Shown here: positions 1 to 64,000 of the stretch, in pieces
How the letters are laid out: each line of letters starts with the position of its first letter
Position numbering within the stretch: the first letter of the stretch is position 1
Assembly: GCF_009901525.1 (NCBI RefSeq)
Contig: NZ_CP019288.1
Span: 620,001-684,000, forward strand
Source: Kordia antarctica
GTDB taxonomy: Bacteria; Bacteroidota; Bacteroidia; Flavobacteriales; Flavobacteriaceae
Reading direction: 5' to 3'
DNA: 64,000 bases
Notes under the pieces: model-generated
The model's database searches: none
The model's input: only the letters and a program-made list of their open reading frames with translations
Told to the model about the DNA's origin: nothing
Made by a program: the position numbers and the translations under genes

Positions 1-55
1 AGTTTCAAAACTCGTACCGACAAACAAGCTAAAAGCAAACAGCTAAAAGCCAAAG

Positions 56-1453
56 TTATCTTCCCCGATAAAACAACACTGTACTCAACGTTTTTACAAC
101 GATATTAACATCCAAAAATAAGCTTCGATGTTTTATATAATATAAGTCGTATTGAAGTTTTCTCAAACTGTCTTCTTCTGAAGCGCCATAATCTGTTTTC
201 ACTTGCGCCCAACCTGTCACACCTGGTTTTACTACATGTCTAATTTCATAAAAAGTAAGACTTTCCGAAAGTTGTTTTACAAACGCTGGACGTTCTGGTC
301 GTGGACCAATCATGCTCATTTCGCCTTTTAACACATTAAAAAACTGCGGAACTTCATCCAAACGCGATTTACGCAGAAAACCACCAAATTTAGTAATTCG
401 GGTATCATTTCTCGTAGCCCAAACTGCGCCATCTTTTTCGGCATCAATCACCATACTGCGGAGTTTGTAAATTTTAAATGGCACACCATTTTTCCCAACA
501 CGTTCTTGCGTATATACTAAAGGTCCACGATTTCCGATCAAGTTTCCGATCAAAACAAATGGGAGAAATATCAAACTTGCAACCAGTCCTAAAATCGAAA
601 AAACAATATCAAACAAACGATGAGAAAACAGGTATAATTTATTTTGATTGCTTCGGCTGAACGGAAAATATTTATAAAAATCTTTTCCAATATATTGTAA
701 TGGTACGCGAAACATCAATTCTTCATACACTTGTGTGTATTCTTTAATTGGCAAACCAGTTTCAAGCAAAGAAATCAAACTATCAAATAGCGGTTTACTC
801 AATTCTTCACGTTCATTACTTGCAATAATAATTTCAGAAACTGCTTTTTGTTGTGCAATTTCTTTAAGATTTAAATTTTTAATTTCCTCTAAACCAGCTA
901 ATTCAGGAGCTTTCACGCTAGTATCAGAACTTGAATTTATATAGCCTACAATTTCATAATAGTTTGTACTTGAATTAATAGCATCTAACATTACTTTAAT
1001 TTCTTGCGTATTTCCTATCAATAATATGTTTTTGAAGAATCTTGGCGAAGAAATAAAGAAAATATAAGCGCAACGCCACAAAAAGATTGCGACCGAAATT
1101 GCTAAGAAGAAATATAAAATTTGTAACCGATTTACGGGCAATTCAGGCGTTAAGAAAGGCGTCAATAAATAGCACAAAACCGTAATGGAAACCGAAAGTA
1201 CAATCCCTTGAAATGTAGATTCAAAACGACTTGATTTTTGCAAATCATACAATTCAAAAATAGTAGAAAACAATAAGAAATATACAATCAATACCAACGT
1301 CCAAACCCAACGTTGTTGCGTGATCATAAAGTAATCGAAGTCGAAAATGTTGGAAACCAAATACAAGCCAAAAAGCAACGCAACTACATCGAAAACTCGA
1401 AGTAGCAGTTTACGTTCCGATATTTCGAAATGTATGTTAGATTTTGAGGCCAT
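56..1453 (-). CDS. Polyprenyl-phosphate sugar-1-phosphate transferase (WbaP/WcaJ type)
   Basis: A 465-aa inner-membrane enzyme that should prime glycan synthesis by moving a sugar phosphate from a nucleotide sugar to undecaprenyl phosphate. Four hydrophobic segments lie in the N-terminal third (about residues 17-38, 48-66, 84-105, 110-128). A fifth, at about 272-305, leads into the cytoplasmic catalytic domain, which carries YKLRSM, SRLDEVPQFFNVL, GPRPERP and KPGVTGWAQV, all hallmarks of the bacterial sugar transferase family. Length and layout are normal for the exopolysaccharide polyprenyl glycosylphosphotransferase subfamily. It is the last gene of the minus-strand locus, 9 nt after the PaaK-like gene. 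The family assignment is secure. The sugar cannot be read from the sequence. Confidence 0.93.
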   Translation of the reverse strand: MASKSNIHFEISERKLLLRVFDVVALLFGLYLVSNIFDFDYFMITQQRWVWTLVLIVYFLLFSTIFELYDLQKSSRFESTFQGIVLSVSITVLCYLLTPFLTPELPVNRLQILYFFLAISVAIFLWRCAYIFFISSPRFFKNILLIGNTQEIKVMLDAINSSTNYYEIVGYINSSSDTSVKAPELAGLEEIKNLNLKEIAQQKAVSEIIIASNEREELSKPLFDSLISLLETGLPIKEYTQVYEELMFRVPLQYIGKDFYKYFPFSRSNQNKLYLFSHRLFDIVFSILGLVASLIFLPFVLIGNLIGNRGPLVYTQERVGKNGVPFKIYKLRSMVIDAEKDGAVWATRNDTRITKFGGFLRKSRLDEVPQFFNVLKGEMSMIGPRPERPAFVKQLSESLTFYEIRHVVKPGVTGWAQVKTDYGASEEDSLRKLQYDLYYIKHRSLFLDVNIVVKTLSTVLFYRGR

Positions 1454-1462
1454 AATGTTCGT

Positions 1463-2740
1463 CTAAATATAAGAGATAAAACTTTTAGTTTTTCCGTTGC
1501 CTGCTTTTTTCTTCACATTTTGATTGATATTGTAGGTAATATCATCGGAAAAATAATTATAAATCTCTTGTTTTAGCAGTTGTTCATGCTTGTTGGTTAA
1601 ATTTTCTTTGAGGTTAAATATAAGGATTCCTTTTTCCTTTTGGATAATTTGATAGGTAAGTTTTATGTCATGCTTTTTTCCTAAGTTTTTAAAAATGTAA
1701 TAAAAATATAAACTTGGATAAATTTCTTTATTTCCGTAGACGTTCTCTCCTACTCTTCCTGCAACTTCGTTTAAAATATAATGTGCCATTCCACAGGAAC
1801 ATTTAGTATCTTTTGAAGCCAATTCAATATAATCGCCCAATTGATATCGAATGATGGGAAACGTTTTCATTTGCAAATTTGTAACTACAATTTGCTTGTC
1901 AATTTCTTCTACTAGCACGCCTTCCATGTTCAAATGCATGTTTCCTTTTGCACATTCAAACGCAATAATTCCAGTTTCGGCAGCACCATATTCGCTGATA
2001 ATTGGCACACCAAAGGCTTTTTGGACTTCTTCTGTATAACTGTCGTAAATTTTCTCCGAAGTACCTTTTACCATTTTTAAATGCTTCGGTTTAGGTAGTT
2101 TTTTATCATTAATCAATTTTGCTGATTGATAAATCATAGAAGAATATCCGTGAATATAGGTTGCTTTTCTCAGCTTTTTCACAAATCGATTGAATGCTTT
2201 TTCTTTGTAATCAAACATACGAAAACGATTCTGTAAAGCATCTAAAGCACTGATTTTTAATTGTTTAAATCGCGAAAAATCAAATCCCCAAAAATAACCA
2301 TTGCGTTCCCAAGGTTGTACATTATGCCAAGAATAACCTCTAAATATGGACGCTCTATTGAAAGAATCGGCACTTTCTTCCCGTTTATACACTAACGGAT
2401 CGCCCGAAGAACCTGAAGTTGTGGCTGTAAATACTTTTTTAAAGGCATGTTTTGTATGAATTTTTTCGTTGTGCAGAATCACATCTTGCTTCGACAATAA
2501 AGGCAATTGCTGTATGTCTTTTAAAGATGTAAATGACTTAATATCAATGTTTTTGAACGTTTCTTTATAATATTCAGAATTTACTTTCGCGAAAGAAATG
2601 AGATCCTTTAATTGTGCTAATTGATACGCTTCTAACTGTTCAATCGACCAATGTTCGGATTGTTTTAAAAACACAAACCACTTCCGTATAGAAGGATTCC
2701 GTAAGCGTTCGCCAATATTGAAAATAAGTTTGTGAAACAT
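1463..2740 (-). CDS. PaaK/CapK-like adenylate-forming enzyme
   Basis: A 425-aa protein of the phenylacetate-CoA ligase/CapK branch of the acyl-adenylate superfamily. The ATP-binding loop TTSGSSGDP is at residues 107-115, and SEYGAAETG, the second adenylation motif, is at about 250. A cluster CSCGMAH near residue 318 resembles the Cys-rich turn seen in some relatives. Such genes recur in capsule and exopolysaccharide loci, but their substrate is generally unknown. Activation of an acyl group that decorates the glycan is an inference. It is followed after 9 nt by the priming sugar transferase, so the two are probably co-transcribed. They are separated from the rest of the locus by the inverted gene at 2905-3783 and may have their own promoter in 2741-2870. 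Confidence 0.85.
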   Translation of the reverse strand: MFHKLIFNIGERLRNPSIRKWFVFLKQSEHWSIEQLEAYQLAQLKDLISFAKVNSEYYKETFKNIDIKSFTSLKDIQQLPLLSKQDVILHNEKIHTKHAFKKVFTATTSGSSGDPLVYKREESADSFNRASIFRGYSWHNVQPWERNGYFWGFDFSRFKQLKISALDALQNRFRMFDYKEKAFNRFVKKLRKATYIHGYSSMIYQSAKLINDKKLPKPKHLKMVKGTSEKIYDSYTEEVQKAFGVPIISEYGAAETGIIAFECAKGNMHLNMEGVLVEEIDKQIVVTNLQMKTFPIIRYQLGDYIELASKDTKCSCGMAHYILNEVAGRVGENVYGNKEIYPSLYFYYIFKNLGKKHDIKLTYQIIQKEKGILIFNLKENLTNKHEQLLKQEIYNYFSDDITYNINQNVKKKAGNGKTKSFISYI

Positions 2741-2781
2741 GATTTTTTAAAAGCTAATCTGTTGTGAAACAAGCCTTAACA

Positions 2782-2797
2782 ATTGGTTTCTACCAAT
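2782..2797. repeat. Short inverted repeat between divergent genes
   Basis: ATTGGT-TTCT-ACCAAT lies between the divergent starts of the PaaK-like gene (2740, minus) and the methyltransferase (2905, plus). The position suits an operator or a small attenuator hairpin. With 6-bp arms it could also be chance. No binding protein can be assigned. Confidence 0.3.
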
Positions 2798-2904
2798 CGA
2801 AATGATTATTTGCGAATTCCATCTGACTAAAATAATCTAATAAAAATAAACAGCTAAGAATAATCATTTTTTATTTGTTATTTTGCAATCGAATCAGCTC
2901 ATTT

Positions 2905-3783
2905 ATGAATCATAAAATCAAGTCTTTAATTTTTAAATCGTTAGACATCTTACCCAACAAGTTTGGTTATGGCGTGTATCATCAATTGCAAAAATTTCTA
3001 AACAGAAATAGCGTAAATTACAAGATCAAGACCAATGACAGCTCATTTAATGAAGCTTTAAAAATTCTAGCGAAAGCTACTATAGAACTGAAAAACAAGA
3101 CGATTTTCGAATTGGGTTCAGGTTGGGCGCCAATTATTCCATATTTTTTTACCTATTTCGCAAAAGCTTCAAAAGTTGTTACATATGACATTAATGAACA
3201 TTATGATGCAAAAACGATTGCGAAATTAAATGCGTATTTTTCTTCTGAATTCAACATTAACGTTGTTACTAAAAAAGGTACATATGAATTGCCAAGCAAT
3301 ATTTCTTATTATCCGAATAAAAATTTAGCAAACTCAGGTTCAATTTCTGATGATTCTGTTGATTTAATTTTTTCCAGATTCGTACTAGAACACATTCCAC
3401 CAGAAGATTTAGTGAAAATTCATGAAAATTTTGCACAAAACTTGCCAAAACCATTCCATATTCTACACATGATTTCGCCAAGCGATCACAGAGCTTACAA
3501 CGATTCTTCGCTTTCGTATTACGACTTTTTAAAATACAGTGCTGAAGCATGGAAAAAAAACCACACCAAGTTCGATTATCACAATCGGTTGCGCTTACCC
3601 GATTACCTTGACATTTTTAAAAATGCTGGTTTTGAAGTTGTTTCCTTAGATTATGATACCTGTGACAAAACTTCTGAAAAGTATAAAAAATTCAAAGAAT
3701 TAACGCTTCACAAGGACTTTGAAAACTACACTGAAGAAGAATTATTAGCTGGAAGTATTAATGTGTTGTTGAGAATGTCGTAG
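2905..3783 (+). CDS. Class I SAM-dependent methyltransferase, inverted within the locus
   Basis: I place the start at the ATG at 2905 (292 aa). An upstream in-frame TTG at 2875 would add ten atypical residues. The SAM-binding motif I is FELGSGWAP at about residues 68-76, and the post-motif segment DLIFSRFVLEHI follows at about 155, both typical of class I methyltransferases. The acceptor is unknown. It probably acts on a sugar or a lipid-linked glycan, judging by its neighbours. It is the only plus-strand gene between 56 and 39546, with PaaK-like and GT4 genes on the minus strand on either side, so it looks inserted or inverted. A long imperfect inverted repeat at 3798-3856 separates its end from the convergent GT4 gene. 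Confidence 0.85.
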   Translation: MNHKIKSLIFKSLDILPNKFGYGVYHQLQKFLNRNSVNYKIKTNDSSFNEALKILAKATIELKNKTIFELGSGWAPIIPYFFTYFAKASKVVTYDINEHYDAKTIAKLNAYFSSEFNINVVTKKGTYELPSNISYYPNKNLANSGSISDDSVDLIFSRFVLEHIPPEDLVKIHENFAQNLPKPFHILHMISPSDHRAYNDSSLSYYDFLKYSAEAWKKNHTKFDYHNRLRLPDYLDIFKNAGFEVVSLDYDTCDKTSEKYKKFKELTLHKDFENYTEEELLAGSINVLLRMS

Positions 3784-3797
3784 AATTTTGATTTGAT

Positions 3798-3856
3798 AAT
3801 TTGATGATTTTTCAATTTTAAAATTACGCTATTTCTCATTTTCAAATCATCGAATT
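3798..3856. terminator. Inverted repeat between convergent genes, possible bidirectional terminator
   Basis: The arm AATTTGATGATTT (3798-3810) is matched by AAATCATCGAATT (3844-3856), 12 of 13 bases complementary, with AT-rich sequence between. It lies between the plus-strand methyltransferase and the minus-strand GT4 gene, and the right arm overlaps the last codons of the GT4 gene. There is no strong T-run, so the terminator role is tentative. Confidence 0.35.
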
Positions 3857-4854
3857 AACAACTTTTTCCATTTTTCTTTCACAATTTCCCAATCAAAACT
3901 TTCAGCTTTTTTACGCGCATTTTGCGTGAGTTTTTCAACCATTTCTGGAGAATGTATAAGTGCTTCAATCGCGTTCACCATTTCAGAAATATTATTTTCT
4001 GCAACTAAAATTCCATCTTTTTGGTTTTCGATTAAATACGGAATTCCGCCAACATTTGTAGAAACAACAGGCATTCCGAGCGACATTGCTTCAATCAAAC
4101 TAATTGGTGTATTATCAAAATTTGTGGTATTTATGAAAATGTCATAATCCGTAGAAAGTGAAATCCAATCGTGTTTTGATAGTTTTCCAGTGAAATTTAC
4201 ATCAACATTGAGTTCTGAAGCAAGTTGTTTTGTTTTCTGGAAAGAAGCATCTTTTTCAGGTCCAACCATGCAAAGTGAAGCTTCCATTCCGTTCGCTTTC
4301 AAACCATGCAATACATGAACAGCTAATTCCGGATTGTATATTTCGGCAAACGATCGAACCCATAATAATTTTGCCTGAACGTTTTCGCGCTTTTTAAAAG
4401 GATAATCTGCTAATTCAACATTATTCGGAATGTGAACTAAATTCGTGTAATTATAACGTTCAAAAACAGTTTTCAAGAATAATGAAGGCGAAACATTCAC
4501 ATGCGCATTTTTAAAAATTGCATCGCTTTTAGATTTGCTTTGTTGCAAACGGTTTTCTAAATTTCCTCCATGTAAAATTGGAATGTATTTGATTTTCAAT
4601 ATAATACATAATTTACTCATCAAATATGCATACTGAAAATTCGTTGTACTATATGTATCAATCAACACATAACGCACGTTTTTTCGGTGCTTAAAAACTG
4701 TCCAAAGCATATCGAGCATTCGGACTATTTTATTCTTTTTATTGGAAGTCAATCGAATATCAAAACCTTCTTTTTGGAGTAATTTACCTAAAGTTTCAAC
4801 AGTAGTTGCTGTTTTTCCGTGACCTGAAACGATATTTCCAACATATACAATCAT
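3847..4854 (-). CDS. Glycosyltransferase family 4 (GT-B)
   Basis: A 335-aa retaining GT-B glycosyltransferase. The N-terminal half has the glycine-rich start GNIVSGHGKTATT, and the C-terminal GT1-type domain has the donor-binding segment SLIEAMSLGMPVVSTNVGG, with the E-x7-E-like spacing expected for this family. No signal peptide or membrane segment is visible, so it acts at the cytoplasmic membrane face on lipid-linked acceptors. It starts 1 nt after the beta-propeller gene (4856-5824), implying co-transcription. Donor and linkage are unknown. Confidence 0.88.
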   Translation of the reverse strand: MIVYVGNIVSGHGKTATTVETLGKLLQKEGFDIRLTSNKKNKIVRMLDMLWTVFKHRKNVRYVLIDTYSTTNFQYAYLMSKLCIILKIKYIPILHGGNLENRLQQSKSKSDAIFKNAHVNVSPSLFLKTVFERYNYTNLVHIPNNVELADYPFKKRENVQAKLLWVRSFAEIYNPELAVHVLHGLKANGMEASLCMVGPEKDASFQKTKQLASELNVDVNFTGKLSKHDWISLSTDYDIFINTTNFDNTPISLIEAMSLGMPVVSTNVGGIPYLIENQKDGILVAENNISEMVNAIEALIHSPEMVEKLTQNARKKAESFDWEIVKEKWKKLLIR

Positions 4855-4855
4855 G

Positions 4856-5824
4856 CTAAAAATTATTTGAAAAACTGAAGGTTATTTCCTCTGTTCCGAA
4901 GCCATAACCATCAAAAATTGCTTTGTAAGTTCCATCTGGTAATTTATGAATATCAATATGGTGCATTCCATTTTTCGCCCAAGTTTCTCCTTGATTTTTT
5001 AGTATTGGATTATTTTCAAGTTCAGATTCTTCATAATATTCTTTCGAAATAGAATCAATTGAAAAACCATACACAGCGCGTCCATAACCGCCAAAATGAT
5101 CTTGCGCAAAACGAATCATTTTTTTATCTTCCTCAAAAATTCTACCTGCGGAACGCGTATAATTTCCAGAACGCACTGGCGACATCGGATGTTCTGTAAA
5201 TTCGCCATGCAAACTATCTGAAACGTACAATCTCAAGTACATATCATCGGTTGCAAAAAGATAGGAAACGCCATCTTTTTCAAGGTATGTTGCGTCTACC
5301 AAACGCTTGTCTTTAATCAATACTTTAGCCACTTTCCAATCGAAAGGAAAGTTATTCGTTGTATATAATCGAACTTGACTGTGACGCTTTGTTTCAGGAA
5401 TCATATACGTAATTCCGTCTTTTTCAAATATAAAAGGATAGGACAAATGAACCTTTTCATCAAGCGCAATTCCGAGATATTTCCACGTCCCGTTTTCTTC
5501 TACAGCAACACCAATATCTGCATGTTTCTCGCTCATAATTTCAAAAAAAGCATACCATTTTCCATCTTTTTGATGTAAAAAAGGATCTGCCATCAATAAA
5601 TTTGACGGAATATTATTTATTTCTCTATTAAATACTTTTGCTTCGTCAACATTCCATTGCAATGGATTTTGAGTCGTTCCGGTTGCAATTGAATAATACG
5701 CGCCTGTAATTTTTCTTCCGAAGAATGGAACAGGTTTTTTCATCACATAAAAATACCCAACATAGCCCGAAAACAGTATTCCGAGTGTTAGCAAGAGTCC
5801 TATGATGTTTTTGAAAATTTTCAC
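4856..5824 (-). CDS. Membrane-anchored GINT1_N/GH43-like beta-propeller protein
   Basis: A 322-aa protein with one N-terminal membrane anchor (about residues 5-27). The rest looks like a five-bladed propeller of the type found at the N terminus of glucosamine inositolphosphorylceramide transferase 1 and in GH43-like proteins. Repeated blade motifs are visible: DPFLHQKDGKWYAFFE, PFIFEKDGITYMIPE and ATYLEKDGVSYLFAT. In other bacterial loci such propellers occur beside, or fused to, glycan-building enzymes, but their reaction is not settled. The protein should face the periplasm. It is tightly coupled to the GT4 downstream and to the GT-C-like membrane protein upstream (1-nt gaps on both sides). 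The fold assignment is good and the function unknown. Confidence 0.7.
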   Translation of the reverse strand: MKIFKNIIGLLLTLGILFSGYVGYFYVMKKPVPFFGRKITGAYYSIATGTTQNPLQWNVDEAKVFNREINNIPSNLLMADPFLHQKDGKWYAFFEIMSEKHADIGVAVEENGTWKYLGIALDEKVHLSYPFIFEKDGITYMIPETKRHSQVRLYTTNNFPFDWKVAKVLIKDKRLVDATYLEKDGVSYLFATDDMYLRLYVSDSLHGEFTEHPMSPVRSGNYTRSAGRIFEEDKKMIRFAQDHFGGYGRAVYGFSIDSISKEYYEESELENNPILKNQGETWAKNGMHHIDIHKLPDGTYKAIFDGYGFGTEEITFSFSNNF

Positions 5825-5825
5825 G

Positions 5826-7421
5826 TTATTTAGTCACTTTGTACAATCGCCATTTTCCTTTTTGAAAAAGCAATTCAAATTCAGGTAAATCTATATAAAT
5901 TAAAACATACTCCACGCCATAATCACGTAAAAATTGATTTCCTTCTAATCGTGTTGGCAAACTATTTATTGCATGATAGTCTTCATACCATTGCACAAAT
6001 CGCTTCGGATTTCCTTCTATCAGCATATTTGCGCCTTTGCTATCCAAATCAACCGAACGTCTTCCGCCGGAACGCCCAATATCTGGCGCATAGAATAGTG
6101 CATCTTTTGGTGTATGTTCCCTAATATATAGTAAAACTTCGTTTAAATCTTCATCTCCAATACTGTTTTGCATTGTTCCGATGGAAAGTGAATTTGGCAA
6201 AATGCATCGCGTAATATCGTTTAAAATGAATGGAATTTTATCAAAAATTGTATGTTTAGAAACAATTAGCAATAACAGAAATCCTCCAAAAAGAAACGGA
6301 AATAACTGTTTGAAACGCTCGTTTTTATAGAAAATATCAAGTATGAATACTACCGAAAAGAAAAATGCTAAGATGAGTAATTTCTGAATGCGCACTAATT
6401 GAAACGACATGCGAATGTTGAGATCGAACGCTAAATTCACAAAAAGTTCTACGTATGTAACTAGGTTTGGTAAAATAAACACGATTAAGCTTAGCCACAG
6501 TACATAAAAACTTCTCGTTTTATCTTTATGATTTCCTTTGAATTTAGCATATCCAATAAAGAGGAATACTGGTAAAAAGTAGATGATATATTTTAATCGC
6601 AACCATTGATACCAAAATGTTGTCGGTTCACTTAAAAAGGAAGAAAATTTCAGTTCTAGCGCTTTTTGATACGTTTCCAAACTATAATCTGTCGCTGTAG
6701 AAACATTGCCAAAATAGGTTAGAAAAAACGGCAACATTCCCGCGAAAGCGAGCAAAATAACAATGAAATTCCGTTGACTGAATAGTATTTTAAACTTCTT
6801 TTTTTCATAATATGAATGCAATAACACACAACTTAAGAAGAGCAAAACGCCACCTAATCCTGTGATTGGGTGAAAGTTAAACAATAATCCTGCAAGAAAA
6901 GCTGCTAGATATAGTTTTGTGTTGTTTTTGAAATTTATCAGCAAAAATGGCAATGGCATAACTGCGTAATACACAACACGCGGCAACATAGACCATAAAT
7001 CGGAAATTCCCCAATATTCGTTTCCAGGAATCCAAATAATTCCACGCATGAATACTGAGATCAATAACGCAATCCAGAAGTTTTTCGTGATTCTAAATAG
7101 TAAAAAATACCAAAGTAATCCGAACAAAATGTGACAGATAAACGTTAATATATTGAGCGCTTGCACATAGTTTCCGTCTGTGAATTTTGCCAAAAATCGT
7201 AAGGTTTCTACATAAAAAGGCGTGTAATACTTGACATTATTAATGTCATTACAAAATAAATCTTTTGCAAATAAACTTGGATCATCTTTTTTGAGACATA
7301 CCGGAATAATGTTGTGTAAATCTGAACTTAATTGGGTTTCGTTTGCTGACAAATTCCCCAAATAATATCCAAATGCAATACAAATATTTAGTAGAATTAC
7401 GAGGACGTGTTTGCGATTCAT
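5826..7421 (-). CDS. Multi-pass membrane protein, GT-C-like
   Basis: A 531-aa protein with about ten to twelve hydrophobic segments followed by a soluble C-terminal part (about 410-531). After the first segment a periplasmic loop carries several acidic residues (SSDLHNIIPVCLKKDD), the usual place for the catalytic Asp of GT-C glycosyltransferases that use polyprenyl-phosphate sugars. Its start overlaps the stop of the DPM1-like GT2 gene upstream (ATGA), a classic pairing in which the GT2 makes the lipid-linked sugar and the GT-C protein transfers it outside the membrane. The pairing supports the assignment. No family-specific motif is certain, so the enzymatic role is inference. Confidence 0.65.
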   Translation of the reverse strand: MNRKHVLVILLNICIAFGYYLGNLSANETQLSSDLHNIIPVCLKKDDPSLFAKDLFCNDINNVKYYTPFYVETLRFLAKFTDGNYVQALNILTFICHILFGLLWYFLLFRITKNFWIALLISVFMRGIIWIPGNEYWGISDLWSMLPRVVYYAVMPLPFLLINFKNNTKLYLAAFLAGLLFNFHPITGLGGVLLFLSCVLLHSYYEKKKFKILFSQRNFIVILLAFAGMLPFFLTYFGNVSTATDYSLETYQKALELKFSSFLSEPTTFWYQWLRLKYIIYFLPVFLFIGYAKFKGNHKDKTRSFYVLWLSLIVFILPNLVTYVELFVNLAFDLNIRMSFQLVRIQKLLILAFFFSVVFILDIFYKNERFKQLFPFLFGGFLLLLIVSKHTIFDKIPFILNDITRCILPNSLSIGTMQNSIGDEDLNEVLLYIREHTPKDALFYAPDIGRSGGRRSVDLDSKGANMLIEGNPKRFVQWYEDYHAINSLPTRLEGNQFLRDYGVEYVLIYIDLPEFELLFQKGKWRLYKVTK

Positions 7422-8374
7422 GACACAGATTTTGGAGCTTTTGAGATGTCAAACTGAATGGCTTGTAAAAGCAATTGAAAACCTAAAATCAATGAAACTG
7501 TAATCAACATAATGGTTCCTGTTGGTGTAAATTCGCCTAAAGAAGCGTAATGAATCCAGTTGTAAATTCCGTAAACTAACCCAAAGAGAAACATCGGGAA
7601 ACCGAATACTAAATATACAGAAGCAATATTGAAATCGTAAATAAAGTAACTTTTCAGAATACGTTTGAAGAATGTTTTTGTCAATTTTGGAATAAAAATA
7701 AACGGTATTTTCCAAATTTGCATGTTCGATTTTTCATCTCCGTAATTGGCTGGCATTGGCACATCTTTGATTCTGGCTTCATGAAAATACAATTCGGAAA
7801 TCAATGACGATTCAAAATAATAATCGCGGTGAATATTTTTGAAATCTAACTTCTTTAGCAACTCAACTTTAATCGCAAAGAAGCCATTTGTCGGATCAAA
7901 ATTATTCCAATAACCCGAAGCGGCTTTGGTTAAAAACGACAATCCTAAGTTTCCAACTTTTCGTGTAAACGGCATTTGTCGCAACGCTTTAAAGTCTTTA
8001 AAACGATTTCCTTTAGCATATTCGGCTTTTCCTTCAAGTAACGGACGTAATAAATCTGGAATAAATTTGCTATCCATTTGATCGTCAGCATCTACTTTTA
8101 GGACATAATCGAGTTCCAATTCAATTGCTTTTTTAAAACCCGTTTTCGTAGCGCCACCAACGCCTAAATTTTTTATATTTCTTACAATGAAAATTCTATC
8201 TCCAAATTTATCTTTGTACAATAAACTATCAGGGATAGGTTCTTTTCCACGATCATCAACAATGATAATTTTATCAATATATTCGGGCAGTTTTTCCACT
8301 ACTTTTTCTATATGATTTGCGGCATTATAGTATGGAATAACGACACCTATTTTGTGTTCGGTAAAGTTTGTCAT
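7418..8374 (-). CDS. GT2 glycosyltransferase, polyprenyl-phosphate sugar synthase-like
   Basis: A 318-aa GT-A enzyme of family 2. It has VVIPYYNA at residues 10-17, IIIVDDRGKE near 37 and the metal-binding KVDADDQMD near 95. Two hydrophobic segments at the C terminus (about 250-275 and 285-308) give the DPM1/GtrB layout, in which a sugar is transferred from a nucleotide donor to polyprenyl phosphate. Start and stop overlap its neighbours by 4 nt (ATGA) on both sides, linking it to the Wzy-like protein upstream and the GT-C-like protein downstream. The sugar is unknown. Confidence 0.85.
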   Translation of the reverse strand: MTNFTEHKIGVVIPYYNAANHIEKVVEKLPEYIDKIIIVDDRGKEPIPDSLLYKDKFGDRIFIVRNIKNLGVGGATKTGFKKAIELELDYVLKVDADDQMDSKFIPDLLRPLLEGKAEYAKGNRFKDFKALRQMPFTRKVGNLGLSFLTKAASGYWNNFDPTNGFFAIKVELLKKLDFKNIHRDYYFESSLISELYFHEARIKDVPMPANYGDEKSNMQIWKIPFIFIPKLTKTFFKRILKSYFIYDFNIASVYLVFGFPMFLFGLVYGIYNWIHYASLGEFTPTGTIMLITVSLILGFQLLLQAIQFDISKAPKSVS

Positions 8375-9687
8375 GACTTTATGTAATATCTTGGGGTAAG
8401 TAATACTGCGGTTGCAAACAAAAACAAGCCTAATATAGCAAAAATAGGTCTATAAATATACAGATGTTCTCCAAATAATAAAGTAACCATCATGGCGAGC
8501 ACTAATCCTTTTAAGGTAATTCCTAAATATTGGAAACGTCTAAAATTCAAACTAAAATAGCTTACCAACCAACGTACGTAGAAAAATAATCCTAACAAAC
8601 CAACTTCATTAATCAACGTTAGATAAATATTATGTGCTGAATTACCAACTAATATAAAGTTGTTAAACCCTGAACCAAAAGGAACTATGTATATATGTTC
8701 TAATAAATAATCAACGTACATCAAGGATAAATTTTTTCGTCCTGCGCCTAAATCTTCATACAATTGCTCTACATCACCTTCTGCAATTAACGATGGATCT
8801 GAAATTTTATTGACAACTCTACCTTCAAAAACATCGGTTACAATAGAAAATACTTCCGGATTGTAGCTAGAAACAATTCCAATGGCAATTCCGACAATGA
8901 TTGACATGTAAATAAATTTTCCCGTAGAACGCACAAAGAAATACAGTAGAAATATTGAAAGTCCTAAATAACTTGTTCGTGAACCGCTTAAACCTAATCC
9001 TAATATTGCAAAGATAATTCCCGAAATTAGGATTAATTTGTTGATTTTCAATTCTTTCTGAATAAATAACCCAATGAATGTAATGACTGAAATCATCATG
9101 ATCATTCCTAATACAATCTTATTTGGTCCTAAAATACCTGAAAAAAATCCTCCGTACGCTTTTCTGTCCAATTCACTCCATAAATACGCTACAATTCCAA
9201 GATGTTGTAATAACACAACTAACGAAGCAATACTAGCCATTATAATATGTAAATACACCAATTGACGTAATATTTTTACATTCCGCATCAGAATCAAGAA
9301 AAATATAAAGGAGAAGTAAAATATCAAGAAATGATACATAAACAAAGTTGTTCGTAAAATCCACGTCAGTCGTTCTGTAATATAACTAATGAAAAACGTG
9401 AAAATCATCATAAACATGCACCATTGGATAAAAATCCATAAGTAATGTGAAAACTTTTCTTGTTTTATAAACCAACCTAAAATGACGCGATTTTGATAGA
9501 ATTGATACATCACCAACATACCGACAAAATCATACAATCGCAACTCGTTATTTCCTGTAATACTATAATTAAATACGGCTACATTGTAAAAATAGGAAAC
9601 CAAAATAACGAATAACGTCAACTTTAGAAATGTAGATTTTCCCAGTGTCGCCAAGCGTTTTTCGATAATTTCCTTTTTTGTAGGCAT
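8371..9687 (-). CDS. O-antigen polymerase/ligase-like membrane protein (Wzy/WaaL superfamily)
   Basis: A 438-aa protein with about eleven hydrophobic segments and a large periplasmic loop at about 275-345. That loop ends in GSGFNNFILVGNSAHNIYLTL (the FGSGFNNF and SAHNIYLTLINEVGLLGLF segments), the signature of the Wzy_C/O-antigen ligase family. It should polymerise lipid-linked repeats or ligate the finished glycan on the periplasmic side. Which of the two cannot be told from sequence. It overlaps the upstream GT4 by one base (TAATG) and the downstream GT2 by 4 nt. Its presence beside a Wzm/Wzt exporter in the same locus is notable, because those exporters normally do not need a polymerase. 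Confidence 0.85.
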   Translation of the reverse strand: MPTKKEIIEKRLATLGKSTFLKLTLFVILVSYFYNVAVFNYSITGNNELRLYDFVGMLVMYQFYQNRVILGWFIKQEKFSHYLWIFIQWCMFMMIFTFFISYITERLTWILRTTLFMYHFLIFYFSFIFFLILMRNVKILRQLVYLHIIMASIASLVVLLQHLGIVAYLWSELDRKAYGGFFSGILGPNKIVLGMIMMISVITFIGLFIQKELKINKLILISGIIFAILGLGLSGSRTSYLGLSIFLLYFFVRSTGKFIYMSIIVGIAIGIVSSYNPEVFSIVTDVFEGRVVNKISDPSLIAEGDVEQLYEDLGAGRKNLSLMYVDYLLEHIYIVPFGSGFNNFILVGNSAHNIYLTLINEVGLLGLFFYVRWLVSYFSLNFRRFQYLGITLKGLVLAMMVTLLFGEHLYIYRPIFAILGLFLFATAVLLTPRYYIKS

Positions 9688-10754
9688 TACAATTCGCTGT
9701 AAAATGTTGTTAATTGTTGAATGATTACTTTTTCTGCAAAACTTTCTTGAATATGTACATGTAATTGTTTCGCTTTCGCGATGCGACCCTGTTCGTTAGC
9801 AATCAAATATTTCAATTTTTCAGTGAACATTTCTGTGTTTTTAGAAGCTACTAAAAATCCTTTCGTTTCGTCGGAAACAACACGTTTACATTCGCCGACA
9901 TCGGTTGCCAATACTGCCAATTCGTGCAATCCGTATTCTAGCAATGCAATTGGCAAACCTTCAGATTGTGAAGATAACACACCAATGTCACATTGCGATA
10001 AAATAGAGGAAACATCTTCCCTACTTCCGTATACAAACACGTTTTTGTTCAATCCGTGATCTTTAATGTATAATTTTATCTTTTTTGAATATTCATCTTC
10101 AAAATCTTTTCCTACTAAATGTAGCGTCCAATCGCTTGGCAGTAAGTTTTTAAAGGCTTCCAGCAACATAAAATGATCTTTCTGCGGACGCAAATTTGCC
10201 AAACAAACAATGCGTTTTCCATCAATTCCATACAATTTTGTGCTTGCTTTTACGCTTTCATTCTTCACAGGAAAATTAGACAAATAGATCACTTTCTTTG
10301 CATGTAAAGTTTGGACTGCCCAATCTTTCAACTGTTGATTCACCGAAATAATTCCGTTCATCCAACGAGAAGCAATCTTCAAAACCAACGACTTACGTTC
10401 GGCTAAAAATTCACTATTTCCATAATGATCGTGCCAAACCATTTTAAACTTCGGATAATACAATCGTACCAAAAACACAATAAAAAACGAAGTCGCATGC
10501 GCATGTACAATTGTGATTTCATTTTCTTTGATAAATGTTGCCAATCGCTTTACTGCCGAAAAATCAAACGTACTTTTCCGATTCAAAAACAAATAACCAA
10601 CTTCATTCGCAATTTGATCCTTCAATAAACCTTCTTTTCGTGTCGCACATAAAAACGAAGCTTCCACTTCTGTCACCAAGGCATTCGCATACGTAACGGC
10701 TAATTTCTCAGCGCCGCCAGCATCTAAAGTGTCTATGACTTGAAGGGTTTTCAT
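9687..10754 (-). CDS. Glycosyltransferase family 4 (GT-B)
   Basis: A 355-aa GT4 enzyme. Its N terminus, LQVIDTLDAGGAEKLAVTYA, is the acceptor-domain glycine-rich motif of this family. The C-terminal domain has RIVCLANLRPQKDH and SSQSEGLPIALLEYGLHELAVLATDVG, with the usual Glu pair (here E and E flanking SEGLPIALLEYG). It is cytoplasmic with no membrane segment. An octamer array (10761-10808) and a dispersed repeat lie directly upstream, separating it from the exostosin gene by 182 nt. This is the first real break in the operon downstream of NeuB, so internal transcription may start here. Confidence 0.9.
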   Translation of the reverse strand: MKTLQVIDTLDAGGAEKLAVTYANALVTEVEASFLCATRKEGLLKDQIANEVGYLFLNRKSTFDFSAVKRLATFIKENEITIVHAHATSFFIVFLVRLYYPKFKMVWHDHYGNSEFLAERKSLVLKIASRWMNGIISVNQQLKDWAVQTLHAKKVIYLSNFPVKNESVKASTKLYGIDGKRIVCLANLRPQKDHFMLLEAFKNLLPSDWTLHLVGKDFEDEYSKKIKLYIKDHGLNKNVFVYGSREDVSSILSQCDIGVLSSQSEGLPIALLEYGLHELAVLATDVGECKRVVSDETKGFLVASKNTEMFTEKLKYLIANEQGRIAKAKQLHVHIQESFAEKVIIQQLTTFYSEL

Positions 10755-10760
10755 TTATAG

Positions 10761-10808
10761 TTTATGTGTTTATGTGTTTATGTGTTTATGTGTTTATGTG
10801 TTTATGTG
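10761..10808. repeat. Octamer tandem array, six copies of TTTATGTG
   Basis: Six perfect copies of TTTATGTG lie directly upstream of the GT4 gene starting at 10754. The 23 bases after the array (10809-10831) are identical to the 23 bases after a similar TTCATGTG array at 50025-50064. Perfect short arrays can change length by slippage. No coding sequence is seen in 10755-10936. Confidence 0.9.
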
Positions 10809-10870
10809 AAATTACTTTTTAATTTAAAATTCAACATTTAGCATTCATAATTTAAAATTTACAAAAACCG

Positions 10871-10914
10871 TCAGTTCGAGTGAATTTGTGAAACAAATTG
10901 GTATCGAGAACCGC
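10871..10914. repeat. Dispersed imperfect palindrome, copy 1
   Basis: A 44-bp element beginning TCAGTTCGAGTGAATTTG and ending GGTATCGAGAACCGCT. Its two halves are imperfectly complementary (GTTC...GAAC ends, ATTTG/CAAAT centre). A second copy is at 23313-23357. It is intergenic and of unknown function. Confidence 0.75.
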
Positions 10915-10936
10915 TTTCAAATTTAACATTTAGCAT

Positions 10937-11986
10937 TTATAATTCAGCATTTCTTATAAGATCATGAATCCGAGCAAAGAACGTCGTCAACGTTAAATAT
11001 TCTTCCCATAACTTTCTATTTTCTTTTTGAATGTGTTCAAATTGCTCTTGAGTTAAATTTTGATGAAATTCCAACAATCGCTGTTCCATTTCGTGTTCCT
11101 TTCCTTGCGGAATGCGAATGCAATGTTGTGTCCAATCAATGATTCCTTCTAGTGGCAACAAACAATCAGTATCAATCAACACAGGAATTCTTCCCATAGC
11201 CAACGTTTGATAAAAACGAACTGAAAAATTTCCTGCGCCACGCAAATTGAAAATATAATCGGAATCGTTTATATTTTCATAAAACTCATACGTAGTCCTA
11301 TCTACGGAACGATTTTTTCGTACGCCAGCTCGATATCGTTGTCTGTAAACAATTTTCGTTTCAATCTTTGTATTTTTCTCTAATCGCTTCAAATATTTAT
11401 AGCGCATAAACGGCGCGGCAAACCATTGTTGCGGTTCGTTAAGCGTTTTTCCTAAATGAAATTTTAAATTTCGATAGATGATTAATCCGATATCTTTTGC
11501 GACTTTCAACAAATTTGGCGTTGCTTGCCCAACAAAACCGATCACAGGTTTTTCATCTTTTATACGAACTTGATGCGTTGATTTCTCCATATAATGAACC
11601 AATGGATCTTTAAAAAAAGCAGGAAACGCAATCTGATTAGGTAACTTTTTACTTTTATAACCACTATTTCTAAAAACGTATACATCTTTATTTGTAGGCA
11701 TCACGCCTTCATCTCCAGAAACGTAACTTAATACTTTTAAATTATTCGTATGACAGTCATTTACAAAACGTTCTGCCTCTGATTGCAAGTTATTATTTAA
11801 GTAATAATTCCATGAAAATGGTAAAAAAGCAACTTCGGCTTCCTCAATAGAATCAACTAATTGATAATAATTTTTCACTTCCGTAAACTCGTTTCGTTCA
11901 TCAAATAGCAATGCATAAATCAATGGAAACTTCTCTCCAATGGAATGTGTTTTTATAAAATTTGTATCTGTGTAAACGTTGAGCAT
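10937..11986 (-). CDS. Exostosin-like glycosyltransferase (GT47)
   Basis: A 349-aa protein. The C-terminal half carries the exostosin-domain pattern: FNLRGAGNFSVRFYQTLAMG, then RIPVLIDTDCLLPLEG and the acidic and Trp residues after it. Exostosin-family bacterial enzymes are GT-B-fold transferases found in capsule loci. The animal members build heparan sulfate, but the linkage made here is unknown. The N-terminal part has a YVSGDEGV turn and no signal peptide. The gene abuts the upstream GT4 (stop at 11987, start at 11986). Just downstream are the octamer array and repeat that separate it from the next GT4. Confidence 0.85.
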   Translation of the reverse strand: MLNVYTDTNFIKTHSIGEKFPLIYALLFDERNEFTEVKNYYQLVDSIEEAEVAFLPFSWNYYLNNNLQSEAERFVNDCHTNNLKVLSYVSGDEGVMPTNKDVYVFRNSGYKSKKLPNQIAFPAFFKDPLVHYMEKSTHQVRIKDEKPVIGFVGQATPNLLKVAKDIGLIIYRNLKFHLGKTLNEPQQWFAAPFMRYKYLKRLEKNTKIETKIVYRQRYRAGVRKNRSVDRTTYEFYENINDSDYIFNLRGAGNFSVRFYQTLAMGRIPVLIDTDCLLPLEGIIDWTQHCIRIPQGKEHEMEQRLLEFHQNLTQEQFEHIQKENRKLWEEYLTLTTFFARIHDLIRNAEL

Positions 11987-13102
11987 TTATAACAATGATT
12001 TTAGTTCTTCTTCAAAAGTATCCAATGTATACACGCGACTCCACGCAATTGCACTTTCAACTTTTTGTTGATATTTTTCTTCCGATTGCAACACATTTTC
12101 AATTTCTGCAACTGCGCTTTCCACCGTTGGTTCAATCAAAATTCCGCGATTTCCTTCGTCCAACATATATGGAATACACGAAATTTTGGTTACAATTGGC
12201 AAACTTCCCCAAAACATGGCTTCTGCAACCACTTTTGGCCAACCTTCCGATTTTGATGGCAAAATCGTAAAATGAGCCGTTTTATGAACTTCTTTAATAG
12301 ATTCGGCAACTACATTTCCGTGCAATGTAATGTATTCTTGTAATTTATTTTTTTCTATATAGCTTTCCAATTCGTTTCGCATCGCGCCATCGCCATAAAT
12401 GTCCAATCGTACATTATAAGTACGTTTTTTCAGTTCAGAAATGGTTTGAACCGCCAATAATGGACGTTTTCCTTTTGATAACGAACCGACAAAACTAAAC
12501 TTTACAATTCCATCAAATTTACGAATAGAAACCGCTTCTTTGTCAGTATTTCTGTAGGTTGCCGTAAAAAATGATTTGATATTTTTTGTTTGATTCTTCC
12601 AATTACCATACACTAAAACGCTCATATTTTTAGTCAAAAATGTAGTTGATAAAATTCGTTTTTGCAACCGATAACTCAAAGGTTGTTTACTATTTGGATC
12701 CCAATTTCCTGCGTATTTCGCCGTTTTTGTCTTCGATGGAAAGAAAATTTGTGCCACACAACCAAGCAAACCAATATTTCCAGGACAACGCAAATGAATA
12801 TGATTTGCTTTTCGCATAGCACCAATAATTCTAAAAAATATAATTGGCAACACCAAAAGCGTCTTCAAGCTAGACTTGATACTTAACAAGTTAAAAGCAG
12901 GAATTGGTCTAAAATCAATTTGATCGTGTTCATAGGCAATATCTATTGGGCGAATTTCTTTGTTTGGCAATAATGGCGCAACAATTGTGACATTATCCAC
13001 GTACTTTAACCACAAGTTCATTTCCTTCACATACGGCGCGTATGCAAAGAATTCTGCCTTTTTTTTGGCATGTAACACATGTGTAATAATTAAAAAATTC
13101 AT
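11987..13102 (-). CDS. Glycosyltransferase family 4 (GT-B)
   Basis: A 371-aa GT4 enzyme starting at the ATG at 13102. A longer frame begins at 13126 but would overlap the FkbM gene, whose stop ends 1 nt before the chosen start. The N terminus is MNFLIITHVLHAKKKAEFFA. The C-terminal donor domain has KFSFVGSLSKGKRPLLA, LDIYGDGAMRNELE and LPSKSEGWPKVVAEAMFWG, the standard GT4 motifs. No membrane segment. It is coupled to the FkbM methyltransferase upstream and the exostosin gene downstream. Specificity unknown. Confidence 0.9.
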   Translation of the reverse strand: MNFLIITHVLHAKKKAEFFAYAPYVKEMNLWLKYVDNVTIVAPLLPNKEIRPIDIAYEHDQIDFRPIPAFNLLSIKSSLKTLLVLPIIFFRIIGAMRKANHIHLRCPGNIGLLGCVAQIFFPSKTKTAKYAGNWDPNSKQPLSYRLQKRILSTTFLTKNMSVLVYGNWKNQTKNIKSFFTATYRNTDKEAVSIRKFDGIVKFSFVGSLSKGKRPLLAVQTISELKKRTYNVRLDIYGDGAMRNELESYIEKNKLQEYITLHGNVVAESIKEVHKTAHFTILPSKSEGWPKVVAEAMFWGSLPIVTKISCIPYMLDEGNRGILIEPTVESAVAEIENVLQSEEKYQQKVESAIAWSRVYTLDTFEEELKSLL

Positions 13103-13103
13103 G

Positions 13104-13883
13104 TTAGGCAACGCTATTTCCTGCAAAGGTTATGACTTCTCCATCTTTATAAAAAACCGTTTTGTACGGATAGTTTTTTGCGGCAAAGAAAGCTTCAACT
13201 TTCTTATAAGTTTGTTCTTCATTAACCCAATGATAACTTGCGATGGCAAAGTTTGGTTTAAATTTTTCTAAAACGTCAACCAATCCATCCATAGCTTCAA
13301 TTTCTGCACCTTCAATGTCCATTTTGACAAAATCTAAACGCGCTAATTGTTCACGTTTTTGGAAACTATCAATTGTAATGGCATCTTTTAAAATAGCTTT
13401 GGCATTTTCGGGTTTGTAATGAATTGAGGAAGAAACAGTTCCTGCTTCAAAAAACTCTAATTTTGTGTTTTCATTCCAAATCAATTCTTCTTGAATCTGA
13501 ATATTTTCTACATCAGTATTTAATGCCATATTCGCTTCCATTTCAACAATATTAATCTTGTCAGGTTCAAAAGCATATACTTTTCCTGCGGAACCAACTT
13601 TTTTTCCATAATAAATTGATAAATACGCATGATTTGCGCCTGCATCTATAACAATATCATCTTTTTTTACGGTGTAAAACGTCTCGTATCTATTGATATC
13701 CTTTACAACATAATACATCGGAAGTTTTGTGACAACTTCAATTTTGCCAAAAAACGTTGTTGAATACGCATCGTTTTTTCGTTTGAATTTCTCCTTTCGG
13801 ATGCAATTGAAATACACTTCTTTGAGTGCTTCTTTCAATCCTTTAGATGGCAATATTTTATATATTTTTTTGAGTAAACTCAT
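13104..13883 (-). CDS. FkbM family methyltransferase
   Basis: A 259-aa class I SAM-dependent O-methyltransferase of the FkbM family. Motif I is VIDAGANHAYLSIYYGKK, followed by YAFEPDKINI, and the family hallmark FVKMDIEGAEIEAMDG is in the second half. I choose the ATG at 13883, which overlaps the stop of the upstream GT2 (ATGA). The longer frame from 13922 would run 43 nt into that gene. It probably methylates a sugar hydroxyl of the nascent glycan. A second, distinct FkbM gene sits at 14890-15732. Confidence 0.9.
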   Translation of the reverse strand: MSLLKKIYKILPSKGLKEALKEVYFNCIRKEKFKRKNDAYSTTFFGKIEVVTKLPMYYVVKDINRYETFYTVKKDDIVIDAGANHAYLSIYYGKKVGSAGKVYAFEPDKINIVEMEANMALNTDVENIQIQEELIWNENTKLEFFEAGTVSSSIHYKPENAKAILKDAITIDSFQKREQLARLDFVKMDIEGAEIEAMDGLVDVLEKFKPNFAIASYHWVNEEQTYKKVEAFFAAKNYPYKTVFYKDGEVITFAGNSVA

Positions 13884-14881
13884 CGTATTATTTGAGGTTT
13901 TTGGAACCATAATTGAAACCACGCAACTATTCTACCAATAGCTTCTGTAAATGCTTCCATTTTATTTGGCTGGGTAAATATATTTGTTAATCTGAGAAAC
14001 GCCAAGAACAAAGTGGTTACATTCCATTTTATTCGTGCTTTTAGTGTCGGATTCGGATATTTTACACGCCAAACGTACCAACCATTTTTGACAACCATTT
14101 TACCGTAACTATATTGATTTGGACGACCAGAAGCATTATGGTGATGTTCTAATTGCGCCGAAGTGTTCACATATAACGCTCCAAATTTGGACGCACGTAA
14201 CGTAAAATCAGTGTCTTCGTATAAACCGTAACCATCAAAATACGTTGAAAAATTAATCGTTTCGAAAACACTTTTTTTGAATGATGAAACGCCGCCCATA
14301 AAGACTTCCACAGGATATGTCTTTCCAGATGGCGGCAAAAATCCGACAGCTCTTCCATGTGCAAATGTTGGCATAATACACGGTTTTGTATCATCTAATA
14401 ATCCAAATTTTTTGCGCAATCGGAAACGTAAAGATTCTTTTCGAAACCAACCATCATATTGAAATGATTTCGAAGTTGGTTGGTTATCATCTGAGATTTT
14501 TGTCCAAACAATTTCATTCGTAATATAACCGCCAACGCCTAAAGCATTCGGATGGATTTTATAGGTTTTGATTAAATTTTCAAAATACGTTTTATCTAAA
14601 ATAGTATCATCATCCAAAAAACATACAATTTCGCTCGTTTCAGCAACATTTCTGATTCCGAAGTTGCGCTGTTTCGTCAAACCTCTTTCAGAATCTTCTA
14701 CTTTAAAATAGATTAGATTTTTGAATGAATGCTGCTGCAATAGTTGATCAGTTTCATCATTTGTAGAACCATCGACAATCAAAATTTCATCAGGATACAA
14801 ATTTTGTTCCGTAACCGATTGCAAGAGTGTTTGCAATGGTTTCGGGCGCATGTATGTACAAATGATGAGACTGAATTTCAT
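13880..14881 (-). CDS. Glycosyltransferase family 2 (GT-A)
   Basis: A 333-aa GT2 enzyme. It opens FSLIICTYMRPKPLQTLLQS and has EILIVDGSTNDET near residue 32 and the metal-binding VCFLDDDTILD near residue 86. YEDTDFTLRASKFG near 220 is the acceptor-side acidic motif. No clear membrane segment apart from a weak hydrophobic stretch near 300. It should add one sugar from a nucleotide donor. It starts 8 nt after the FkbM gene at 14890 and overlaps the next FkbM gene by 4 nt. Confidence 0.9.
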   Translation of the reverse strand: MKFSLIICTYMRPKPLQTLLQSVTEQNLYPDEILIVDGSTNDETDQLLQQHSFKNLIYFKVEDSERGLTKQRNFGIRNVAETSEIVCFLDDDTILDKTYFENLIKTYKIHPNALGVGGYITNEIVWTKISDDNQPTSKSFQYDGWFRKESLRFRLRKKFGLLDDTKPCIMPTFAHGRAVGFLPPSGKTYPVEVFMGGVSSFKKSVFETINFSTYFDGYGLYEDTDFTLRASKFGALYVNTSAQLEHHHNASGRPNQYSYGKMVVKNGWYVWRVKYPNPTLKARIKWNVTTLFLAFLRLTNIFTQPNKMEAFTEAIGRIVAWFQLWFQKPQIIR

Positions 14882-14889
14882 GTTTAGTT

Positions 14890-15732
14890 TTACGATCTAA
14901 TGAATATAGTGTTGAATTTATCAGTACGAAATGTGGTTTCTAGTGTGATTTCTTTTTTTTCAACATCATACGAAAGTGGTTTGAATCCGTAAGAAGTTAC
15001 AAAATCGAATACTTTTTGATCTGATATTCCGAATTTATCGCCAGAATTATTGAATTCTAATAATATATACTTTAACGATTCTTTTTGTAAAGTTTCCATT
15101 GCGCCTTTTAAAACATAATATTCAAAGCCTTCCACGTCAATTTTTAAGAATGTTGGTTGCTCGTTTTTTAATACTTCATCCAATTTTTGAATAGGAATCG
15201 AAATTGTCGGAACATCTTCATTTTCAAGCGCTACTCTATTCATGACATCGTAGCCTTTTGTAAATTTTAGTTCGCCTTTTTCTTCGCCCAAACCAATATT
15301 TAAACAGTTTACTTTTTCTTCTAAATTATTTAAAGCTACATTTTTTAATAGCTTTTCATACGTATTCGGAATTGGCTCAATCGCAATTGTTCTTGCTTTG
15401 GAAACACCTGAAGCTAATAACGTAAAATGTCCCACATTTGCGCCAATATCTACAAAAAGATCATTCTCATGTAAATGATTAATCAAAAACATAGAATCCT
15501 CGTAATCAGCGAGTTTTATGTAAATATTAGATACGATTCCTGCGTCACCTTTTCTAGCAAAGAATTTTAAACCGTGAATCCAATTGTAAATTCTTGTCTT
15601 AGGTTTTATAGTTTGAATCGCATTAAATTTTATATATCGAAATAATGCGCCATTGCCATTTCCGTTCATTAATGGATGACTTTGGAACTTTTTACGCCGT
15701 TTTTTAAGCTTTTTGAGTACTTTTTTAATCAT
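14890..15732 (-). CDS. FkbM family methyltransferase
   Basis: A 280-aa FkbM-type O-methyltransferase. It has FVDIGANVGHFTLLASG (motif I, about residues 93-109), AIEPIPNTYEKL and the hallmark FLKIDVEGFEYYVLKG at about 195-210. The N terminus is strongly basic (KKVLKKLKKRRKKF), which may hold it at the membrane surface. The start overlaps the upstream GT4 by 8 nt. Two FkbM enzymes flanking one GT2 suggests at least two methylated positions in the product. Confidence 0.9.
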   Translation of the reverse strand: MIKKVLKKLKKRRKKFQSHPLMNGNGNGALFRYIKFNAIQTIKPKTRIYNWIHGLKFFARKGDAGIVSNIYIKLADYEDSMFLINHLHENDLFVDIGANVGHFTLLASGVSKARTIAIEPIPNTYEKLLKNVALNNLEEKVNCLNIGLGEEKGELKFTKGYDVMNRVALENEDVPTISIPIQKLDEVLKNEQPTFLKIDVEGFEYYVLKGAMETLQKESLKYILLEFNNSGDKFGISDQKVFDFVTSYGFKPLSYDVEKKEITLETTFRTDKFNTIFIRS

Positions 15733-16870
15733 TCTTTGAAATTAGTGATGTGTACACTTTTATATTTTGCGTTGCAATTTCTGTAATATTGAATCTTTTA
15801 AGAGCTTCTTTTCGGGCATTTTTTGCCATTGTTGAAGCTAATTTTTCATCTGTCAACAAAATATTTATTTTTTTAGCAAATTCTTGATGTGATTTTGGAT
15901 TCGCCAAAAAACCAGTTTCTCCATCAACTACAATTTCATGCGCCCAAGGATAATCAGTATTTACGAATGGTTTTTCTAACGCCATTGCTTCAATCGTAAC
16001 CATTCCGAACGATTCTGCCAACGAAGGAAAAACGCAAACACTTGCTTCGTTAATCAATTCCTTCATTTTGTCATAATTGACTGTTCCGATATAATTTACT
16101 TTTGCTAACGCTTTTTTCGATACTTTTTCTTGAAATAGTTCCCAAGTAGAACGCTGTTCTGTTGCGTCAATTGCATCATTTCCAACCAATAACAAGCTAC
16201 AATTTTTGTTTTTTTGAATCAATTTATTGAAAATATACGCCAACTCGAAGATTCCTTTTTTACGAATTAGAGTTCCAAAATATAACACAACTCCTTCTTT
16301 TCGTTTTGAAATTTCTGGCTGGAAATCATCTACATAAATTCCATTTGGAATAACTGTAATCTGTTTACTTTCAAAGAATAACGCGTTTGTTTTTTCTGCT
16401 ACAAACTGACTTACCGCAATGATTTTGTCTGCTTTTTGAAATGCATTTTTTTCACGATTGAAATTTGCTTTTTTGATTTCTCGATCTTCTAAATGACAGA
16501 AAAATGTATCACTACCGTGCAATCGCATCACTTGCGGAATGTTAAAATTCATATTTGCTGAAATTCCTGTCCAATCTACAACTTCCAACACATCGATTTT
16601 ATCTTTCTTGATGATTTTGTTGATGTATTTTTCTATGATTCCTTCGTTGAGTTTCCATGTCAACAAAGGATATTTGCGCAGTTTTATTTTATGAATTGTA
16701 ATTTCTCCATCTTGAAATACTTCTTCAATATCTTGAAAATATGTAAAAATAGTGATCTTTATTTCGTTGTCAATCAACGCTTTGATTAAGTTTTGAGTAC
16801 TCGTTCCTATTCCCGCTGATTTCGGAAGTTTTTCGTGTGGATATTCGGGAAGTAGGAAACCAATATGCAT
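15725..16870 (-). CDS. Glycosyltransferase family 4 (GT-B)
   Basis: A 381-aa GT4 enzyme. The acceptor domain has PEYPHEKLPKSAGIGTSTQNL, the glycine-rich loop near the N terminus, and VDWTGISANMNF. The donor domain has VVLYFGTLIRKKGIFELA, LLLVGNDAIDATEQ and VFPSLAESFGMVTIEAMALE. It overlaps the preceding gene by one base (TAATG) and the following FkbM gene by 8 nt. Cytoplasmic. Donor unknown. Confidence 0.92.
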   Translation of the reverse strand: MHIGFLLPEYPHEKLPKSAGIGTSTQNLIKALIDNEIKITIFTYFQDIEEVFQDGEITIHKIKLRKYPLLTWKLNEGIIEKYINKIIKKDKIDVLEVVDWTGISANMNFNIPQVMRLHGSDTFFCHLEDREIKKANFNREKNAFQKADKIIAVSQFVAEKTNALFFESKQITVIPNGIYVDDFQPEISKRKEGVVLYFGTLIRKKGIFELAYIFNKLIQKNKNCSLLLVGNDAIDATEQRSTWELFQEKVSKKALAKVNYIGTVNYDKMKELINEASVCVFPSLAESFGMVTIEAMALEKPFVNTDYPWAHEIVVDGETGFLANPKSHQEFAKKINILLTDEKLASTMAKNARKEALKRFNITEIATQNIKVYTSLISKND

Positions 16871-18270
16871 TAATTCAGTAGCTTTTTAATGGCAGTATGC
16901 ATGCATTCTTTCACATTTTCTAATGGATATTGCGCAATACTTTCTGCCCATTTCTGTCGTTCATCACGATTTTGTTGTTCTAAGGTATCAAATTCTTGTA
17001 AAATTTGTGTCAAATCCTTTGCAGATCGTACCATATGAACCGCTTTTTTGTGTGTATCAAATGTTTTGAAATGTACAAAATTATACAAACGATCTATATC
17101 AAAATCTTTGTGTCCGTTTGCTTGTTCATAATAACAATAATATGCTGTTTTTCCGAGTAAAATCGCGTCAAGCGCCATTGTAGAACCTATATTGAAAATC
17201 GCGCTACTGTAATATAATGTACTGTATAAAACGCCAATATTCGAATTTACCTTGTAACTTTCTGGCAACGGATTTTCATCGTGATTCCATGTTGGAATGA
17301 CTTCCGTAATGACATCTTTATAGTGTTGTAAAATAGGAATAAAACCTTCATTGTAATCTGCTGGATTTACGCGCAAAACCACATGAAATTTTTCTGTATT
17401 AATTTGATTATGAGATTTTACCGCTTCCGCTAGATCTTTTAAATATAACGGATCGTCCATTCCGATTGAGGTGAAATTTCCCGAAAAACAGAGTAATTTT
17501 TTGCCTTTTGGTATGTTGTATGCTTTGTAAAATAACTCTTTTGGAATCAAATATTCAGGTTTCGTATAACATACAAATTGCGGTGTTCCTGTAATTGTAA
17601 TATTATTTTTCTTTATCTCATTTGGATAATATTGCTGTATTTCGGCTTTCATATAATCGCTCCAAACAAAATAATGATCGGCTTTTAGCATTTTATTTCC
17701 TTTCGGAAGATTATCCCAAGAATGTATAAAACTTATAACTGGAATTTCCAAGTCACGCGCCGCTAATACTGGCGCAAGCGATAAACTTGATACTTGATGT
17801 GAACAATACATTCCATCAGGCTTTTCAGTTTTTAAATACGCGAAACAGTCTTTGTAATATTGAGAAGTTCGGGTTTGTTTGAAAAAAGTATCTTCTAACT
17901 TCTGAATTCCTTTTTTAGAAGCGTAAAATTTTGATAATAAGTTAATTAAACCAAATTTCAACTTCTTTTTGAAATTGCTCTTTCCTGGTGAGACTCTATA
18001 TAATAAATGATTTTTTTTTGCTTGAACTTTATCATTATAACGTAAAGTTGCTTTTGCTTTTAGATAGCGTAAAAAGTCCGTTTTCCCATTGTAATCAAAG
18101 CTTGGCAGTTGTTTTGTTTTAATAGAATTTGGTAATTTTTCCAGTGCTGACGATTTCACTTGGTGCCAAACCAACATGTCAAATTCTTGTGGAATGTCAA
18201 AGAAATCACTTGCATAATGATTTTCAAAACTTTGATATCCAACAAATATGGAAATTATCTTTTTTCGCAT
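16870..18270 (-). CDS. GT-B fold glycosyltransferase-like protein
   Basis: A 466-aa cytoplasmic protein. Motifs resemble GT-B enzymes of the capsule and CDP-glycerol glycerophosphotransferase type: VISFIHSWDNLPKGN near residue 180, HYFVWSDYMKAEIQQYYP, ITGTPQF near 230, KLLCFSGNFTSIGMDDPLYL near 265, and NIGSTMALDAILLGKTAYY near 375, which looks like the phosphate-binding loop. The segment FKKKLKFGLINLLSKF may contact the membrane. The transferred group (sugar or polyol phosphate) cannot be told. It overlaps the upstream asparagine-synthetase-like gene by 16 nt and the downstream GT4 by 1 nt. Confidence 0.7.
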   Translation of the reverse strand: MRKKIISIFVGYQSFENHYASDFFDIPQEFDMLVWHQVKSSALEKLPNSIKTKQLPSFDYNGKTDFLRYLKAKATLRYNDKVQAKKNHLLYRVSPGKSNFKKKLKFGLINLLSKFYASKKGIQKLEDTFFKQTRTSQYYKDCFAYLKTEKPDGMYCSHQVSSLSLAPVLAARDLEIPVISFIHSWDNLPKGNKMLKADHYFVWSDYMKAEIQQYYPNEIKKNNITITGTPQFVCYTKPEYLIPKELFYKAYNIPKGKKLLCFSGNFTSIGMDDPLYLKDLAEAVKSHNQINTEKFHVVLRVNPADYNEGFIPILQHYKDVITEVIPTWNHDENPLPESYKVNSNIGVLYSTLYYSSAIFNIGSTMALDAILLGKTAYYCYYEQANGHKDFDIDRLYNFVHFKTFDTHKKAVHMVRSAKDLTQILQEFDTLEQQNRDERQKWAESIAQYPLENVKECMHTAIKKLLN

Positions 18271-19829
18271 GGAGCAACAGCGTTATTGATAGTGTCGACA
18301 AATATAGCCATTGAAAGGATTCTAAAAAGAAAATACAGACCTCTATCTGGTGTTTTTTGTTGTTTTTTTGCCAATTTCAACACTTTTTCGGTATTAAAAA
18401 TGGTTTCTAACGCATGAATGTGTTTTTGTAAGAGTTTGTATAACATAATTCCAATGTCACCAGAAATCCGATGATTCCAGTTTTGGACAGATGTTTCCAT
18501 CTGAATTGGATTTTTAAAATACTGTAGTAAATCTTGATTTCCTTTGTAAATGATTTGCTCATGAATTTTATCACGTTTGTAGCGTTCATGCGGCAAATTA
18601 TGCGTTTTCTTGATGAAATCTTCATGCAAAAACGGCGTGATTTTATTTCTGAAAACTGATAAAAGTTTGTGCCTGTTTCCAAAGTTTCCTGGCAAACGTC
18701 CGTTTCTGTAAAAGTTGATTAAAATTTTGGCATTCGAATTTCCTGTATAATTTTTTGTGATTTCTGTTGAAATATTCTCTGGATATTCTTTTAAAAATTC
18801 TTTATAATCTTCTGTAAATAAATCAACTAAAAATTCTTTTGGCGTTAAATAGTTATCCATCGCTTTCGCGAGATTTGCATCTTCTGGAAAAAACATACGC
18901 ACACATTCACCAGCTTCTCCCATGACGTAACTGTACTTTTCGGGAATTGTTTCTGCAACAAATTTTAGCATATCAACATAGGAAGTTGTTGCCAATCCGC
19001 CAGAAATTGTGGCAATTTGGGTTGCATAGTATTCAAATTCATCTTCATCACATGATGTTGCAAACTTGTACTCCAAGTCGAGATTTATGGCAACTTCTTT
19101 TCCTTGGATGACATCTGCCGAATATACTTCACCAAAATTCCCAGCAATAATAGTTGCATTTCCTTCTTCTACTTGACTTAACAACGCTAAACTGTCTTTT
19201 CCTGCAGTTGCGCCAAAGAATAGATTTTCAGTTGCATTCATGCCGTCTTTCAATGAAAAATCGCCTGAATTATCAGAAAAATTGATCGTTAATTGTTTCG
19301 TTTCTGCTTTTAATTCAGCATCAAACGTATGCAGTTTTCCGCCTTCGATTCGTGCAACATTTTTGTATGGTAATGGAAATGGTTTCACTTGATATCCAAA
19401 AGCAAAATGTGCTTGCAATCCAACAGTATCAAATTCCAATGAAACCTCTAATTCATTAAAATTTTGAAAATTTAAGAAGAAGTTTAATTGATTATTTTTA
19501 GTTAAATAAAAACTTCCATTAACTCCGTATAAATCATTTACAATTAAGAACTTATTACTTTTTTTATTATGAATAAATAATTCAAAAACCCCGCCAAGTT
19601 GGTTATAAATATTGATTAGCGTTTCTTCAAAATTTTCATGTAATTTTTCTAAGAAACTTCGAATTTTTTCTTCCGCATGATCGGACGAATACCAAATGAT
19701 TTCATAGGTTTCATCTTCCATCCAATACAACGTACTTCCTTGTTTTTCTTTTTTGAATAATTCCACATGAAATGCTTCTTTTCCAAAGGAAATATGAAAA
19801 TTAGTTATAGTATGTTTTTGAAACTTCAC
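18255..19829 (-). CDS. Asparagine-synthetase-like PP-loop protein with altered motif
   Basis: A 524-aa protein with the two-part layout of class B asparagine synthetases: an Ntn-like N-terminal part (about 1-190, with LINIYNQLGGVFELFIHN and LIVNDLYGVNGSFY in the expected places) and a C-terminal ATP-pyrophosphatase part. The PP-loop reads TAGKDS at residues 208-213 instead of SGGxDS. There is no Cys at position 2, so glutamine hydrolysis is not expected. Homologues without Cys2 (beta-lactam synthetase type) use ATP to form amide bonds with other amines, and a role of that kind on a nonulosonate or uronate is possible but inferred. The start overlaps the neuA stop (ATGA), suggesting a link to nonulosonate synthesis. 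Confidence 0.65.
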   Translation of the reverse strand: MKFQKHTITNFHISFGKEAFHVELFKKEKQGSTLYWMEDETYEIIWYSSDHAEEKIRSFLEKLHENFEETLINIYNQLGGVFELFIHNKKSNKFLIVNDLYGVNGSFYLTKNNQLNFFLNFQNFNELEVSLEFDTVGLQAHFAFGYQVKPFPLPYKNVARIEGGKLHTFDAELKAETKQLTINFSDNSGDFSLKDGMNATENLFFGATAGKDSLALLSQVEEGNATIIAGNFGEVYSADVIQGKEVAINLDLEYKFATSCDEDEFEYYATQIATISGGLATTSYVDMLKFVAETIPEKYSYVMGEAGECVRMFFPEDANLAKAMDNYLTPKEFLVDLFTEDYKEFLKEYPENISTEITKNYTGNSNAKILINFYRNGRLPGNFGNRHKLLSVFRNKITPFLHEDFIKKTHNLPHERYKRDKIHEQIIYKGNQDLLQYFKNPIQMETSVQNWNHRISGDIGIMLYKLLQKHIHALETIFNTEKVLKLAKKQQKTPDRGLYFLFRILSMAIFVDTINNAVAPCEKR

Positions 19830-20524
19830 AATTGTATTGTTTTAGCTAATGCTGTGGCTTTTTGCCAATCTTGTTGCGTGTCAATGTTTACGTAATATGC
19901 AGCATCAGAAATTATATATGCTATCGAATTTCCATATAATGAATTTTCTTCTTGGATAATATTCGTTTTGGTAATGTAAATACTTCCGTCTCTGTGATAC
20001 GCTTTCGGCAATTCTTGTCGTCTTGGAATGATATTTTTTTCGCCAGTTGCAATGTCTAATGTACCATTTTTATTTGGTTCAAACGTCCAATGTGGATTGT
20101 ATTCATGCGGAACTTCTAATACTGAAACCAACGAATCGGTTTGTTTTTCTAGGAATGTTTCCAGTGCTTTGTCTAAGAATCCTTTTGGTCGAAATGGACT
20201 TGTTGGTTGTAATAAACATATCGCATCAAACTGTTTTCCTTCCGTTTCAAAGTATGAAATTGCGTGTTGAATGACTGGCAATGTTGGCGTTGTGTCTTCC
20301 GCCAAGTGTTTTGGTCGTACAAAGGGTACATTCGCGCCAAGCGACTTAGAAATAGTAATAATTTCTTCATCGTCCGTCGTCACAACAACTTCCGTGATAT
20401 AGTTGGATTGCAACGCCGCGTCAATACTGTATTGAATTAACGGTTTTCCATGAAGTAATTTCTTGTTTTTCCCAGGAACACCTTTGCTTCCGCCTCTTGC
20501 CGGTATAATTGCTAAAATTTTCAT
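19826..20524 (-). CDS. neuA: Acylneuraminate cytidylyltransferase (CMP-nonulosonate synthetase)
   Basis: A 232-aa enzyme that activates a nonulosonic acid with CTP to CMP-sugar. The N-terminal IPARGGSKGVPGKNKKLL is the CTP-binding motif of NeuA and KdsB relatives. LLQPTSPFRP at about 105-114 and the HRDGSIYITK segment near 178 complete the family pattern. Length fits single-domain NeuA. It overlaps neuC by one base (TAATG) and the PP-loop gene by 4 nt. Sequence does not separate Neu5Ac from legionaminate, but the pathway context (neuC and neuB adjacent, no leg or pse genes seen) favours a sialic-acid-like sugar. Confidence 0.92.
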   Translation of the reverse strand: MKILAIIPARGGSKGVPGKNKKLLHGKPLIQYSIDAALQSNYITEVVVTTDDEEIITISKSLGANVPFVRPKHLAEDTTPTLPVIQHAISYFETEGKQFDAICLLQPTSPFRPKGFLDKALETFLEKQTDSLVSVLEVPHEYNPHWTFEPNKNGTLDIATGEKNIIPRRQELPKAYHRDGSIYITKTNIIQEENSLYGNSIAYIISDAAYYVNIDTQQDWQKATALAKTIQL

Positions 20525-21681
20525 TAGTACATGATTGTTTTGTACGCAATTAATTTTGTGTTTGCCAATGCTTCCGCAATGCGTTTTCCGGAGTTTCCAT
20601 CGCCATAAATTTCCTCTGAAAGTCTTCCTTTTTGGGCAATTCGTTCATGAATTGCTTTTTTGATTAATTCTGTATCGTAATCGACATCAACCACGTTTTT
20701 CCCACGTTCACGCCTGTTTTGACGATTTCCTATGTTCACCGTTGGTACACCAATAAATGAACATTCACGAATTCCAACACTTGAGTTTCCTATGAGACAG
20801 TCGCTATTTTTGAGTAAGTGTAAAAAGTCACTCGGTTCCATGTTTTTGAAAAAACGAATGTTTTCTGGATCGTTTACTTCTCTAAAATGACGAATTCCGC
20901 TCGAAGTTCCATCCGAACCTGCATCTACGTTTGGCCAAAACCAAAACGTTGGAATGTTTAGCTCATGAATCGCTTTTAGCGTACATAATACGTCTTCTCG
21001 CGCCGATTTGTACCGATTTGTTTCAGGATGTTGCATGACGACTAAATATCCGTTAGAAATGTCTAAATCAGCTCCAACACCGCCATATTTTTCAATCGGA
21101 TTGAAGTTATGATTCGTATTTGCTAAAACTTCTTTTGCAATGTCAATTGACGGACAACCTGTGTTGATAACATATTCAGGATTTTCACCCAATTTCACAA
21201 CTCTGTCTTTTGCATCTTCCGAAGCAACTAAGTGTAAATCAGCTAATTTCGTATTTGCATGACGTACTTTTTCATCAATGTTTCCTGTTACTTCTCCACC
21301 TTGAATGTGTACTAACGGAATGTTTTGATATGCCGCCGCAATACTCGTTGCAATGGTTTCGAAACGATCTGCAATTGTGATCACAGCATCAGGTTTTAGG
21401 TTATAGAATACGTTTGAAAGTTCCATAACACCTAAACCTGTCGTTTTTGCCATTGCCATTGGATTTTCGCCTTCTAAAACCATGAATACTTTTTCATCAA
21501 TCTTAAAACCGTCTTTTTCAATAACATTGACTGCATTTCCGTAACGACCTAATAATGCGGAACCTGCCACAACTAATTGCAGTTCGAGTTCAGGATGTTC
21601 TTGAATGGCTTTTAGTGCCGTTTTGATTCTACTGTATGATGGTCGTGCGGTAATTACAGCACATATTTTTCGTTTGTTCAT
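20524..21681 (-). CDS. neuC: UDP-GlcNAc 2-epimerase, hydrolysing
   Basis: A 385-aa enzyme of the NeuC/LegG branch of UDP-N-acetylglucosamine 2-epimerases. It releases ManNAc (or a derivative) from the UDP-sugar. Motifs include AVITARPSYSRIKTALKAI at the N terminus, DRFETIATSIAAAYQNIPLVHIQGGE around 125-150 and LIGNSSVGIRECSFIGVPTVNIGNRQ near 305-330. Length matches the family. Upstream lie heptamer repeats and the broken four-helix gene, so neuC may be read through from neuB across about 500 nt or use a local promoter. Whether the substrate is UDP-GlcNAc or a 2,4-diacetamido sugar is not decided by the sequence. Confidence 0.92.
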   Translation of the reverse strand: MNKRKICAVITARPSYSRIKTALKAIQEHPELELQLVVAGSALLGRYGNAVNVIEKDGFKIDEKVFMVLEGENPMAMAKTTGLGVMELSNVFYNLKPDAVITIADRFETIATSIAAAYQNIPLVHIQGGEVTGNIDEKVRHANTKLADLHLVASEDAKDRVVKLGENPEYVINTGCPSIDIAKEVLANTNHNFNPIEKYGGVGADLDISNGYLVVMQHPETNRYKSAREDVLCTLKAIHELNIPTFWFWPNVDAGSDGTSSGIRHFREVNDPENIRFFKNMEPSDFLHLLKNSDCLIGNSSVGIRECSFIGVPTVNIGNRQNRRERGKNVVDVDYDTELIKKAIHERIAQKGRLSEEIYGDGNSGKRIAEALANTKLIAYKTIMY

Positions 21682-21710
21682 TTTCGGTTGTCAGTTTTCT
21701 GTTATCAGTT

Positions 21711-21738
21711 GTCGGTTGTCGGTTGTCGGTTGTCGGTT
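21711..21738. repeat. Heptamer array, four copies of GTCGGTT
   Basis: Four perfect copies of GTCGGTT, followed by a degenerate fifth (GTGAGTT), lie between neuC and the broken four-helix gene. Related sequence in the opposite orientation (CATAACAGATAACCGAAAAC at about 22153-22172) lies on the other side of that gene. Confidence 0.85.
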
Positions 21739-21752
21739 GTGAGTTATCTGTT

Positions 21753-22118
21753 TTAACTTGTTTTCCAATCTTTTTCTACATATTTGATAAAATTATATAG
21801 CTTTCCTCCTAGTTTATCATATTCTTATATTAATAATTTGACTTCTTTAATTTCATATAATTCATCTATCATTTGTAATTGAGAGAGACATTCCAACAGA
21901 GACGCATGTGCATATACTAGAAATTTGATGAAATCTGCTTTGTATTTTCTTCTTCCATAACCTTCAACAATATTATCTTTTATGCTTTTTGAAGAACGCC
22001 GTATTTGACTTCCTTGTTCGTATAATTCATATTTTGGCAATTCTAAAGACATTTTATGCACTTTTATTGCCAAATTAAAAGCGGTATTATATACATCTAA
22101 ATCTTTATACGATTTCAT
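21753..22118 (-). pseudogene. Four-helix-bundle protein (23S rRNA intervening-sequence type) with in-frame stop
   Basis: The first 97 codons (22118-21828) give a protein of the four-helix-bundle/S23 family, with the typical [20 protein letters not shown] start and [22 protein letters not shown] at 21825-21827 stops it early. The same frame then continues for 23 codons with the expected family C terminus, EYDKLGGKLYNFIKYVEKDW, and a TAA at 21753. The full frame would be 121 aa, the usual family length. A single GAA-to-TAA change would explain it. Such ORFs are known as inserts in 23S rRNA genes and also as free-standing genes of unclear function. It may be recently inactivated, or a sequencing error. 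Confidence 0.8.
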
Positions 22119-22185
22119 TTTCCTAGTTTACTTTTCCATATTTCACTTCACTCATAACAGATAACCGAAAACTCATAACTCATAA

Positions 22186-23190
22186 CTAAGAAACATCACT
22201 TTCATTCAAAAAATCCCACTGTTTCATTTCTTTAATAAGCTTCTTTCCGATAACTTCTTGAAATTTTGACGCTAAGATGCCGTAATTCTTTGGCTTTTTC
22301 GCTTCTAAATCATTGAATGTTAAGATATGTCCTTTTGATAAATTTTTATTGATTGCTAACGATTTTTCAAATATTTGTTTGAGTTCCGAAAATTGCGAAT
22401 TGTCTTTTTTATCTATTGGATGATTCAACGCTTCGTCAATGTTTCTGACAGCTTTAACCAATTGTGCAGTTTCTGGAAACGTCAATGATGATTTTGCATC
22501 TGGACCAAACATTTCTTTATCAAATACGACATGAAATTCTAAGATTTCTGCGCCAAGCGTCACAGCCGCAATTCCTGCTTCGATTCCAGAGGAATGATCC
22601 GAGAATCCAACAGAAACTTGATACCGTTCTTTTAGTTCTTGAATCACGTTTAATCCAAACTGTTTTGGCGCTGTCGGATACGAAGTTGTGCATTGTAGTA
22701 TAGAAAATTCACATTTTTTTTCTTTGAGAAAAGCCACAGTTTCATCCAATTCTTCAAATGAACTCATTCCAGAAGAAATGATAATTGGTTTTCCCGTATT
22801 TGCAATTTTTTCCAATAATAGAAAGTTATTGACTTCTCCCGAACCAACTTTGTATAATTTTACACCAATTTCTTCCAATAAATCGACAGCCGCATTGCTA
22901 AATGGTGACGAAATAAAGTCCAAACCAACTTCATCACAATGTGTTTTCAACGTTATCCATTGTTCCAACGAAAATTCCATACGCTGCCAATATTCGTAGC
23001 GTGTGGCATCTTGCTTAGAAAATTTAACTCTAAACGGTTCATGAATACTACTTTCCGCAGCAGCGATATGCGTTTGAAATTTGATCGCATTTGCGCCCGT
23101 TTTTGCCACAGCATCAATGTACGCATGCGCCATTCCGAGACTTCCGTCATGTGCTTGCCCGATTTCTGCGATGATGTAGGTTTTTTTCAT
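22186..23190 (-). CDS. neuB: N-acetylneuraminate/nonulosonate synthase
   Basis: A 334-aa enzyme that condenses a hexosamine (ManNAc or derivative) with phosphoenolpyruvate to a nine-carbon nonulosonic acid. The TIM-barrel part starts IIAEIGQAHDGSLGMA, with AIKFQTH near residue 37, DFISSPFSNAAVDLLEE near 92, KVGSGE near 116 and VGFSDHSSGIEAGIAAV near 192. The C-terminal part (about 275-334), with KNLSKGHILTFNDLEAKKP, is the antifreeze-like SAF domain. All parts are intact. It is upstream of the broken four-helix gene, neuC and neuA. The intergenic region before it (23191-23476) contains dispersed repeats. Confidence 0.93.
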   Translation of the reverse strand: MKKTYIIAEIGQAHDGSLGMAHAYIDAVAKTGANAIKFQTHIAAAESSIHEPFRVKFSKQDATRYEYWQRMEFSLEQWITLKTHCDEVGLDFISSPFSNAAVDLLEEIGVKLYKVGSGEVNNFLLLEKIANTGKPIIISSGMSSFEELDETVAFLKEKKCEFSILQCTTSYPTAPKQFGLNVIQELKERYQVSVGFSDHSSGIEAGIAAVTLGAEILEFHVVFDKEMFGPDAKSSLTFPETAQLVKAVRNIDEALNHPIDKKDNSQFSELKQIFEKSLAINKNLSKGHILTFNDLEAKKPKNYGILASKFQEVIGKKLIKEMKQWDFLNESDVS

Positions 23191-23312
23191 TATTTGGGTT
23201 TTAGGTTTTGGGTTTTAGATTATTGTTTATCTCGGCTTTGCTCGATGTGTTGTTTATGTGATTGTTATTCGTGTATTTGTTTTTTGTTTGTTAGTTTATT
23301 TGACTCTAATTG

Positions 23313-23357
23313 TCAGTTCGAGTGAATTTGAATAGCAAATTTGTATCGAGAACTGCT
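23313..23357. repeat. Dispersed imperfect palindrome, copy 2
   Basis: A 45-bp element beginning TCAGTTCGAGTGAATTTG and ending TATCGAGAACTGCT, matching the copy at 10871-10914 at both ends with a different short centre. It lies in the 286-bp gap between neuB and the next GT4 gene, where no coding sequence is apparent. Confidence 0.75.
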
Positions 23358-23398
23358 ACGAAACGCTAACTTTAAAGCTTTTCTCAATACTATTTTTT

Positions 23399-23420
23399 TT
23401 CATTTCGACTCCGCTCAATG
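23399..23420. repeat. Dispersed 22-bp repeat, inverted copy
   Basis: The reverse complement of this stretch is CATTGAGCGGAGTCGAAATG followed by AA. It matches 60379-60400 with one difference and 48703-48724 with a few. It is intergenic. Confidence 0.65.
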
Positions 23421-23476
23421 TGCAAAAAATTACTCGAAATGACGTTTCGATTAACGATCACTTTTACATTTAAAAT

Positions 23477-24691
23477 TTATAATACAACATTTATAATTTC
23501 AAGAAACTCCTCCAATTTCTCCACTTGCTTTTCAACTGTAAAATAGTTTTGAAACGTTTTTCGAGCATTATCGCCTATAAATATCCGCTTTTCTTGGTTT
23601 TTATACAAATCTACTAATTGTGTGGTCATGTGTTGTAAATTGTCACTTAAAATACTGTTTTCGTCGTGAATGACTTCTGGATAACAACTTGCCGCCGCTT
23701 TTGTGCATACCAAAACTTGCGCATAATTGAACACTAAAGGAATTCGCGTGCGCGTTCCTGTGTTGTATTCCCACGGAATGATGTGAATATCGTACGCTTT
23801 TAATTCACCTTTTAAATCTTCCACAAAACCTACACATTTTATTTGCGGATCTTTCAAGCGATTTTTTAGCGAATTAGAAGCGTATTTTAGATTTCCTATC
23901 ACTTTTAACGTGACATTTGGGATTTGCTGTTTTAAATCGTTCCAACAAACTTCTAAAAATCGTTCCAATCCAAGTCTGTTTGCCGTTGTTCCCATTCCGC
24001 CTAAATGTACGATTGTCGGCGTTTTCATATCGTTTTTAGTAATTTCTACTTCTTCATAGGTTAATGGAATATATAACGCTTTCGGGTTTCCGTATGCTTT
24101 GATTTCTTGCATTTCCGTAAACGAAGCCGAAACGCATGCAGACACATTTTTTACCAATTCCAACTCTACTCTTTTCTTTTGTTTTAAGTGGAATTTTTCA
24201 AGAAATGACAAACTACTTTTTAATTTTCGCAACTTGAATTCCCAATCGTGGTGTGCGTACACTATTGGAACTTTTAAGTTTGAATAGTATGCTAAAATTG
24301 CTGTCCAACGCCATTCTGCCCAAACTAAATCTATGTTATGTATTGAAATATATTGTTTTAGTGTTTTTTTACTTTGAGAATTGACAAAGAAATATTCAAA
24401 TTTTTCAGGTGTCGAAATCGCCGTTTTAATGCGATTTATAATTCCTTTCGGATGAATTTGTGCTACTTGAAAATGATTGATTTCACTATAAAATCCTTCA
24501 ATTTCTTGAATGTATTCAGGATTCACATTTGATGAAATTTCCGCAATTGGTGTATCGCTAAAATCTACCATCAATATGTGAACATTGTAATTTAACTTTG
24601 TAAGTAATTGTAAATGACTGAAATACACAGATGCGCCGCCGTTAGCGTTCGGAGATATTTTAGTATTATTTACAAGGAAAAGTACGTTCAT
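23477..24691 (-). CDS. Glycosyltransferase family 4 (GT-B)
   Basis: A 404-aa GT4-like enzyme, counted from the ATG at 24691, which overlaps the stop of the HAD gene (TGATG). An in-frame GTG lies one codon upstream. The N terminus VLFLVNNTKISPNANGGASV contains the acceptor glycine loop, VYAHHDWEFKLRKL is near residue 142 and IVHLGGMGTTANRLGLERFL near 228. The usual second Glu motif is less clear (IPLVFNYAQVLVCTKAAA), so it is a divergent member. It acts in the cytoplasm. The sugar is unknown. Confidence 0.83.
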   Translation of the reverse strand: MNVLFLVNNTKISPNANGGASVYFSHLQLLTKLNYNVHILMVDFSDTPIAEISSNVNPEYIQEIEGFYSEINHFQVAQIHPKGIINRIKTAISTPEKFEYFFVNSQSKKTLKQYISIHNIDLVWAEWRWTAILAYYSNLKVPIVYAHHDWEFKLRKLKSSLSFLEKFHLKQKKRVELELVKNVSACVSASFTEMQEIKAYGNPKALYIPLTYEEVEITKNDMKTPTIVHLGGMGTTANRLGLERFLEVCWNDLKQQIPNVTLKVIGNLKYASNSLKNRLKDPQIKCVGFVEDLKGELKAYDIHIIPWEYNTGTRTRIPLVFNYAQVLVCTKAAASCYPEVIHDENSILSDNLQHMTTQLVDLYKNQEKRIFIGDNARKTFQNYFTVEKQVEKLEEFLEIINVVL

Positions 24692-25290
24692 CACTTTTTT
24701 CTGAATGGTTTGTAATGTGTTTCTGTGGCAATTGCTAACATTTCTTTATCGCCATCACTATTTCCAAAAGCGATAATTTCATCATATGTTGAAAGGTCTG
24801 TTTCTTGTAATATACGTCGTACTTTTTCAGGACCTTTGCAATTTTCGCCTAAAAATTGTCCTGCAAATTTTCCGTGATGATATTTCAGTTTTGTTGCGAT
24901 GAGTTTCATCTGTAATTCATCAGCGAATGGTTGCAACCAAAAATCTACCGAAGCAGATACTAAGTACATTTCTGCGCCTTCTTTTCTTAGTTCGTATAAA
25001 TATGGCAACGCTTTTGGGCGTATAGTTCTGTATAAATATTGTTTGGTATATTCTTCTCCTAAAGCTATAATTTCCGTTTCCGTTTTTCCTCTTAATAATA
25101 TTGAAATCAACGTTTCTTTTACTTTTCCTTTGTCACTTTCTGCAATAATTATTTTTATAATTGAACCTATGTTTAATAGCAAAAGCCAAGATACTTTTCG
25201 AAAACCATACATTTTCAAAAAGAAGTCTTTGAACGAATCTTTGTGCGTCAACGTTCCATCAAAATCAAATAGATACAATTTTTTACTCAT
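24691..25290 (-). CDS. HAD-superfamily phosphatase (subfamily IB)
   Basis: A 199-aa HAD hydrolase. It has motif I LFDFDGTLTHKDS at residues 7-19, a helical cap with hydrophobic stretches (WLLLLNIGSIIKIII), motif II VSASVDFWLQP near 110 and motif IV AFGNSDGDKEML near 170. All catalytic Asp residues are present. Relatives of this type are found fused to, or beside, UbiA-type polyprenyl-phosphate phosphoribosyltransferases, where dephosphorylation of the lipid-linked pentose phosphate would be needed. That role fits the UbiA gene at 27528-28388 but is inference. It overlaps the upstream GT-C-like gene by 8 nt. Confidence 0.82.
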   Translation of the reverse strand: MSKKLYLFDFDGTLTHKDSFKDFFLKMYGFRKVSWLLLLNIGSIIKIIIAESDKGKVKETLISILLRGKTETEIIALGEEYTKQYLYRTIRPKALPYLYELRKEGAEMYLVSASVDFWLQPFADELQMKLIATKLKYHHGKFAGQFLGENCKGPEKVRRILQETDLSTYDEIIAFGNSDGDKEMLAIATETHYKPFRKK

Positions 25291-26884
25291 TCAGGTTTAG
25301 TTCGTTATTTTCAATGATGACAATATTATTTATTTTAAGTGGTTTTATAAAGTTTTCAGCATTTGCTTCTACAAATTCAATTCCATATTCTTTGAATAAT
25401 ACTTTGTTTCCGAGATAGTTATCAAAATCCACTTTGATTGGTTTTTGTTTTTGTGCTAATTGCTGCAGCGTGTTTTTCAGTTCGTTTCCATCTTTATATT
25501 TTAAGCCTACACTGATTAATAGTGTGAATAACGCATTCATCACAATCAAACCGAAAAGTACTTTTAAAAATTTTGCATGCGCTCCATATCGCTTTAGCGA
25601 AAAATACAATAATACTGGTGTAAGCCAAAAATACGGCGTATATCGCAGCCACCAACCTGCTTTGTTGAGCAATATTAGAAGAATAATTAAACCGATCAAT
25701 CTTTCATATTTTGACAACTTGAAGTTTCTCCCGATTTTGACGACACAAAAACCATAATATAGCAATGATAAAATCAATATTCCGCTCCACCAAACGCCAA
25801 AACTTCCAGTTCTTGGTGCGCCATTTCTATTTTTTTGTAATTCATTTTGCGTGAATGTAAATGGAATTTTCACATGCGAATCGCCTTTGTTTCCAATAGA
25901 AGCCAAATTAGTTAACACAAACTGAGATACACGTTTTTTATCTTTTAGCATTTCTGGTTCGTAATCTTGTATGAAATCTATTTTGTTTTCTCCCATTACA
26001 GGGTATAATGGATGTCCGTTTTGATAGAAGTTTAGAAAATACGGCGCTATTAAAAACGGAATTGCGACAATTGCAATTAAGAACGTTTCTTTGATGTGAG
26101 TTTGTAGTTTTTCTTTCCGAATAAAAAATCCATCAACTAAGAAAATACCATATAATATGCCTGCAAAAATAACTCCTGTAAATTTGATATTTATCAGTAA
26201 TACCAAACCAATAATGACTTCCCAACGATATGACTTTTTTTCTTTACTTAATAGATATGCGAAAAATGTAATAATTGTTGTAGTGTATAAAAATCCATCA
26301 ATTAAGTTGGTCATGAGTTGTATTAAAACTACAGGATTTAATGCAATAATTGCCGAAATTAGGATTGATTTTTGAAGTGATGCAGTTTTCCGAAAATAAA
26401 TAAATGGATAGAGAAAACTTAAGATCAGAAACAACGTATTAATTGCTTTGATATATGTAATTTTATGAAAAACGCTGTAAAAAACTGCACCAATACTTTC
26501 GAATGCTTTTGGGTAATGCTGAACCCAAATATATAATGGATTTTCTTTCGGAAAACTTTCATATACAGGATTCCAACCATTTGCCATTTGAATCGACATT
26601 TCCTGATGATACGATTGTCCGTCATACGTTAAATCTAAATATAAAGTTGCAGTTCCAAAAAGAAAAGCTCCAAAAAGTAGAAATAATACATTGAGTAGTA
26701 TCATTTTTTTATTCCACCCAATATCTCTATTGGCATTGAACCAAGCCGCTACTAAAATGAAAATACTTGCATAAAAATTTAACGAAACCCCAAATAAAAA
26801 TAGAATTGTAAGCAACAGAAAGATGTTTCCTATAAAAAGGAAATTCAATCGTGCGAAATTTGTTATGAATTGGGTTAAATTCAT
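25283..26884 (-). CDS. Multi-pass membrane protein, GT-C-like
   Basis: A 533-aa protein with about twelve hydrophobic segments. After the second or third segment a loop carries DLTYDGQSYHQEMSIQMANG, an acidic periplasmic loop typical of GT-C glycosyltransferases that use lipid-phosphate sugars. The C-terminal 80 residues are soluble. It lies between a methyltransferase and the HAD phosphatase, two genes from the UbiA prenyltransferase, so transfer of the lipid-linked pentose is a natural hypothesis. No named family is certain. Confidence 0.65.
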   Translation of the reverse strand: MNLTQFITNFARLNFLFIGNIFLLLTILFLFGVSLNFYASIFILVAAWFNANRDIGWNKKMILLNVLFLLFGAFLFGTATLYLDLTYDGQSYHQEMSIQMANGWNPVYESFPKENPLYIWVQHYPKAFESIGAVFYSVFHKITYIKAINTLFLILSFLYPFIYFRKTASLQKSILISAIIALNPVVLIQLMTNLIDGFLYTTTIITFFAYLLSKEKKSYRWEVIIGLVLLINIKFTGVIFAGILYGIFLVDGFFIRKEKLQTHIKETFLIAIVAIPFLIAPYFLNFYQNGHPLYPVMGENKIDFIQDYEPEMLKDKKRVSQFVLTNLASIGNKGDSHVKIPFTFTQNELQKNRNGAPRTGSFGVWWSGILILSLLYYGFCVVKIGRNFKLSKYERLIGLIILLILLNKAGWWLRYTPYFWLTPVLLYFSLKRYGAHAKFLKVLFGLIVMNALFTLLISVGLKYKDGNELKNTLQQLAQKQKPIKVDFDNYLGNKVLFKEYGIEFVEANAENFIKPLKINNIVIIENNELNLNE

Positions 26885-26886
26885 TG

Positions 26887-27528
26887 TTATTTTTTACAAA
26901 TAATAGTGTAATGCGGATATACAGCAATCGTTTTTTTCTCAACTGCAAGTATTTTAAAACCAATAGTTTCCAACGTTTCTTTTGCCGCTTTGCATGTAAG
27001 TTCGCGTCCTATTTCACGAGAAAATACCAAATCATGAATTTTGTTGAAATATACCAACGGACTTGCCGCATCAATGTCTTTTAACACAAAAACGGTATCG
27101 TCGGAAATGCTTTCATATATTTTCTTAAGAAAATCTGTCTGTACTTTTTGTGGCACATGATGCAACACATCATTTAGAAAGACTTTGTTATAATTTTTGA
27201 TCGTTTCTGGAAAATGAATTCCGTCATACTTCACAAATTTCGCATCTGCTTTTGGAGCATGTTTTGAGAATAACGCGTTGGCATTTTTGACTAATTCCTC
27301 TTTAATTTCAATACCGCTAATTTTTTGTACATTTTTAAAATGATGCACTAATAGCGCAAATTGTCCCGAACCGCAACCAATATCAAAGAAAGAGTCTGTT
27401 TCTTCTAAATGACTTAATAACGATTCCATTGGAAAAATTAACGGTCGAAATTTAATTTTCAATCGATCTACAAAAGATTCATCCTTTGCTTTGTCACTCA
27501 AATATGTCAAATATTTATTCGATCCCAT
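26887..27528 (-). CDS. Class I SAM-dependent methyltransferase
   Basis: A 213-aa protein with the start at the ATG at 27528, which overlaps the UbiA stop (TAATG). A longer frame from 27564 would add twelve hydrophobic residues that read through the end of ubiA. Motif I is FFDIGCGSGQFALLVHH, followed by ISGIEIKEELVKNA and the post-motif KVFLNDVLHHVPQKVQ. This layout is common to small-molecule and glycan methyltransferases. The target is unknown. The gene is in the middle of the lipid-linked-sugar module. Confidence 0.85.
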   Translation of the reverse strand: MGSNKYLTYLSDKAKDESFVDRLKIKFRPLIFPMESLLSHLEETDSFFDIGCGSGQFALLVHHFKNVQKISGIEIKEELVKNANALFSKHAPKADAKFVKYDGIHFPETIKNYNKVFLNDVLHHVPQKVQTDFLKKIYESISDDTVFVLKDIDAASPLVYFNKIHDLVFSREIGRELTCKAAKETLETIGFKILAVEKKTIAVYPHYTIICKK

Positions 27529-28388
27529 TAGAAATAGATTAAGAAATAAAAGGAACTCAACCACATCAAAATTATAATCAAAATTAATTTGTCTTTGAGA
27601 ATATATTTTACCGGAGATTCCGTGTTATTATGTACAAATGTTTGTTGTAAATGGCGCAACATTGCCAATACTACAAATATTGTGGTGATGTAAATTTTAT
27701 CTGTGTTGAAACGTGTAATTATCTGTTCATCAATTGTATACATAATATACGTTACAATGCTTACGCCAAGTACTAAAATCATGGCGCTACTTAGATATTG
27801 TTCGCTATACGAAGCCAGTACTTTTCGTGTTTGATTGTTCGTTGTATGTAATAATTCGCCTCTTCGCTTTGCAATAATTACATATAAAGCCATGAAAAAT
27901 GTCAACATAATAATCCATTTTGAAGGAACTACTGAAACGGCAAATCCGCCAATGATAATTCTGAATACAAAACCTAATGAAATAATGAATAGCTCAATGA
28001 TAGCAATATGTTTCAGCCAAAGTGTATATAAAATATTTAGAATGAAATAGATCAGCGTTACGTAAAATACATATAACGGAACATAGAATGAAGCAATTCC
28101 TAAAGCAGCAGTAATTAGTGCGATTAGTATGTATGCGTGTGTTTTGGAAATGGCGCCACTTGCCAACGGGCGATTTTTCTTTTCTGGATGTAATTTATCC
28201 TTTTCTACATCTTTCAAATCATTTACAACATAGACTAAACTCGCTGTAAATGAGAAGTATATAAAGACAAACGCCAATGTTTTGAGGTTTGATATTTCTA
28301 AAAGTTCGCCTCCAAAGAATGCCGTAAAAAAGATCAATATATTCTTAATCCAATGCTTTATTCTTAAAAGATGTAGTACTTGCATCAT
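27528..28388 (-). CDS. UbiA prenyltransferase family, polyprenyl-phosphate phosphoribosyltransferase-like
   Basis: A 286-aa protein with about nine hydrophobic segments. The first Asp-rich motif, NDLKDVEKDKLHPEKKNRPLASG, lies at about 56-78. For comparison, its NDLKDVEKD and HPEKKNRPLASG parts match the decaprenyl-phosphate phosphoribosyltransferase branch better than the quinone branch. In that branch the enzyme transfers phosphoribose from PRPP to a polyprenyl phosphate. The second part, around RGELLHTTNNQTRKVLASYSEQ, is the region that in this branch contacts PRPP (inference). The context supports a pentose donor pathway: an HAD phosphatase and a GT-C-like protein lie just downstream. Two ATGs, 28388 and 28385, could serve as start. 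Confidence 0.82.
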   Translation of the reverse strand: MMQVLHLLRIKHWIKNILIFFTAFFGGELLEISNLKTLAFVFIYFSFTASLVYVVNDLKDVEKDKLHPEKKNRPLASGAISKTHAYILIALITAALGIASFYVPLYVFYVTLIYFILNILYTLWLKHIAIIELFIISLGFVFRIIIGGFAVSVVPSKWIIMLTFFMALYVIIAKRRGELLHTTNNQTRKVLASYSEQYLSSAMILVLGVSIVTYIMYTIDEQIITRFNTDKIYITTIFVVLAMLRHLQQTFVHNNTESPVKYILKDKLILIIILMWLSSFYFLIYF

Positions 28389-28419
28389 GGCGTTAAAGTT
28401 AGTAAATTATACGTTGTAG

Positions 28420-29574
28420 CTATACGTATTTAAGGTTTTGTTCAATCGTTTTGTATGCTTGCAATACTTTTTGCTGTATCTGATTATAAGCTAAAGTTTC
28501 ACGGTATTTTTTATTGAGCTCAAAAGCTTCTGAAAGCAAGGTTTCATTCGTTAATCCTTGTTTAATGGCTTCCGTAATTTCTTGAATATTTTCAGCATCT
28601 TCAATTAACCAACCATTTTTTTGGTGTGTGATGTATTCTTCTGAAACTTTTCCAGGATTTGTCTGAATCGGAAATGCACCGTACAACATTGCTTCCAATA
28701 ATGTATTTGGAATTCCGTCCGTAACACTGATTCCTATGGCAATTTTGGCTTGACCAAATTTAGACAACAACGAATCATGCGATTCTTCAATTCCACGCGC
28801 TGTATACGTTATATTTAGACTGAATTCGCTTTGTAGACGTTCAATTTCAGCAATGACAATTGGATGCGCTGCATACACATGAATTTGATAATTTTTGATC
28901 AATTCCAAATTATTTTCTAACGCTTTTAATGCATGTAATGCGCGTCCTGCCCAATGATGATAGCCTTTTACGAGAATTAATTTTCTAGTTTCTACTGGTT
29001 TAATAATACTTTCATCAATCAAAAATCCGCCGCCGCCAGGAAAACTTCCCAACGCTTTTCCTTGGAAACCGTATTTTTTAGCCAATGAAATATCACGTAA
29101 ATTATCTGTAAAAAGAAAATCGATTTGACTTAACAGTTTGTCAATTCTTTTTTTATGAAATGATTCTTGGTAAAAATGATAAATTCCGCTTCCCCAAGTG
29201 GAACAAATCCAATTGAAAGTGATCTTTTTTCGAACTTGAATCAACGGATAACTTTCCGATTGTAATTCCATCGAATGCACAACATCAGGTTGAATTTCTT
29301 GAATAAGCTCTTGTAATTTTTTGGAAGCCGTTACTTTAAGAAATGGCTGTATTTTTTCGCTGAGCGAAGGAAAATGTTTTTTTAGAAATGTTTCTCCTAT
29401 TAATGGTTTTATTTTACGCTTGCTCCAGTTTGTCGTGTAATTTGTCCATTGTAAATCTTGATGAATTGGACTGTCGAGACAATCGAACAAGTATATTTCG
29501 TGACCTGAATCTTTTAATTGATTGATCCATCTTGCGGAATGTATGTATTGCATTGCAACAAAAAGGATTTTCAT
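28420..29574 (-). CDS. Glycosyltransferase family 4 (GT-B)
   Basis: A 384-aa GT4 enzyme. FVAMQYIHSARWINQLKDSG at the N terminus is the acceptor-domain start. WICSTWGSGIYHFYQES is near residue 120, and the donor domain includes LILVKGYHHWAGRALHALKA and ISVTDGIPNTLLEAMLYGAFPIQT. It is soluble. The gene is 9 nt after the methyltransferase at 29584 and 31 nt before ubiA, and belongs to the same transcript. Confidence 0.88.
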   Translation of the reverse strand: MKILFVAMQYIHSARWINQLKDSGHEIYLFDCLDSPIHQDLQWTNYTTNWSKRKIKPLIGETFLKKHFPSLSEKIQPFLKVTASKKLQELIQEIQPDVVHSMELQSESYPLIQVRKKITFNWICSTWGSGIYHFYQESFHKKRIDKLLSQIDFLFTDNLRDISLAKKYGFQGKALGSFPGGGGFLIDESIIKPVETRKLILVKGYHHWAGRALHALKALENNLELIKNYQIHVYAAHPIVIAEIERLQSEFSLNITYTARGIEESHDSLLSKFGQAKIAIGISVTDGIPNTLLEAMLYGAFPIQTNPGKVSEEYITHQKNGWLIEDAENIQEITEAIKQGLTNETLLSEAFELNKKYRETLAYNQIQQKVLQAYKTIEQNLKYV

Positions 29575-29583
29575 TTGATTCTA

Positions 29584-30537
29584 TTATTTTTTACGTAAGA
29601 CTAAGATAACTGATTCTCCAAATATTTGATCTTTCTTAGCAATATTCTTACTCAACCCAAGTTTAGAAACTATTTTACGCACAAAACCATCTATTTTTAA
29701 CGCACGTTTATCATTGACTAAAATATGTTCTTTCGGATTGAATAAATTTAAGACTCGATCTGTTATTTTATTGGAGACTAGGTTTTTATATAACTTTTCA
29801 GTGACAGGTTCATTATGAATAGCTACAATTTCGACATCAAATATGTTCGCAAAATTATGACATGTATCATTATACCAACGTGTAATGTGATGCGGCGGAA
29901 AATTCAGCACATGATTTTTATTATTTGTTAAAATTGAATTCGCAGAAGGCACGCCAATAATGAGCAAACCACCTTTTTTTAAAGTCGCCAAACTTGCATT
30001 TATAAATTCATTCGGATTTGGCACATGTTCCAATACTTGAAAGTTACAAGCAATGTCAAATGCTGTTTTGTGCGTTTTGGAAAAATCTTGAATACTTTGA
30101 TTGATCAACGTCACATTTCGTGTTGCAGCATCTTCAATTGCTTTGTCATTGTATTCCAATCCAACATAATTTTCAGCATTTAATAAACTTGCAAAATACC
30201 CACTTCCCGCACCTATTTCAAGTACTTTATCGGTAGCTTTTATATGTTTTTTGGCAAAAAAGAACTCATATCTATTCGCATTATAATAAAAACCTTGTTT
30301 CTCTTGCAACAACTCATAAAAATTGGCGCTTCCGTTGCAAATTGGCGTGAAGAAATGAAGATTACATGACGTACATTTTACATAGTTAATAGTCTCATTA
30401 TCTTTAAATTCTTCCGAAATTTCAACATGCAACCGATTTTTATACAACGTACTAATGTCTTCGGTTTTCAGTTGCTGAACCGTTTCCAACGTAGTTTTAG
30501 TACATAATATGCACGCTGTATTTTCTAATATTCCCAT
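29584..30537 (-). CDS. Class I SAM-dependent methyltransferase with N-terminal Zn-ribbon
   Basis: A 317-aa protein. I place the start at the ATG at 30537 (MGILENTACILC), which overlaps wzt by 13 nt. The frame could extend to 30600 only by running deeper into wzt. A Cys cluster (CILC near residue 10 and CTSC near 50) suggests a small zinc ribbon, as in sugar C-methyltransferase-like proteins. The SAM domain has VLEIGAGSGYFASLLNA near 115 and DIACNFQVLEHVPNPNEF near 165. It follows wzt directly, a place where polysaccharide chain-terminating methyltransferases are often found in ABC-exporter loci. A chain-capping role is therefore possible. Confidence 0.82.
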   Translation of the reverse strand: MGILENTACILCTKTTLETVQQLKTEDISTLYKNRLHVEISEEFKDNETINYVKCTSCNLHFFTPICNGSANFYELLQEKQGFYYNANRYEFFFAKKHIKATDKVLEIGAGSGYFASLLNAENYVGLEYNDKAIEDAATRNVTLINQSIQDFSKTHKTAFDIACNFQVLEHVPNPNEFINASLATLKKGGLLIIGVPSANSILTNNKNHVLNFPPHHITRWYNDTCHNFANIFDVEIVAIHNEPVTEKLYKNLVSNKITDRVLNLFNPKEHILVNDKRALKIDGFVRKIVSKLGLSKNIAKKDQIFGESVILVLRKK

Positions 30538-31781
30538 AATGTTATTCCGAAAGTTGATCCCCATTTTTTTGGTGGTGGCAATATGTGTTCGTGTTCCCAA
30601 AATACAGGAAATGTAATCGCATCTTCTATGATATCGATGTCAAATTTTCCGTTTCCTAAAAATAATGATACCGAATACGATGCTGGCGCTAATGGCAAAT
30701 CTTTGATAATAATGTCAATACTATTTTTTCCTTTCTCGGGAAGCAACTTTTTACCGTATTGCATTGTATTTGAAGCCATTAAAACTTGCCCTTTTTCATT
30801 TTTGAATAAATATCCAATTGAAAATTCTTCTAATGAATTCAAATCAAGATCAACACGTATTGTTACATCTTTTCCAGAAATTACTTTGGAACTTCCGTCG
30901 CCAATCGTAATTTTCTGCATGAATTCTTGTGTTCCTTTTTTACGGTTTCTATGATCTTTCAAACTTTTCACATAGGTTTCTTCCGAATCTTGCAAATAGT
31001 GTTTTATTACGTCTTCCGTATCGCCATGCATAACCATTCCGCCGTTTTCAAGCAAAATAGATTTTGTACACAAGTTTTGAATATTCGTCATGTCGTGACT
31101 TACAAATAAAACCGTTCGTCCTTCGCCTTTAGCAATGTCTTGCATTTTTCCGATGGCTTTTTTCTGAAATTCTGCATCACCAACCGCCAATACTTCATCT
31201 ACGACTAATATTTCAGGTTCTAAATGTGCAGCTACAGCAAATGCCAAACGTACTTTCATTCCTGAAGAATAGCGTTTTACAGGTGTATTTACATACCGTT
31301 GAACGCCTGCAAATGCTACAATTTCATCAAATTTTGATGCTATTTCGGCTTTGGTCATTCCTAAAATAGCGCCATTTAGGAAGATGTTTTCTTTTCCAGT
31401 TAATTCTGGATGAAATCCGGTTCCAACTTCCAATAAAGAAGCAATTCTTCCTTTAGAACGTATAATTCCCGTCGTTGGCATCGTTACTTTTGATAGCAAT
31501 TTGAGTAACGTTGATTTTCCTGCACCGTTTTTTCCAATGATTCCAAGTACTTCGCCTTTTTCAACATTGAAAGAAACGTCTTTTAAAGCCCAAACATAGT
31601 TAGAATCTCCAACCGTTGTTCGTGCATTTTTTTCGCCGATTTTAAGATATGGATCTTCTTTTCCACGAATTTTATGCCACCAACGATTCAAATCGTGACT
31701 AATCGTTCCTGTTCCAATAACACCTAAACGATATTGTTTGGATAGATTTTCAATTTGTAATATGATATCTTTTTCCTCCAT
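30525..31781 (-). CDS. wzt: ABC transporter ATPase for polysaccharide export, with C-terminal glycan-binding domain
   Basis: A 418-aa protein. The ATPase domain (about 1-250) has Walker A GIIGKNGAGKSTLL, the signature YSSGMKVRLAFAVAAHL and Walker B ILVVDEVLAVGD. The C-terminal part (about 265-418) is all-beta in character (VDLDLNSLEEFSIGYLFKNEKG, SIDIIIKDLPLAPASYSVSL) and corresponds to the Wzt_C domain, which in O9a-type exporters recognises a modification at the chain end. It pairs with the permease, whose stop overlaps the start by one base, and moves lipid-linked glycan across the inner membrane. A recognised chain-end modification could be supplied by the methyltransferase encoded just downstream. 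Confidence 0.92.
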   Translation of the reverse strand: MEEKDIILQIENLSKQYRLGVIGTGTISHDLNRWWHKIRGKEDPYLKIGEKNARTTVGDSNYVWALKDVSFNVEKGEVLGIIGKNGAGKSTLLKLLSKVTMPTTGIIRSKGRIASLLEVGTGFHPELTGKENIFLNGAILGMTKAEIASKFDEIVAFAGVQRYVNTPVKRYSSGMKVRLAFAVAAHLEPEILVVDEVLAVGDAEFQKKAIGKMQDIAKGEGRTVLFVSHDMTNIQNLCTKSILLENGGMVMHGDTEDVIKHYLQDSEETYVKSLKDHRNRKKGTQEFMQKITIGDGSSKVISGKDVTIRVDLDLNSLEEFSIGYLFKNEKGQVLMASNTMQYGKKLLPEKGKNSIDIIIKDLPLAPASYSVSLFLGNGKFDIDIIEDAITFPVFWEHEHILPPPKKWGSTFGITLWEY

Positions 31782-32671
31782 TATACCGTATCTATAAAAT
31801 TACGTTCAGTTCTATTGAATATAACGAGTCCGAATAGAAAGACAATGAAAGCAACACCTAACATGGAAAGTATGGTGATTGACGAAAAATCATGTGTTGG
31901 ATTTTTCATGTATGCGCCCGAAAAAACCATGTATCGAAATGATTCAATTACATGCGCTAACGGATTGTATTCTACAAGCCACGAAACATAGCTTGGTAAT
32001 TTTTCTTTTACAATTGCAATTGGATACATCACCGCAGAAATGTACATGAATAACTGAATTCCAAATTGTACTAAGAATGTTAAATCGCGATATTTTGTGA
32101 CCATTGAGGAAATAATCATTCCTAAACCTAAACCAAGCATTCCCATAATGAGTACAATTGCTGGCGTCCATAAAATATAGATGGAAACTGTTCCTGCATC
32201 GCCACATAATGAAAAATAGATGTAAAATGCGATAAATATGAACATTTGAATTCCAAACTTTAATAAGTTAGAAACCGTGATGGATAAAGGCATAATGACT
32301 CTCGGGAAATAGACTTTCCCAAAAATATTTTCATTCTTTTTAAACGTATCCGAAGTCGCTTTTAGACATTCTGCGAAGTAATTCCAAATGGTAATTCCCG
32401 CAAGGTTAAACAAAAAAGCATTTACAGTTCCTGTACTAATATCAGCAATTCCGTTGAAAACTAAGGTAAAGATCACCGAAGTCATTAACGGCTGAATTAG
32501 GTACCATAATGGACCTAAAACCGTTTGTTTGTAAAGTGTTACGACATCACGACGTACAAAAAGCATTAGTAAATCTCGGTATTGCCAAATTTCTTTGAAC
32601 TTGAAATCTAAAGGATTGCTTTTTGAAGATATTTCAAATAACCATGTATTATTTTTTTGGGGTTTGTCCAA
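31781..32671 (-). CDS. wzm: ABC transporter permease for polysaccharide export
   Basis: A 296-aa ABC-2 type permease with six hydrophobic segments and the amphipathic N-terminal region FKEIWQYRDLLMLFVRRDVV typical of Wzm/TagG proteins. VTLYKQTVLGPLWYLIQPL follows, then VFNGIADISTGTVNAFLF. EYNPLAHVIESFRYMVFSG near the C terminus is the conserved segment of this family. It forms the channel for Wzt. A 16-nt gap separates it from the SxtJ-like gene. Confidence 0.92.
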   Translation of the reverse strand: MDKPQKNNTWLFEISSKSNPLDFKFKEIWQYRDLLMLFVRRDVVTLYKQTVLGPLWYLIQPLMTSVIFTLVFNGIADISTGTVNAFLFNLAGITIWNYFAECLKATSDTFKKNENIFGKVYFPRVIMPLSITVSNLLKFGIQMFIFIAFYIYFSLCGDAGTVSIYILWTPAIVLIMGMLGLGLGMIISSMVTKYRDLTFLVQFGIQLFMYISAVMYPIAIVKEKLPSYVSWLVEYNPLAHVIESFRYMVFSGAYMKNPTHDFSSITILSMLGVAFIVFLFGLVIFNRTERNFIDTV

Positions 32672-32687
32672 ATTGGGTTGTTTTAGG

Positions 32688-33065
32688 TTACCAAATATTT
32701 TCTAAATCTTTTTTGGTGTAGGTGTGATTGCGTTCTACAAAAGTAGTATCAGATTCTTGTTTGAGTTGTAATGCGTTTTTTGAGAATATTCTTGATAGTA
32801 ATGCAAAAGGCGTTAAAAAGATAAAAAACACAAGCGATAAAATGATTTTTGTATTAATCCATCCTAAAACTAGTGCAATTTTTCCCCAAATCCATACAAT
32901 TAAGCGTTCTAATGGTGGAAAAAACGAAGCAACACCAATTCCTAATGCAATAAAGAATAGTATTCTTGCTGCATCTGTATGTTCAGTTTTCCATTGTAAA
33001 TAAGTTGCGATGAGTAAAAACCCAACAACCATTACTAATATAACTTTGGTATTACTTTCTTTCAT
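32688..33065 (-). CDS. SxtJ-like small membrane protein
   Basis: A 125-aa protein, with the ATG at 33065 chosen as start (MKESNTKVILV). The longer frame from 33095 runs into the DUF5989 gene. It has about four hydrophobic segments and matches the SxtJ family in size, hydrophobicity pattern and place. Members of that family occur next to O-carbamoyltransferases in glycan loci and in the saxitoxin cluster, where sxtI, sxtJ and sxtK are neighbours. The biochemical role is unknown. A 1-nt gap follows the DUF5989 gene. Confidence 0.78.
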   Translation of the reverse strand: MKESNTKVILVMVVGFLLIATYLQWKTEHTDAARILFFIALGIGVASFFPPLERLIVWIWGKIALVLGWINTKIILSLVFFIFLTPFALLSRIFSKNALQLKQESDTTFVERNHTYTKKDLENIW

Positions 33066-33066
33066 C

Positions 33067-33216
33067 CTAGAATAATGTGTAAATAAATGGTGCAATTGCT
33101 GATCCGCCGCCTAAAACCAAGATTACTCCTAGCAATAGTAATACGATAATCATTGGCAATAACCAGAATTTTTTTCGTTCTTTTAAGAAGTTGAACATGT
33201 CTTTCAAAAACTCCAT
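33067..33216 (-). CDS. DUF5989-type small membrane protein (SxtK-like)
   Basis: A 49-aa ORF, MEFLKDMFNFLKERKKFWLL at the start and GGGSAIAPFIYTLF at the end. It has a basic N-terminal amphipathic helix and one membrane segment. Pattern and place match DUF5989 proteins that sit between SGNH proteins, carbamoyltransferases and SxtJ proteins. The ATG at 33216 is 4 nt after the SGNH gene stop (33221) and the TAG ends 1 nt before the SxtJ start, so the three are coupled. It probably works with the carbamoyltransferase at the membrane, but no reaction is known. Confidence 0.85.
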   Translation of the reverse strand: MEFLKDMFNFLKERKKFWLLPMIIVLLLLGVILVLGGGSAIAPFIYTLF

Positions 33217-33220
33217 ACTC

Positions 33221-34360
33221 TTATTTATTTTTGTCTTTTATAAATTTTGCTAATTCGTCGCCCATTTTTTTGCTTCCCGCAGGATTAAAATGGCAATCAT
33301 CATACAAATACGCACTTGTTTTTGGTATGATGGAATCTGTTTTAAATACAGGAATATTAAATCGTTTTCCTTCATTCACTGTAATCGCATTGATGCTATC
33401 TACTTTTTGTTGCAGTTTGAATGCATTGTATCGAATTCCGCCGCGAGACGTCATCCAATGCCAATTTTTTAGCGCTTCTTCTTCCGTATCCCAAGTCACT
33501 ACTTGCGTCGCAAATATAAGCTTTATATCATTCGCCTGACAAATACCAATCAACGATTTTAATTTGTTGACATAATTGCCATAATCGGTTTCAGGCAACT
33601 GATTTTTAACAGATCGCGCTTGTGTTTTGGTTACTTTTTTTTGATAGTTTGATGCAATTTCTATCGTTTGTAGTGCATCTTCTTCACTTTTGAACGCATA
33701 GTATAAACGTCGTGGAATTTGAAATTCATACATAAAAACGCCTAACATATTTCCGAAACTGACTTCTTTTTCCTCTTTTTTAGTCACATTGAATTTGAGT
33801 GGATTTTTGTCCAACATTAAACGTGTAACTTCATTTATTCCACAAAAAACAATCACTTCATCAGGTTGCAAGTGAATGATTCTGTGTGACAACATTGCCA
33901 AATGATCTTGAATGTTATCTCCTGATTTTCCAGCATTGTAGACTCTAACAGTTGTTGAATCATTATTTTGGTTTAAATTTTCTTGTAAAACCTGCGTCCA
34001 AACATCTTTGTCATCTATATATAAACTTTCCGTTGAACTTCCGCCAATCGCAAAGATTCTGTATTCATTATTCGGTTTCGGCATGATGAGTTCATCGCCA
34101 CGAAAACCATAATTATTTATTGTAAAGTCAGTCGTTTCTTTGTAGTTTTCAAATCCTAATAAACCTTCTTCTGTAGCAAGTTGCAATTTCATGTTTGGAT
34201 CAAATTGCGATTCGATATACATATTTCCAATCGTTGGATAAAACATGTTTTTTTTCGCATTCTCATACGGATCTGACACGGGAAAAAACTGCAAAACTAC
34301 TTCTATCAGCACTAAAAGCACTAACAGAATGATAAGATTATATTTGATTGTTTTCCACAC
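33221..34360 (-). CDS. SGNH/GDSL-fold hydrolase-like protein, membrane anchored
   Basis: A 379-aa protein with one N-terminal membrane segment (about 8-26) and the rest outside. SGNH blocks are visible: FAIGGSSTESLYI at about 103-115 (nucleophile Ser in GGSST), VFCGINEV near 175 (block III Asn) and DDCHFNPAGSKKMG near 355 (block V Asp and His). In glycan loci such proteins act as esterases or O-acyltransferases. Here it lies between the carbamoyltransferase and DUF5989 genes, so it may belong to the carbamoylation system. The catalytic set looks complete. Confidence 0.85.
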   Translation of the reverse strand: MWKTIKYNLIILLVLLVLIEVVLQFFPVSDPYENAKKNMFYPTIGNMYIESQFDPNMKLQLATEEGLLGFENYKETTDFTINNYGFRGDELIMPKPNNEYRIFAIGGSSTESLYIDDKDVWTQVLQENLNQNNDSTTVRVYNAGKSGDNIQDHLAMLSHRIIHLQPDEVIVFCGINEVTRLMLDKNPLKFNVTKKEEKEVSFGNMLGVFMYEFQIPRRLYYAFKSEEDALQTIEIASNYQKKVTKTQARSVKNQLPETDYGNYVNKLKSLIGICQANDIKLIFATQVVTWDTEEEALKNWHWMTSRGGIRYNAFKLQQKVDSINAITVNEGKRFNIPVFKTDSIIPKTSAYLYDDCHFNPAGSKKMGDELAKFIKDKNK

Positions 34361-34364
34361 AGTA

Positions 34365-36224
34365 TTAATCTAATAAAAATTCTTCTTTCCAGTCGTCAGC
34401 ATCTTGCCAAGTTGGTTGATTTTCTTTTTTATACACATAATTTCCAATGACCAAATAGTCCATTTCTGTACGCATGAAACAGCGATACGCATCGTCTGGC
34501 GAACAAACTATTGGTTCTCCACGTACGTTGAAACTTGTATTAACCACAACGCCAACACCTGTAATTTTTTTGAACTCATTGATTAAATTCCAATATTCAG
34601 CATTCGTTTCTTTATGAACTGTCTGAATTCTTGCAGAGAAATCAATATGCGTTATTGCTGGCAATGTAGAACGTTCCACATATAGTTTTTCACGAATTGG
34701 CAACTCGTGATAGTTTATAGGAACTTCTTGCTTTATTTTTGGATGAATTTTATGTACCAACAACATGTAAGGAGAAATGCCATCGTAATCAAAAAGTTCA
34801 TTCACATCTTCTGCTAAAACTGATGGCGCAAATGGTCGAAATGATTCTCTGTATTTTATTTTTAGGTTGAGTTTTTTCTGCATTTCAGGATTTCGTGCAT
34901 CACCCAAAATACTTCTTCTGCCTAATGCGCGAGGACCAAATTCCATGCGTCCTTGCATCCAACCGATTGCGTTTCCTTCTGAAATGTATTTCGCAACTTC
35001 TTTTGTTAATTCGTTAAAATCTGAAAAGTGTGTTGCTTTTGCATTGTATTTTCTATTCGTATTGTCTACATCTAAATCTGAAAATTCAGGGCCTAAATAC
35101 GAACCATTCATTGCGTCATTTGGAACAATTTCGCGTTCTTGTTCAAAGTATAGGTGATATGCTACTAATGCTGCTCCCAACGCGCCACCTGCGTCTCCTG
35201 CTGCTGGTTGAATGAATATTTCTTTGAAGATGTTTTCATCCTGTAATTTTCCATTCGCAACACAATTTAACGCAACGCCGCCAGCCATACACAAATACTC
35301 AGCGCCAGTAATTTCTTTGGCGTGTTTTGCTAGTTTGATGATAATTTCTTCGGTTACTTCCTGAATTGCTAAACCAAGATCCGAATGTTGTTGTTCAAAT
35401 TCTGACTCCGAAGTTCTTCGCGAGAAACCGAATAATTCTTCCCATTTGTCATCATATACCATTCGCAAACCAACAGCATAGTTAAAGTATTTTTGATCTA
35501 ACCAAATAGAACCATCATCATTGATTTTGATTAACGTGGTTTTTATAATTTCTTTGAATTTATGTACACGTTCAGAATCGGGATTTCCGTAAGGCGCCAA
35601 TCCCATGAGTTTGTATTCGCCTGAGTTTACTTTGAATCCTAAGAAATAGGTAAATGCAGAATACAATAATCCGACTGAATGTGGAAATTGCAATTCTTTG
35701 AGCATTTTGATATTTTTTCCTTCTCCAAGACTTATGGAAGCCGTTGCCCATTCGCCAACGCCATCTAAAGTTAAGATTGCTGCTTTTTTATATGGCGACG
35801 GATAAAACGCACTTGCCGCATGTGATAAGTGATGTTCTGGAAAGAGTAATTTTAGCTTTTTCTTGTCAAACGATTGAATTTCTTTTAATTCGTCTCTGAT
35901 CAATTTTTTTAGGAACATTTTCTCCTTCAACCATACTGGAATTGCGGTAATGAATGATGCAACACCTTTCGGCGAAAAACCATAATAGGTTTCTAGTAAA
36001 CGTTCAAATTTTAGCAATGGTTTGTCATAAAAGACAACTGCATCTAATTGATCTATGGTTTTTCCGGCGTAAGCCAAACAATACTCAACAGCATTCGTAG
36101 GAAATGCTGGATCGTGTTTTTTACGTGTAAAACGTTCTTCTTGCGCGGCAGCTATTACTTTGCCATCTTGGACAATTGCAGCGGCAGAATCGTGGTAAAA
36201 TGCGGATATTCCTAATATCGTCAT
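34365..36224 (-). CDS. O-carbamoyltransferase (NodU/CmcH family)
   Basis: A 619-aa enzyme from the ATG at 36224 (MTILGISAFYHDSAA). The frame extends to 36257, but the added residues are not conserved in kind. The N-terminal Kae1-like/ASKHA domain has HHLSHAASAFYPSPY and ILTLDGVGEWATASI. The C-terminal domain starts with GNAIGWMQGRMEFGPRALGRRSILGDAR, of which GRMEFGPRALGRRSILGD is the family signature, and ends with VNTSFNVRGEPIVCSP. It transfers a carbamoyl group from carbamoyl phosphate, via carbamoyl-adenylate, to a hydroxyl, probably of a sugar in this glycan. It heads the carbamoylation cassette with the SGNH, DUF5989 and SxtJ genes. Confidence 0.92.
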   Translation of the reverse strand: MTILGISAFYHDSAAAIVQDGKVIAAAQEERFTRKKHDPAFPTNAVEYCLAYAGKTIDQLDAVVFYDKPLLKFERLLETYYGFSPKGVASFITAIPVWLKEKMFLKKLIRDELKEIQSFDKKKLKLLFPEHHLSHAASAFYPSPYKKAAILTLDGVGEWATASISLGEGKNIKMLKELQFPHSVGLLYSAFTYFLGFKVNSGEYKLMGLAPYGNPDSERVHKFKEIIKTTLIKINDDGSIWLDQKYFNYAVGLRMVYDDKWEELFGFSRRTSESEFEQQHSDLGLAIQEVTEEIIIKLAKHAKEITGAEYLCMAGGVALNCVANGKLQDENIFKEIFIQPAAGDAGGALGAALVAYHLYFEQEREIVPNDAMNGSYLGPEFSDLDVDNTNRKYNAKATHFSDFNELTKEVAKYISEGNAIGWMQGRMEFGPRALGRRSILGDARNPEMQKKLNLKIKYRESFRPFAPSVLAEDVNELFDYDGISPYMLLVHKIHPKIKQEVPINYHELPIREKLYVERSTLPAITHIDFSARIQTVHKETNAEYWNLINEFKKITGVGVVVNTSFNVRGEPIVCSPDDAYRCFMRTEMDYLVIGNYVYKKENQPTWQDADDWKEEFLLD

Positions 36225-36275
36225 AATCGCTTTGTGCTGAAATACGTTTGATAGCATTTCATTGTTTGGGGATTT

Positions 36276-38738
36276 CTAGTTTTTTATTTTTCTTCTGAAA
36301 AGACTTTTTAGTCTTGACAACACTGTTTTTCGTTCGTCTTCATGATAGCCGTTTCCATAGCTTCCATAACCGTAACCGTAACCATAACCGTAGCCGTAGC
36401 CGTAACCATATTTCACTTTTTGACGGTAATCATTGAGTACAAAACTTATGTTTTTGACTTCTCCTTTTCTGTATTTGTCATTGATAATATTCAACATTGC
36501 CTTTTTTGTATAGTCTTGTCGAATAATATATATCGTTGCATCAGCGTGATTTAAAAGGTCCAATGCATCCGAAACCAAACCTACTGGCGGCGTATCTAAA
36601 ATGACGTAATCATAGCGTAATTTCAGTTCCGCAATAAATTCATCTAATTGCTCACTGATTAATAATTCAGAAGGATTTGGCGGAATTGGTCCAGACGTAA
36701 TAACGTCTAAATTTTCAAATTTTGTAGATTGAATTACTTCATCTAATGTTTTTTGTCCGATCAAATAATTTACAGTACCAAACTCGTTGGTAATTTCAAA
36801 ATCGCCAAATATTTTTGGTTTTCGTAAATCCAATCCAACTAACACGGTCTTTTTTCCTGTTAATGATAACACTGACGCTACATTGATAGAGCAAAATGTT
36901 TTTCCTTCTCCACTAACGGAAGAAGTAATCATTACTGTTTTTGTTTTGCTTTTATCTAAATTTTTATAGATGAATTGTAAGCTTGATCGAATTCCACGAA
37001 ATGCTTCTGCTACCGAGGATTTAGGATTTTCGAATACTGCTAAGTTTATATTCGCGCGACTGCGACTCACAATTCCTAATATTGGAATGCTAGATAAGTT
37101 TTTTATATCATCTGGCGTACTGATATTGTTGTCTAAAATAGTGACTAGGAATACAAATGCCAGCGGAATTAATAATCCAAGAAATAGCGCAATGGAATAG
37201 TTTTTCTTTGTGTTTGGTAGAATTGATTTTTGCCCTAAATCCTTCGCACTATCAATAATTTTTACATCCGAAACATTGGCTGCTTTTACAATTCCTGCTT
37301 CGTTTTTCTTTTCTAATAATAATGTATATGAAGCTTCACTCAATTTATAACTACGTTCAATATTGAACAATTGTTGTTCTTCTTCTGGTAGCTTTCTAAA
37401 TTCGGCATTTGCTCTTGCCGTTCTACTATTTACATTGGAAATATCAATATTTGTAGAGGAACGTGCTGTTTTTACACTCTCGAGCAAGACACGTTTTGTG
37501 GCATCAATATCTTGGTCTATTTCTTTGAAGAAGATATTATTCTTAACGGTTTCCCCTAATTTTGCACGTCTGATTGATAATGCTACGATTTTAGAAACAT
37601 TGGTCACAATATTTTCATCTTCAATTCCAGAAGATGCCGGCGCAGGCAACGATATGAAATCTGTACTATTAATTAGATAATCTTCTAGTAGTTTGTAGTA
37701 TTGAAGTTTTAGTGTGTAATTATTTTTTTCAACACTAAATCGATTCAACTTTGCAAAAACTTCTTCTCCTTTCAAGGATGGATTGAATACTTTGTTATCT
37801 TGTTTGTATTTTTTTAGTTTTAATTCGTCTTTCTTTAAAGAATCTTCTACGCCTGTAATCATTTTATCAATAAACTCGAGCGTATTTGTTGCAAATTGAT
37901 TCTTTTCTTCAAGTTGTTTTTCTTTTAAAATTTCTGTAGTAACATTTAAATAATCCGCTAAAATTGCTCTATTCGGACCAGATAAACTCAATACCAACAT
38001 AGAAGCTCCTTGAACTTTTAGGTTGACTCCAATGGATCTGTATTTAGAAATTTCAGAGTTTAAGCTTGTAAATACAACGTAATATTCTTTTCCAACTTCA
38101 ATTTCTGTGTCTCTTCGTGGCGTTAACGCAAATTTGTAGTAATCCGTAGCTGCTTCTTCATTTATAGAAAAATCGCCAGAGAATACTTCTTCTTTTGGAG
38201 AAACGCCAGCAGTTTTATTCAATTTATAATTTAAAGCGTAAAAACTTTCTGCATCCGCAAAATTGATACTTGTCGTATAGTTTTGATCGCTCGTAAATAT
38301 AATTTTTATAGGTGTATTGAGGATTTGCGGATGGTTTTCATCCAAACTGACAATAAATGGAGCATTTGTATGAATGTCTTCTAAACGATATTCTCCTTGC
38401 TTTTTGTAATGAATATACGATTCCAACACACGCACAACATTTTCGTTATGCACTCTAGACTTTAAAATTGTTTTGATGGTTTCTACTTTATCACTTGCGC
38501 CGCCCCAATTGAACGTTAAGTTCATGCTAGACGAGAAGAAAGGATTTTGTTCTTCCTTTATAGAAATTAAACTATTTACACTGTAAATTCGTTCCAATTG
38601 CTTGTTATAAAAATACGTAGCAACGAAAGCTATTCCTAATGTAATCACAAATAAATACCAATAATTTAGCGCTCGAAAAGCAAGTGCCTTGATATCGAAA
38701 GAATTTTGTGATTTTAATTCTTCAAATTCTTCTTCCAT
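36276..38738 (-). CDS. wzc: Wzc-like polysaccharide co-polymerase and tyrosine autokinase
   Basis: An 820-aa inner-membrane protein. One membrane segment lies at about 31-47, a long periplasmic coiled-coil domain follows, and a second membrane segment lies at about 522-545. The cytoplasmic BY-kinase has Walker A SSVSGEGKT, A' VLVGLDLRKP and Walker B YVILDTPPVGLVSDA. The C terminus has a Gly-Tyr tract of seven or more alternating pairs followed by GSYGNGYHEDERK, the tyrosine cluster that is autophosphorylated to control chain length in this family. At DNA level the tract is a GTAACC/GTAGCC hexamer array at about 36367-36412. It is 4 nt downstream of wza. The two form the trans-envelope export pair. 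Confidence 0.93.
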   Translation of the reverse strand: MEEEFEELKSQNSFDIKALAFRALNYWYLFVITLGIAFVATYFYNKQLERIYSVNSLISIKEEQNPFFSSSMNLTFNWGGASDKVETIKTILKSRVHNENVVRVLESYIHYKKQGEYRLEDIHTNAPFIVSLDENHPQILNTPIKIIFTSDQNYTTSINFADAESFYALNYKLNKTAGVSPKEEVFSGDFSINEEAATDYYKFALTPRRDTEIEVGKEYYVVFTSLNSEISKYRSIGVNLKVQGASMLVLSLSGPNRAILADYLNVTTEILKEKQLEEKNQFATNTLEFIDKMITGVEDSLKKDELKLKKYKQDNKVFNPSLKGEEVFAKLNRFSVEKNNYTLKLQYYKLLEDYLINSTDFISLPAPASSGIEDENIVTNVSKIVALSIRRAKLGETVKNNIFFKEIDQDIDATKRVLLESVKTARSSTNIDISNVNSRTARANAEFRKLPEEEQQLFNIERSYKLSEASYTLLLEKKNEAGIVKAANVSDVKIIDSAKDLGQKSILPNTKKNYSIALFLGLLIPLAFVFLVTILDNNISTPDDIKNLSSIPILGIVSRSRANINLAVFENPKSSVAEAFRGIRSSLQFIYKNLDKSKTKTVMITSSVSGEGKTFCSINVASVLSLTGKKTVLVGLDLRKPKIFGDFEITNEFGTVNYLIGQKTLDEVIQSTKFENLDVITSGPIPPNPSELLISEQLDEFIAELKLRYDYVILDTPPVGLVSDALDLLNHADATIYIIRQDYTKKAMLNIINDKYRKGEVKNISFVLNDYRQKVKYGYGYGYGYGYGYGYGSYGNGYHEDERKTVLSRLKSLFRRKIKN

Positions 38739-38742
38739 ATCA

Positions 38743-39546
38743 CTATAAATTTCTAGAAAGTACTATTACACTTGTTACTAATGACAATACCGTAACAATG
38801 GTGGTTATAGATTGTATCAGCGTTGTTCCTGTTCCTAATGATTTTTGGCTTAATGGCTTTACATAAATCATATCATTAGGTTTTATGTAATAATATGGAG
38901 AGTTAAATGCATCAACACTTGTCAAATCAATATGATGTATTTTTTGTCCTTGCGGATATTGACGAATGACTAATACATCTCTTCTGTTTCCTACGGTTGT
39001 AATATCTCCTGAGCTTGCCAACGCTTCTATAATATTCACTCGATCTTGATATAAAACGACAATACCAGTTCTACCAACTTCTCCAGTAACGGTAAATCGC
39101 AATCCTGCTAATTTTACCACCACAAAAAGGTCTGCTTCTATTTTAAAATAGTCTTCTAGTAATTTTTTCTTGATAGATTCTTCTATTTCTTTCAACGTAA
39201 AAGCAAGCACATTCATTTTTCCAAGAATTGGAATTTCAATATTTCCATGATTGCTTACGGTAAATCCACTGTAATATAAACTTTGTTCAGATTGTGAAGC
39301 GTTCGTAGCATTATCGTTTGCAACTGGCTGAAACATTGCAACTAACTTTTGATCAGAAGATTTTATACTAATAGATAACAAATCACTAACTTGAACTCTA
39401 TAAGGTTTTTCATTCAATTTAATACTCTGAGCAATCAACTCGTCATCGCTGCCTTTATCTCCAAAATAAGTCAAATCTTTATTGGAAACACAAGAAGTAA
39501 GTAAAAAAAATGTAACTAAACCAGCTATTGAGGCTTTCAATTTCAT
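38743..39546 (-). CDS. wza: Wza-like outer-membrane polysaccharide export lipoprotein
   Basis: A 267-aa protein with a lipoprotein signal (LVTFFLLTSC, Cys at about 19). The poly-export domain is about 45-145 (PYRVQVSDLLSISIKSSDQK, GNIEIPILGKMNVLAFTLKE), followed by an SLBB-type domain (LRFTVTGEVGRTGIVVLYQDRVNIIEALASSGD region, about 150-225). A C-terminal hydrophobic segment (TLIQSITTIVTVLSLVTSVIV) could be the membrane-spanning helix. It is shorter than E. coli Wza but usual for Bacteroidota. It is the first gene of the minus-strand locus, with a promoter about 30 nt upstream. Confidence 0.92.
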   Translation of the reverse strand: MKLKASIAGLVTFFLLTSCVSNKDLTYFGDKGSDDELIAQSIKLNEKPYRVQVSDLLSISIKSSDQKLVAMFQPVANDNATNASQSEQSLYYSGFTVSNHGNIEIPILGKMNVLAFTLKEIEESIKKKLLEDYFKIEADLFVVVKLAGLRFTVTGEVGRTGIVVLYQDRVNIIEALASSGDITTVGNRRDVLVIRQYPQGQKIHHIDLTSVDAFNSPYYYIKPNDMIYVKPLSQKSLGTGTTLIQSITTIVTVLSLVTSVIVLSRNL

Positions 39547-39571
39547 TAATGAATTCTATTAGTTTAATTAG

Positions 39572-39600
39572 CAAATATAAGTTTTACGCAGTAATAATAA
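39572..39600 (-). promoter_or_regulatory. Promoter of the polysaccharide locus
   Basis: On the minus strand TATATTTG (39579-39572) is an exact match to the Bacteroidota -7 element TAnnTTTG, 26 nt upstream of the wza ATG. The -33 position 19 nt further up reads TTT rather than TTG. As no other gene precedes wza on this strand, it should drive the whole locus. Confidence 0.6.
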
Positions 39601-39657
39601 AATTCTATGCAACATATCTGATCTTTTTATTTTTAATTTGCAGAAAATATCTAACAA

Positions 39658-41520
39658 GTGAATTACTTATCAGTCGAAAATATATCAAAATCTTTTGGAG
39701 AACGCGTTTTATTCAATGACATATCCTTTGGAATCAATAAAGATCAAAAGGTCGCTTTTATTGCCAAAAACGGTACTGGAAAAACTTCTTTATTAAACAT
39801 TATTACCGGAATTGCAGAAGCCGATAGCGGACAAATTGTAATGCGAAAAGGCATTCACATGGCATTCTTATCGCAAAAAGAAAATTTGGATGAGAATTTA
39901 ACTGTGGAGGAAACTATTTTCGCTTCAGACAATCCATTGCTGGAAATTATTTCCAATTATGAAACGGCATTATTAAAACCTGATGATGCAGAAGCATACC
40001 AAAAAGCGTTTGAAAAGATGGACGCGCACAATGCTTGGGATTTTGAAACGCAATACACGCAAATTTTATTTAAGCTAAAGCTAGAAGATTTACATCAAAA
40101 AGTAGGCAATTTGTCTGGTGGACAGAAAAAACGCCTTGGTTTGGCAACAGTTCTCATCAACAGACCCGATTTATTAATTTTGGACGAACCCACAAATCAT
40201 CTGGATTTAGAGATGATTGAATGGCTAGAAGAATATTTCAAAAAAGAAAACATTACGCTTTTCATGGTTACGCACGATCGCTACTTTTTGGAACGTGTTT
40301 GTAATGAAATCGTGGAACTCGAAAATGGTCAATTATATAATTACAGAGGAAGTTATTCGTATTATTTAGATAAAAAAGAAGCGCGCGTTCAGGCGGAACA
40401 ATCTTCGGTAGAAAAAGCGAAGAATTTATACAAAAAAGAACTCGATTGGATGCGTCGTCAGCCAAAAGCACGAACTACAAAATCGAAATCTAGAATTGAC
40501 GATTTTTACGATATCAAAGAAAAAGCACACAAACGTCGTAACGAACACGAAGTGCAATTGGAAATCAATATGGAACGTGTTGGAAGTAAAATTCTGGAGT
40601 TGCATAATATTTCTAAATCATTTCAAGATAAAGTCTTATTAGACAAGTTTGAATATGTCTTTAAAAAAGGTGAACGTATTGGTATCATTGGAAAAAACGG
40701 AACTGGAAAATCTACATTTCTAAATATGATTACAGGTCGTTTAAAGCCTGATGCTGGAAAAGTAATTGTGGGCGAAACGATCAAATTTGGGTATTACACA
40801 CAAAGTGGAATCAATCCGAAACCAGGTCAAAAAGTAATTGATATTATCAAAGAATATGGCGAATACATTCCTTTGAAAAAAGGAAAATTAATTTCGGCAG
40901 CGCAATTATTAGAACGTTTCTTGTTCGACAGAAAACGTCAATATGACTTTGTTGAAAAACTATCTGGTGGCGAATTAAAACGTTTGTATTTATGTACCGT
41001 TTTGATCCAAAATCCTAACTTTTTAATTCTTGATGAGCCAACCAACGATTTAGATATTGTGACGCTCAATGTGTTGGAAAGTTTCCTGCTCGATTTCCCC
41101 GGTTGTTTATTAGTGGTTTCGCACGATAGATATTTTATGGATAAAATTGTAGATCACTTATTTATTTTTAGAGGAGATGGCGTCATTGAAGATTTCCCCG
41201 GAAATTACTCAGATTTCAGAACTTACGAAGACAGTTCGGAGCCTGAAACGAAAGCTACGGAAAAGAAAGAAAAACAATCGTGGCGACAAGATGATACCAC
41301 GCAAAAATTGACGCATAACGAACAAAAAGAATACAAACGTTTGGAAAAAGACATTCAGCGTTTGGAAGAAAAAAAGGAGAAAATAGAAGCTGAATTTGTT
41401 TCAGGCGAGTTGTCGCAAGAACAAATTCAAGAGAAGTCAATGAAGTTGCAGAAAATAATCAAGGATTCGGAAGAAAAAACCGAACGTTGGTTTGAATTAG
41501 CTGCAATAATGGAAGCGTAA
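39658..41520 (+). CDS. ABC-F family ATPase (Uup-like)
   Basis: A 620-aa protein with a GTG start at 39658. It has two ATPase domains without membrane segments. The first has AKNGTGKTSL and LSGGQKKRLGLATVLI with LDEPTNHLD. The second has GKNGTGKSTF and LSGGELKRLYLCTVLI with LDEPTNDLD. The linker between them and the C-terminal coiled coil (about 545-615, rich in Lys and Glu) are typical of the Uup branch. ABC-F proteins act on ribosomes, and Uup is linked to ribosome function and DNA precise-excision phenotypes. It is divergent from wza and functionally unrelated to the glycan locus. Confidence 0.92.
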   Translation: MNYLSVENISKSFGERVLFNDISFGINKDQKVAFIAKNGTGKTSLLNIITGIAEADSGQIVMRKGIHMAFLSQKENLDENLTVEETIFASDNPLLEIISNYETALLKPDDAEAYQKAFEKMDAHNAWDFETQYTQILFKLKLEDLHQKVGNLSGGQKKRLGLATVLINRPDLLILDEPTNHLDLEMIEWLEEYFKKENITLFMVTHDRYFLERVCNEIVELENGQLYNYRGSYSYYLDKKEARVQAEQSSVEKAKNLYKKELDWMRRQPKARTTKSKSRIDDFYDIKEKAHKRRNEHEVQLEINMERVGSKILELHNISKSFQDKVLLDKFEYVFKKGERIGIIGKNGTGKSTFLNMITGRLKPDAGKVIVGETIKFGYYTQSGINPKPGQKVIDIIKEYGEYIPLKKGKLISAAQLLERFLFDRKRQYDFVEKLSGGELKRLYLCTVLIQNPNFLILDEPTNDLDIVTLNVLESFLLDFPGCLLVVSHDRYFMDKIVDHLFIFRGDGVIEDFPGNYSDFRTYEDSSEPETKATEKKEKQSWRQDDTTQKLTHNEQKEYKRLEKDIQRLEEKKEKIEAEFVSGELSQEQIQEKSMKLQKIIKDSEEKTERWFELAAIMEA

Positions 41521-41541
41521 TTTTAGTAATGATATAAACTT

Positions 41542-42306
41542 ATGTGGTATCAAATCTTTGCATATTTTAAGTTTTTGATAAAATCGACCAACGAACATGG
41601 CGTGCATTCGCCTTTTGTGTATGATTTGGTGACGAAATGTTTCTACGATACGGAATCGAAAGAAATTTATCAAACTATTGAAAGGTATCGCAACGAACTT
41701 TTAAACAATCACACAGAAATAGAAATTAAAGATTTTGGCGCAGGAAGCAGAGTTTTTTCATCCAATAAACGGAAAATTTCTGCTATTGCAAAAAATGCAG
41801 GAATTACATTAAAACGTGCAAAATTGTTAGCGCGACTCATCTCCTATTTCAATATTAAGAATAGTCTAGAATTAGGAACTTCGTTAGGATTGGCAACTAT
41901 TTCCATGACGGAAGCGAACGAAGTTTTTACGTTAGAAGGTTGTCCTGAAACAGCAGCAATCGCACAGAAACAATTCGAAAAATATAAACTCTCAAATGTA
42001 AAAATGTATGTGGGCGAGTTTTCAATATCAATTCCGAAAATAGCCGATCAAAAGTATGATTTGGTTTATTTTGATGGAAATCATCAAAAAGAAGCAACGT
42101 TGCATTATTTTGAGCAATTACTAAAAACGGCACACAACAATTCGGTTTTTATTTTTGATGATATTCATTGGAGTAAAGAAATGTCAGAAGCTTGGGAGAT
42201 TATCAAAAATCATCCAGAAGTTACGGTAACAATTGACACTTTTTTTTGGGGATTTGTATTCTTTCGAAAAGAACAAGAAAAAGAACATTTTGTGGTGCGT
42301 GTGTAA
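41542..42306 (+). CDS. Class I SAM-dependent methyltransferase (O-methyltransferase-like)
   Basis: A 254-aa protein. The N terminus has STNEHGVHSPFVYDLVTKCFY, a segment seen in a conserved Bacteroidota methyltransferase-like family. The SAM motif is NSLELGTSLGLATISM, EVFTLEGCPETAAIAQKQF follows, and KYDLVYFDGNHQKEATLHYF and FIFDDIHWSKEM match the O-methyltransferase (catechol type) pattern. The substrate is unknown. It lies 21 nt after the ABC-F gene, so the two may be co-transcribed. Confidence 0.83.
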   Translation: MWYQIFAYFKFLIKSTNEHGVHSPFVYDLVTKCFYDTESKEIYQTIERYRNELLNNHTEIEIKDFGAGSRVFSSNKRKISAIAKNAGITLKRAKLLARLISYFNIKNSLELGTSLGLATISMTEANEVFTLEGCPETAAIAQKQFEKYKLSNVKMYVGEFSISIPKIADQKYDLVYFDGNHQKEATLHYFEQLLKTAHNNSVFIFDDIHWSKEMSEAWEIIKNHPEVTVTIDTFFWGFVFFRKEQEKEHFVVRV

Positions 42307-42331
42307 AATGGATTCTTGTTATCTAATCATA

Positions 42332-42760
42332 TTATTTCAGACTATACTTCACTTTTCCGATAATCAACTCATTCAACTCTTTTCCTTGTGGAAATTCAAA
42401 ATAAATAGTTCGTCTTACTTTTTTTCCTGATTTCAATTTTAAGATTTTTTTACTTGGAAGCCCAATTCCATACATGAATGAGAATTCATATTTATTATTT
42501 TCATCATCTGTCATTTTGAACGCATTAAAATTCACTTTTAAACTTTCTTCACCCTCATTTTTAAGTTTCAATTTTACCATTATAAAAGTCATTCCTTTTT
42601 TTGCTTGCTTGGCAGGCTCTGTATTAAATGAATTTGACCCAAAGGCAGAAGAAACATCATTTATTTTTATAATTTCCACATTCAAATCTTTCAATTCAAT
42701 TTCTTGACCGAAAGAAATTGAGTAAATTCCTAAAAATAATATCGTAATAAATGTTTTCAT
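42332..42760 (-). CDS. Secreted DUF4352-like immunoglobulin-fold protein
   Basis: A 142-aa protein with a clear signal peptide (about 1-19, ending SISFGQ). The mature part has FIMVKLKLKNEGEESLKVN, then FKMTDDENNKYEF and ending KVRRTIYFEFPQGKELNELI. This beta-sandwich pattern resembles DUF4352. It probably sits in the periplasm or at the cell surface. It is a lone gene on the minus strand, convergent with the methyltransferase. Function unknown. Confidence 0.68.
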   Translation of the reverse strand: MKTFITILFLGIYSISFGQEIELKDLNVEIIKINDVSSAFGSNSFNTEPAKQAKKGMTFIMVKLKLKNEGEESLKVNFNAFKMTDDENNKYEFSFMYGIGLPSKKILKLKSGKKVRRTIYFEFPQGKELNELIIGKVKYSLK

Positions 42761-43081
42761 AATTTATGTGCCAACATGTTCGTGTATGATTAATTGAGTT
42801 AGCTAGATCAAAATTAATAAAAAGAAAACGAACCAAAGGAAAATTCGCTGTAAAGTAGAGGCTATATATTGCTTTTTCGTGATTATCATTCAGCCGGATC
42901 GTTTTCTAAATCCTCTCCAAGAGATATAAGATTTTTAATGAAAAAGAACTGATTCCGTAAAAAAAAGAATATTTGTTGTATCGAACTTATAGTAATTACA
43001 ATAATACTTATCAAATATTCATCAAAAAGCTATTAATTTTAGTTAATTTTGAAGTGATTATCATGTCCCAAGATCAATATA
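42761..43081. other. Intergenic region of 321 bp
   Basis: No convincing gene. A good -7 element, TAATTTTG, lies at 43044-43051, about 30 nt upstream of the methyltransferase ATG at 43082, though no TTG is at the -33 position. On the minus strand a short open frame ends at about 42887 with GEDLENDPAE, but it has no good start codon. No hairpin of note. Confidence 0.4.
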
Positions 43082-43897
43082 ATGAGTAACACACAATTAG
43101 AAGAAGTATTAGAGACGAACAAAAAGCAGAAGGAATTCTACAATGTAAAGAAGAAGAATTTTGCAACGAAAGTTTGGTCTTTTATGCGGAATAAATTATT
43201 ATCGGATTTTAGAAAAGAACTGCAAATCAACGAACAAGTGTATGAAAAACATAAAGTTTGGTTGGGCGATTTGTCGGATAAAAAAGTCTTAGATTTAGGC
43301 TGTTACGCAGGAAATCACTTGAGTTTATACTTAGCCGAACATTCTAAACGATATTTGGGAATTGACTTGAGCGATAAAGCAATTGGGCAATTAAACGAGC
43401 GTTTAAAAGACTTCCCAAATGCAGAAGCGCAAGCAGTTGATTTTCTATCGCCAGAATTTATAGAGAAAGATTTTGACATCATTTACGCATATGGCGTGTT
43501 GCATCATTTTGAAAGCTTAGACATGTTATTTGGAAAACTAAAAGAAAAATTAGCTTCTGACGGAAAACTCATTTCGTATGATCCGTTAAAAACAAGTTTG
43601 CCGTTGCGAATTATTCGTGGAATATACAGACCTTTTCAATCAGATGCCGATTGGGAATGGCCTTTTTCAAAGAAAACTGTAAAACGCTTTCATACAGAAT
43701 TTAAAGTCGTTGAACGCAGAGCAATTTTAGGAAGTTCGAAATGGGCGTTTTTCTTAAATCTCATTCCGATGAGCGCAGATAAAAAATTAAATTACATTAA
43801 AAAGTTGCATCAAAACGATTGGGAACAATCGCAAACAAGCGATAAACGTTTGTATAAGTGCATGCATTTAACGATGTTGATGAAACAAAATAGCTAA
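43082..43897 (+). CDS. Class I SAM-dependent methyltransferase
   Basis: A 271-aa protein. KVLDLGCYAGNHLSLYLAEHSK near residue 63 is motif I (LDLGCYAGNH) and YLGIDLSDKAIGQL follows. DIIYAYGVLHHFESLDMLFG is the post-motif segment with the HH typical of the Methyltransf_11/23 group. The C-terminal part has a conserved-looking ISYDPLKTSLPLRIIRGIYR. The target is unknown. It is the first gene of a four-gene run with two tiny membrane peptides and a cobalamin adenosyltransferase. Confidence 0.85.
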   Translation: MSNTQLEEVLETNKKQKEFYNVKKKNFATKVWSFMRNKLLSDFRKELQINEQVYEKHKVWLGDLSDKKVLDLGCYAGNHLSLYLAEHSKRYLGIDLSDKAIGQLNERLKDFPNAEAQAVDFLSPEFIEKDFDIIYAYGVLHHFESLDMLFGKLKEKLASDGKLISYDPLKTSLPLRIIRGIYRPFQSDADWEWPFSKKTVKRFHTEFKVVERRAILGSSKWAFFLNLIPMSADKKLNYIKKLHQNDWEQSQTSDKRLYKCMHLTMLMKQNS

Positions 43898-43900
43898 CAA

Positions 43901-44056
43901 ATGAGCACCGAATTAATTGTTATTATAGTCATTGTTGGCGTATTGGCGCCATTATTACTTGTGAATACACGAAAAAATAAAAAACGCAATAGCAGTCGTA
44001 AAAATCGTGCTTTTTTAGATTCGCACAAAAAAGATGAAAAAAGGCAAGAAAAATGA
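43901..44056 (+). CDS. Single-pass membrane peptide, 51 aa
   Basis: ATG at 43901 to TGA at 44056. One hydrophobic helix (ELIVIIVIVGVLAPLLLV, about 4-21) is followed by a very basic tail (NTRKNKKRNSSRKN, ending HKKDEKRQEK). The gene begins 3 nt after the methyltransferase stop and its stop overlaps the start of the next small gene (ATGA), which argues that it is real. I do not recognise a family. Confidence 0.65.
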   Translation: MSTELIVIIVIVGVLAPLLLVNTRKNKKRNSSRKNRAFLDSHKKDEKRQEK

Positions 44057-44199
44057 TTGTTATCCACTGGAAACTTCTATTTGCTATTCTCATTGGATTC
44101 ATATTTGTGTATCTAAGCAATGTGAAAACACGAAAGAAATTGAAAGATCATTTTGATAAAAAAGAAAAAGAAGACAAAAACAATGAAAATATATACTAA
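44053..44199 (+). CDS. Single-pass membrane peptide, 48 aa
   Basis: ATG at 44053 overlaps the stop of the preceding peptide gene by 4 nt. One hydrophobic helix (WKLLFAILIGFIFVYLS, about 6-22) is followed by a charged tail (KTRKKLKDHFDKKEKED). It overlaps the adenosyltransferase start by 17 nt. The layout mirrors the preceding peptide, so the two could form a pair. Unknown function. Confidence 0.6.
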   Translation: MIVIHWKLLFAILIGFIFVYLSNVKTRKKLKDHFDKKEKEDKNNENIY

Positions 44200-44758
44200 A
44201 ACCGGAGATAAAGGAACTACTGCCCTATTTGGCGGAACACGTGTTCCGAAACATCACATCCGAATTGATAGTTATGGAACTGTGGACGAATTGAATTCAC
44301 ATATTGGTTTAATTCGCGATCAAGACATTAACAAACACTATCAACATGTATTGATGGACATTCAGGATTTACTATTTACCGTTGGTGCAGTTTTAGCAAC
44401 CGATCCTGAAAAGGCGACATTGAAGAATGGAAAAGACCGATTGAACATCAATAGAATCTCAGAAGATAACATTGCAGTCTTAGAACGTGAAATGGACACG
44501 ATGAATGATGCGTTGCCGCCAATGACACACTTTGTATTGCCTGGCGGACACCAAACTGTGTCATTCTGTCACATAGCACGTTGTGTATGTCGCAGAGCAG
44601 AGCGTTTAGCATCAGCACTTTACGAAATAGAGCCTTTTGACGAAAATACGTTGAAATACTTAAACCGCCTTTCTGACTACCTTTTTGTATTGGCACGGAA
44701 GTTGTCGAATGATCTTCAAGCAAATGAAATAAAATGGGTTCCTAAAAAAAATTCGTAA
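44183..44758 (+). CDS. Cob(I)alamin adenosyltransferase (PduO type)
   Basis: A 191-aa enzyme that transfers the adenosyl group of ATP to cob(I)alamin to make coenzyme B12. I use the ATG at 44183 (MKIYTKTGDKGTT), because KTGDKGTTALFGG is the conserved ATP-binding start of this family. The alternative at 44153 adds ten Lys-rich residues that lie inside the upstream gene. SYGTVDELNSHIGLIRD and HIARCVCRRAERLASAL are the other family motifs and are intact. It supplies the cofactor for methylmalonyl-CoA mutase, whose chaperone MeaB is encoded at 60498-61583. Confidence 0.93.
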   Translation: MKIYTKTGDKGTTALFGGTRVPKHHIRIDSYGTVDELNSHIGLIRDQDINKHYQHVLMDIQDLLFTVGAVLATDPEKATLKNGKDRLNINRISEDNIAVLEREMDTMNDALPPMTHFVLPGGHQTVSFCHIARCVCRRAERLASALYEIEPFDENTLKYLNRLSDYLFVLARKLSNDLQANEIKWVPKKNS

Positions 44759-44834
44759 TCATTTAAAAACTAAGGGATTACATGTCCTTAAAAAAACGTT
44801 CTTAAAAATAATGTATAAATAATGATTTTTTTAC

Positions 44835-44864
44835 TTGACTTTTTCATTTAAAAATTTATTTTTG
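44835..44864 (+). promoter_or_regulatory. Bacteroidota-type promoter of the DUF2795 gene
   Basis: TTG (44835-44837) and TATTTTTG (44857-44864) are separated by 19 nt, an exact match to the -33/-7 promoter of Bacteroidota. The ATG is at 44887, giving a short untranslated leader of about 15 nt. Confidence 0.8.
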
Positions 44865-44886
44865 CAAAAAATTAATATCAAAAAAT

Positions 44887-45108
44887 ATGTATTGGACATT
44901 AGAACTGGCGTCTCACTTAAGTGATGCTCCTTGGCCAGCTACAAAGGATGAGTTGATTGACTATGCAATTAGAACTGGTGCTCCCTTAGAGGTTGTTGAA
45001 AACCTACAATCTATTGAAGATGAAGGGGAAACTTACGAATCTATCGAAGAAATTTGGCCAGATTATCCTACAGATGATGATTATCTCTGGAACGAAGATG
45101 AATATTAA
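44887..45108 (+). CDS. DUF2795 small acidic protein
   Basis: A 73-aa protein, MYWTLELASHLSDAPWPATK at the start, with TKDELIDYAIRTGAPLEVVENL in the middle and a strongly acidic end (DDDYLWNEDEY). This is the DUF2795 pattern, nearly universal and conserved in Flavobacteriia but of unknown function. It has its own promoter and terminator and lies just ahead of secA. Confidence 0.88.
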   Translation: MYWTLELASHLSDAPWPATKDELIDYAIRTGAPLEVVENLQSIEDEGETYESIEEIWPDYPTDDDYLWNEDEY

Positions 45109-45124
45109 AACAAGTTAAACTAGG

Positions 45125-45153
45125 AAAAAGTCTCCATATTGAGGCTTTTTTTT
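45125..45153 (+). terminator. Rho-independent terminator
   Basis: AAAAAG-T-CTC, loop CATATT, GAG-G-CTTTTT, followed by further T residues. It lies 17 nt after the DUF2795 stop and separates it from secA. Confidence 0.8.
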
Positions 45154-45179
45154 GGTTTAATATAAAACCACATAAAACC

Positions 45180-48100
45180 ATGAGTTTTTTAAATTCAATG
45201 TTGAAAATGTTTGTTGGAGACAAATCCAAGAAAGATATCAAGGGCTTACAGCCTATTATTGATAAAATCAAATCACACGAGCAACAACTATCACAATTGT
45301 CTCTTGATGATCTTAGGGCTCGAACAACAAACTTTAAGGCACAAATCGCGGAAGCGTGCAAAGAAAATAATGCGAAGATTGTTTCTTTACAAGAAGAAGC
45401 AGAAACAATTTCTGATATCGAACGTAAAGATGATATCTATCAAGAAATTGACAATCTTAGAAACGAAGAATACGAAATTACGGAAGCTGTCTTATTTGAC
45501 ATCTTACCAGAAGCATTTGCAGTTGTTAAAGAAACGGCAAAACGTTTTACAAATAATACGGAACTTACTGTTACGGCAACTCCGTATGACAGAGAATTAT
45601 CTGGAAATCACGATTATGTAACACTTGATGGCGACAACGCTACTTGGCAAAACTCTTGGGACGCCGCTGGAAAGCAAGTCACTTGGGACATGATTCACTA
45701 TGATGTGCAATTAATTGGTGGTATTACGATGCACCAAGGTAAAATTGCAGAAATGAAAACAGGAGAAGGAAAAACGTTGGTTGCAACGCTTTCTGTATAC
45801 TTAAATGCATTGCCTGCAAAAGGTGTGCATTTGGTAACTGTGAATGATTACTTAGCAAAACGTGATAGCGCGTGGATGGCGCCAATATTCCAATTCCACG
45901 GATTTACGATTGATTGTATTGATTATCATCAACCAAACTCTGAAGCGAGAAGAAAAGCGTATGCCGCTGATATTACCTACGGAACAAATAATGAATTTGG
46001 TTTCGATTACTTGCGTGATAACATGTCGCATTCGCCAAATGATTTGGTACAACGTGCTCCCAATTATGCCATTGTCGATGAAGTCGATTCTGTATTAGTT
46101 GATGATGCTCGTACGCCATTAATTATTTCTGGCCCAATTCCGCAAGGAGATTTACATGAATTTGATGAATTAAAACCTAAAATTGCTGATTTAGTTACCA
46201 AACAACGTCAGTATTTAACAGGTGTTTTGGCGGAAGCTAAAAAAATGATTAAAGACGGTGAAACCAAAGAAGGTGGATTCTTATTGTTAAGAGTTTTTAG
46301 AGGTTTGCCTAAAAATAAAGCATTAATAAAGTTCTTAAGTGAAGAAGGTGTAAAACAATTACTCCAAAAAACAGAGAACACATATATGCAAGACAACAAT
46401 CGCGAAATGCATAAAATTGATGCAGAATTATTATTCGTGATTGAAGAAAAGAACAATCAAATTGATTTAACAGATAAAGGTGTTGAATATTTATCTGGCG
46501 GAAGCAATGATGCAGATTTCTTTGTAATGCCTGACATTGGTGGAGAAATTGCCAAAATTGAAGCACAAGAGTTCGAAAAAGAAAAAGAAATTGAGCTAAA
46601 AGAAAAATTATTTAGTGAATTTCAAGTTAAAAGTGAACGTATTCATACCTTAAGTCAATTACTAAAAGCCTACACACTTTTTGAAAAAGATGTAGAATAC
46701 GTAGTAATGGACAACAAAGTGAAGATTGTTGATGAGCAAACCGGTCGTATTATGGACGGACGTCGATATTCTGACGGATTACACCAAGCGATTGAAGCAA
46801 AAGAAAATGTAAAAATTGAAGATGCTACACAAACGTTTGCAACAGTAACTTTACAGAACTACTTCAGAATGTACCGTAAACTATCAGGAATGACAGGAAC
46901 GGCAGTAACGGAAGCAGGAGAATTATGGGAAATCTATAAATTGGATGTTATTGAAATTCCAACAAATAGACCTATTGCACGTAAAGACAAAGAAGATTTA
47001 ATCTACAAAACAAAACGTGAAAAATACAATGCCATTATTGATGAGGTAACTGAATTGTCTAGACAAGGAAGACCTGTATTAATTGGTACAACTTCGGTTG
47101 AAATTTCGGAATTACTAGGAAGAATGCTTTCTATTCGTAAAATTCCGCACAATGTATTGAACGCAAAATTACACCAACGTGAAGCAGATATTGTAGCGGA
47201 AGCTGGAGAACCAGGACAAGTTACGATTGCAACAAACATGGCAGGTCGTGGAACGGATATTAAATTGAGTGACGCTGTAAAAGCTGCTGGCGGATTAGCC
47301 ATTGTTGGTACAGAACGTCATGATTCTCGTCGTGTAGATAGACAGTTACGAGGTAGATCTGGTCGTCAAGGAGATCCAGGAAGTTCACAATTTTATGTTT
47401 CTTTGGAAGATAACCTGATGCGTTTATTTGGTTCTGAAAGAGTTGCTAAAATGATGGACAGAATGGGATTAAAAGAAGGTGAAGTAATTCAGCATTCCAT
47501 GATGACAAAATCTATTGAACGCGCGCAGAAAAAAGTGGAAGAGAATAACTTCGGAATTCGGAAGCGTTTGTTAGAATATGATGATGTAATGAATGCACAA
47601 CGTGAAGTTGTATACAAACGTCGTCGTCACGCGTTACATGGAGAACGTTTAAAGGTAGATATTTCGAATATGGTGTATGACACTACCGAAATCATTACGC
47701 AAACAAATAAAGCCGCTAACGATTATAAAAACTTTGAATTCGAATTATTTCGCTACTTCTCTATCGAAAGTCCAATTTCGGAAGACGAATTTAAAAAAAT
47801 GACGGAGCAAGAAATCATTGGTAAAGTATATACGGCAGCTTTCAAACACTACAATGCTAAAATGGAGAAAAACGCGGAAGCAGTTTTCCCAGTAATTAAG
47901 CAAGTGTATGAAAATCCAGATAACAAATACGAACGCATTGTTATTAAGTTTACTGACGGAACAAAAGAATTGAATGTTGTCAGTGATTTAAAAGAAGCAT
48001 ACGATTCTAAAGGAAAACAAATGGTGACGGATTTCGAAAAGAATATTTCGTTGGCTATTATTGATGATGCTTGGAAAACGCACTTGCGTAAGATGGACGA

Positions 48101-48548
48101 ATTGAAGCAATCAGTTCAGTTGGCTGTGCATGAGCAGAAAGATCCGTTATTAATTTACAAATTTGAAGCTTTTGAATTGTTCAAAGGTGTGATTGATAAA
48201 GTAAATCGTGAAATTTTATCGTTCTTGTTTAAAGGAGAATTAGAAAATAATGATCCAAACAAAGTTCAAGAAGCACGTGAGCAAAAACGTAGAAAAGAAA
48301 ACTATACAACTTCGAAAGAAGAAGTATTGAACAGTGATGAAAAATCTGCGGCAAATCGTCAAGCAATGCAATCATCTGGTCAAAAACGTCCCCAAGTTAC
48401 AGAAACCATTGTTCGCGATAAGCCAAAAATTGGTCGTAACGAACGTGTTACCATCAAAAATGTAATGACTGGTGAAAACAAAACTGTAAAGTATAAACAA
48501 GCTGAACCGTTGATTTCTAAAGGACAATGGGTTATTGTTGAGGAATAA
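45180..48548 (+). CDS. secA: Preprotein translocase ATPase SecA
   Basis: A 1122-aa SecA, the motor of the Sec pathway. Walker A is AEMKTGEGKTLVATL, the DEAD-box region has IVDEVDSVLVDDARTPLIISG (DEVD), and NMAGRGTDIKL and QLRGRSGRQGDPGSSQFY are the second-domain motifs. The preprotein-crosslinking and helical scaffold regions follow. It is longer than E. coli SecA (901 aa), with extra sequence in the first nucleotide-binding domain (about 330-470), as is usual in Bacteroidota. The C terminus ends GQWVIVEE without the CxC-type zinc motif that binds SecB. Confidence 0.97.
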   Translation: MSFLNSMLKMFVGDKSKKDIKGLQPIIDKIKSHEQQLSQLSLDDLRARTTNFKAQIAEACKENNAKIVSLQEEAETISDIERKDDIYQEIDNLRNEEYEITEAVLFDILPEAFAVVKETAKRFTNNTELTVTATPYDRELSGNHDYVTLDGDNATWQNSWDAAGKQVTWDMIHYDVQLIGGITMHQGKIAEMKTGEGKTLVATLSVYLNALPAKGVHLVTVNDYLAKRDSAWMAPIFQFHGFTIDCIDYHQPNSEARRKAYAADITYGTNNEFGFDYLRDNMSHSPNDLVQRAPNYAIVDEVDSVLVDDARTPLIISGPIPQGDLHEFDELKPKIADLVTKQRQYLTGVLAEAKKMIKDGETKEGGFLLLRVFRGLPKNKALIKFLSEEGVKQLLQKTENTYMQDNNREMHKIDAELLFVIEEKNNQIDLTDKGVEYLSGGSNDADFFVMPDIGGEIAKIEAQEFEKEKEIELKEKLFSEFQVKSERIHTLSQLLKAYTLFEKDVEYVVMDNKVKIVDEQTGRIMDGRRYSDGLHQAIEAKENVKIEDATQTFATVTLQNYFRMYRKLSGMTGTAVTEAGELWEIYKLDVIEIPTNRPIARKDKEDLIYKTKREKYNAIIDEVTELSRQGRPVLIGTTSVEISELLGRMLSIRKIPHNVLNAKLHQREADIVAEAGEPGQVTIATNMAGRGTDIKLSDAVKAAGGLAIVGTERHDSRRVDRQLRGRSGRQGDPGSSQFYVSLEDNLMRLFGSERVAKMMDRMGLKEGEVIQHSMMTKSIERAQKKVEENNFGIRKRLLEYDDVMNAQREVVYKRRRHALHGERLKVDISNMVYDTTEIITQTNKAANDYKNFEFELFRYFSIESPISEDEFKKMTEQEIIGKVYTAAFKHYNAKMEKNAEAVFPVIKQVYENPDNKYERIVIKFTDGTKELNVVSDLKEAYDSKGKQMVTDFEKNISLAIIDDAWKTHLRKMDELKQSVQLAVHEQKDPLLIYKFEAFELFKGVIDKVNREILSFLFKGELENNDPNKVQEAREQKRRKENYTTSKEEVLNSDEKSAANRQAMQSSGQKRPQVTETIVRDKPKIGRNERVTIKNVMTGENKTVKYKQAEPLISKGQWVIVEE

Positions 48549-48611
48549 CACTTCGAGTGCCTCAGTGTTCGCGCTGAGCCAAGCCTCAGTGTACTGATAT
48601 ATAATTTATAT

Positions 48612-48643
48612 AAAACTCTCATGGAAACGTGGGAGTTTTTTTG
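48612..48643 (+). terminator. Rho-independent terminator after secA
   Basis: AAAACTCTC, loop around ATGGAAACGT, GGGAGTTTTTTT. The stem is followed by a T-run, about 65 nt after the secA stop. Confidence 0.8.
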
Positions 48644-48702
48644 ATTAAAACATTAAAGGATTAAATGATTGAAAAATTACGTCTTTGCGAGTGTTTTGTT
48701 TA

Positions 48703-48801
48703 CATTGAGCTGAGTTGAAATGAAAAAACTTGTGGTAATCTGTTTGTAGTTTAACAGATTGCTTCCCACGTGTCAAGCACGAGGTCGCAATGACGTTTCA
48801 A
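48703..48801. repeat. Dispersed repeat cluster
   Basis: Contains a CATTGAGC..GAAATGAA element (48703-48724), a 25-bp stretch (48721-48745) matching the reverse complement of 60212-60236 with one mismatch, an inverted repeat AATCTGTT/AACAGATT (48738-48760) and CGCAATGACGTTTCAA near the end. The same building blocks recur at 50741-50766, 60169-60257 and 23399-23420. Confidence 0.7.
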
Positions 48802-48837
48802 GTCCAGCAATCTAAGCGTTGACTGAGGTACTCGAAG

Positions 48838-49230
48838 TCAACTCTCCAAACTTCTCGAAAAACGTTTGCTTATAATATGTATTTGAATAAGAACGAAGAT
48901 TCCTAAGAAAACTGTGCAATACACATATGTATTCGGAACGGAGAATGTGATGTTATATTTTTGGACGAATAAACCAGCTAAATTCCAATCGCCAAGAACA
49001 GAAAAACCAAGCGAGAAGCGTGTCAATACAAACGTGAATAGGAAGAATAATGACGCAATAAGCATCCAACCAACGTTGGTTATTAATGGTTTGTAGACTT
49101 TTACCGAAACTTTTTCTTTGGAAACTTCTGCCATGACTTTGGCTAAAAAATCTATGGAAGGTGTTGTCAATCCAGCTTCTTGGATGACATCTTTTGTGAA
49201 TTGATCTAATTTTTTATTTTCTACTTCCAT
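48838..49230 (-). CDS. Small membrane protein downstream of ECF sigma factor
   Basis: A 130-aa protein with a soluble N-terminal part (about 1-48) and three hydrophobic segments (about 52-72, 78-95 and 104-122). The start overlaps the sigma factor gene by 17 nt. Position and layout fit an anti-sigma factor, but no anti-sigma domain is recognisable, so it may simply be a conserved membrane partner. Confidence 0.65.
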   Translation of the reverse strand: MEVENKKLDQFTKDVIQEAGLTTPSIDFLAKVMAEVSKEKVSVKVYKPLITNVGWMLIASLFFLFTFVLTRFSLGFSVLGDWNLAGLFVQKYNITFSVPNTYVYCTVFLGIFVLIQIHIISKRFSRSLES

Positions 49231-49798
49231 GACTCAAATATATAGGTTCTACAACATTTTTCAAGATATGATATAATTTTTTTCGACTGCGATGTAATTT
49301 GATTTTTACATTATCATACGATATTTTAACAATTTCCGAGATTTCTTTCAATGATAAATCTTCAAAATAAAACAACGTTAACAACACGCGCTCATCCTCA
49401 GGCAACTGTAACAATGCTTTTTCAATAGTTTGCTTTTTCTCTTTCGCTTCTATATAACTTAGTGCATCTTGCATTGTTCCAATATCACTTTCGTGAATTT
49501 CATCAATATGTTCTGAGTAAATGACTCTTTTGTTCTTTTTAATACAATCCAAACTCGTATTATAGACAATTCTGTACAGCCACGTAGAAAATTTAGACGT
49601 TCCTTTAAACGTGTCTAATGCTTTGTATGCTTTCACAAATGTATCTTGCGCAACTTCTTCCGCATCTTCCCTATTTCCTACCATACGCATCGCCAACGTA
49701 AAAATCATAGTTTGATATTTAGTCACAAGCATCGCATACGCATTCACGTTTCCTGCACGAATTTCAAGAATACAGTCTTGGTCGGTTTTTTGAGTCAT
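49214..49798 (-). CDS. ECF RNA polymerase sigma factor
   Basis: A 194-aa sigma-70 family ECF factor. Region 2 has MIFTLAMRMVGNREDAEEVAQDTFVKAY (key part REDAEEVAQDTF) and FSTWLYRIVYNTSLD. Region 4 has LPEDERVLLTLFYFEDLSLKEI and YDNVKIKLHRSRKKL. Spacing between regions is normal. The co-transcribed membrane protein probably regulates it. The target regulon is unknown. Confidence 0.92.
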   Translation of the reverse strand: MTQKTDQDCILEIRAGNVNAYAMLVTKYQTMIFTLAMRMVGNREDAEEVAQDTFVKAYKALDTFKGTSKFSTWLYRIVYNTSLDCIKKNKRVIYSEHIDEIHESDIGTMQDALSYIEAKEKKQTIEKALLQLPEDERVLLTLFYFEDLSLKEISEIVKISYDNVKIKLHRSRKKLYHILKNVVEPIYLSHGSRK

Positions 49799-49989
49799 TT
49801 GTTGTTAAGACGATTGCTTTGTTTGATTGGTTACAGTTTTTTGGGTTTTTTATTTGGTAGTTGGGTTTTATTAGGTAGTTGGGTTTTGGGTGTTAGGTTT
49901 TAGGATGTTTGCTATTTGTTAATTCGCGTTTTGTTGATTTGTTTTTCTGTTGGTAATTATTAGTTAAAATTTACTTTTACATTTTAAAT

Positions 49990-50017
49990 TTCGTTATTCG
50001 TTATTCGTTATTCGTTA
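49990..50017. repeat. Heptamer array, four copies of TTCGTTA
   Basis: Four perfect copies, followed by TTCGG and then the octamer array. One of several perfect 7-bp arrays in the intergenic DNA of this window. Confidence 0.9.
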
Positions 50018-50024
50018 TTCGGTG

Positions 50025-50064
50025 TTCATGTGTTCATGTGTTCATGTGTTCATGTGTTCATGTG
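50025..50064. repeat. Octamer array, five copies of TTCATGTG
   Basis: Five perfect copies. The next 23 bases (50065-50087) are identical to the 23 bases after the TTTATGTG array at 10761-10808, so both arrays belong to one repeat family that varies in its third base. Confidence 0.9.
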
Positions 50065-50200
50065 AAATTACTTTTTAATTTAAAATTTATCATTAATAAT
50101 TTATCATTTCAAAAAAATTTCACATTTTCTGTAACCAAAACAAAAAACCATTCGTCATAATGGGCAAATACAAAAACTAAACTTTAAAAAACAATTCATT

Positions 50201-50551
50201 ATGGGATCAGAAGTAATTATAATGCCAGCAATTTTGGGAGTCATTTTCGGAATCTACTATTTGTACATTTCGTCAAGAAACAAAGAACGTTTAGCATTGA
50301 TTGAAAAAGGAGCTGATGCTTCTATCTTTTTCAGCTCAAAAAAATCATTAACACCAACGTGGAAAGTATTGGTATTGAATCTTGCCGTTTTGATGATGGG
50401 AATTGGATTAGGCATTTTTATTGGAAATATGATGCATGTTTCTTTCGGTTTACATGAAAGTGTAGCATTTCCAGGAACGATTTTCTTAGTTGGCGGAATC
50501 TCATTATTCACTGGTTTCTTCTTAACGAAAAAACTAGTCGAGAATGCATAA
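50201..50551 (+). CDS. DUF6249-like small membrane protein
   Basis: A 116-aa protein with three hydrophobic segments (about 5-24, 54-74 and 86-108). NKERLALIEKGADASIF between the first two is the pattern of the DUF6249 family, found in Bacteroidota. Such genes are often placed next to ECF sigma factor genes, as here (divergent from 49214-49798). Function unknown. Confidence 0.75.
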   Translation: MGSEVIIMPAILGVIFGIYYLYISSRNKERLALIEKGADASIFFSSKKSLTPTWKVLVLNLAVLMMGIGLGIFIGNMMHVSFGLHESVAFPGTIFLVGGISLFTGFFLTKKLVENA

Positions 50552-50592
50552 TTGATTTCATCAGTCAAAAAGCGCAGTTAGTTAATTACACT

Positions 50593-50630
50593 AAACGATT
50601 GTTTATCTTCGGATTCGCAGTCGTTTTTTC
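50593..50630 (+). terminator. Probable rho-independent terminator
   Basis: AAACGATTG and CAGTCGTTT form an imperfect stem, followed by TTTC and a T-rich stretch. It lies about 40 nt after the DUF6249-like gene. Confidence 0.6.
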
Positions 50631-50740
50631 ATTTTGAGTAGACTTCGAGAAAACCTCAGTCTACCTTATATTATTGAAAGATTTAAGAATTGAAAAACTT
50701 TCATCTTTGCAAGGTGCAAAAGCAATCTTTTACATACAAA

Positions 50741-50766
50741 TTACTTCACTATCGTTCGTAATGACG
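50741..50766. repeat. 26-bp dispersed repeat
   Basis: The reverse complement begins CGTCATTACGAACGATAG and is identical over 26 bases to 60173-60198. Intergenic. Confidence 0.85.
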
Positions 50767-50883
50767 TTTCAAACAATCTGAAATACCAGAATTCGTATCT
50801 TTACAGATGTTAAAAGTAACCCAAATTTTAAGTCGTTCCGTAAGTTTTTACCTTTGATTCGACTTAGATAAAAAATAATTAAC

Positions 50884-51543
50884 ATGAAATCGATATCTCT
50901 AACTTTTATAACCGTACTCTTTTTTACATTAAGTTGCAACTCAAATACAACATCGAAAGAAGCTGTACACAAAGAAAAAATGACACAACAAGATTTGGCA
51001 AAGTATGAAACTGCCTATTTTGCAAGCGGTTGTTTTTGGTGTGTGGAAGCTGTTTTTGAAAGCGTAAAAGGCGTGAAAGAAGTTGTTTCTGGTTATGCTG
51101 GCGGAAAAGCGGAAACTGCTAATTATCAATTGGTAAGTGCTGGAAGAACAGATCACGCGGAAGCGGTAAAAGTATTTTATGATGCAAAAGTCGTTTCATA
51201 TGAAACTTTAGTGAAAGTATTTTTTGGTTCGCACGATCCAACAACGCTGAACAGACAAGGTCCGGATGCTGGTAGACAATATCGTTCGGCTATATTTTAT
51301 AAAGATTCTAAAGAGAAAAAAATCGTAGATGATTACATTTCAAAATTAAAAACGGATAAAGTTTTCAGCGGAACAATTACTACAGAAATAACAAAATACA
51401 CTGCTTTTTACGATGCAGAAGCATATCACCAAGATTACGAAGCAAACAATCCGAATAATGGATATATCAGAGGTGTTTCTGTCCCGAGATTAAAGCGTTT
51501 TCAAAAGAAATTTCCAGAATTATTGAAAAAAGATGCGCATTAG
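50884..51543 (+). CDS. msrA: Peptide methionine sulfoxide reductase MsrA, lipoprotein form
   Basis: A 219-aa enzyme that reduces methionine-S-sulfoxide in proteins. The signal peptide ends in a lipobox (FFTLSC, Cys 18), so the enzyme is anchored to an envelope membrane. The catalytic motif GCFWC is at residues 49-53, followed by VSGYAGG and the HDPTTLNRQGPDAGRQYRSA segment and YHQDYEANNP near the C terminus. All are intact. It probably repairs oxidised envelope proteins. A terminator follows. Confidence 0.95.
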   Translation: MKSISLTFITVLFFTLSCNSNTTSKEAVHKEKMTQQDLAKYETAYFASGCFWCVEAVFESVKGVKEVVSGYAGGKAETANYQLVSAGRTDHAEAVKVFYDAKVVSYETLVKVFFGSHDPTTLNRQGPDAGRQYRSAIFYKDSKEKKIVDDYISKLKTDKVFSGTITTEITKYTAFYDAEAYHQDYEANNPNNGYIRGVSVPRLKRFQKKFPELLKKDAH

Positions 51544-51608
51544 TTTGATTGAAAGATTGAAGTATTCAATGATTGAAAAATGATTGCGAAACCATAATTT
51601 ATAGTATA

Positions 51609-51639
51609 AACCGATAGCGTTAGTTGTCGGTTTTTTTTA
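51609..51639 (+). terminator. Rho-independent terminator after msrA
   Basis: AAACCGA, loop TAGCGTTAGTTG, TCGGTTT followed by T residues. Confidence 0.75.
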
Positions 51640-51793
51640 TACGTTAACTTAGTCTCAAATTAAAAAAACTTCAACATTCGATATTCTTTGATTGATATTC
51701 GATATTTAAGCATCTTCCATTTCAAATTCAAATTCAAGTTCAAGTTCAAAAACACAACGCTCACAAAGAATATGCAACGCTTACAAAAAATAG

Positions 51794-51824
51794 TTTGTGA
51801 ATCATTATCTTTTTCTTACATTTA
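51794..51824 (+). promoter_or_regulatory. Promoter of the first PPP-tail lipoprotein gene
   Basis: TTTG (51794-51797), 19-nt spacer, TACATTTA (51817-51824), close to the TTTG/TAnnTTTG consensus. A related sequence with TACTTTTA and the same downstream TAATTAC lies upstream of the second lipoprotein gene, near 53047-53066. Confidence 0.6.
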
Positions 51825-51886
51825 GAAAGTAATTACATACAGAAAACGCGTTTTTTCAATTTTAACGAATTAAACACTTTTAAATT

Positions 51887-52822
51887 ATGAAGAAAAAAAT
51901 GATCTCATTTGCTTCTTTAGGACTTGTATGTGCTACATTTTTCCTGAGTTGCGAAACAAAAAACCAAGCAGAAGAAGAACAATTAGACTTAGCGTTGGAA
52001 GTTCCTACGAAAATAATTTCCAATACACAAGCGGCGAAACTTTTTCAAAACGATCAAACTACACGATTAACACGAATTGGAAAAGAAGATACTACGTTTG
52101 AAGACAAAGCAATTCATTTTGAACTTGAAACTTTAGATACTTATATCAATCATTTAGAAACTATAGTTGTTTCTAAAAACATTCCGATTACAGGTCTCAG
52201 TTTTATTTTTGGCACTGATGCAAATGGCAAAAGAACAACGTTTTTAATGCCGTCTACACGAAATGCAACGCTAGATTATCAAGAATCTTTCACTATTGAA
52301 AACGGAAAATTTCTAACATATAAACATATTAATTCTTCTTTAAAATTGCAAAATAGCTCGCAAAATGATGAAAACTTAGTATTATCAACAAATGGTTATT
52401 TGTCTTTTAATGAAGCTGTTACACTTTTTAACACCTATCAAACACAATATATTCAGCCGTTTCAAGCTAAAGTCAAAAAGGATTATTACACAAAAGCGGT
52501 TTGGTATTCGTTGGAAGAAATTAAAGGATATATTGACTATCTAAAGAAAAAATCTACGAATCATAATTTAGCAATTACAGGTATTGATGTCTTTTTTGGT
52601 GTGTATAATAATGATGCTAGTCTGGAATTGAAATCAAATGCACAAACTGTTTTCTTAGCAGCAAGTACGCAACGACAAACTATTATTAATGTTGAAGGGG
52701 AATCATTGAAAGGTTTTGCTCAAAATAGTTTTATTGCGAAAGAAAGTGATGAAAATATGGATGGAAGTTTAACTTTTAATATTGGAGAACTCTCTCCACC
52801 GCCACCAAGAGGTCATCATTAA
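51887..52822 (+). CDS. Lipoprotein with duplicated unnamed domain and Pro-rich tail, copy A
   Basis: A 311-aa lipoprotein (signal ends FFLSC, Cys 22). The mature part contains two related domains. The first (about 75-135) has FELETLDTYINHLE and ITGLSFIFGTDANGKRTTF. The second (about 195-270) has WYSLEEIKGYIDYL and ITGIDVFFGVYN with QTVFLAAS. The shared pattern is an acidic amphipathic helix, then I-x-G-Phi-x-Phi-F-F/Y-F-G, then a strand before a Thr/Ser-rich end. It closes with NIGELSPPPPRGHH. I do not recognise a named family. It is one of three relatives in a row (see 53205 and 54378), just upstream of a sensor kinase system. Confidence 0.8.
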   Translation: MKKKMISFASLGLVCATFFLSCETKNQAEEEQLDLALEVPTKIISNTQAAKLFQNDQTTRLTRIGKEDTTFEDKAIHFELETLDTYINHLETIVVSKNIPITGLSFIFGTDANGKRTTFLMPSTRNATLDYQESFTIENGKFLTYKHINSSLKLQNSSQNDENLVLSTNGYLSFNEAVTLFNTYQTQYIQPFQAKVKKDYYTKAVWYSLEEIKGYIDYLKKKSTNHNLAITGIDVFFGVYNNDASLELKSNAQTVFLAASTQRQTIINVEGESLKGFAQNSFIAKESDENMDGSLTFNIGELSPPPPRGHH

Positions 52823-53204
52823 CAATGAAAATAATTATATAAAAGTTCAAAACCGACAACTCACCTTGTCGGTTTTTTTGCTTCGAGTACTTTAGTCTAT
52901 CTTTCTACAAACAGAATGCCTAATTCTAATTTTACATACGATTCATTTTTCTGATATCTATAAATTGAAAGTGTGCGTTTTGATGACAATTACACATAAA
53001 AAAACGACAGATACACATCTTCTTCAAATCGGTAGAATCTTTTTATTACTTTTAAATAGTAATTACACCTCCAAGTCGCAATTTTTAATAAAACTCAAGT
53101 ATGAGAAGTCTGTAAAGACGAACTCAAAACCGTACGTTGAATCAATTCTGCTGAAAAGTGGAATCATAATTCATATCAATTATTAATATCAAAAACTAAC
53201 CACC
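52823..53204. other. Intergenic region of 382 bp
   Basis: Contains the terminator of copy A (52849-52879) and a region near 53030-53070 that resembles the promoter of copy A. An open frame at 52965-53186 exists but overlaps that promoter-like sequence and is not considered a gene. Confidence 0.5.
52849..52879 (+). terminator. Rho-independent terminator after copy A
   Basis: A perfect 11-bp stem, AAAACCGACAA/TTGTCGGTTTT, with the six-base loop CTCACC and a T-run. Confidence 0.9.
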
Positions 53205-54137
53205 ATGAAGAAAAGAATGTTATCATTTGCTTCTTTAGGACTTGTCTGTGCGACACTTTTCCTAAGTTGTAATACACATAACCAACACGAAGAAGAACTA
53301 CTCGATTCAGCGTTAGAAATACCTGCAAAGATTATTTCTAACGTAGATGCAGCCACACTTTTTCAGAACGATCACAGCACGCGACTTTCTCAAATTGGGA
53401 AATCAACAACTACGTTTAAAGACAAAGCAATTCATTTTGAACTTGAAACTTTAGATACTTATATCAATCATTTAGAAACTATAGCTGTTTCTAAAAACAT
53501 TCCGATTACAGGTCTCAGTTTTATTTTTGGCACTGATGCAAATGGCAAAAGAACAACGTTTTTAATGCCGTCTACACGAAATGTAACGCTAGATTATCAA
53601 GAATCTTTCACTATTGAAAACGGAAAATTTCTAACATTTAAACATATTAATTCTTCTTTAGAATTGCAAAATAGCTCGCAAAATGATGAAAACTTAGTAT
53701 TATCAACAAATGGTTATTTGTCTTTTAATGAAGCTGTAACACTTTTTAACACCTATCAAACACAATATATTCAGCCGTTTCAAGCTAAAGTCAAAAAGGA
53801 TTATTACACAAAAGCGGTTTGGTATTCGTTGGAAGAAATGAAAGGATATATTGACTATCTACAAAAGAAATCTACGAATCATAATTTAGCAATTACTGGT
53901 ATTGATGTATTTTTTGGTGTGTATAATACTGATCCAAGTTTGGAATTAAAATCAAACGCGCAAACGGTTTTTCTAGTTGCGAGTGCACAACAACAAACAA
54001 TTATTAATATTGAAGGGAAATCACTGAAAACCTTTATACAAAATGATTTCTTTTCAAAAGAAACTTCTACTACTGATGATGATGAAAGCTTGACTTATAA
54101 TATGGGGCAATTATCTCCACCGCCAGTAAACAATTAA
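53205..54137 (+). CDS. Lipoprotein with duplicated unnamed domain and Pro-rich tail, copy B
   Basis: A 310-aa lipoprotein (signal ends LFLSC, Cys 22) with the same layout as copy A: first domain around FELETLDTYINHLE, second around WYSLEEMKGYIDYL and ITGIDVFFGVYN, ending YNMGQLSPPPVNN. Over 53409-53896 the DNA is about 98 percent identical to copy A (52091-52578, roughly ten differences), while the flanks are clearly more divergent, which points to recent gene conversion. Function unknown. Being lipoproteins with paired copies of one domain, they may bind ligand or one another at the surface. Confidence 0.8.
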   Translation: MKKRMLSFASLGLVCATLFLSCNTHNQHEEELLDSALEIPAKIISNVDAATLFQNDHSTRLSQIGKSTTTFKDKAIHFELETLDTYINHLETIAVSKNIPITGLSFIFGTDANGKRTTFLMPSTRNVTLDYQESFTIENGKFLTFKHINSSLELQNSSQNDENLVLSTNGYLSFNEAVTLFNTYQTQYIQPFQAKVKKDYYTKAVWYSLEEMKGYIDYLQKKSTNHNLAITGIDVFFGVYNTDPSLELKSNAQTVFLVASAQQQTIINIEGKSLKTFIQNDFFSKETSTTDDDESLTYNMGQLSPPPVNN

Positions 54138-54377
54138 AAAATAACTTCCTCCAAGCCTATTTTATTTCTTCATAACATCTTATTGATTTTCTTTTTCACA
54201 TACCATCTACACATAATTTTCAACATTCTACACATTTGTAGTCATTTTCTCCACTTTATTTCTTTTATCACTTTTTAGTTAAAGGGAAAAACACCCATTT
54301 TTCAAATACAAATTTTTTTTCTCGAAAGTTTGGTTAATTTTAACAAAAATTAAACAGACTAACAAAACTACAACCTT

Positions 54378-55058
54378 ATGGAAAATTCAGTACCATTAAT
54401 AATTGTTGCTTTACTCGTGGGAATTGCAATTGGTTATTTTATTTGTAAAAAATTAAGTGAGAACAACAATGGAAATCCTGATGCGAAAGCTCCTGAGGGC
54501 ATCATTGAAGTAACTGATGCTGTAAACTTGCATGAAAACTATGTAGCCAAATTAAATGATCCTTCGCAAGGAACAACAACTAATCCTGATTTTAAAGAAA
54601 CACAATTCGCTTGGTTTTCAATAGAGAAAATCCGTAACTATATTCAATATTTGGATAATGTAGAAAAAGTAAATCCAGAAAATCCTGAGATTTCTGGAGT
54701 TCGGGTATATTTTGGAAAATATAATCAACATAAGGATTATCCTAATCAACAAACAGTCTTCTTTACACCTACTGTTGATACAAAATTATCTGAAGAGTAT
54801 CATAATATGAAAAATTTACCTTTTTCAATTATTCCAAACGATCCTTCATCTCCATTAGTTGGTAGATATAAAGTAATCACAAGATTGTTATTAGATGAAC
54901 ATAATGCAGATACAAGAGCGAATGAAGCTAATTTAAGTTTAGGTCATAAAACAAGTGAAAACTTAGTTCAAAAATCAAGTGCTGAAAATGATGATGATAA
55001 TGGTACAAGTCTATCGTTTAATTTAGGACAATTAAGTCCGCCACCGCCGAGAGGATAA
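54378..55058 (+). CDS. Membrane-anchored single-domain relative of the PPP-tail lipoproteins
   Basis: A 226-aa protein with one N-terminal membrane segment (IIVALLVGIAIGYFIC, about 7-22) in place of a lipobox. It has one copy of the domain: FAWFSIEKIRNYIQYL, ISGVRVYFGKYN and QTVFFTPTVD. The tail SLSFNLGQLSPPPPRG matches those of copies A and B. The gene is 18 nt upstream of the multi-pass membrane protein and so probably belongs to the same transcript as the sensor kinase. The shared tail suggests a common partner or sorting signal. No named family recognised. Confidence 0.78.
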   Translation: MENSVPLIIVALLVGIAIGYFICKKLSENNNGNPDAKAPEGIIEVTDAVNLHENYVAKLNDPSQGTTTNPDFKETQFAWFSIEKIRNYIQYLDNVEKVNPENPEISGVRVYFGKYNQHKDYPNQQTVFFTPTVDTKLSEEYHNMKNLPFSIIPNDPSSPLVGRYKVITRLLLDEHNADTRANEANLSLGHKTSENLVQKSSAENDDDNGTSLSFNLGQLSPPPPRG

Positions 55059-55076
55059 TTATTTGAATAAAATTTC

Positions 55077-55757
55077 ATGAATGAATTCTTAAATCAATTT
55101 ACTTTTTCAATAAAAGATATAACACTTTATATAGAAATAACTGCTGCCATAATAGGTAGCATTTATTTCTATAAATATAAGAATTCATATCTGAGATATT
55201 TTTTAATATTCCTATGGTATGTTGTTGTAAATGAACTTATAGGAAAATATATTGCGGATGTTCTAACACACGATAATCTTATTTATTATAATGTTTATCT
55301 CTTTATAAATTTTCTTTTTCTTTTTTCAGTATATTGGCATTTCTTGAATAGAAAAAAATACAAGAAAATTGTAATCTACTTTAGTTTAACATATGCCATT
55401 TTTTTCATACTAAATGGAATTTTTATTGAAAATTATTACTCAAACCTTGTATCTATTCCATTTATTATTGGATCATGCTTTCTAATTATAACTATAATTT
55501 TCTATTTTGTAGAAATTTTGAACTCAGAAAGAGTACTATTTATGACTAGGTATCTTCTATTTTGGATTAGTGTAGGAGTATTATTATTCAATATAGGTAT
55601 TATACCTTGGCTTATTTTTAGAAAGTATTTTTTTGAGACATATGAAGCTAATTTTGAATGGATGAATATTCTATCTTTGAGCTTAAGTTTAATTCTTAAC
55701 ATATCATATATTATAGGTTTTATATGCAGTTACAAAGTGGAGAAACAACAACCTTAG
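55077..55757 (+). CDS. Multi-pass membrane protein upstream of sensor kinase
   Basis: A 226-aa protein with about seven hydrophobic segments spread over the whole length and short charged loops (NRKKYKK, NSERVL). The size and layout suggest a small sensory or 7TM-like input protein, but no motif confirms it. Its 3' end overlaps the histidine kinase gene by 34 nt, a strong sign of coupled expression. I infer that it acts together with the kinase, which has only one membrane segment and no obvious sensor domain. Confidence 0.7.
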   Translation: MNEFLNQFTFSIKDITLYIEITAAIIGSIYFYKYKNSYLRYFLIFLWYVVVNELIGKYIADVLTHDNLIYYNVYLFINFLFLFSVYWHFLNRKKYKKIVIYFSLTYAIFFILNGIFIENYYSNLVSIPFIIGSCFLIITIIFYFVEILNSERVLFMTRYLLFWISVGVLLFNIGIIPWLIFRKYFFETYEANFEWMNILSLSLSLILNISYIIGFICSYKVEKQQP

Positions 55758-56503
55758 CAGCGATAGCAGCTGTTATTGCAACAATAGTTTTTATTTTACT
55801 TATTGTTGTAATTATTATACTTTTCTTGGTATTCATCAAGCGAAAGAACAAACTCTTGTCCGAAAGGCAATTAGCGCAACGAGAATTTGAAAACGCGATT
55901 GCAGAGACACAAATAGAAATCCGAGAACAAACACTTAGAAATATAAGTTGGGAATTGCACGATAATATCGGACAACTTCTGACGTTGGCTAAAATACAAC
56001 TACATCAAATAGCAGATAGAAATGAAGATGTCGCGGAAGTTAGTGATACCATTTCAAAGAGTTTGACAGAGTTACGAGCGCTTTCAAAACTCATCAATCC
56101 AGATGCTTTGAAAAATCTTATGTTACCAGAAGCTTTAGGTTTGGAAGTCGCACGTTTTAATCGGTTAAATTTTATTGAAGCCACGTTAACCATAAACGGC
56201 GACGAAGAAATTATTGATGATAAAGCTGAAATTATTCTATTTCGAATCTTGCAAGAATTCTTTTCAAACACCATTAAACATGCAAAAGCTTCCACGCTTG
56301 ACGTAACGCTGACGTATACACCTGAAAAACTGACAATTGCCGCAAAAGACAATGGACAAGGTTTTTCAGCATCAAATGATAAACTTACCAAAGGAATCGG
56401 ATTACAAAACATGAGAAGTAGAGGAAAACTAATTGGCGCAGAAATCGAATTGGAATCTGAATTGGAAAAAGGCACAAACCTAACGATTATTCATTATCTT
56501 TAG
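55724..56503 (+). CDS. Sensor histidine kinase (HisKA_3, NarX/DesK type)
   Basis: A 259-aa kinase with a single N-terminal membrane segment (about 12-38). The dimerisation and phosphoacceptor region has WELHDNIGQLLTLAKIQL, with the His near residue 79. The ATPase domain has FFSNTIKHAKAS (N box), AAKDNGQGF (G1) and GIGLQNMRSRG (G2). It lacks an extracellular sensor domain, so the signal may come from the overlapping membrane protein gene. It pairs with the response regulator 107 nt downstream. Confidence 0.92.
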   Translation: MQLQSGETTTLAAIAAVIATIVFILLIVVIIILFLVFIKRKNKLLSERQLAQREFENAIAETQIEIREQTLRNISWELHDNIGQLLTLAKIQLHQIADRNEDVAEVSDTISKSLTELRALSKLINPDALKNLMLPEALGLEVARFNRLNFIEATLTINGDEEIIDDKAEIILFRILQEFFSNTIKHAKASTLDVTLTYTPEKLTIAAKDNGQGFSASNDKLTKGIGLQNMRSRGKLIGAEIELESELEKGTNLTIIHYL

Positions 56504-56610
56504 CTTTCAAATATCGTAATTTGAATTACTTTTAGGAACATTAATTTTTAAATCTTTTAATAATTTAATCTTTCAATTATATTTAAACAACCACCAAAAA
56601 TCACACAATT

Positions 56611-57252
56611 TTGAAAACATATTCCGTTGCAATCGTTGAAGATCATGTATTATTATCACAAGCCATTGGCGGCTTAGTCGATTCATTTGATCGCTTTAAG
56701 GTAAGTTATTTATGCAAAAATGGAAAAGAATTAATTACACGCTTGCAAGAAAATTCAAATCCGCCAGACATTGTTTTAATGGACATTAATATGCCAATTA
56801 TGAATGGTATTGAAACTACGACTTGGATTACGGAACATTTTCCAAATATTGACGTTTTAGGACTTTCTATTGAAGAAGACGAACGTACCATAATTCAAAT
56901 GTTACGCGCTGGTGCAAAAGGATATTTGATGAAAGATGTAGAAAAAAGTGTCTTAGAAATGGCACTGAATGAAGTTACTATCAATGGTTTTTATCATTCA
57001 AAACATGTCACGAATATTCTAATTGGTTCATTAAGCGGAAAAGGAAATAATGGCGCAAAACTGAAAGAAAATGAAATCTGTTTTATGAAGTTGGTGTGTA
57101 CGGAAATGACATACAAGCAAATTGCAGATCAAATGTGTTTAAGTCCAAAAACGATTGATGGATATCGTGATGCATTATTCGAAAAATTGAGTGTAAAAAA
57201 TCGAATTGGATTGGTAATTTATGCTATTAAAAATAAAATTTATTTGCCGTAG
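56611..57252 (+). CDS. NarL/FixJ-type response regulator
   Basis: A 213-aa regulator with a TTG start at 56611. The receiver domain has VEDH (Asp 11), the phosphoacceptor in PDIVLMDINMP (Asp 58) and GAKGYLMKD (Lys near 109). The C-terminal LuxR-type HTH has MTYKQIADQMCLSPKTIDGY and VKNRIGLVIYAIKN. It should be phosphorylated by the upstream kinase. Targets are unknown, but the PPP-tail genes are obvious candidates. Confidence 0.93.
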   Translation: MKTYSVAIVEDHVLLSQAIGGLVDSFDRFKVSYLCKNGKELITRLQENSNPPDIVLMDINMPIMNGIETTTWITEHFPNIDVLGLSIEEDERTIIQMLRAGAKGYLMKDVEKSVLEMALNEVTINGFYHSKHVTNILIGSLSGKGNNGAKLKENEICFMKLVCTEMTYKQIADQMCLSPKTIDGYRDALFEKLSVKNRIGLVIYAIKNKIYLP

Positions 57253-57256
57253 GTTT

Positions 57257-57284
57257 GTTGCTAGTTGCTAGTTGCTGGTTTCTA
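57257..57284. repeat. Heptamer array, GTTGCTA type
   Basis: Four units: GTTGCTA twice, then GTTGCTG and GTTTCTA, directly after the response regulator stop. Confidence 0.75.
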
Positions 57285-57348
57285 GTTATTAGCGTAAACT
57301 TATAAACCGATAAACTCATAAACTAAAAAATCGAGCATCGCGAGAAAA

Positions 57349-57397
57349 CCTAATTCCTAATGCCTAATGCCTAATGCCTAATACCTAATACCTAAAT
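57349..57397. repeat. Heptamer array, CCTAATG type, seven units
   Basis: Units read CCTAATT, CCTAATG three times, CCTAATA twice and CCTAAAT, ending at the stop codon of the minus-strand gene at 57397. It lies between convergent genes. Confidence 0.85.
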
Positions 57398-58848
57398 TAC
57401 GATTTCCCCTTCAACGAAACCTCACTAAACTTTGCATTAATATTAATCTCACTTCCCGAAGTATTCACTTTCTGATATCCGCGAACAATAGTATTAAACT
57501 GTGTTTTATTTTCAGTGCCAATGACTGAATCTGGATACGAAATACTAGATTTTGAACCTATATAATACAATTTAAAAGCAGCATCAGGCAATTGAATGCG
57601 CGCATCTGTATTTTCGAGAATAATATCTAACGTTTTAAAATTATCACTAACGTTATGAATCAATAATTTGCCAAAAGTTCCACTAATAATTCCCTTCTCT
57701 CCTAGCGTTCCCAAACTTACTTTGGACGAATTTGACATTAAATTAATAGCATTCACAAATTGTAAATCTACTGTATTCACAAAATTTACTTTCAATGTGC
57801 CATTATTCCATCTAGTTACATGAATAGGCGCATACGACGATTCTATCGTCGTATTTGCACCATTAATCACATTTGCATACAAAGCTGCGTGAGACAGCTT
57901 TGCGTTTACATTTTCACTTGTTGCCGCCAACGTTACTTCTCCATGTCGAACATTGAGTTTTAACTTGGTTTTCTTTGGCATTTTTATCTTGATGGTTTTC
58001 TTTACTTTATAATGTTTATTTCCTGATGAGATAAAGAAAACATCACTTTCGTTTCCATTTCTATTAAGATTAATAACACGATTATTTTGCAAGTTTGATT
58101 CTTGAATTAATTCGAATCTGTTCAATAACTCTTCTTTTTGTTTTAGCAATTCTTGCTTATTGAATGCTCTTCCTTTAGCAACAACTTTTCCTTGAATTTC
58201 TACAAGCCCCTTTTGTTGCTTTTCATTTACACTTTTCCGCAATTTATCTCGCTCTTCTTGTAGCTTCTCAAACTCAACTTTCCACTTTTCCATACCTTCT
58301 TTAAACTTCTTCTCATCAAAGCCATCTTTCCATTGCTTCTGCCATTTTTTCATATACGCTTCTCCATCTTTTTGATACGCTTCATAATCAAACTTTACAC
58401 CTTCCATAGATTCCATCACTAAATTTGGCAACTCAGGAATCTCTGGGATTTCAGGCATTTCAAAAATTAATGGTCTTTGTAGTTGTTCAATAATAATTGG
58501 ATCTGATAATGTAAATTGTCTGCTTTCGCCAAAAAATGAGCTGCTTCCTTTAGAAGTTACCGTTACTTTTTCGCTGTTTCCTATTGCTTCAAAATTCCAC
58601 TTTTTAAAATACGCTTCTATCTCTTCTTCGGTTGCGTCTTCAATTTCAATAGTAGCAGTAATTTCGATTTTGTTTTTATTCCAAGTATCAAATTCAACAT
58701 CAGCATGCGACGTATTAATTTCTAACGTAACATCTTTATTTACGGTGAAAACTTCCTTTTTTGTTCGTTTTTTTGATTGCGAATATCCAAATGTAATGAT
58801 CAACAAAGCGATCAATACACATGATTTCATTTTTGATTTATGCATCAT
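57397..58848 (-). CDS. Secreted DUF4097-like putative adhesin
   Basis: A 483-aa protein with a signal peptide (about 1-24, ending FGYSQ). An early beta part has VTLEINTSHADVEFDTWNKN, followed by a Lys/Glu-rich helical stretch (about 155-215, KKWQKQWKDGFDEKKFKEG), and a C-terminal beta-repeat part (about 290-480) with LNVRHGEVTLAATSENVNA and similar strands. The repeated short beta-strand pattern fits the DUF4097 adhesin-like fold. It is the third gene of the sigma/anti-sigma operon and overlaps the anti-sigma gene by 11 nt. It may be a cell-surface sensor or effector of that system, as in similar Bacteroidota operons. Confidence 0.72.
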   Translation of the reverse strand: MMHKSKMKSCVLIALLIITFGYSQSKKRTKKEVFTVNKDVTLEINTSHADVEFDTWNKNKIEITATIEIEDATEEEIEAYFKKWNFEAIGNSEKVTVTSKGSSSFFGESRQFTLSDPIIIEQLQRPLIFEMPEIPEIPELPNLVMESMEGVKFDYEAYQKDGEAYMKKWQKQWKDGFDEKKFKEGMEKWKVEFEKLQEERDKLRKSVNEKQQKGLVEIQGKVVAKGRAFNKQELLKQKEELLNRFELIQESNLQNNRVINLNRNGNESDVFFISSGNKHYKVKKTIKIKMPKKTKLKLNVRHGEVTLAATSENVNAKLSHAALYANVINGANTTIESSYAPIHVTRWNNGTLKVNFVNTVDLQFVNAINLMSNSSKVSLGTLGEKGIISGTFGKLLIHNVSDNFKTLDIILENTDARIQLPDAAFKLYYIGSKSSISYPDSVIGTENKTQFNTIVRGYQKVNTSGSEININAKFSEVSLKGKS

Positions 58849-59422
58849 TTTCTGATTTTTTTAGTTCGTTCAATTTTTCCTTTAATTGGTATAGCAATTT
58901 CAGTCTAAACTGTAAGTTATCAATCATAGCATTAATAGTTTGCTCGTTTGGTCCTATTTCGTTCAACTCTTCTTGAAGCACTTTTTGTTCTTCATTCAAC
59001 AAAGAAAGTTTTTCCATGTAGCTACTAAATAATTGTTTCCCAACTTCGGAAACTTCTACTTGTGTCAATTCATAATTGATGTTTGCTACATAATAATCTT
59101 CAATCTTTTTTAAATCGGGAGAAATATCGCCTAAGCTTACCGAAGATTTTTTAGTGGTTTCAGTATCAGTTTTCACAACTTCTTCTCCTGAAATGTCAGG
59201 TTTTTGCTGCAATTGATGATAAGTCAAACCTCCTAAACTCACAATTAAAAGTACAGCCGCAGCAATTTTATAAAAAGAGAAAGAACGCTTTTTCGTTGGC
59301 TTTTCTTTTGGTGACATCGCTGTATCCAATCGATCTAAAAAACGTGCTTCATGTCCGTCAGGCAATTCATTTTGAATATGTAACGGTTCTGTTTTCAACA
59401 AATCTTTAATATCCTGTCCCAT
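58838..59422 (-). CDS. Probable anti-sigma factor, single-pass membrane protein
   Basis: A 194-aa protein. The cytoplasmic N terminus (about 1-46) has HEARFLDRLDTAM, one membrane segment (about 47-68) has FYKIAAAVLLIVSLGGLTY, and the rest is an alpha-helical, Glu/Lys-rich periplasmic part (about 85-194). It is placed directly after an ECF sigma factor with a 17-nt overlap. No classical anti-sigma motif, but order and topology support the role. Confidence 0.75.
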   Translation of the reverse strand: MGQDIKDLLKTEPLHIQNELPDGHEARFLDRLDTAMSPKEKPTKKRSFSFYKIAAAVLLIVSLGGLTYHQLQQKPDISGEEVVKTDTETTKKSSVSLGDISPDLKKIEDYYVANINYELTQVEVSEVGKQLFSSYMEKLSLLNEEQKVLQEELNEIGPNEQTINAMIDNLQFRLKLLYQLKEKLNELKKSENDA

Positions 59423-59957
59423 AGTTCCTTTTTTTTAATGCTTGCTGTAATTTCTTCTTTCCTCGTAATAACTGTGTTCGTGATGCCGTTGTTGAAATAT
59501 TTAATATTTCCGAAATCTCTTGATGATCGTAGCCTTCAAGTAAAAAAAGCATTACTACAATTCTATATTTCTCAGGCAAATTTTCAATCTCGTTTTTTAC
59601 TTCTTCCAACGTGGTTTCATCACTTGTTTCCCAACTATCTTCATCGGCAACAATTTCTAAGTGCGCTTCATCAATAGTTAGATAATAATTTTGTTTAGCA
59701 CGTAATTTGTCTAAACTCTTGTGAATGACAATCTTTTTTAACCATGCACCAAAACTGACTTCAGCCTTAAATTGATCAATTTTTTGAAATGCGTTAATAA
59801 ATGCTTCTTGCATTGCATCTTCGGCATCTTCTGTATGTTTCAAGAATCGATTGGCAACAATAAACATTCCTTCACAATACTGCCTGTACAAATGCAGTTG
59901 CGCTTTCCTGTCGTTATTCTTACACTTCTTGATGAGCTCGGTTTGAAACATACTCAA
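59406..59957 (-). CDS. ECF RNA polymerase sigma factor
   Basis: A 183-aa ECF sigma factor. Region 2 has RFLKHTEDAEDAMQEAFINAF and FGAWLKKIVIHKSLD. Region 4 has LPEKYRIVVMLFLLEGYDHQEI and ASRTQLLRGKKKL. It is the first gene of a three-gene operon with an anti-sigma candidate and the adhesin-like protein. This is the second such locus in the window (see 49214-49798), with the same 17-nt overlap between sigma and partner. Confidence 0.92.
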   Translation of the reverse strand: MSMFQTELIKKCKNNDRKAQLHLYRQYCEGMFIVANRFLKHTEDAEDAMQEAFINAFQKIDQFKAEVSFGAWLKKIVIHKSLDKLRAKQNYYLTIDEAHLEIVADEDSWETSDETTLEEVKNEIENLPEKYRIVVMLFLLEGYDHQEISEILNISTTASRTQLLRGKKKLQQALKKRNYGTGY

Positions 59958-60168
59958 GTTGACTGTTTTCTGGTTTTGGTTAATTGCTATACATCTCTAA
60001 AGACGTAACATATTTTAGAATGTTGCAATAATGTAAAAAAAACGTGCTAATTAATACGTTTTATAGTTTAAAACTTTATAATATGTTCGCTTTCGCGAGA
60101 ATTTACTCATGGAGAGACTTTCCTGGATTATTGGACTTCTTGGATTTTTAGACTTTCTTAGATACTTT

Positions 60169-60257
60169 GATTCGTCATTACGAACGATAGTGAAGTAATC
60201 TGTAAATCGAGAAACAGATTGCCACAAGTTTTTTCAAAACTTTCGCAATGACGAATC
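60169..60257. repeat. REP-like palindromic repeat
   Basis: The left arm GATTCGTCATTACGAA and right arm TTCGCAATGACGAATC are complementary with one mismatch, separated by about 57 nt. Part of it (60173-60198) is identical to the reverse complement of 50741-50766. Another part (60212-60236) matches 48721-48745 inverted. It could form a large hairpin in RNA or DNA. Confidence 0.8.
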
Positions 60258-60378
60258 ATAATCCGAAATTGCAAAGAGTCAGATAGCAAAATTTTTGTTT
60301 AAAAGTTGAAAGATTTATAAGTTTATCTAATGTGTAAATAATTCATATACTAACATACCAAAATACTAAAAGCACTTG

Positions 60379-60400
60379 CATTGAGCGAAGTCGAAATGAA
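60379..60400. repeat. Dispersed 22-bp repeat, CATTGAGC type
   Basis: CATTGAGCGAAGTCGAAATG plus AA, related to 48703-48724 and, inverted, 23399-23420. Confidence 0.65.
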
Positions 60401-60497
60401 GCGAGTCTATTTTTAAATCTTTCAATCTTTTAATTCTTCAATCAAAAACAAAAAAATATCGTAATTTCGTTTTTATAGCTTAAATTTCATCAAACTT

Positions 60498-61583
60498 TTG
60501 ACTTCTAAAAAAACACATACATCAGCCTTACATGAAAAAGATGGGATTTCCAAACCAGATTTTATCAGCAAAACTTCGGTGGATACTATCAAAAAGAACA
60601 GAAGAAAACAACCTTCGGTAGACGAATTGGTTACAGGAATTTTGAATCATGATAAAGTGGCTTTGAGCAGAGCAATTACGTTGGTAGAAAGTAAAAGTGT
60701 GACACATCTAGCGAAAGCTACCGAAATTATAGAGAAATGTTTGCCACATGCTAATACGTCAATTCGCATAGGAATTACAGGCGTTCCAGGTGTTGGGAAA
60801 AGTACATTTATTGAAGCTTTTGGAAAACATTTGACAGGTTTGGGCAAAAAAGTTGCCGTGTTAGCTGTTGATCCAAGTAGTTCAATTTCTAGCGGAAGTA
60901 TTTTAGGCGATAAAACTCGAATGGAAGATTTAGTAAAGGATGAAAATGCTTTTATTCGTCCGTCAGCTTCTGGTGATTCACTTGGTGGCGTTGCTCGAAA
61001 AACTCGTGAAACGATTATTTTATGTGAAGCGTGTGGTTTTGATACAATTGTGATTGAAACTGTTGGCGTTGGGCAAAGTGAAACTGCCGTTCATAGTATG
61101 GTAGATTTCTTTTTATTGTTAAAATTGGCTGGCGCCGGAGATGAATTGCAAGGAATCAAACGTGGAATTATCGAAATGGCTGACGCTATTGTGATTAATA
61201 AAGCCGATGGCGATAACATAAAACGTGCGCAAATAGCGCGAACTGAATTTAAGCGCGCATTACACTTATATCCGCAGAAAGCTTCTGAATGGCTTCCTAA
61301 AGTAGTTACGGCTTCCGCCTTGAAATATGAAGGAATTGACGATGTTTGGCAACTAATTTCGGAATTCTGTGAAACGACGAAAGCAAATCATTACTTTGAA
61401 AATCATAGAAAACAACAAAATCGTTTTTGGCTGTTACAAACCATTGAAGAACGCCTGAAACATAACTTTTATAACAACGAACACGTAAAAAGTGTGTTAG
61501 ACGAATATTTGAATGCTACCGAAAACAGCACAATTTCTCCGTTTCATGCTGCACAACAGTTATTGGATTTGTTGAAATTTTAA
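60498..61583 (+). CDS. meaB: MeaB/ArgK GTPase, methylmalonyl-CoA mutase chaperone
   Basis: A 361-aa P-loop GTPase with a TTG start at 60498. Walker A is GITGVPGVGKSTFIEAFG, then AVDPSSSISSGSILGDKTRM, ETVGVGQSE and VINKADGD, all matching MeaB/ArgK. The family loads adenosylcobalamin into methylmalonyl-CoA mutase and protects that enzyme. No mutase gene is in the window. The cobalamin adenosyltransferase at 44183-44758 would deliver the cofactor. The N-terminal about 40 residues are a Lys/Ser-rich extension, as in other Flavobacteriia (inference). Confidence 0.94.
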   Translation: MTSKKTHTSALHEKDGISKPDFISKTSVDTIKKNRRKQPSVDELVTGILNHDKVALSRAITLVESKSVTHLAKATEIIEKCLPHANTSIRIGITGVPGVGKSTFIEAFGKHLTGLGKKVAVLAVDPSSSISSGSILGDKTRMEDLVKDENAFIRPSASGDSLGGVARKTRETIILCEACGFDTIVIETVGVGQSETAVHSMVDFFLLLKLAGAGDELQGIKRGIIEMADAIVINKADGDNIKRAQIARTEFKRALHLYPQKASEWLPKVVTASALKYEGIDDVWQLISEFCETTKANHYFENHRKQQNRFWLLQTIEERLKHNFYNNEHVKSVLDEYLNATENSTISPFHAAQQLLDLLKF

Positions 61584-61598
61584 AACATATTCAAGCAT

Positions 61599-61623
61599 AA
61601 AAAAAGCGAACCGAAGCTCGCTT
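61599..61623 (-). terminator. Rho-independent terminator of the RiPP precursor gene
   Basis: On the minus strand AAGCGA and TCGCTT form a stem around the loop GCTTCGGT, followed by TTTTTT. On the plus strand the sequence after the hairpin is not T-rich, so it serves the minus-strand peptide gene ending at 61645. Confidence 0.75.
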
Positions 61624-61644
61624 AATTCATGTATTTTCTGTTTT

Positions 61645-61815
61645 TTACAATTCGCAATCCCAAACGGTATGACATTCGGTGTCTGTACAATTTCTTTCTG
61701 TTTCACAAGCACACCAAGAGTTATTTGTCCAGTTTCCTCCATTGAGTTGATTCACGTGTAAACTAGAAATTAAATCTTTGTTAAGTTTTAATGATGTCAG
61801 ATTACTTTTTTTCAT
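61645..61815 (-). CDS. Double-glycine leader RiPP precursor peptide, orphan
   Basis: A 56-aa peptide. The leader MKKSNLTSLKLNKDLISSLH, with NQLNGG ending at residues 26-27, has the LKLNKxxIxxL...GG layout of Bacteroidota lanthipeptide and radical-SAM RiPP precursors. The 29-residue core starts NWTNNSWCACETERNC and has Cys at 35, 37, 43, 48 and 54, plus Thr/Ser at 30, 33, 39, 44, 46 and 50, so thioether or disulfide crosslinking is plausible. A terminator follows 22 nt downstream. Leader-peptidase, dehydratase, cyclase or radical-SAM genes are absent from the window, so modification enzymes would have to come from elsewhere in the genome. Confidence 0.8.
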   Translation of the reverse strand: MKKSNLTSLKLNKDLISSLHVNQLNGGNWTNNSWCACETERNCTDTECHTVWDCEL

Positions 61816-61931
61816 AATATAAATTTTATTTGGTTAAGTCATAAATTTAGTGAAATGAACATCATTAACATACAATTTATCAATTCATTAACAATGTTTT
61901 CAAAACTGCACTAAAGTAAAATCTATAAAAT

Positions 61932-62528
61932 TTAAGCATATTTCCGAATCAAAAACTGTTGTAATTTAAAGATAATTCCGCCATAAATTCCACCAAAAAT
62001 CATTCCTGTGAGTACATCTCCAGGAAAATGTACGCCAATGTAAATTCGGCTATAACCAACACATGCAGCCCAAAATAAAAGTATGAATACGATGTATTTG
62101 AAGTGTTTACGTAAAACCAAGCCAATAAATGTAGCTAAAGCCATTGCGTTGGAAGCATGACCTGAAAAATATCCAAATTGTCCGCCACAATAAGGTTCTA
62201 ATTTACCATTTATTAAAGTCGTTTTCACCAATCGCATGTGATCTATTAAATCAGCTGTGTGACAAGGTCTTAGACGTAAAAAGAGTGTTTTTTTGAATAG
62301 ATTTGCGGTTTGATCGGTAATTGTAATTAATAATGCTACCAATACAAGTGTAAAGAATATTTCTTTCTTATTGTGTGTTTTTAAGATGAGAATCAACAAA
62401 AAAGCATACAACGGAATTGCGTAGTATTTATCCGTGATAAACATCCAAAAACCGTCCCAAGTTGGCGTTCCGAGTCCATTTAAGAATAAAAATAATTCTT
62501 TGTCGTAATTTATGAGTTGATCGATCAT
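61932..62528 (-). CDS. PAP2 family phosphatase
   Basis: A 198-aa membrane protein with five or six hydrophobic segments. The three PAP2 motifs are KKTLFLRLRPC near residue 70, FSGHASNAMALATF near 120 and SRIYIGVHFPGDVL near 165, with the catalytic His residues intact. It removes phosphate from lipid pyrophosphates or phosphates, for example undecaprenyl pyrophosphate, at the periplasmic face. Which substrate cannot be told. It is 21 nt downstream of the lipoprotein gene at 62550. Confidence 0.92.
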   Translation of the reverse strand: MIDQLINYDKELFLFLNGLGTPTWDGFWMFITDKYYAIPLYAFLLILILKTHNKKEIFFTLVLVALLITITDQTANLFKKTLFLRLRPCHTADLIDHMRLVKTTLINGKLEPYCGGQFGYFSGHASNAMALATFIGLVLRKHFKYIVFILLFWAACVGYSRIYIGVHFPGDVLTGMIFGGIYGGIIFKLQQFLIRKYA

Positions 62529-62549
62529 ATTTATTATATACCCAACTAT

Positions 62550-63386
62550 TTACCTATTGAATCTAAAAGTAGAATCAACAGCAATATTCTTTTTATTGAT
62601 TAAATCGTTTCGTATTTTTCCTTCAAGCGAAAGCTCATTGACTCTTGTACTACTACTTGTTGTATAAAAAGAAATTTGATCTCCGTTTGAAGAAATTATC
62701 ATTTTTTGTTCAATTCTCTCAAGAGTTTTAAAGTCGTATACGAACGCGTGTGTCAAAATGTAACCACTAATAAATTCTTTATTTGTAGCATCTAAAACAG
62801 GCGGAATAAGTAAAGCATCATGTACCAAAACTACATAATCTATTTCTTTTAATTGATTCAAACCTTTGTGATAACGCGATTCAATACGAACTTTTTCGCT
62901 CATAGTAATGGAATCCATAACTGCAATGCTAGACTTTTTTTGCATAGCTTCTTCCCAAATTTCTTTGGCATTTCTTGTATCATAGGTTGATGTAGGAAAT
63001 TTCAAACTATAGCCAGTTCTAGCTCGTTGAGCATTTGTTTTACGGAATGAATCGTAATTAACATTATTTTTATTATGAATAAATAATGTGTTATTCTCTG
63101 TCATTTTCAACGAATCTATGTTTATTTCTTCTTCAATAGAAGTGTCAATAATAGCAGAAATAATTTCCATTTCATCTTTGGTATGAATTACTTTGACTGC
63201 AGTATTAAATTCTTGAAGCTTTTCAATAGAAGCGACTTTGGTAATCATTGAATCTAATTCACTATTTGTTTCTGTTGCTAATTGGTTGTAGACTTCTGAG
63301 CGAATTGTTACGAATGGTTCTGGTTCAGTATTACAAGAAGTAAAAATGCACAAGCATATGCATATTAGTAGTAAAGGTGTTCTCAT
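62550..63386 (-). CDS. Lipoprotein of unknown function
   Basis: A 278-aa protein with a lipobox (CLCIFTSC, Cys 18). The mature part is mixed alpha/beta, with VYNQLATETNSELDSMITKV and VDYVVLVHDALL-like stretches (IDYVVLVHDALLIPP near 190) and Ser/Thr-rich strands near the end. No recognised domain. A heavily charged central part carries IIDTSIEEEINIDSLK. It is followed by the PAP2 gene and preceded by a small acidic protein gene, perhaps one transcript. Confidence 0.75.
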   Translation of the reverse strand: MRTPLLLICICLCIFTSCNTEPEPFVTIRSEVYNQLATETNSELDSMITKVASIEKLQEFNTAVKVIHTKDEMEIISAIIDTSIEEEINIDSLKMTENNTLFIHNKNNVNYDSFRKTNAQRARTGYSLKFPTSTYDTRNAKEIWEEAMQKKSSIAVMDSITMSEKVRIESRYHKGLNQLKEIDYVVLVHDALLIPPVLDATNKEFISGYILTHAFVYDFKTLERIEQKMIISSNGDQISFYTTSSSTRVNELSLEGKIRNDLINKKNIAVDSTFRFNR

Positions 63387-63405
63387 TTGTTAATTGTTTT
63401 TAGGA

Positions 63406-63633
63406 TTAATCGTCATATCTAGATAATTCGCGATCATAAAAGTCGTTTGCGGCTTGGATTAAATTTTCGGATTCAGAAGCCAATTCTTTTTCGTCTTCTT
63501 TATCAAATTCTTCTAACCATTCTACTTCATCATTTTCTAGATTGATGATGAATCTTGGGAATTCGGTATGTATAATGAAAATTGCATCGGGATAATCTGT
63601 ATTATCGCCCAATAAAAATTTAGGAAACTCCAT
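63406..63633 (-). CDS. Small acidic protein of unknown function
   Basis: A 75-aa protein starting MEFPKFLLGDNTDYPDAIFI, then FPRFIINLENDEVEWLEEFD, and ending rich in Glu/Asp (NDFYDRELSRYDD). The frame overlaps the 3' end of the MATE gene by 14 nt, a sign of co-transcription. The pattern looks like a conserved small Flavobacteriia protein, but I do not recognise a named family. Confidence 0.75.
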   Translation of the reverse strand: MEFPKFLLGDNTDYPDAIFIIHTEFPRFIINLENDEVEWLEEFDKEDEKELASESENLIQAANDFYDRELSRYDD

Positions 63634-64000
63634 AAATAGCTTGATTTTTAATAAGTTTTTTTGATAAATAATTGAATCTAATATACAATAATATTGCAGA
63701 AACGGTCAATCCGACGAGTAAACCCACCCAGATTCCTGCACTTTTGTATTCGGTGTGTAATCCGAGATAGTACGAAGTTGGAAAACCAACCATCCAATAC
63801 GCGAAAAATGTGATGAATGCCGGAATTTTAACATCTTGTAAACCGCGTAAAATACCCAAACCAACCACTTGAATTCCGTCTGAAATTTGAAAGAATGCAG
63901 CAACTAAGAGTAATTTGCCCGCAACCATAATTACTTCCTGATTGTCTACAAAGTTTACAGTATCTGTTTCGTTGATATATAAGGTTGGAAACCAGTTATT
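63620..64000 (-). CDS. MATE family efflux transporter, C-terminal part (cut by the window edge)
   Basis: The frame is open to the end of the window, so the start is outside. The visible 126 residues begin NNWFPTLYINETDTVNFVDN, then LLLVAAFFQISDGIQVVGLG and ILRGLQDVKIPAFITFFAYWMVG, of which FQISDGIQV and LRGLQDVKIP match the second half of NorM-type MATE transporters. The last helices and a basic end (IRFNYLSKKLIKNQ) follow. It should export cationic compounds using a Na+ or H+ gradient. An internal ATG at 63928 is not the real start. Confidence 0.88.
   Translation of the reverse strand, partial: NNWFPTLYINETDTVNFVDNQEVIMVAGKLLLVAAFFQISDGIQVVGLGILRGLQDVKIPAFITFFAYWMVGFPTSYYLGLHTEYKSAGIWVGLLVGLTVSAILLYIRFNYLSKKLIKNQAIYGVS

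Follow-up and report, generated by a model that had tools for sequence, protein, structure and literature searches.

The Precursor Gene and Its Neighborhood

An ORF scan of positions 58000-64000 of the window, by which we mean the whole 64-kb stretch of Kordia antarctica DNA analyzed here, identified an ATG-initiated ORF of 56 amino acids on the minus strand. The following features were assigned to this ORF and its flanks:

61645..61815, minus strand: 56-aa precursor ORF (LanA-like), from sequence, syntenic orthologues and purifying selection
61735..61815, minus strand: leader, residues 1-27, with GG at its end (26-27); common to 122 further ORFs
61648..61734, minus strand: core, residues 28-56, with 5 Cys and 6 Ser/Thr; 5/5 Cys pairable with their own upstream Ser/Thr; pN/pS 0.22
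61648..61689, minus strand: last 14 residues, CTDTECHTVWDCEL, nearly frozen within the genus; pN/pS 0.013, pS 0.64, n = 7
61816..61841, minus strand: pre-start signature (-26 to -1), rank 35/123 in the leave-one-out score
61604..61623, minus strand: intrinsic-terminator-like hairpin and T tract; 1 found against a shuffle mean of 0.2

The length of the ORF, its leader (LKLNKDLISSL ... NQLNGG), the five cysteines (positions 35, 37, 43, 48 and 54) and the six Ser/Thr residues of the core are all as the preliminary description of this DNA gave them, and the minus-strand terminator that it assigned to the gene was recovered as the hairpin at 61623-61604. The Ser/Thr residues that follow the GG are T30, S33, T39, T44, T46 and T50. 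Within the leader, L9-x-L11-x-K13-x5-L19 fits the LxLxKx5L motif described for class I lanthipeptide precursors of Bacteroidota (PMC7268733). The peptide scores 18 bits against NF038153 (lant_leader_L1a), below the curated cut-off of 22, which is a curation line rather than a chemical criterion; a Pfam search with the peptide gave no match.

The gene had been placed between MeaB and PAP2 genes. Its plus-strand neighbor was confirmed as MeaB by a profile search, with scores above the curated cut-offs; the PAP2 assignment of the minus-strand neighbor is less firm, as PAP2-type phosphatase models matched it only below their cut-offs. In line with the claim that the window encodes no modification enzyme, no RiPP enzyme was seen in the ORF scan of positions 58000-64000, and the genome's sole LanB and sole LanC both lie outside the window.

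An intact orthologue is found between the MeaB and PAP2 genes in six of the seven congeners for which the locus was fetched. In the seventh (G007, locus L039), the stretch flanked by MeaB and PAP2 matches the window peptide in its C-terminal part only and contains a stop; this locus appears to be a decayed copy of the gene. The best matches of the peptide in the remaining three congeners are different peptides. In a comparison of the seven intact sequences (the K. antarctica gene and its six orthologues), pN/pS is 0.34 in the leader and 0.22 in the core and falls to 0.013 over the last 14 residues, with a pS of 0.64 there. The ORF is a real, conserved gene under codon-level purifying selection. 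All 11 Ser/Thr/Cys residues of the core (six Ser/Thr and five Cys) are invariant in the seven orthologues, with variation at several of the intervening positions. An insertion with TLYGC, found in three orthologues, provides an additional Cys and a Thr four residues upstream of it.

A Dispersed Precursor Family

The term "orphan", under which the gene was first described, understates the situation, as the window ORF belongs to a group of at least 123 siblings. A search with a profile built from 12 leaders revealed at least 119 leader matches in the K. antarctica genome at E values up to 10 (among the best 150 of 230 candidates). With an iterated leader profile, the fetched stretches yielded at least 123 intact ATG-started ORFs of 44-98 aa that carry the window leader and different Cys/Thr-rich cores (weakest E value 9.5e-4). 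With 62 ORFs on the minus and 61 on the plus strand, they form 70 groups separated by more than 10 kb. Just one of the 123 has LanB at a distance of less than 50 kb, and for 94 the distance exceeds 500 kb; mining of enzyme neighborhoods would therefore miss nearly all of these precursors. The NF038153 cut-off is passed at at least 17 other places in this genome (best 25 of 103 candidates scored). Terminator-like sites were found 3' of 66 of the 123 precursors; the opposite strand of these stretches has 37, and five shuffles gave 1-4. The core of one precursor (1942086-1942355, plus strand) contains several CGTNN repeats and a similar repeat occurs at 3516380-3516658, so cores may well grow by repeat expansion.

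The search for sibling leaders that had been proposed at the outset thus returned at least 122 siblings in the genome, and leader matches also occur in ten other Kordia genomes, each with at least 86 to at least 150 matches at E values up to 0.01; four of the ten reach at least 150. In K. antarctica itself, this search scored the best 150 of 201 candidates. The leader family is thinner outside the genus: matches at an E value of 0.001 were obtained for 10 of 299 genomes of the family, two of which are Kordia, with the best 25 or 27 candidates scored per genome. In a genome from another genus of the family (G320), one LanB occurs together with scattered matches to the Kordia leader, of which there are at least 22; this genome could represent a second, smaller precursor expansion.

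A few cores, including that of the window ORF, are frozen across species. Of 127 foreign cores sampled, 93 have no counterpart in the K. antarctica genome and 34 do, although 34/127 is not an unbiased share because the 80 stretches from which these cores derive were chosen among the best leader matches. Some other cores (seen when L237, L274, L220, L247 and others were compared with the K. antarctica cores) are also nearly constant across Kordia species, among them those with SCYWQDCPSNDPNFMSDCYCPY and CETIDYTRCNGEF.

The precursor genes also share a signature in front of the start codon. No G is present from -18 to -8 in 116 of 123 precursor genes, compared to 103 of 236 control genes of the same genome; A occupies -3 in 88%, T occupies -2 in 74%, C or T occupies -1 in 94%, and A-runs are found at -13 to -10. 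The window ORF conforms to this pattern (no G from -18 to -8, AAAA at approximately -13 to -10, and A-3 T-2 T-1). A leave-one-out start score separates precursors from the 236 controls with an AUC of 0.93 and only six controls score above the precursor median, where the control starts are first-ATG calls of ORFs of at least 200 aa and may include errors. In other species, 108 of 127 precursors lack G at -18 to -8. Bacteroidota make little use of Shine-Dalgarno pairing, and we read the signature as a common translational signal; inheritance of the 5' ends from a common ancestor may account for part of it. The flavobacterial promoter box TAnnTTTG is not enriched upstream of the precursors (14/123, versus 21 on the reverse strand), and the box combined with TTG was found three times, versus none on the reverse strand; no promoter is claimed.

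A Single LanB/LanC Set

A genome-wide search for RiPP enzymes, as the preliminary description had recommended, identified one LanB, one LanC, a C39 peptidase-transporter and eight SPASM radical-SAM matches. Homologous leaders and RiPP enzymes, whose absence had been named as grounds for abandoning the assignment, are thus both present. The LanC count refers to K. antarctica alone; LanB occurs exactly once in each of 11 genus genomes, including this one, and a C39 domain is encoded within 12 kb of it on the same contig in all 11. LanB, LanC and the C39 peptidase-transporter are grouped approximately 2.4 Mb from the window ORF, where the genes for LanC, LanB (751 aa) and a 301-aa TIGR03891 protein are adjacent and face those for the C39 peptidase-ABC transporter and an HlyD-type protein. 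A single leader-bearing ORF (L032:2110-2373) lies between the LanB/LanC genes and the transporter genes.

LanB is related by sequence to 9g04 and NisB, and the 301-aa protein resembles 9g04 and 5ehk in their C-terminal parts. We take LanB to be split into a 751-aa glutamylation part and a 301-aa elimination part. LanC is related to the solved LanC-like proteins 8byk and human LANCL1/2. WCYG and CHG as well as R-x-TPFG are present at the expected positions of the LanC/LanB alignments, which we take to be zinc binding and glutamylation sites, respectively. The K. antarctica LanB is 87-95% identical to the LanBs of nine named Kordia records.

Other candidate enzymes were considered and set aside. 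LanM (PF13575) is absent from the K. antarctica genome and YcaO from all 11 genus genomes, and both were rejected as the cognate enzyme. Elsewhere in the genus, LanM-type (PF13575) genes occur in four of the 11 Kordia genomes (G005, G002, G010 and G001), two of which carry two each. Beside the C39 transporter gene of the K. antarctica genome (L156:4267-6470, approximately 3.731-3.733 Mb), a 284-aa ORF resembles a reverse transcriptase (FVDD) and the opposite strand encodes a 428-aa AAA-type ATPase, both as judged by eye; these could possibly form a retron-like or defence pair.

Leader-matching ORFs flank 20 of 21 LanB loci (nine from Kordia and twelve from other genera), the exception being an 8-kb contig (L177). 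Leaders beside LanB prove little within Kordia because they are so common there; the MeaB-PAP2 stretches of the seven congeners, for example, also hold 13 leader ORFs. As leaders occur everywhere in Kordia, the informative loci are those outside the genus, where leader ORFs were found at 11 of 12. None was found in 16 other non-genus loci with weak matches (49.7 kb in total). Eight LanB loci of other genera also contained none, which counts against the link between leader and LanB, though these loci have flanks of only approximately 1.5 kb. At the level of genomes, LanB is present in eight of nine non-Kordia genomes with a curated leader match (the sole exception being G222) and in two of 25 leader-negative genomes (Fisher p 2e-5); the latter are the same-family genomes covered by the LanB search, with G028 left out, and include five (G032-G036) that are not itemized individually in the leader listing.

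Core Composition and Putative Ring Layout

Three of the 123 precursors have no GG, GA or AG where one is expected and were excluded from the core statistics, which leaves 120 cores, or 107 when redundancy is removed. Cys accounts for 12.1% of core residues and Thr for 11.2%, as compared with 0.7% and 5.7%, respectively, in the long reading frames of the window, and the first 28 residues of the precursors contain only four Cys in 3444 residues. Each Cys was then assigned its own Ser/Thr 2-8 residues upstream, and the result was compared with shuffles in which the Cys positions were fixed. All Cys could be paired in 84 of the 107 non-redundant cores (31.4±3.9 in shuffles), corresponding to 451 of 479 Cys (355.1±7.9 in shuffles, z +12.2). 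Run downstream, the test gave z +2.0, and for 13 other sets of residues z ranged from -3.8 to +2.1 over the two directions; an excess of this kind is found only for Ser/Thr upstream of Cys. It recurs in 61 non-redundant cores of other species that have no counterpart in K. antarctica (hereafter independent cores), 52 of which are fully paired (18.0±2.8 in shuffles, z +11.0; downstream z +0.1). The window core does not carry this argument alone: its five Cys can all be paired, but 22.8% of shuffles do equally well, which is not significant.

The spacing is also regular. Where successive Cys are 5-8 residues apart, Ser/Thr favors the second position after the first Cys (46-51%; shuffle level approximately 22% over all spacings), and a sole Ser/Thr between two Cys mostly stands 3-5 residues before the second. 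This layout would be what a LanB/LanC product with serial rings needs, and the family-wide pairing of Ser/Thr with Cys supports the lanthionine chemistry that had been suggested for the window peptide. The odd number of Cys that was offered as an argument for this chemistry does not carry weight: odd and even numbers are found in 60 cores each in K. antarctica (55 and 52 when non-redundant) and in 21 and 40 independent cores, respectively, and we have dropped the argument for this reason.

Alternative Readings

The precursors could instead be secreted double-glycine peptides that are unmodified or disulfide-bonded, with C39 exporting them and LanB/LanC acting only on the precursor of the adjacent gene. 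The leader alone would suffice for C39 cleavage and the cores are rich in Cys; the even Cys number of 40 of the 61 independent cores speaks, if anything, weakly for disulfides. However, disulfides have no need of a Ser/Thr before each Cys, yet this pairing is strongly enriched and directional, and the six Ser/Thr of the window core are as invariant as its five Cys across the seven orthologues. The equal split of odd and even Cys numbers in K. antarctica and the co-occurrence of leader and LanB across genera also argue against this explanation, which we consider improbable.

A second alternative is that the peptides are precursors for radical-SAM (SPASM) enzymes and related to the TIGR04149 peptides. 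The genome does encode eight SPASM matches, seven of them above cut-off, and TIGR04149 is the second family matched by the window peptide, although weakly (7.4 bits against a cut-off of 25). No precursor lies within 3 kb of any of the eight radical-SAM genes, whose distances to precursors are those of random places; radical-SAM chemistry also does not call for a Ser/Thr upstream of each Cys. Radical-SAM enzymes were rejected as the cognate enzymes for lack of a positional link to the precursors, and this reading appears very unlikely. Of the enzymes originally suggested to act in trans, LanB and LanC, each present once, therefore remain, and LanM (absent) and the radical-SAM proteins (not associated by position) do not.

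A chance ORF or a non-coding RNA gene, as might be suspected for a short ORF with only sub-threshold family matches, was rejected as next to impossible given the codon-level purifying selection, the syntenic orthologues, the 122 siblings and a sole Rfam match (20.9 bits, gathering score 55) that falls outside the ORF at 61568-61636 on the plus strand.

Proposed Biosynthesis and Relation to Known Systems

We propose that the product of the window ORF is a class I lanthipeptide precursor and that enzymes serving at least 123 dispersed genes modify it in trans, a reading to which we assign a probability of roughly 80%. The common leader, which ends in the double glycine first described for the window peptide, would dock on the genome's only, split LanB, and LanB would dehydrate Ser/Thr residues of the core. 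LanC would then link every Cys to a dehydro-residue that precedes it, forming small rings in series, with one residue separating a Cys from the following Ser/Thr and two to five separating that Ser/Thr from the next Cys. The C39 peptidase-ABC transporter and its HlyD partner are predicted to cleave after GG and export the product, and this same LanB/LanC/C39 set would serve all of the at least 123 scattered genes. Outside the cell, the products may function in antagonism or signalling, neither of which we favor. We also find it somewhat probable that each Kordia species makes a combinatorial library of approximately 100 or more, perhaps several hundred, lanthipeptides from a single LanB/LanC/C39 set, with a common ring layout and with the start-codon signature marking one translational regulon.

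Several known systems come close. The class I LanAs described for Bacteroidota share the leader motif, GG, C39 transporter, LanB and LanC with the peptides reported here (PMC7268733); they are described as clustered with their enzymes, whereas 122 of the 123 precursors here are more than 50 kb from LanB and the window peptide falls below the NF038153 cut-off. The prochlorosins and synechococsins (ProcA/ProcM, SyncA/SyncM) likewise derive from scattered precursors with one leader, GG, variable cores and one enzyme, and the strains with the most carry 83 and 79 precursors (PMC10783134). Prochlorosins depend on a class II LanM and Nif11-type leaders, in contrast to the LanB/LanC set and lack of LanM in K. 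antarctica. The system is best read as a class I (LanB/LanC) counterpart of the prochlorosins, in which one enzyme set would act in trans on more than 100 dispersed precursors; the prochlorosin-like mode of operation is suggested by one LanB, one LanC and at least 123 precursors in 70 groups.

The RiPP richness of Kordia is already in print. A 2010 account assigned KAOT1_15518, _15523 and _15533 of Kordia algicida OT-1 to a type 1 lantibiotic cluster, and where it treats this cluster it names one LanA rather than scattered precursors (PMC3091789). Kordia LanBs are 87-95% identical to the L160 LanB, which is presumably that of this cluster. The TrRiPP survey counts as many as 176 RiPP precursors for a single Bacteroidota genome and names Kordia as a RiPP-rich genus and an example for lanthipeptides and radical-SAM peptides; its precursor calls were made by machine learning with neighborhood enzymes, and the section concerned neither ties scattered precursors to one LanB/LanC set nor gives a ring layout (PMC11118758). 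The supplement of that survey may list many of the same Kordia peptides. An antiSMASH lanthipeptide cluster type has been reported for K. antarctica (PMC7477175), and Kordia is known to be rich in gene clusters (PMC10734526, PMC13101523, PMC9248904). Neither the treatment of the scattered precursors as one family with a single class I enzyme set nor their ring layout and start signature was found in open-licence PMC main texts. If the proposed library exists, it would be the first class I case known to us in which one enzyme set serves so many precursors.

The larger finding would thus be the system itself, a LanB/LanC analogue of prochlorosin biosynthesis by comparison with the known cases, of which the window gene is one member conserved across species. 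Its core is a good first target because the selection acting on it indicates a specific job for the product. If the proposal is correct, the substrate repertoire exceeds the 79-83 precursors reported for the LanM strains with the most, and a single LanB/LanC pair accepts over 100 different cores. Such enzymes could then serve to build thioether peptide libraries guided by the leader, and they would offer a class I model for studying ring choice by promiscuous cyclases. The system would also pose the question of why a marine flavobacterium maintains such a peptide library.
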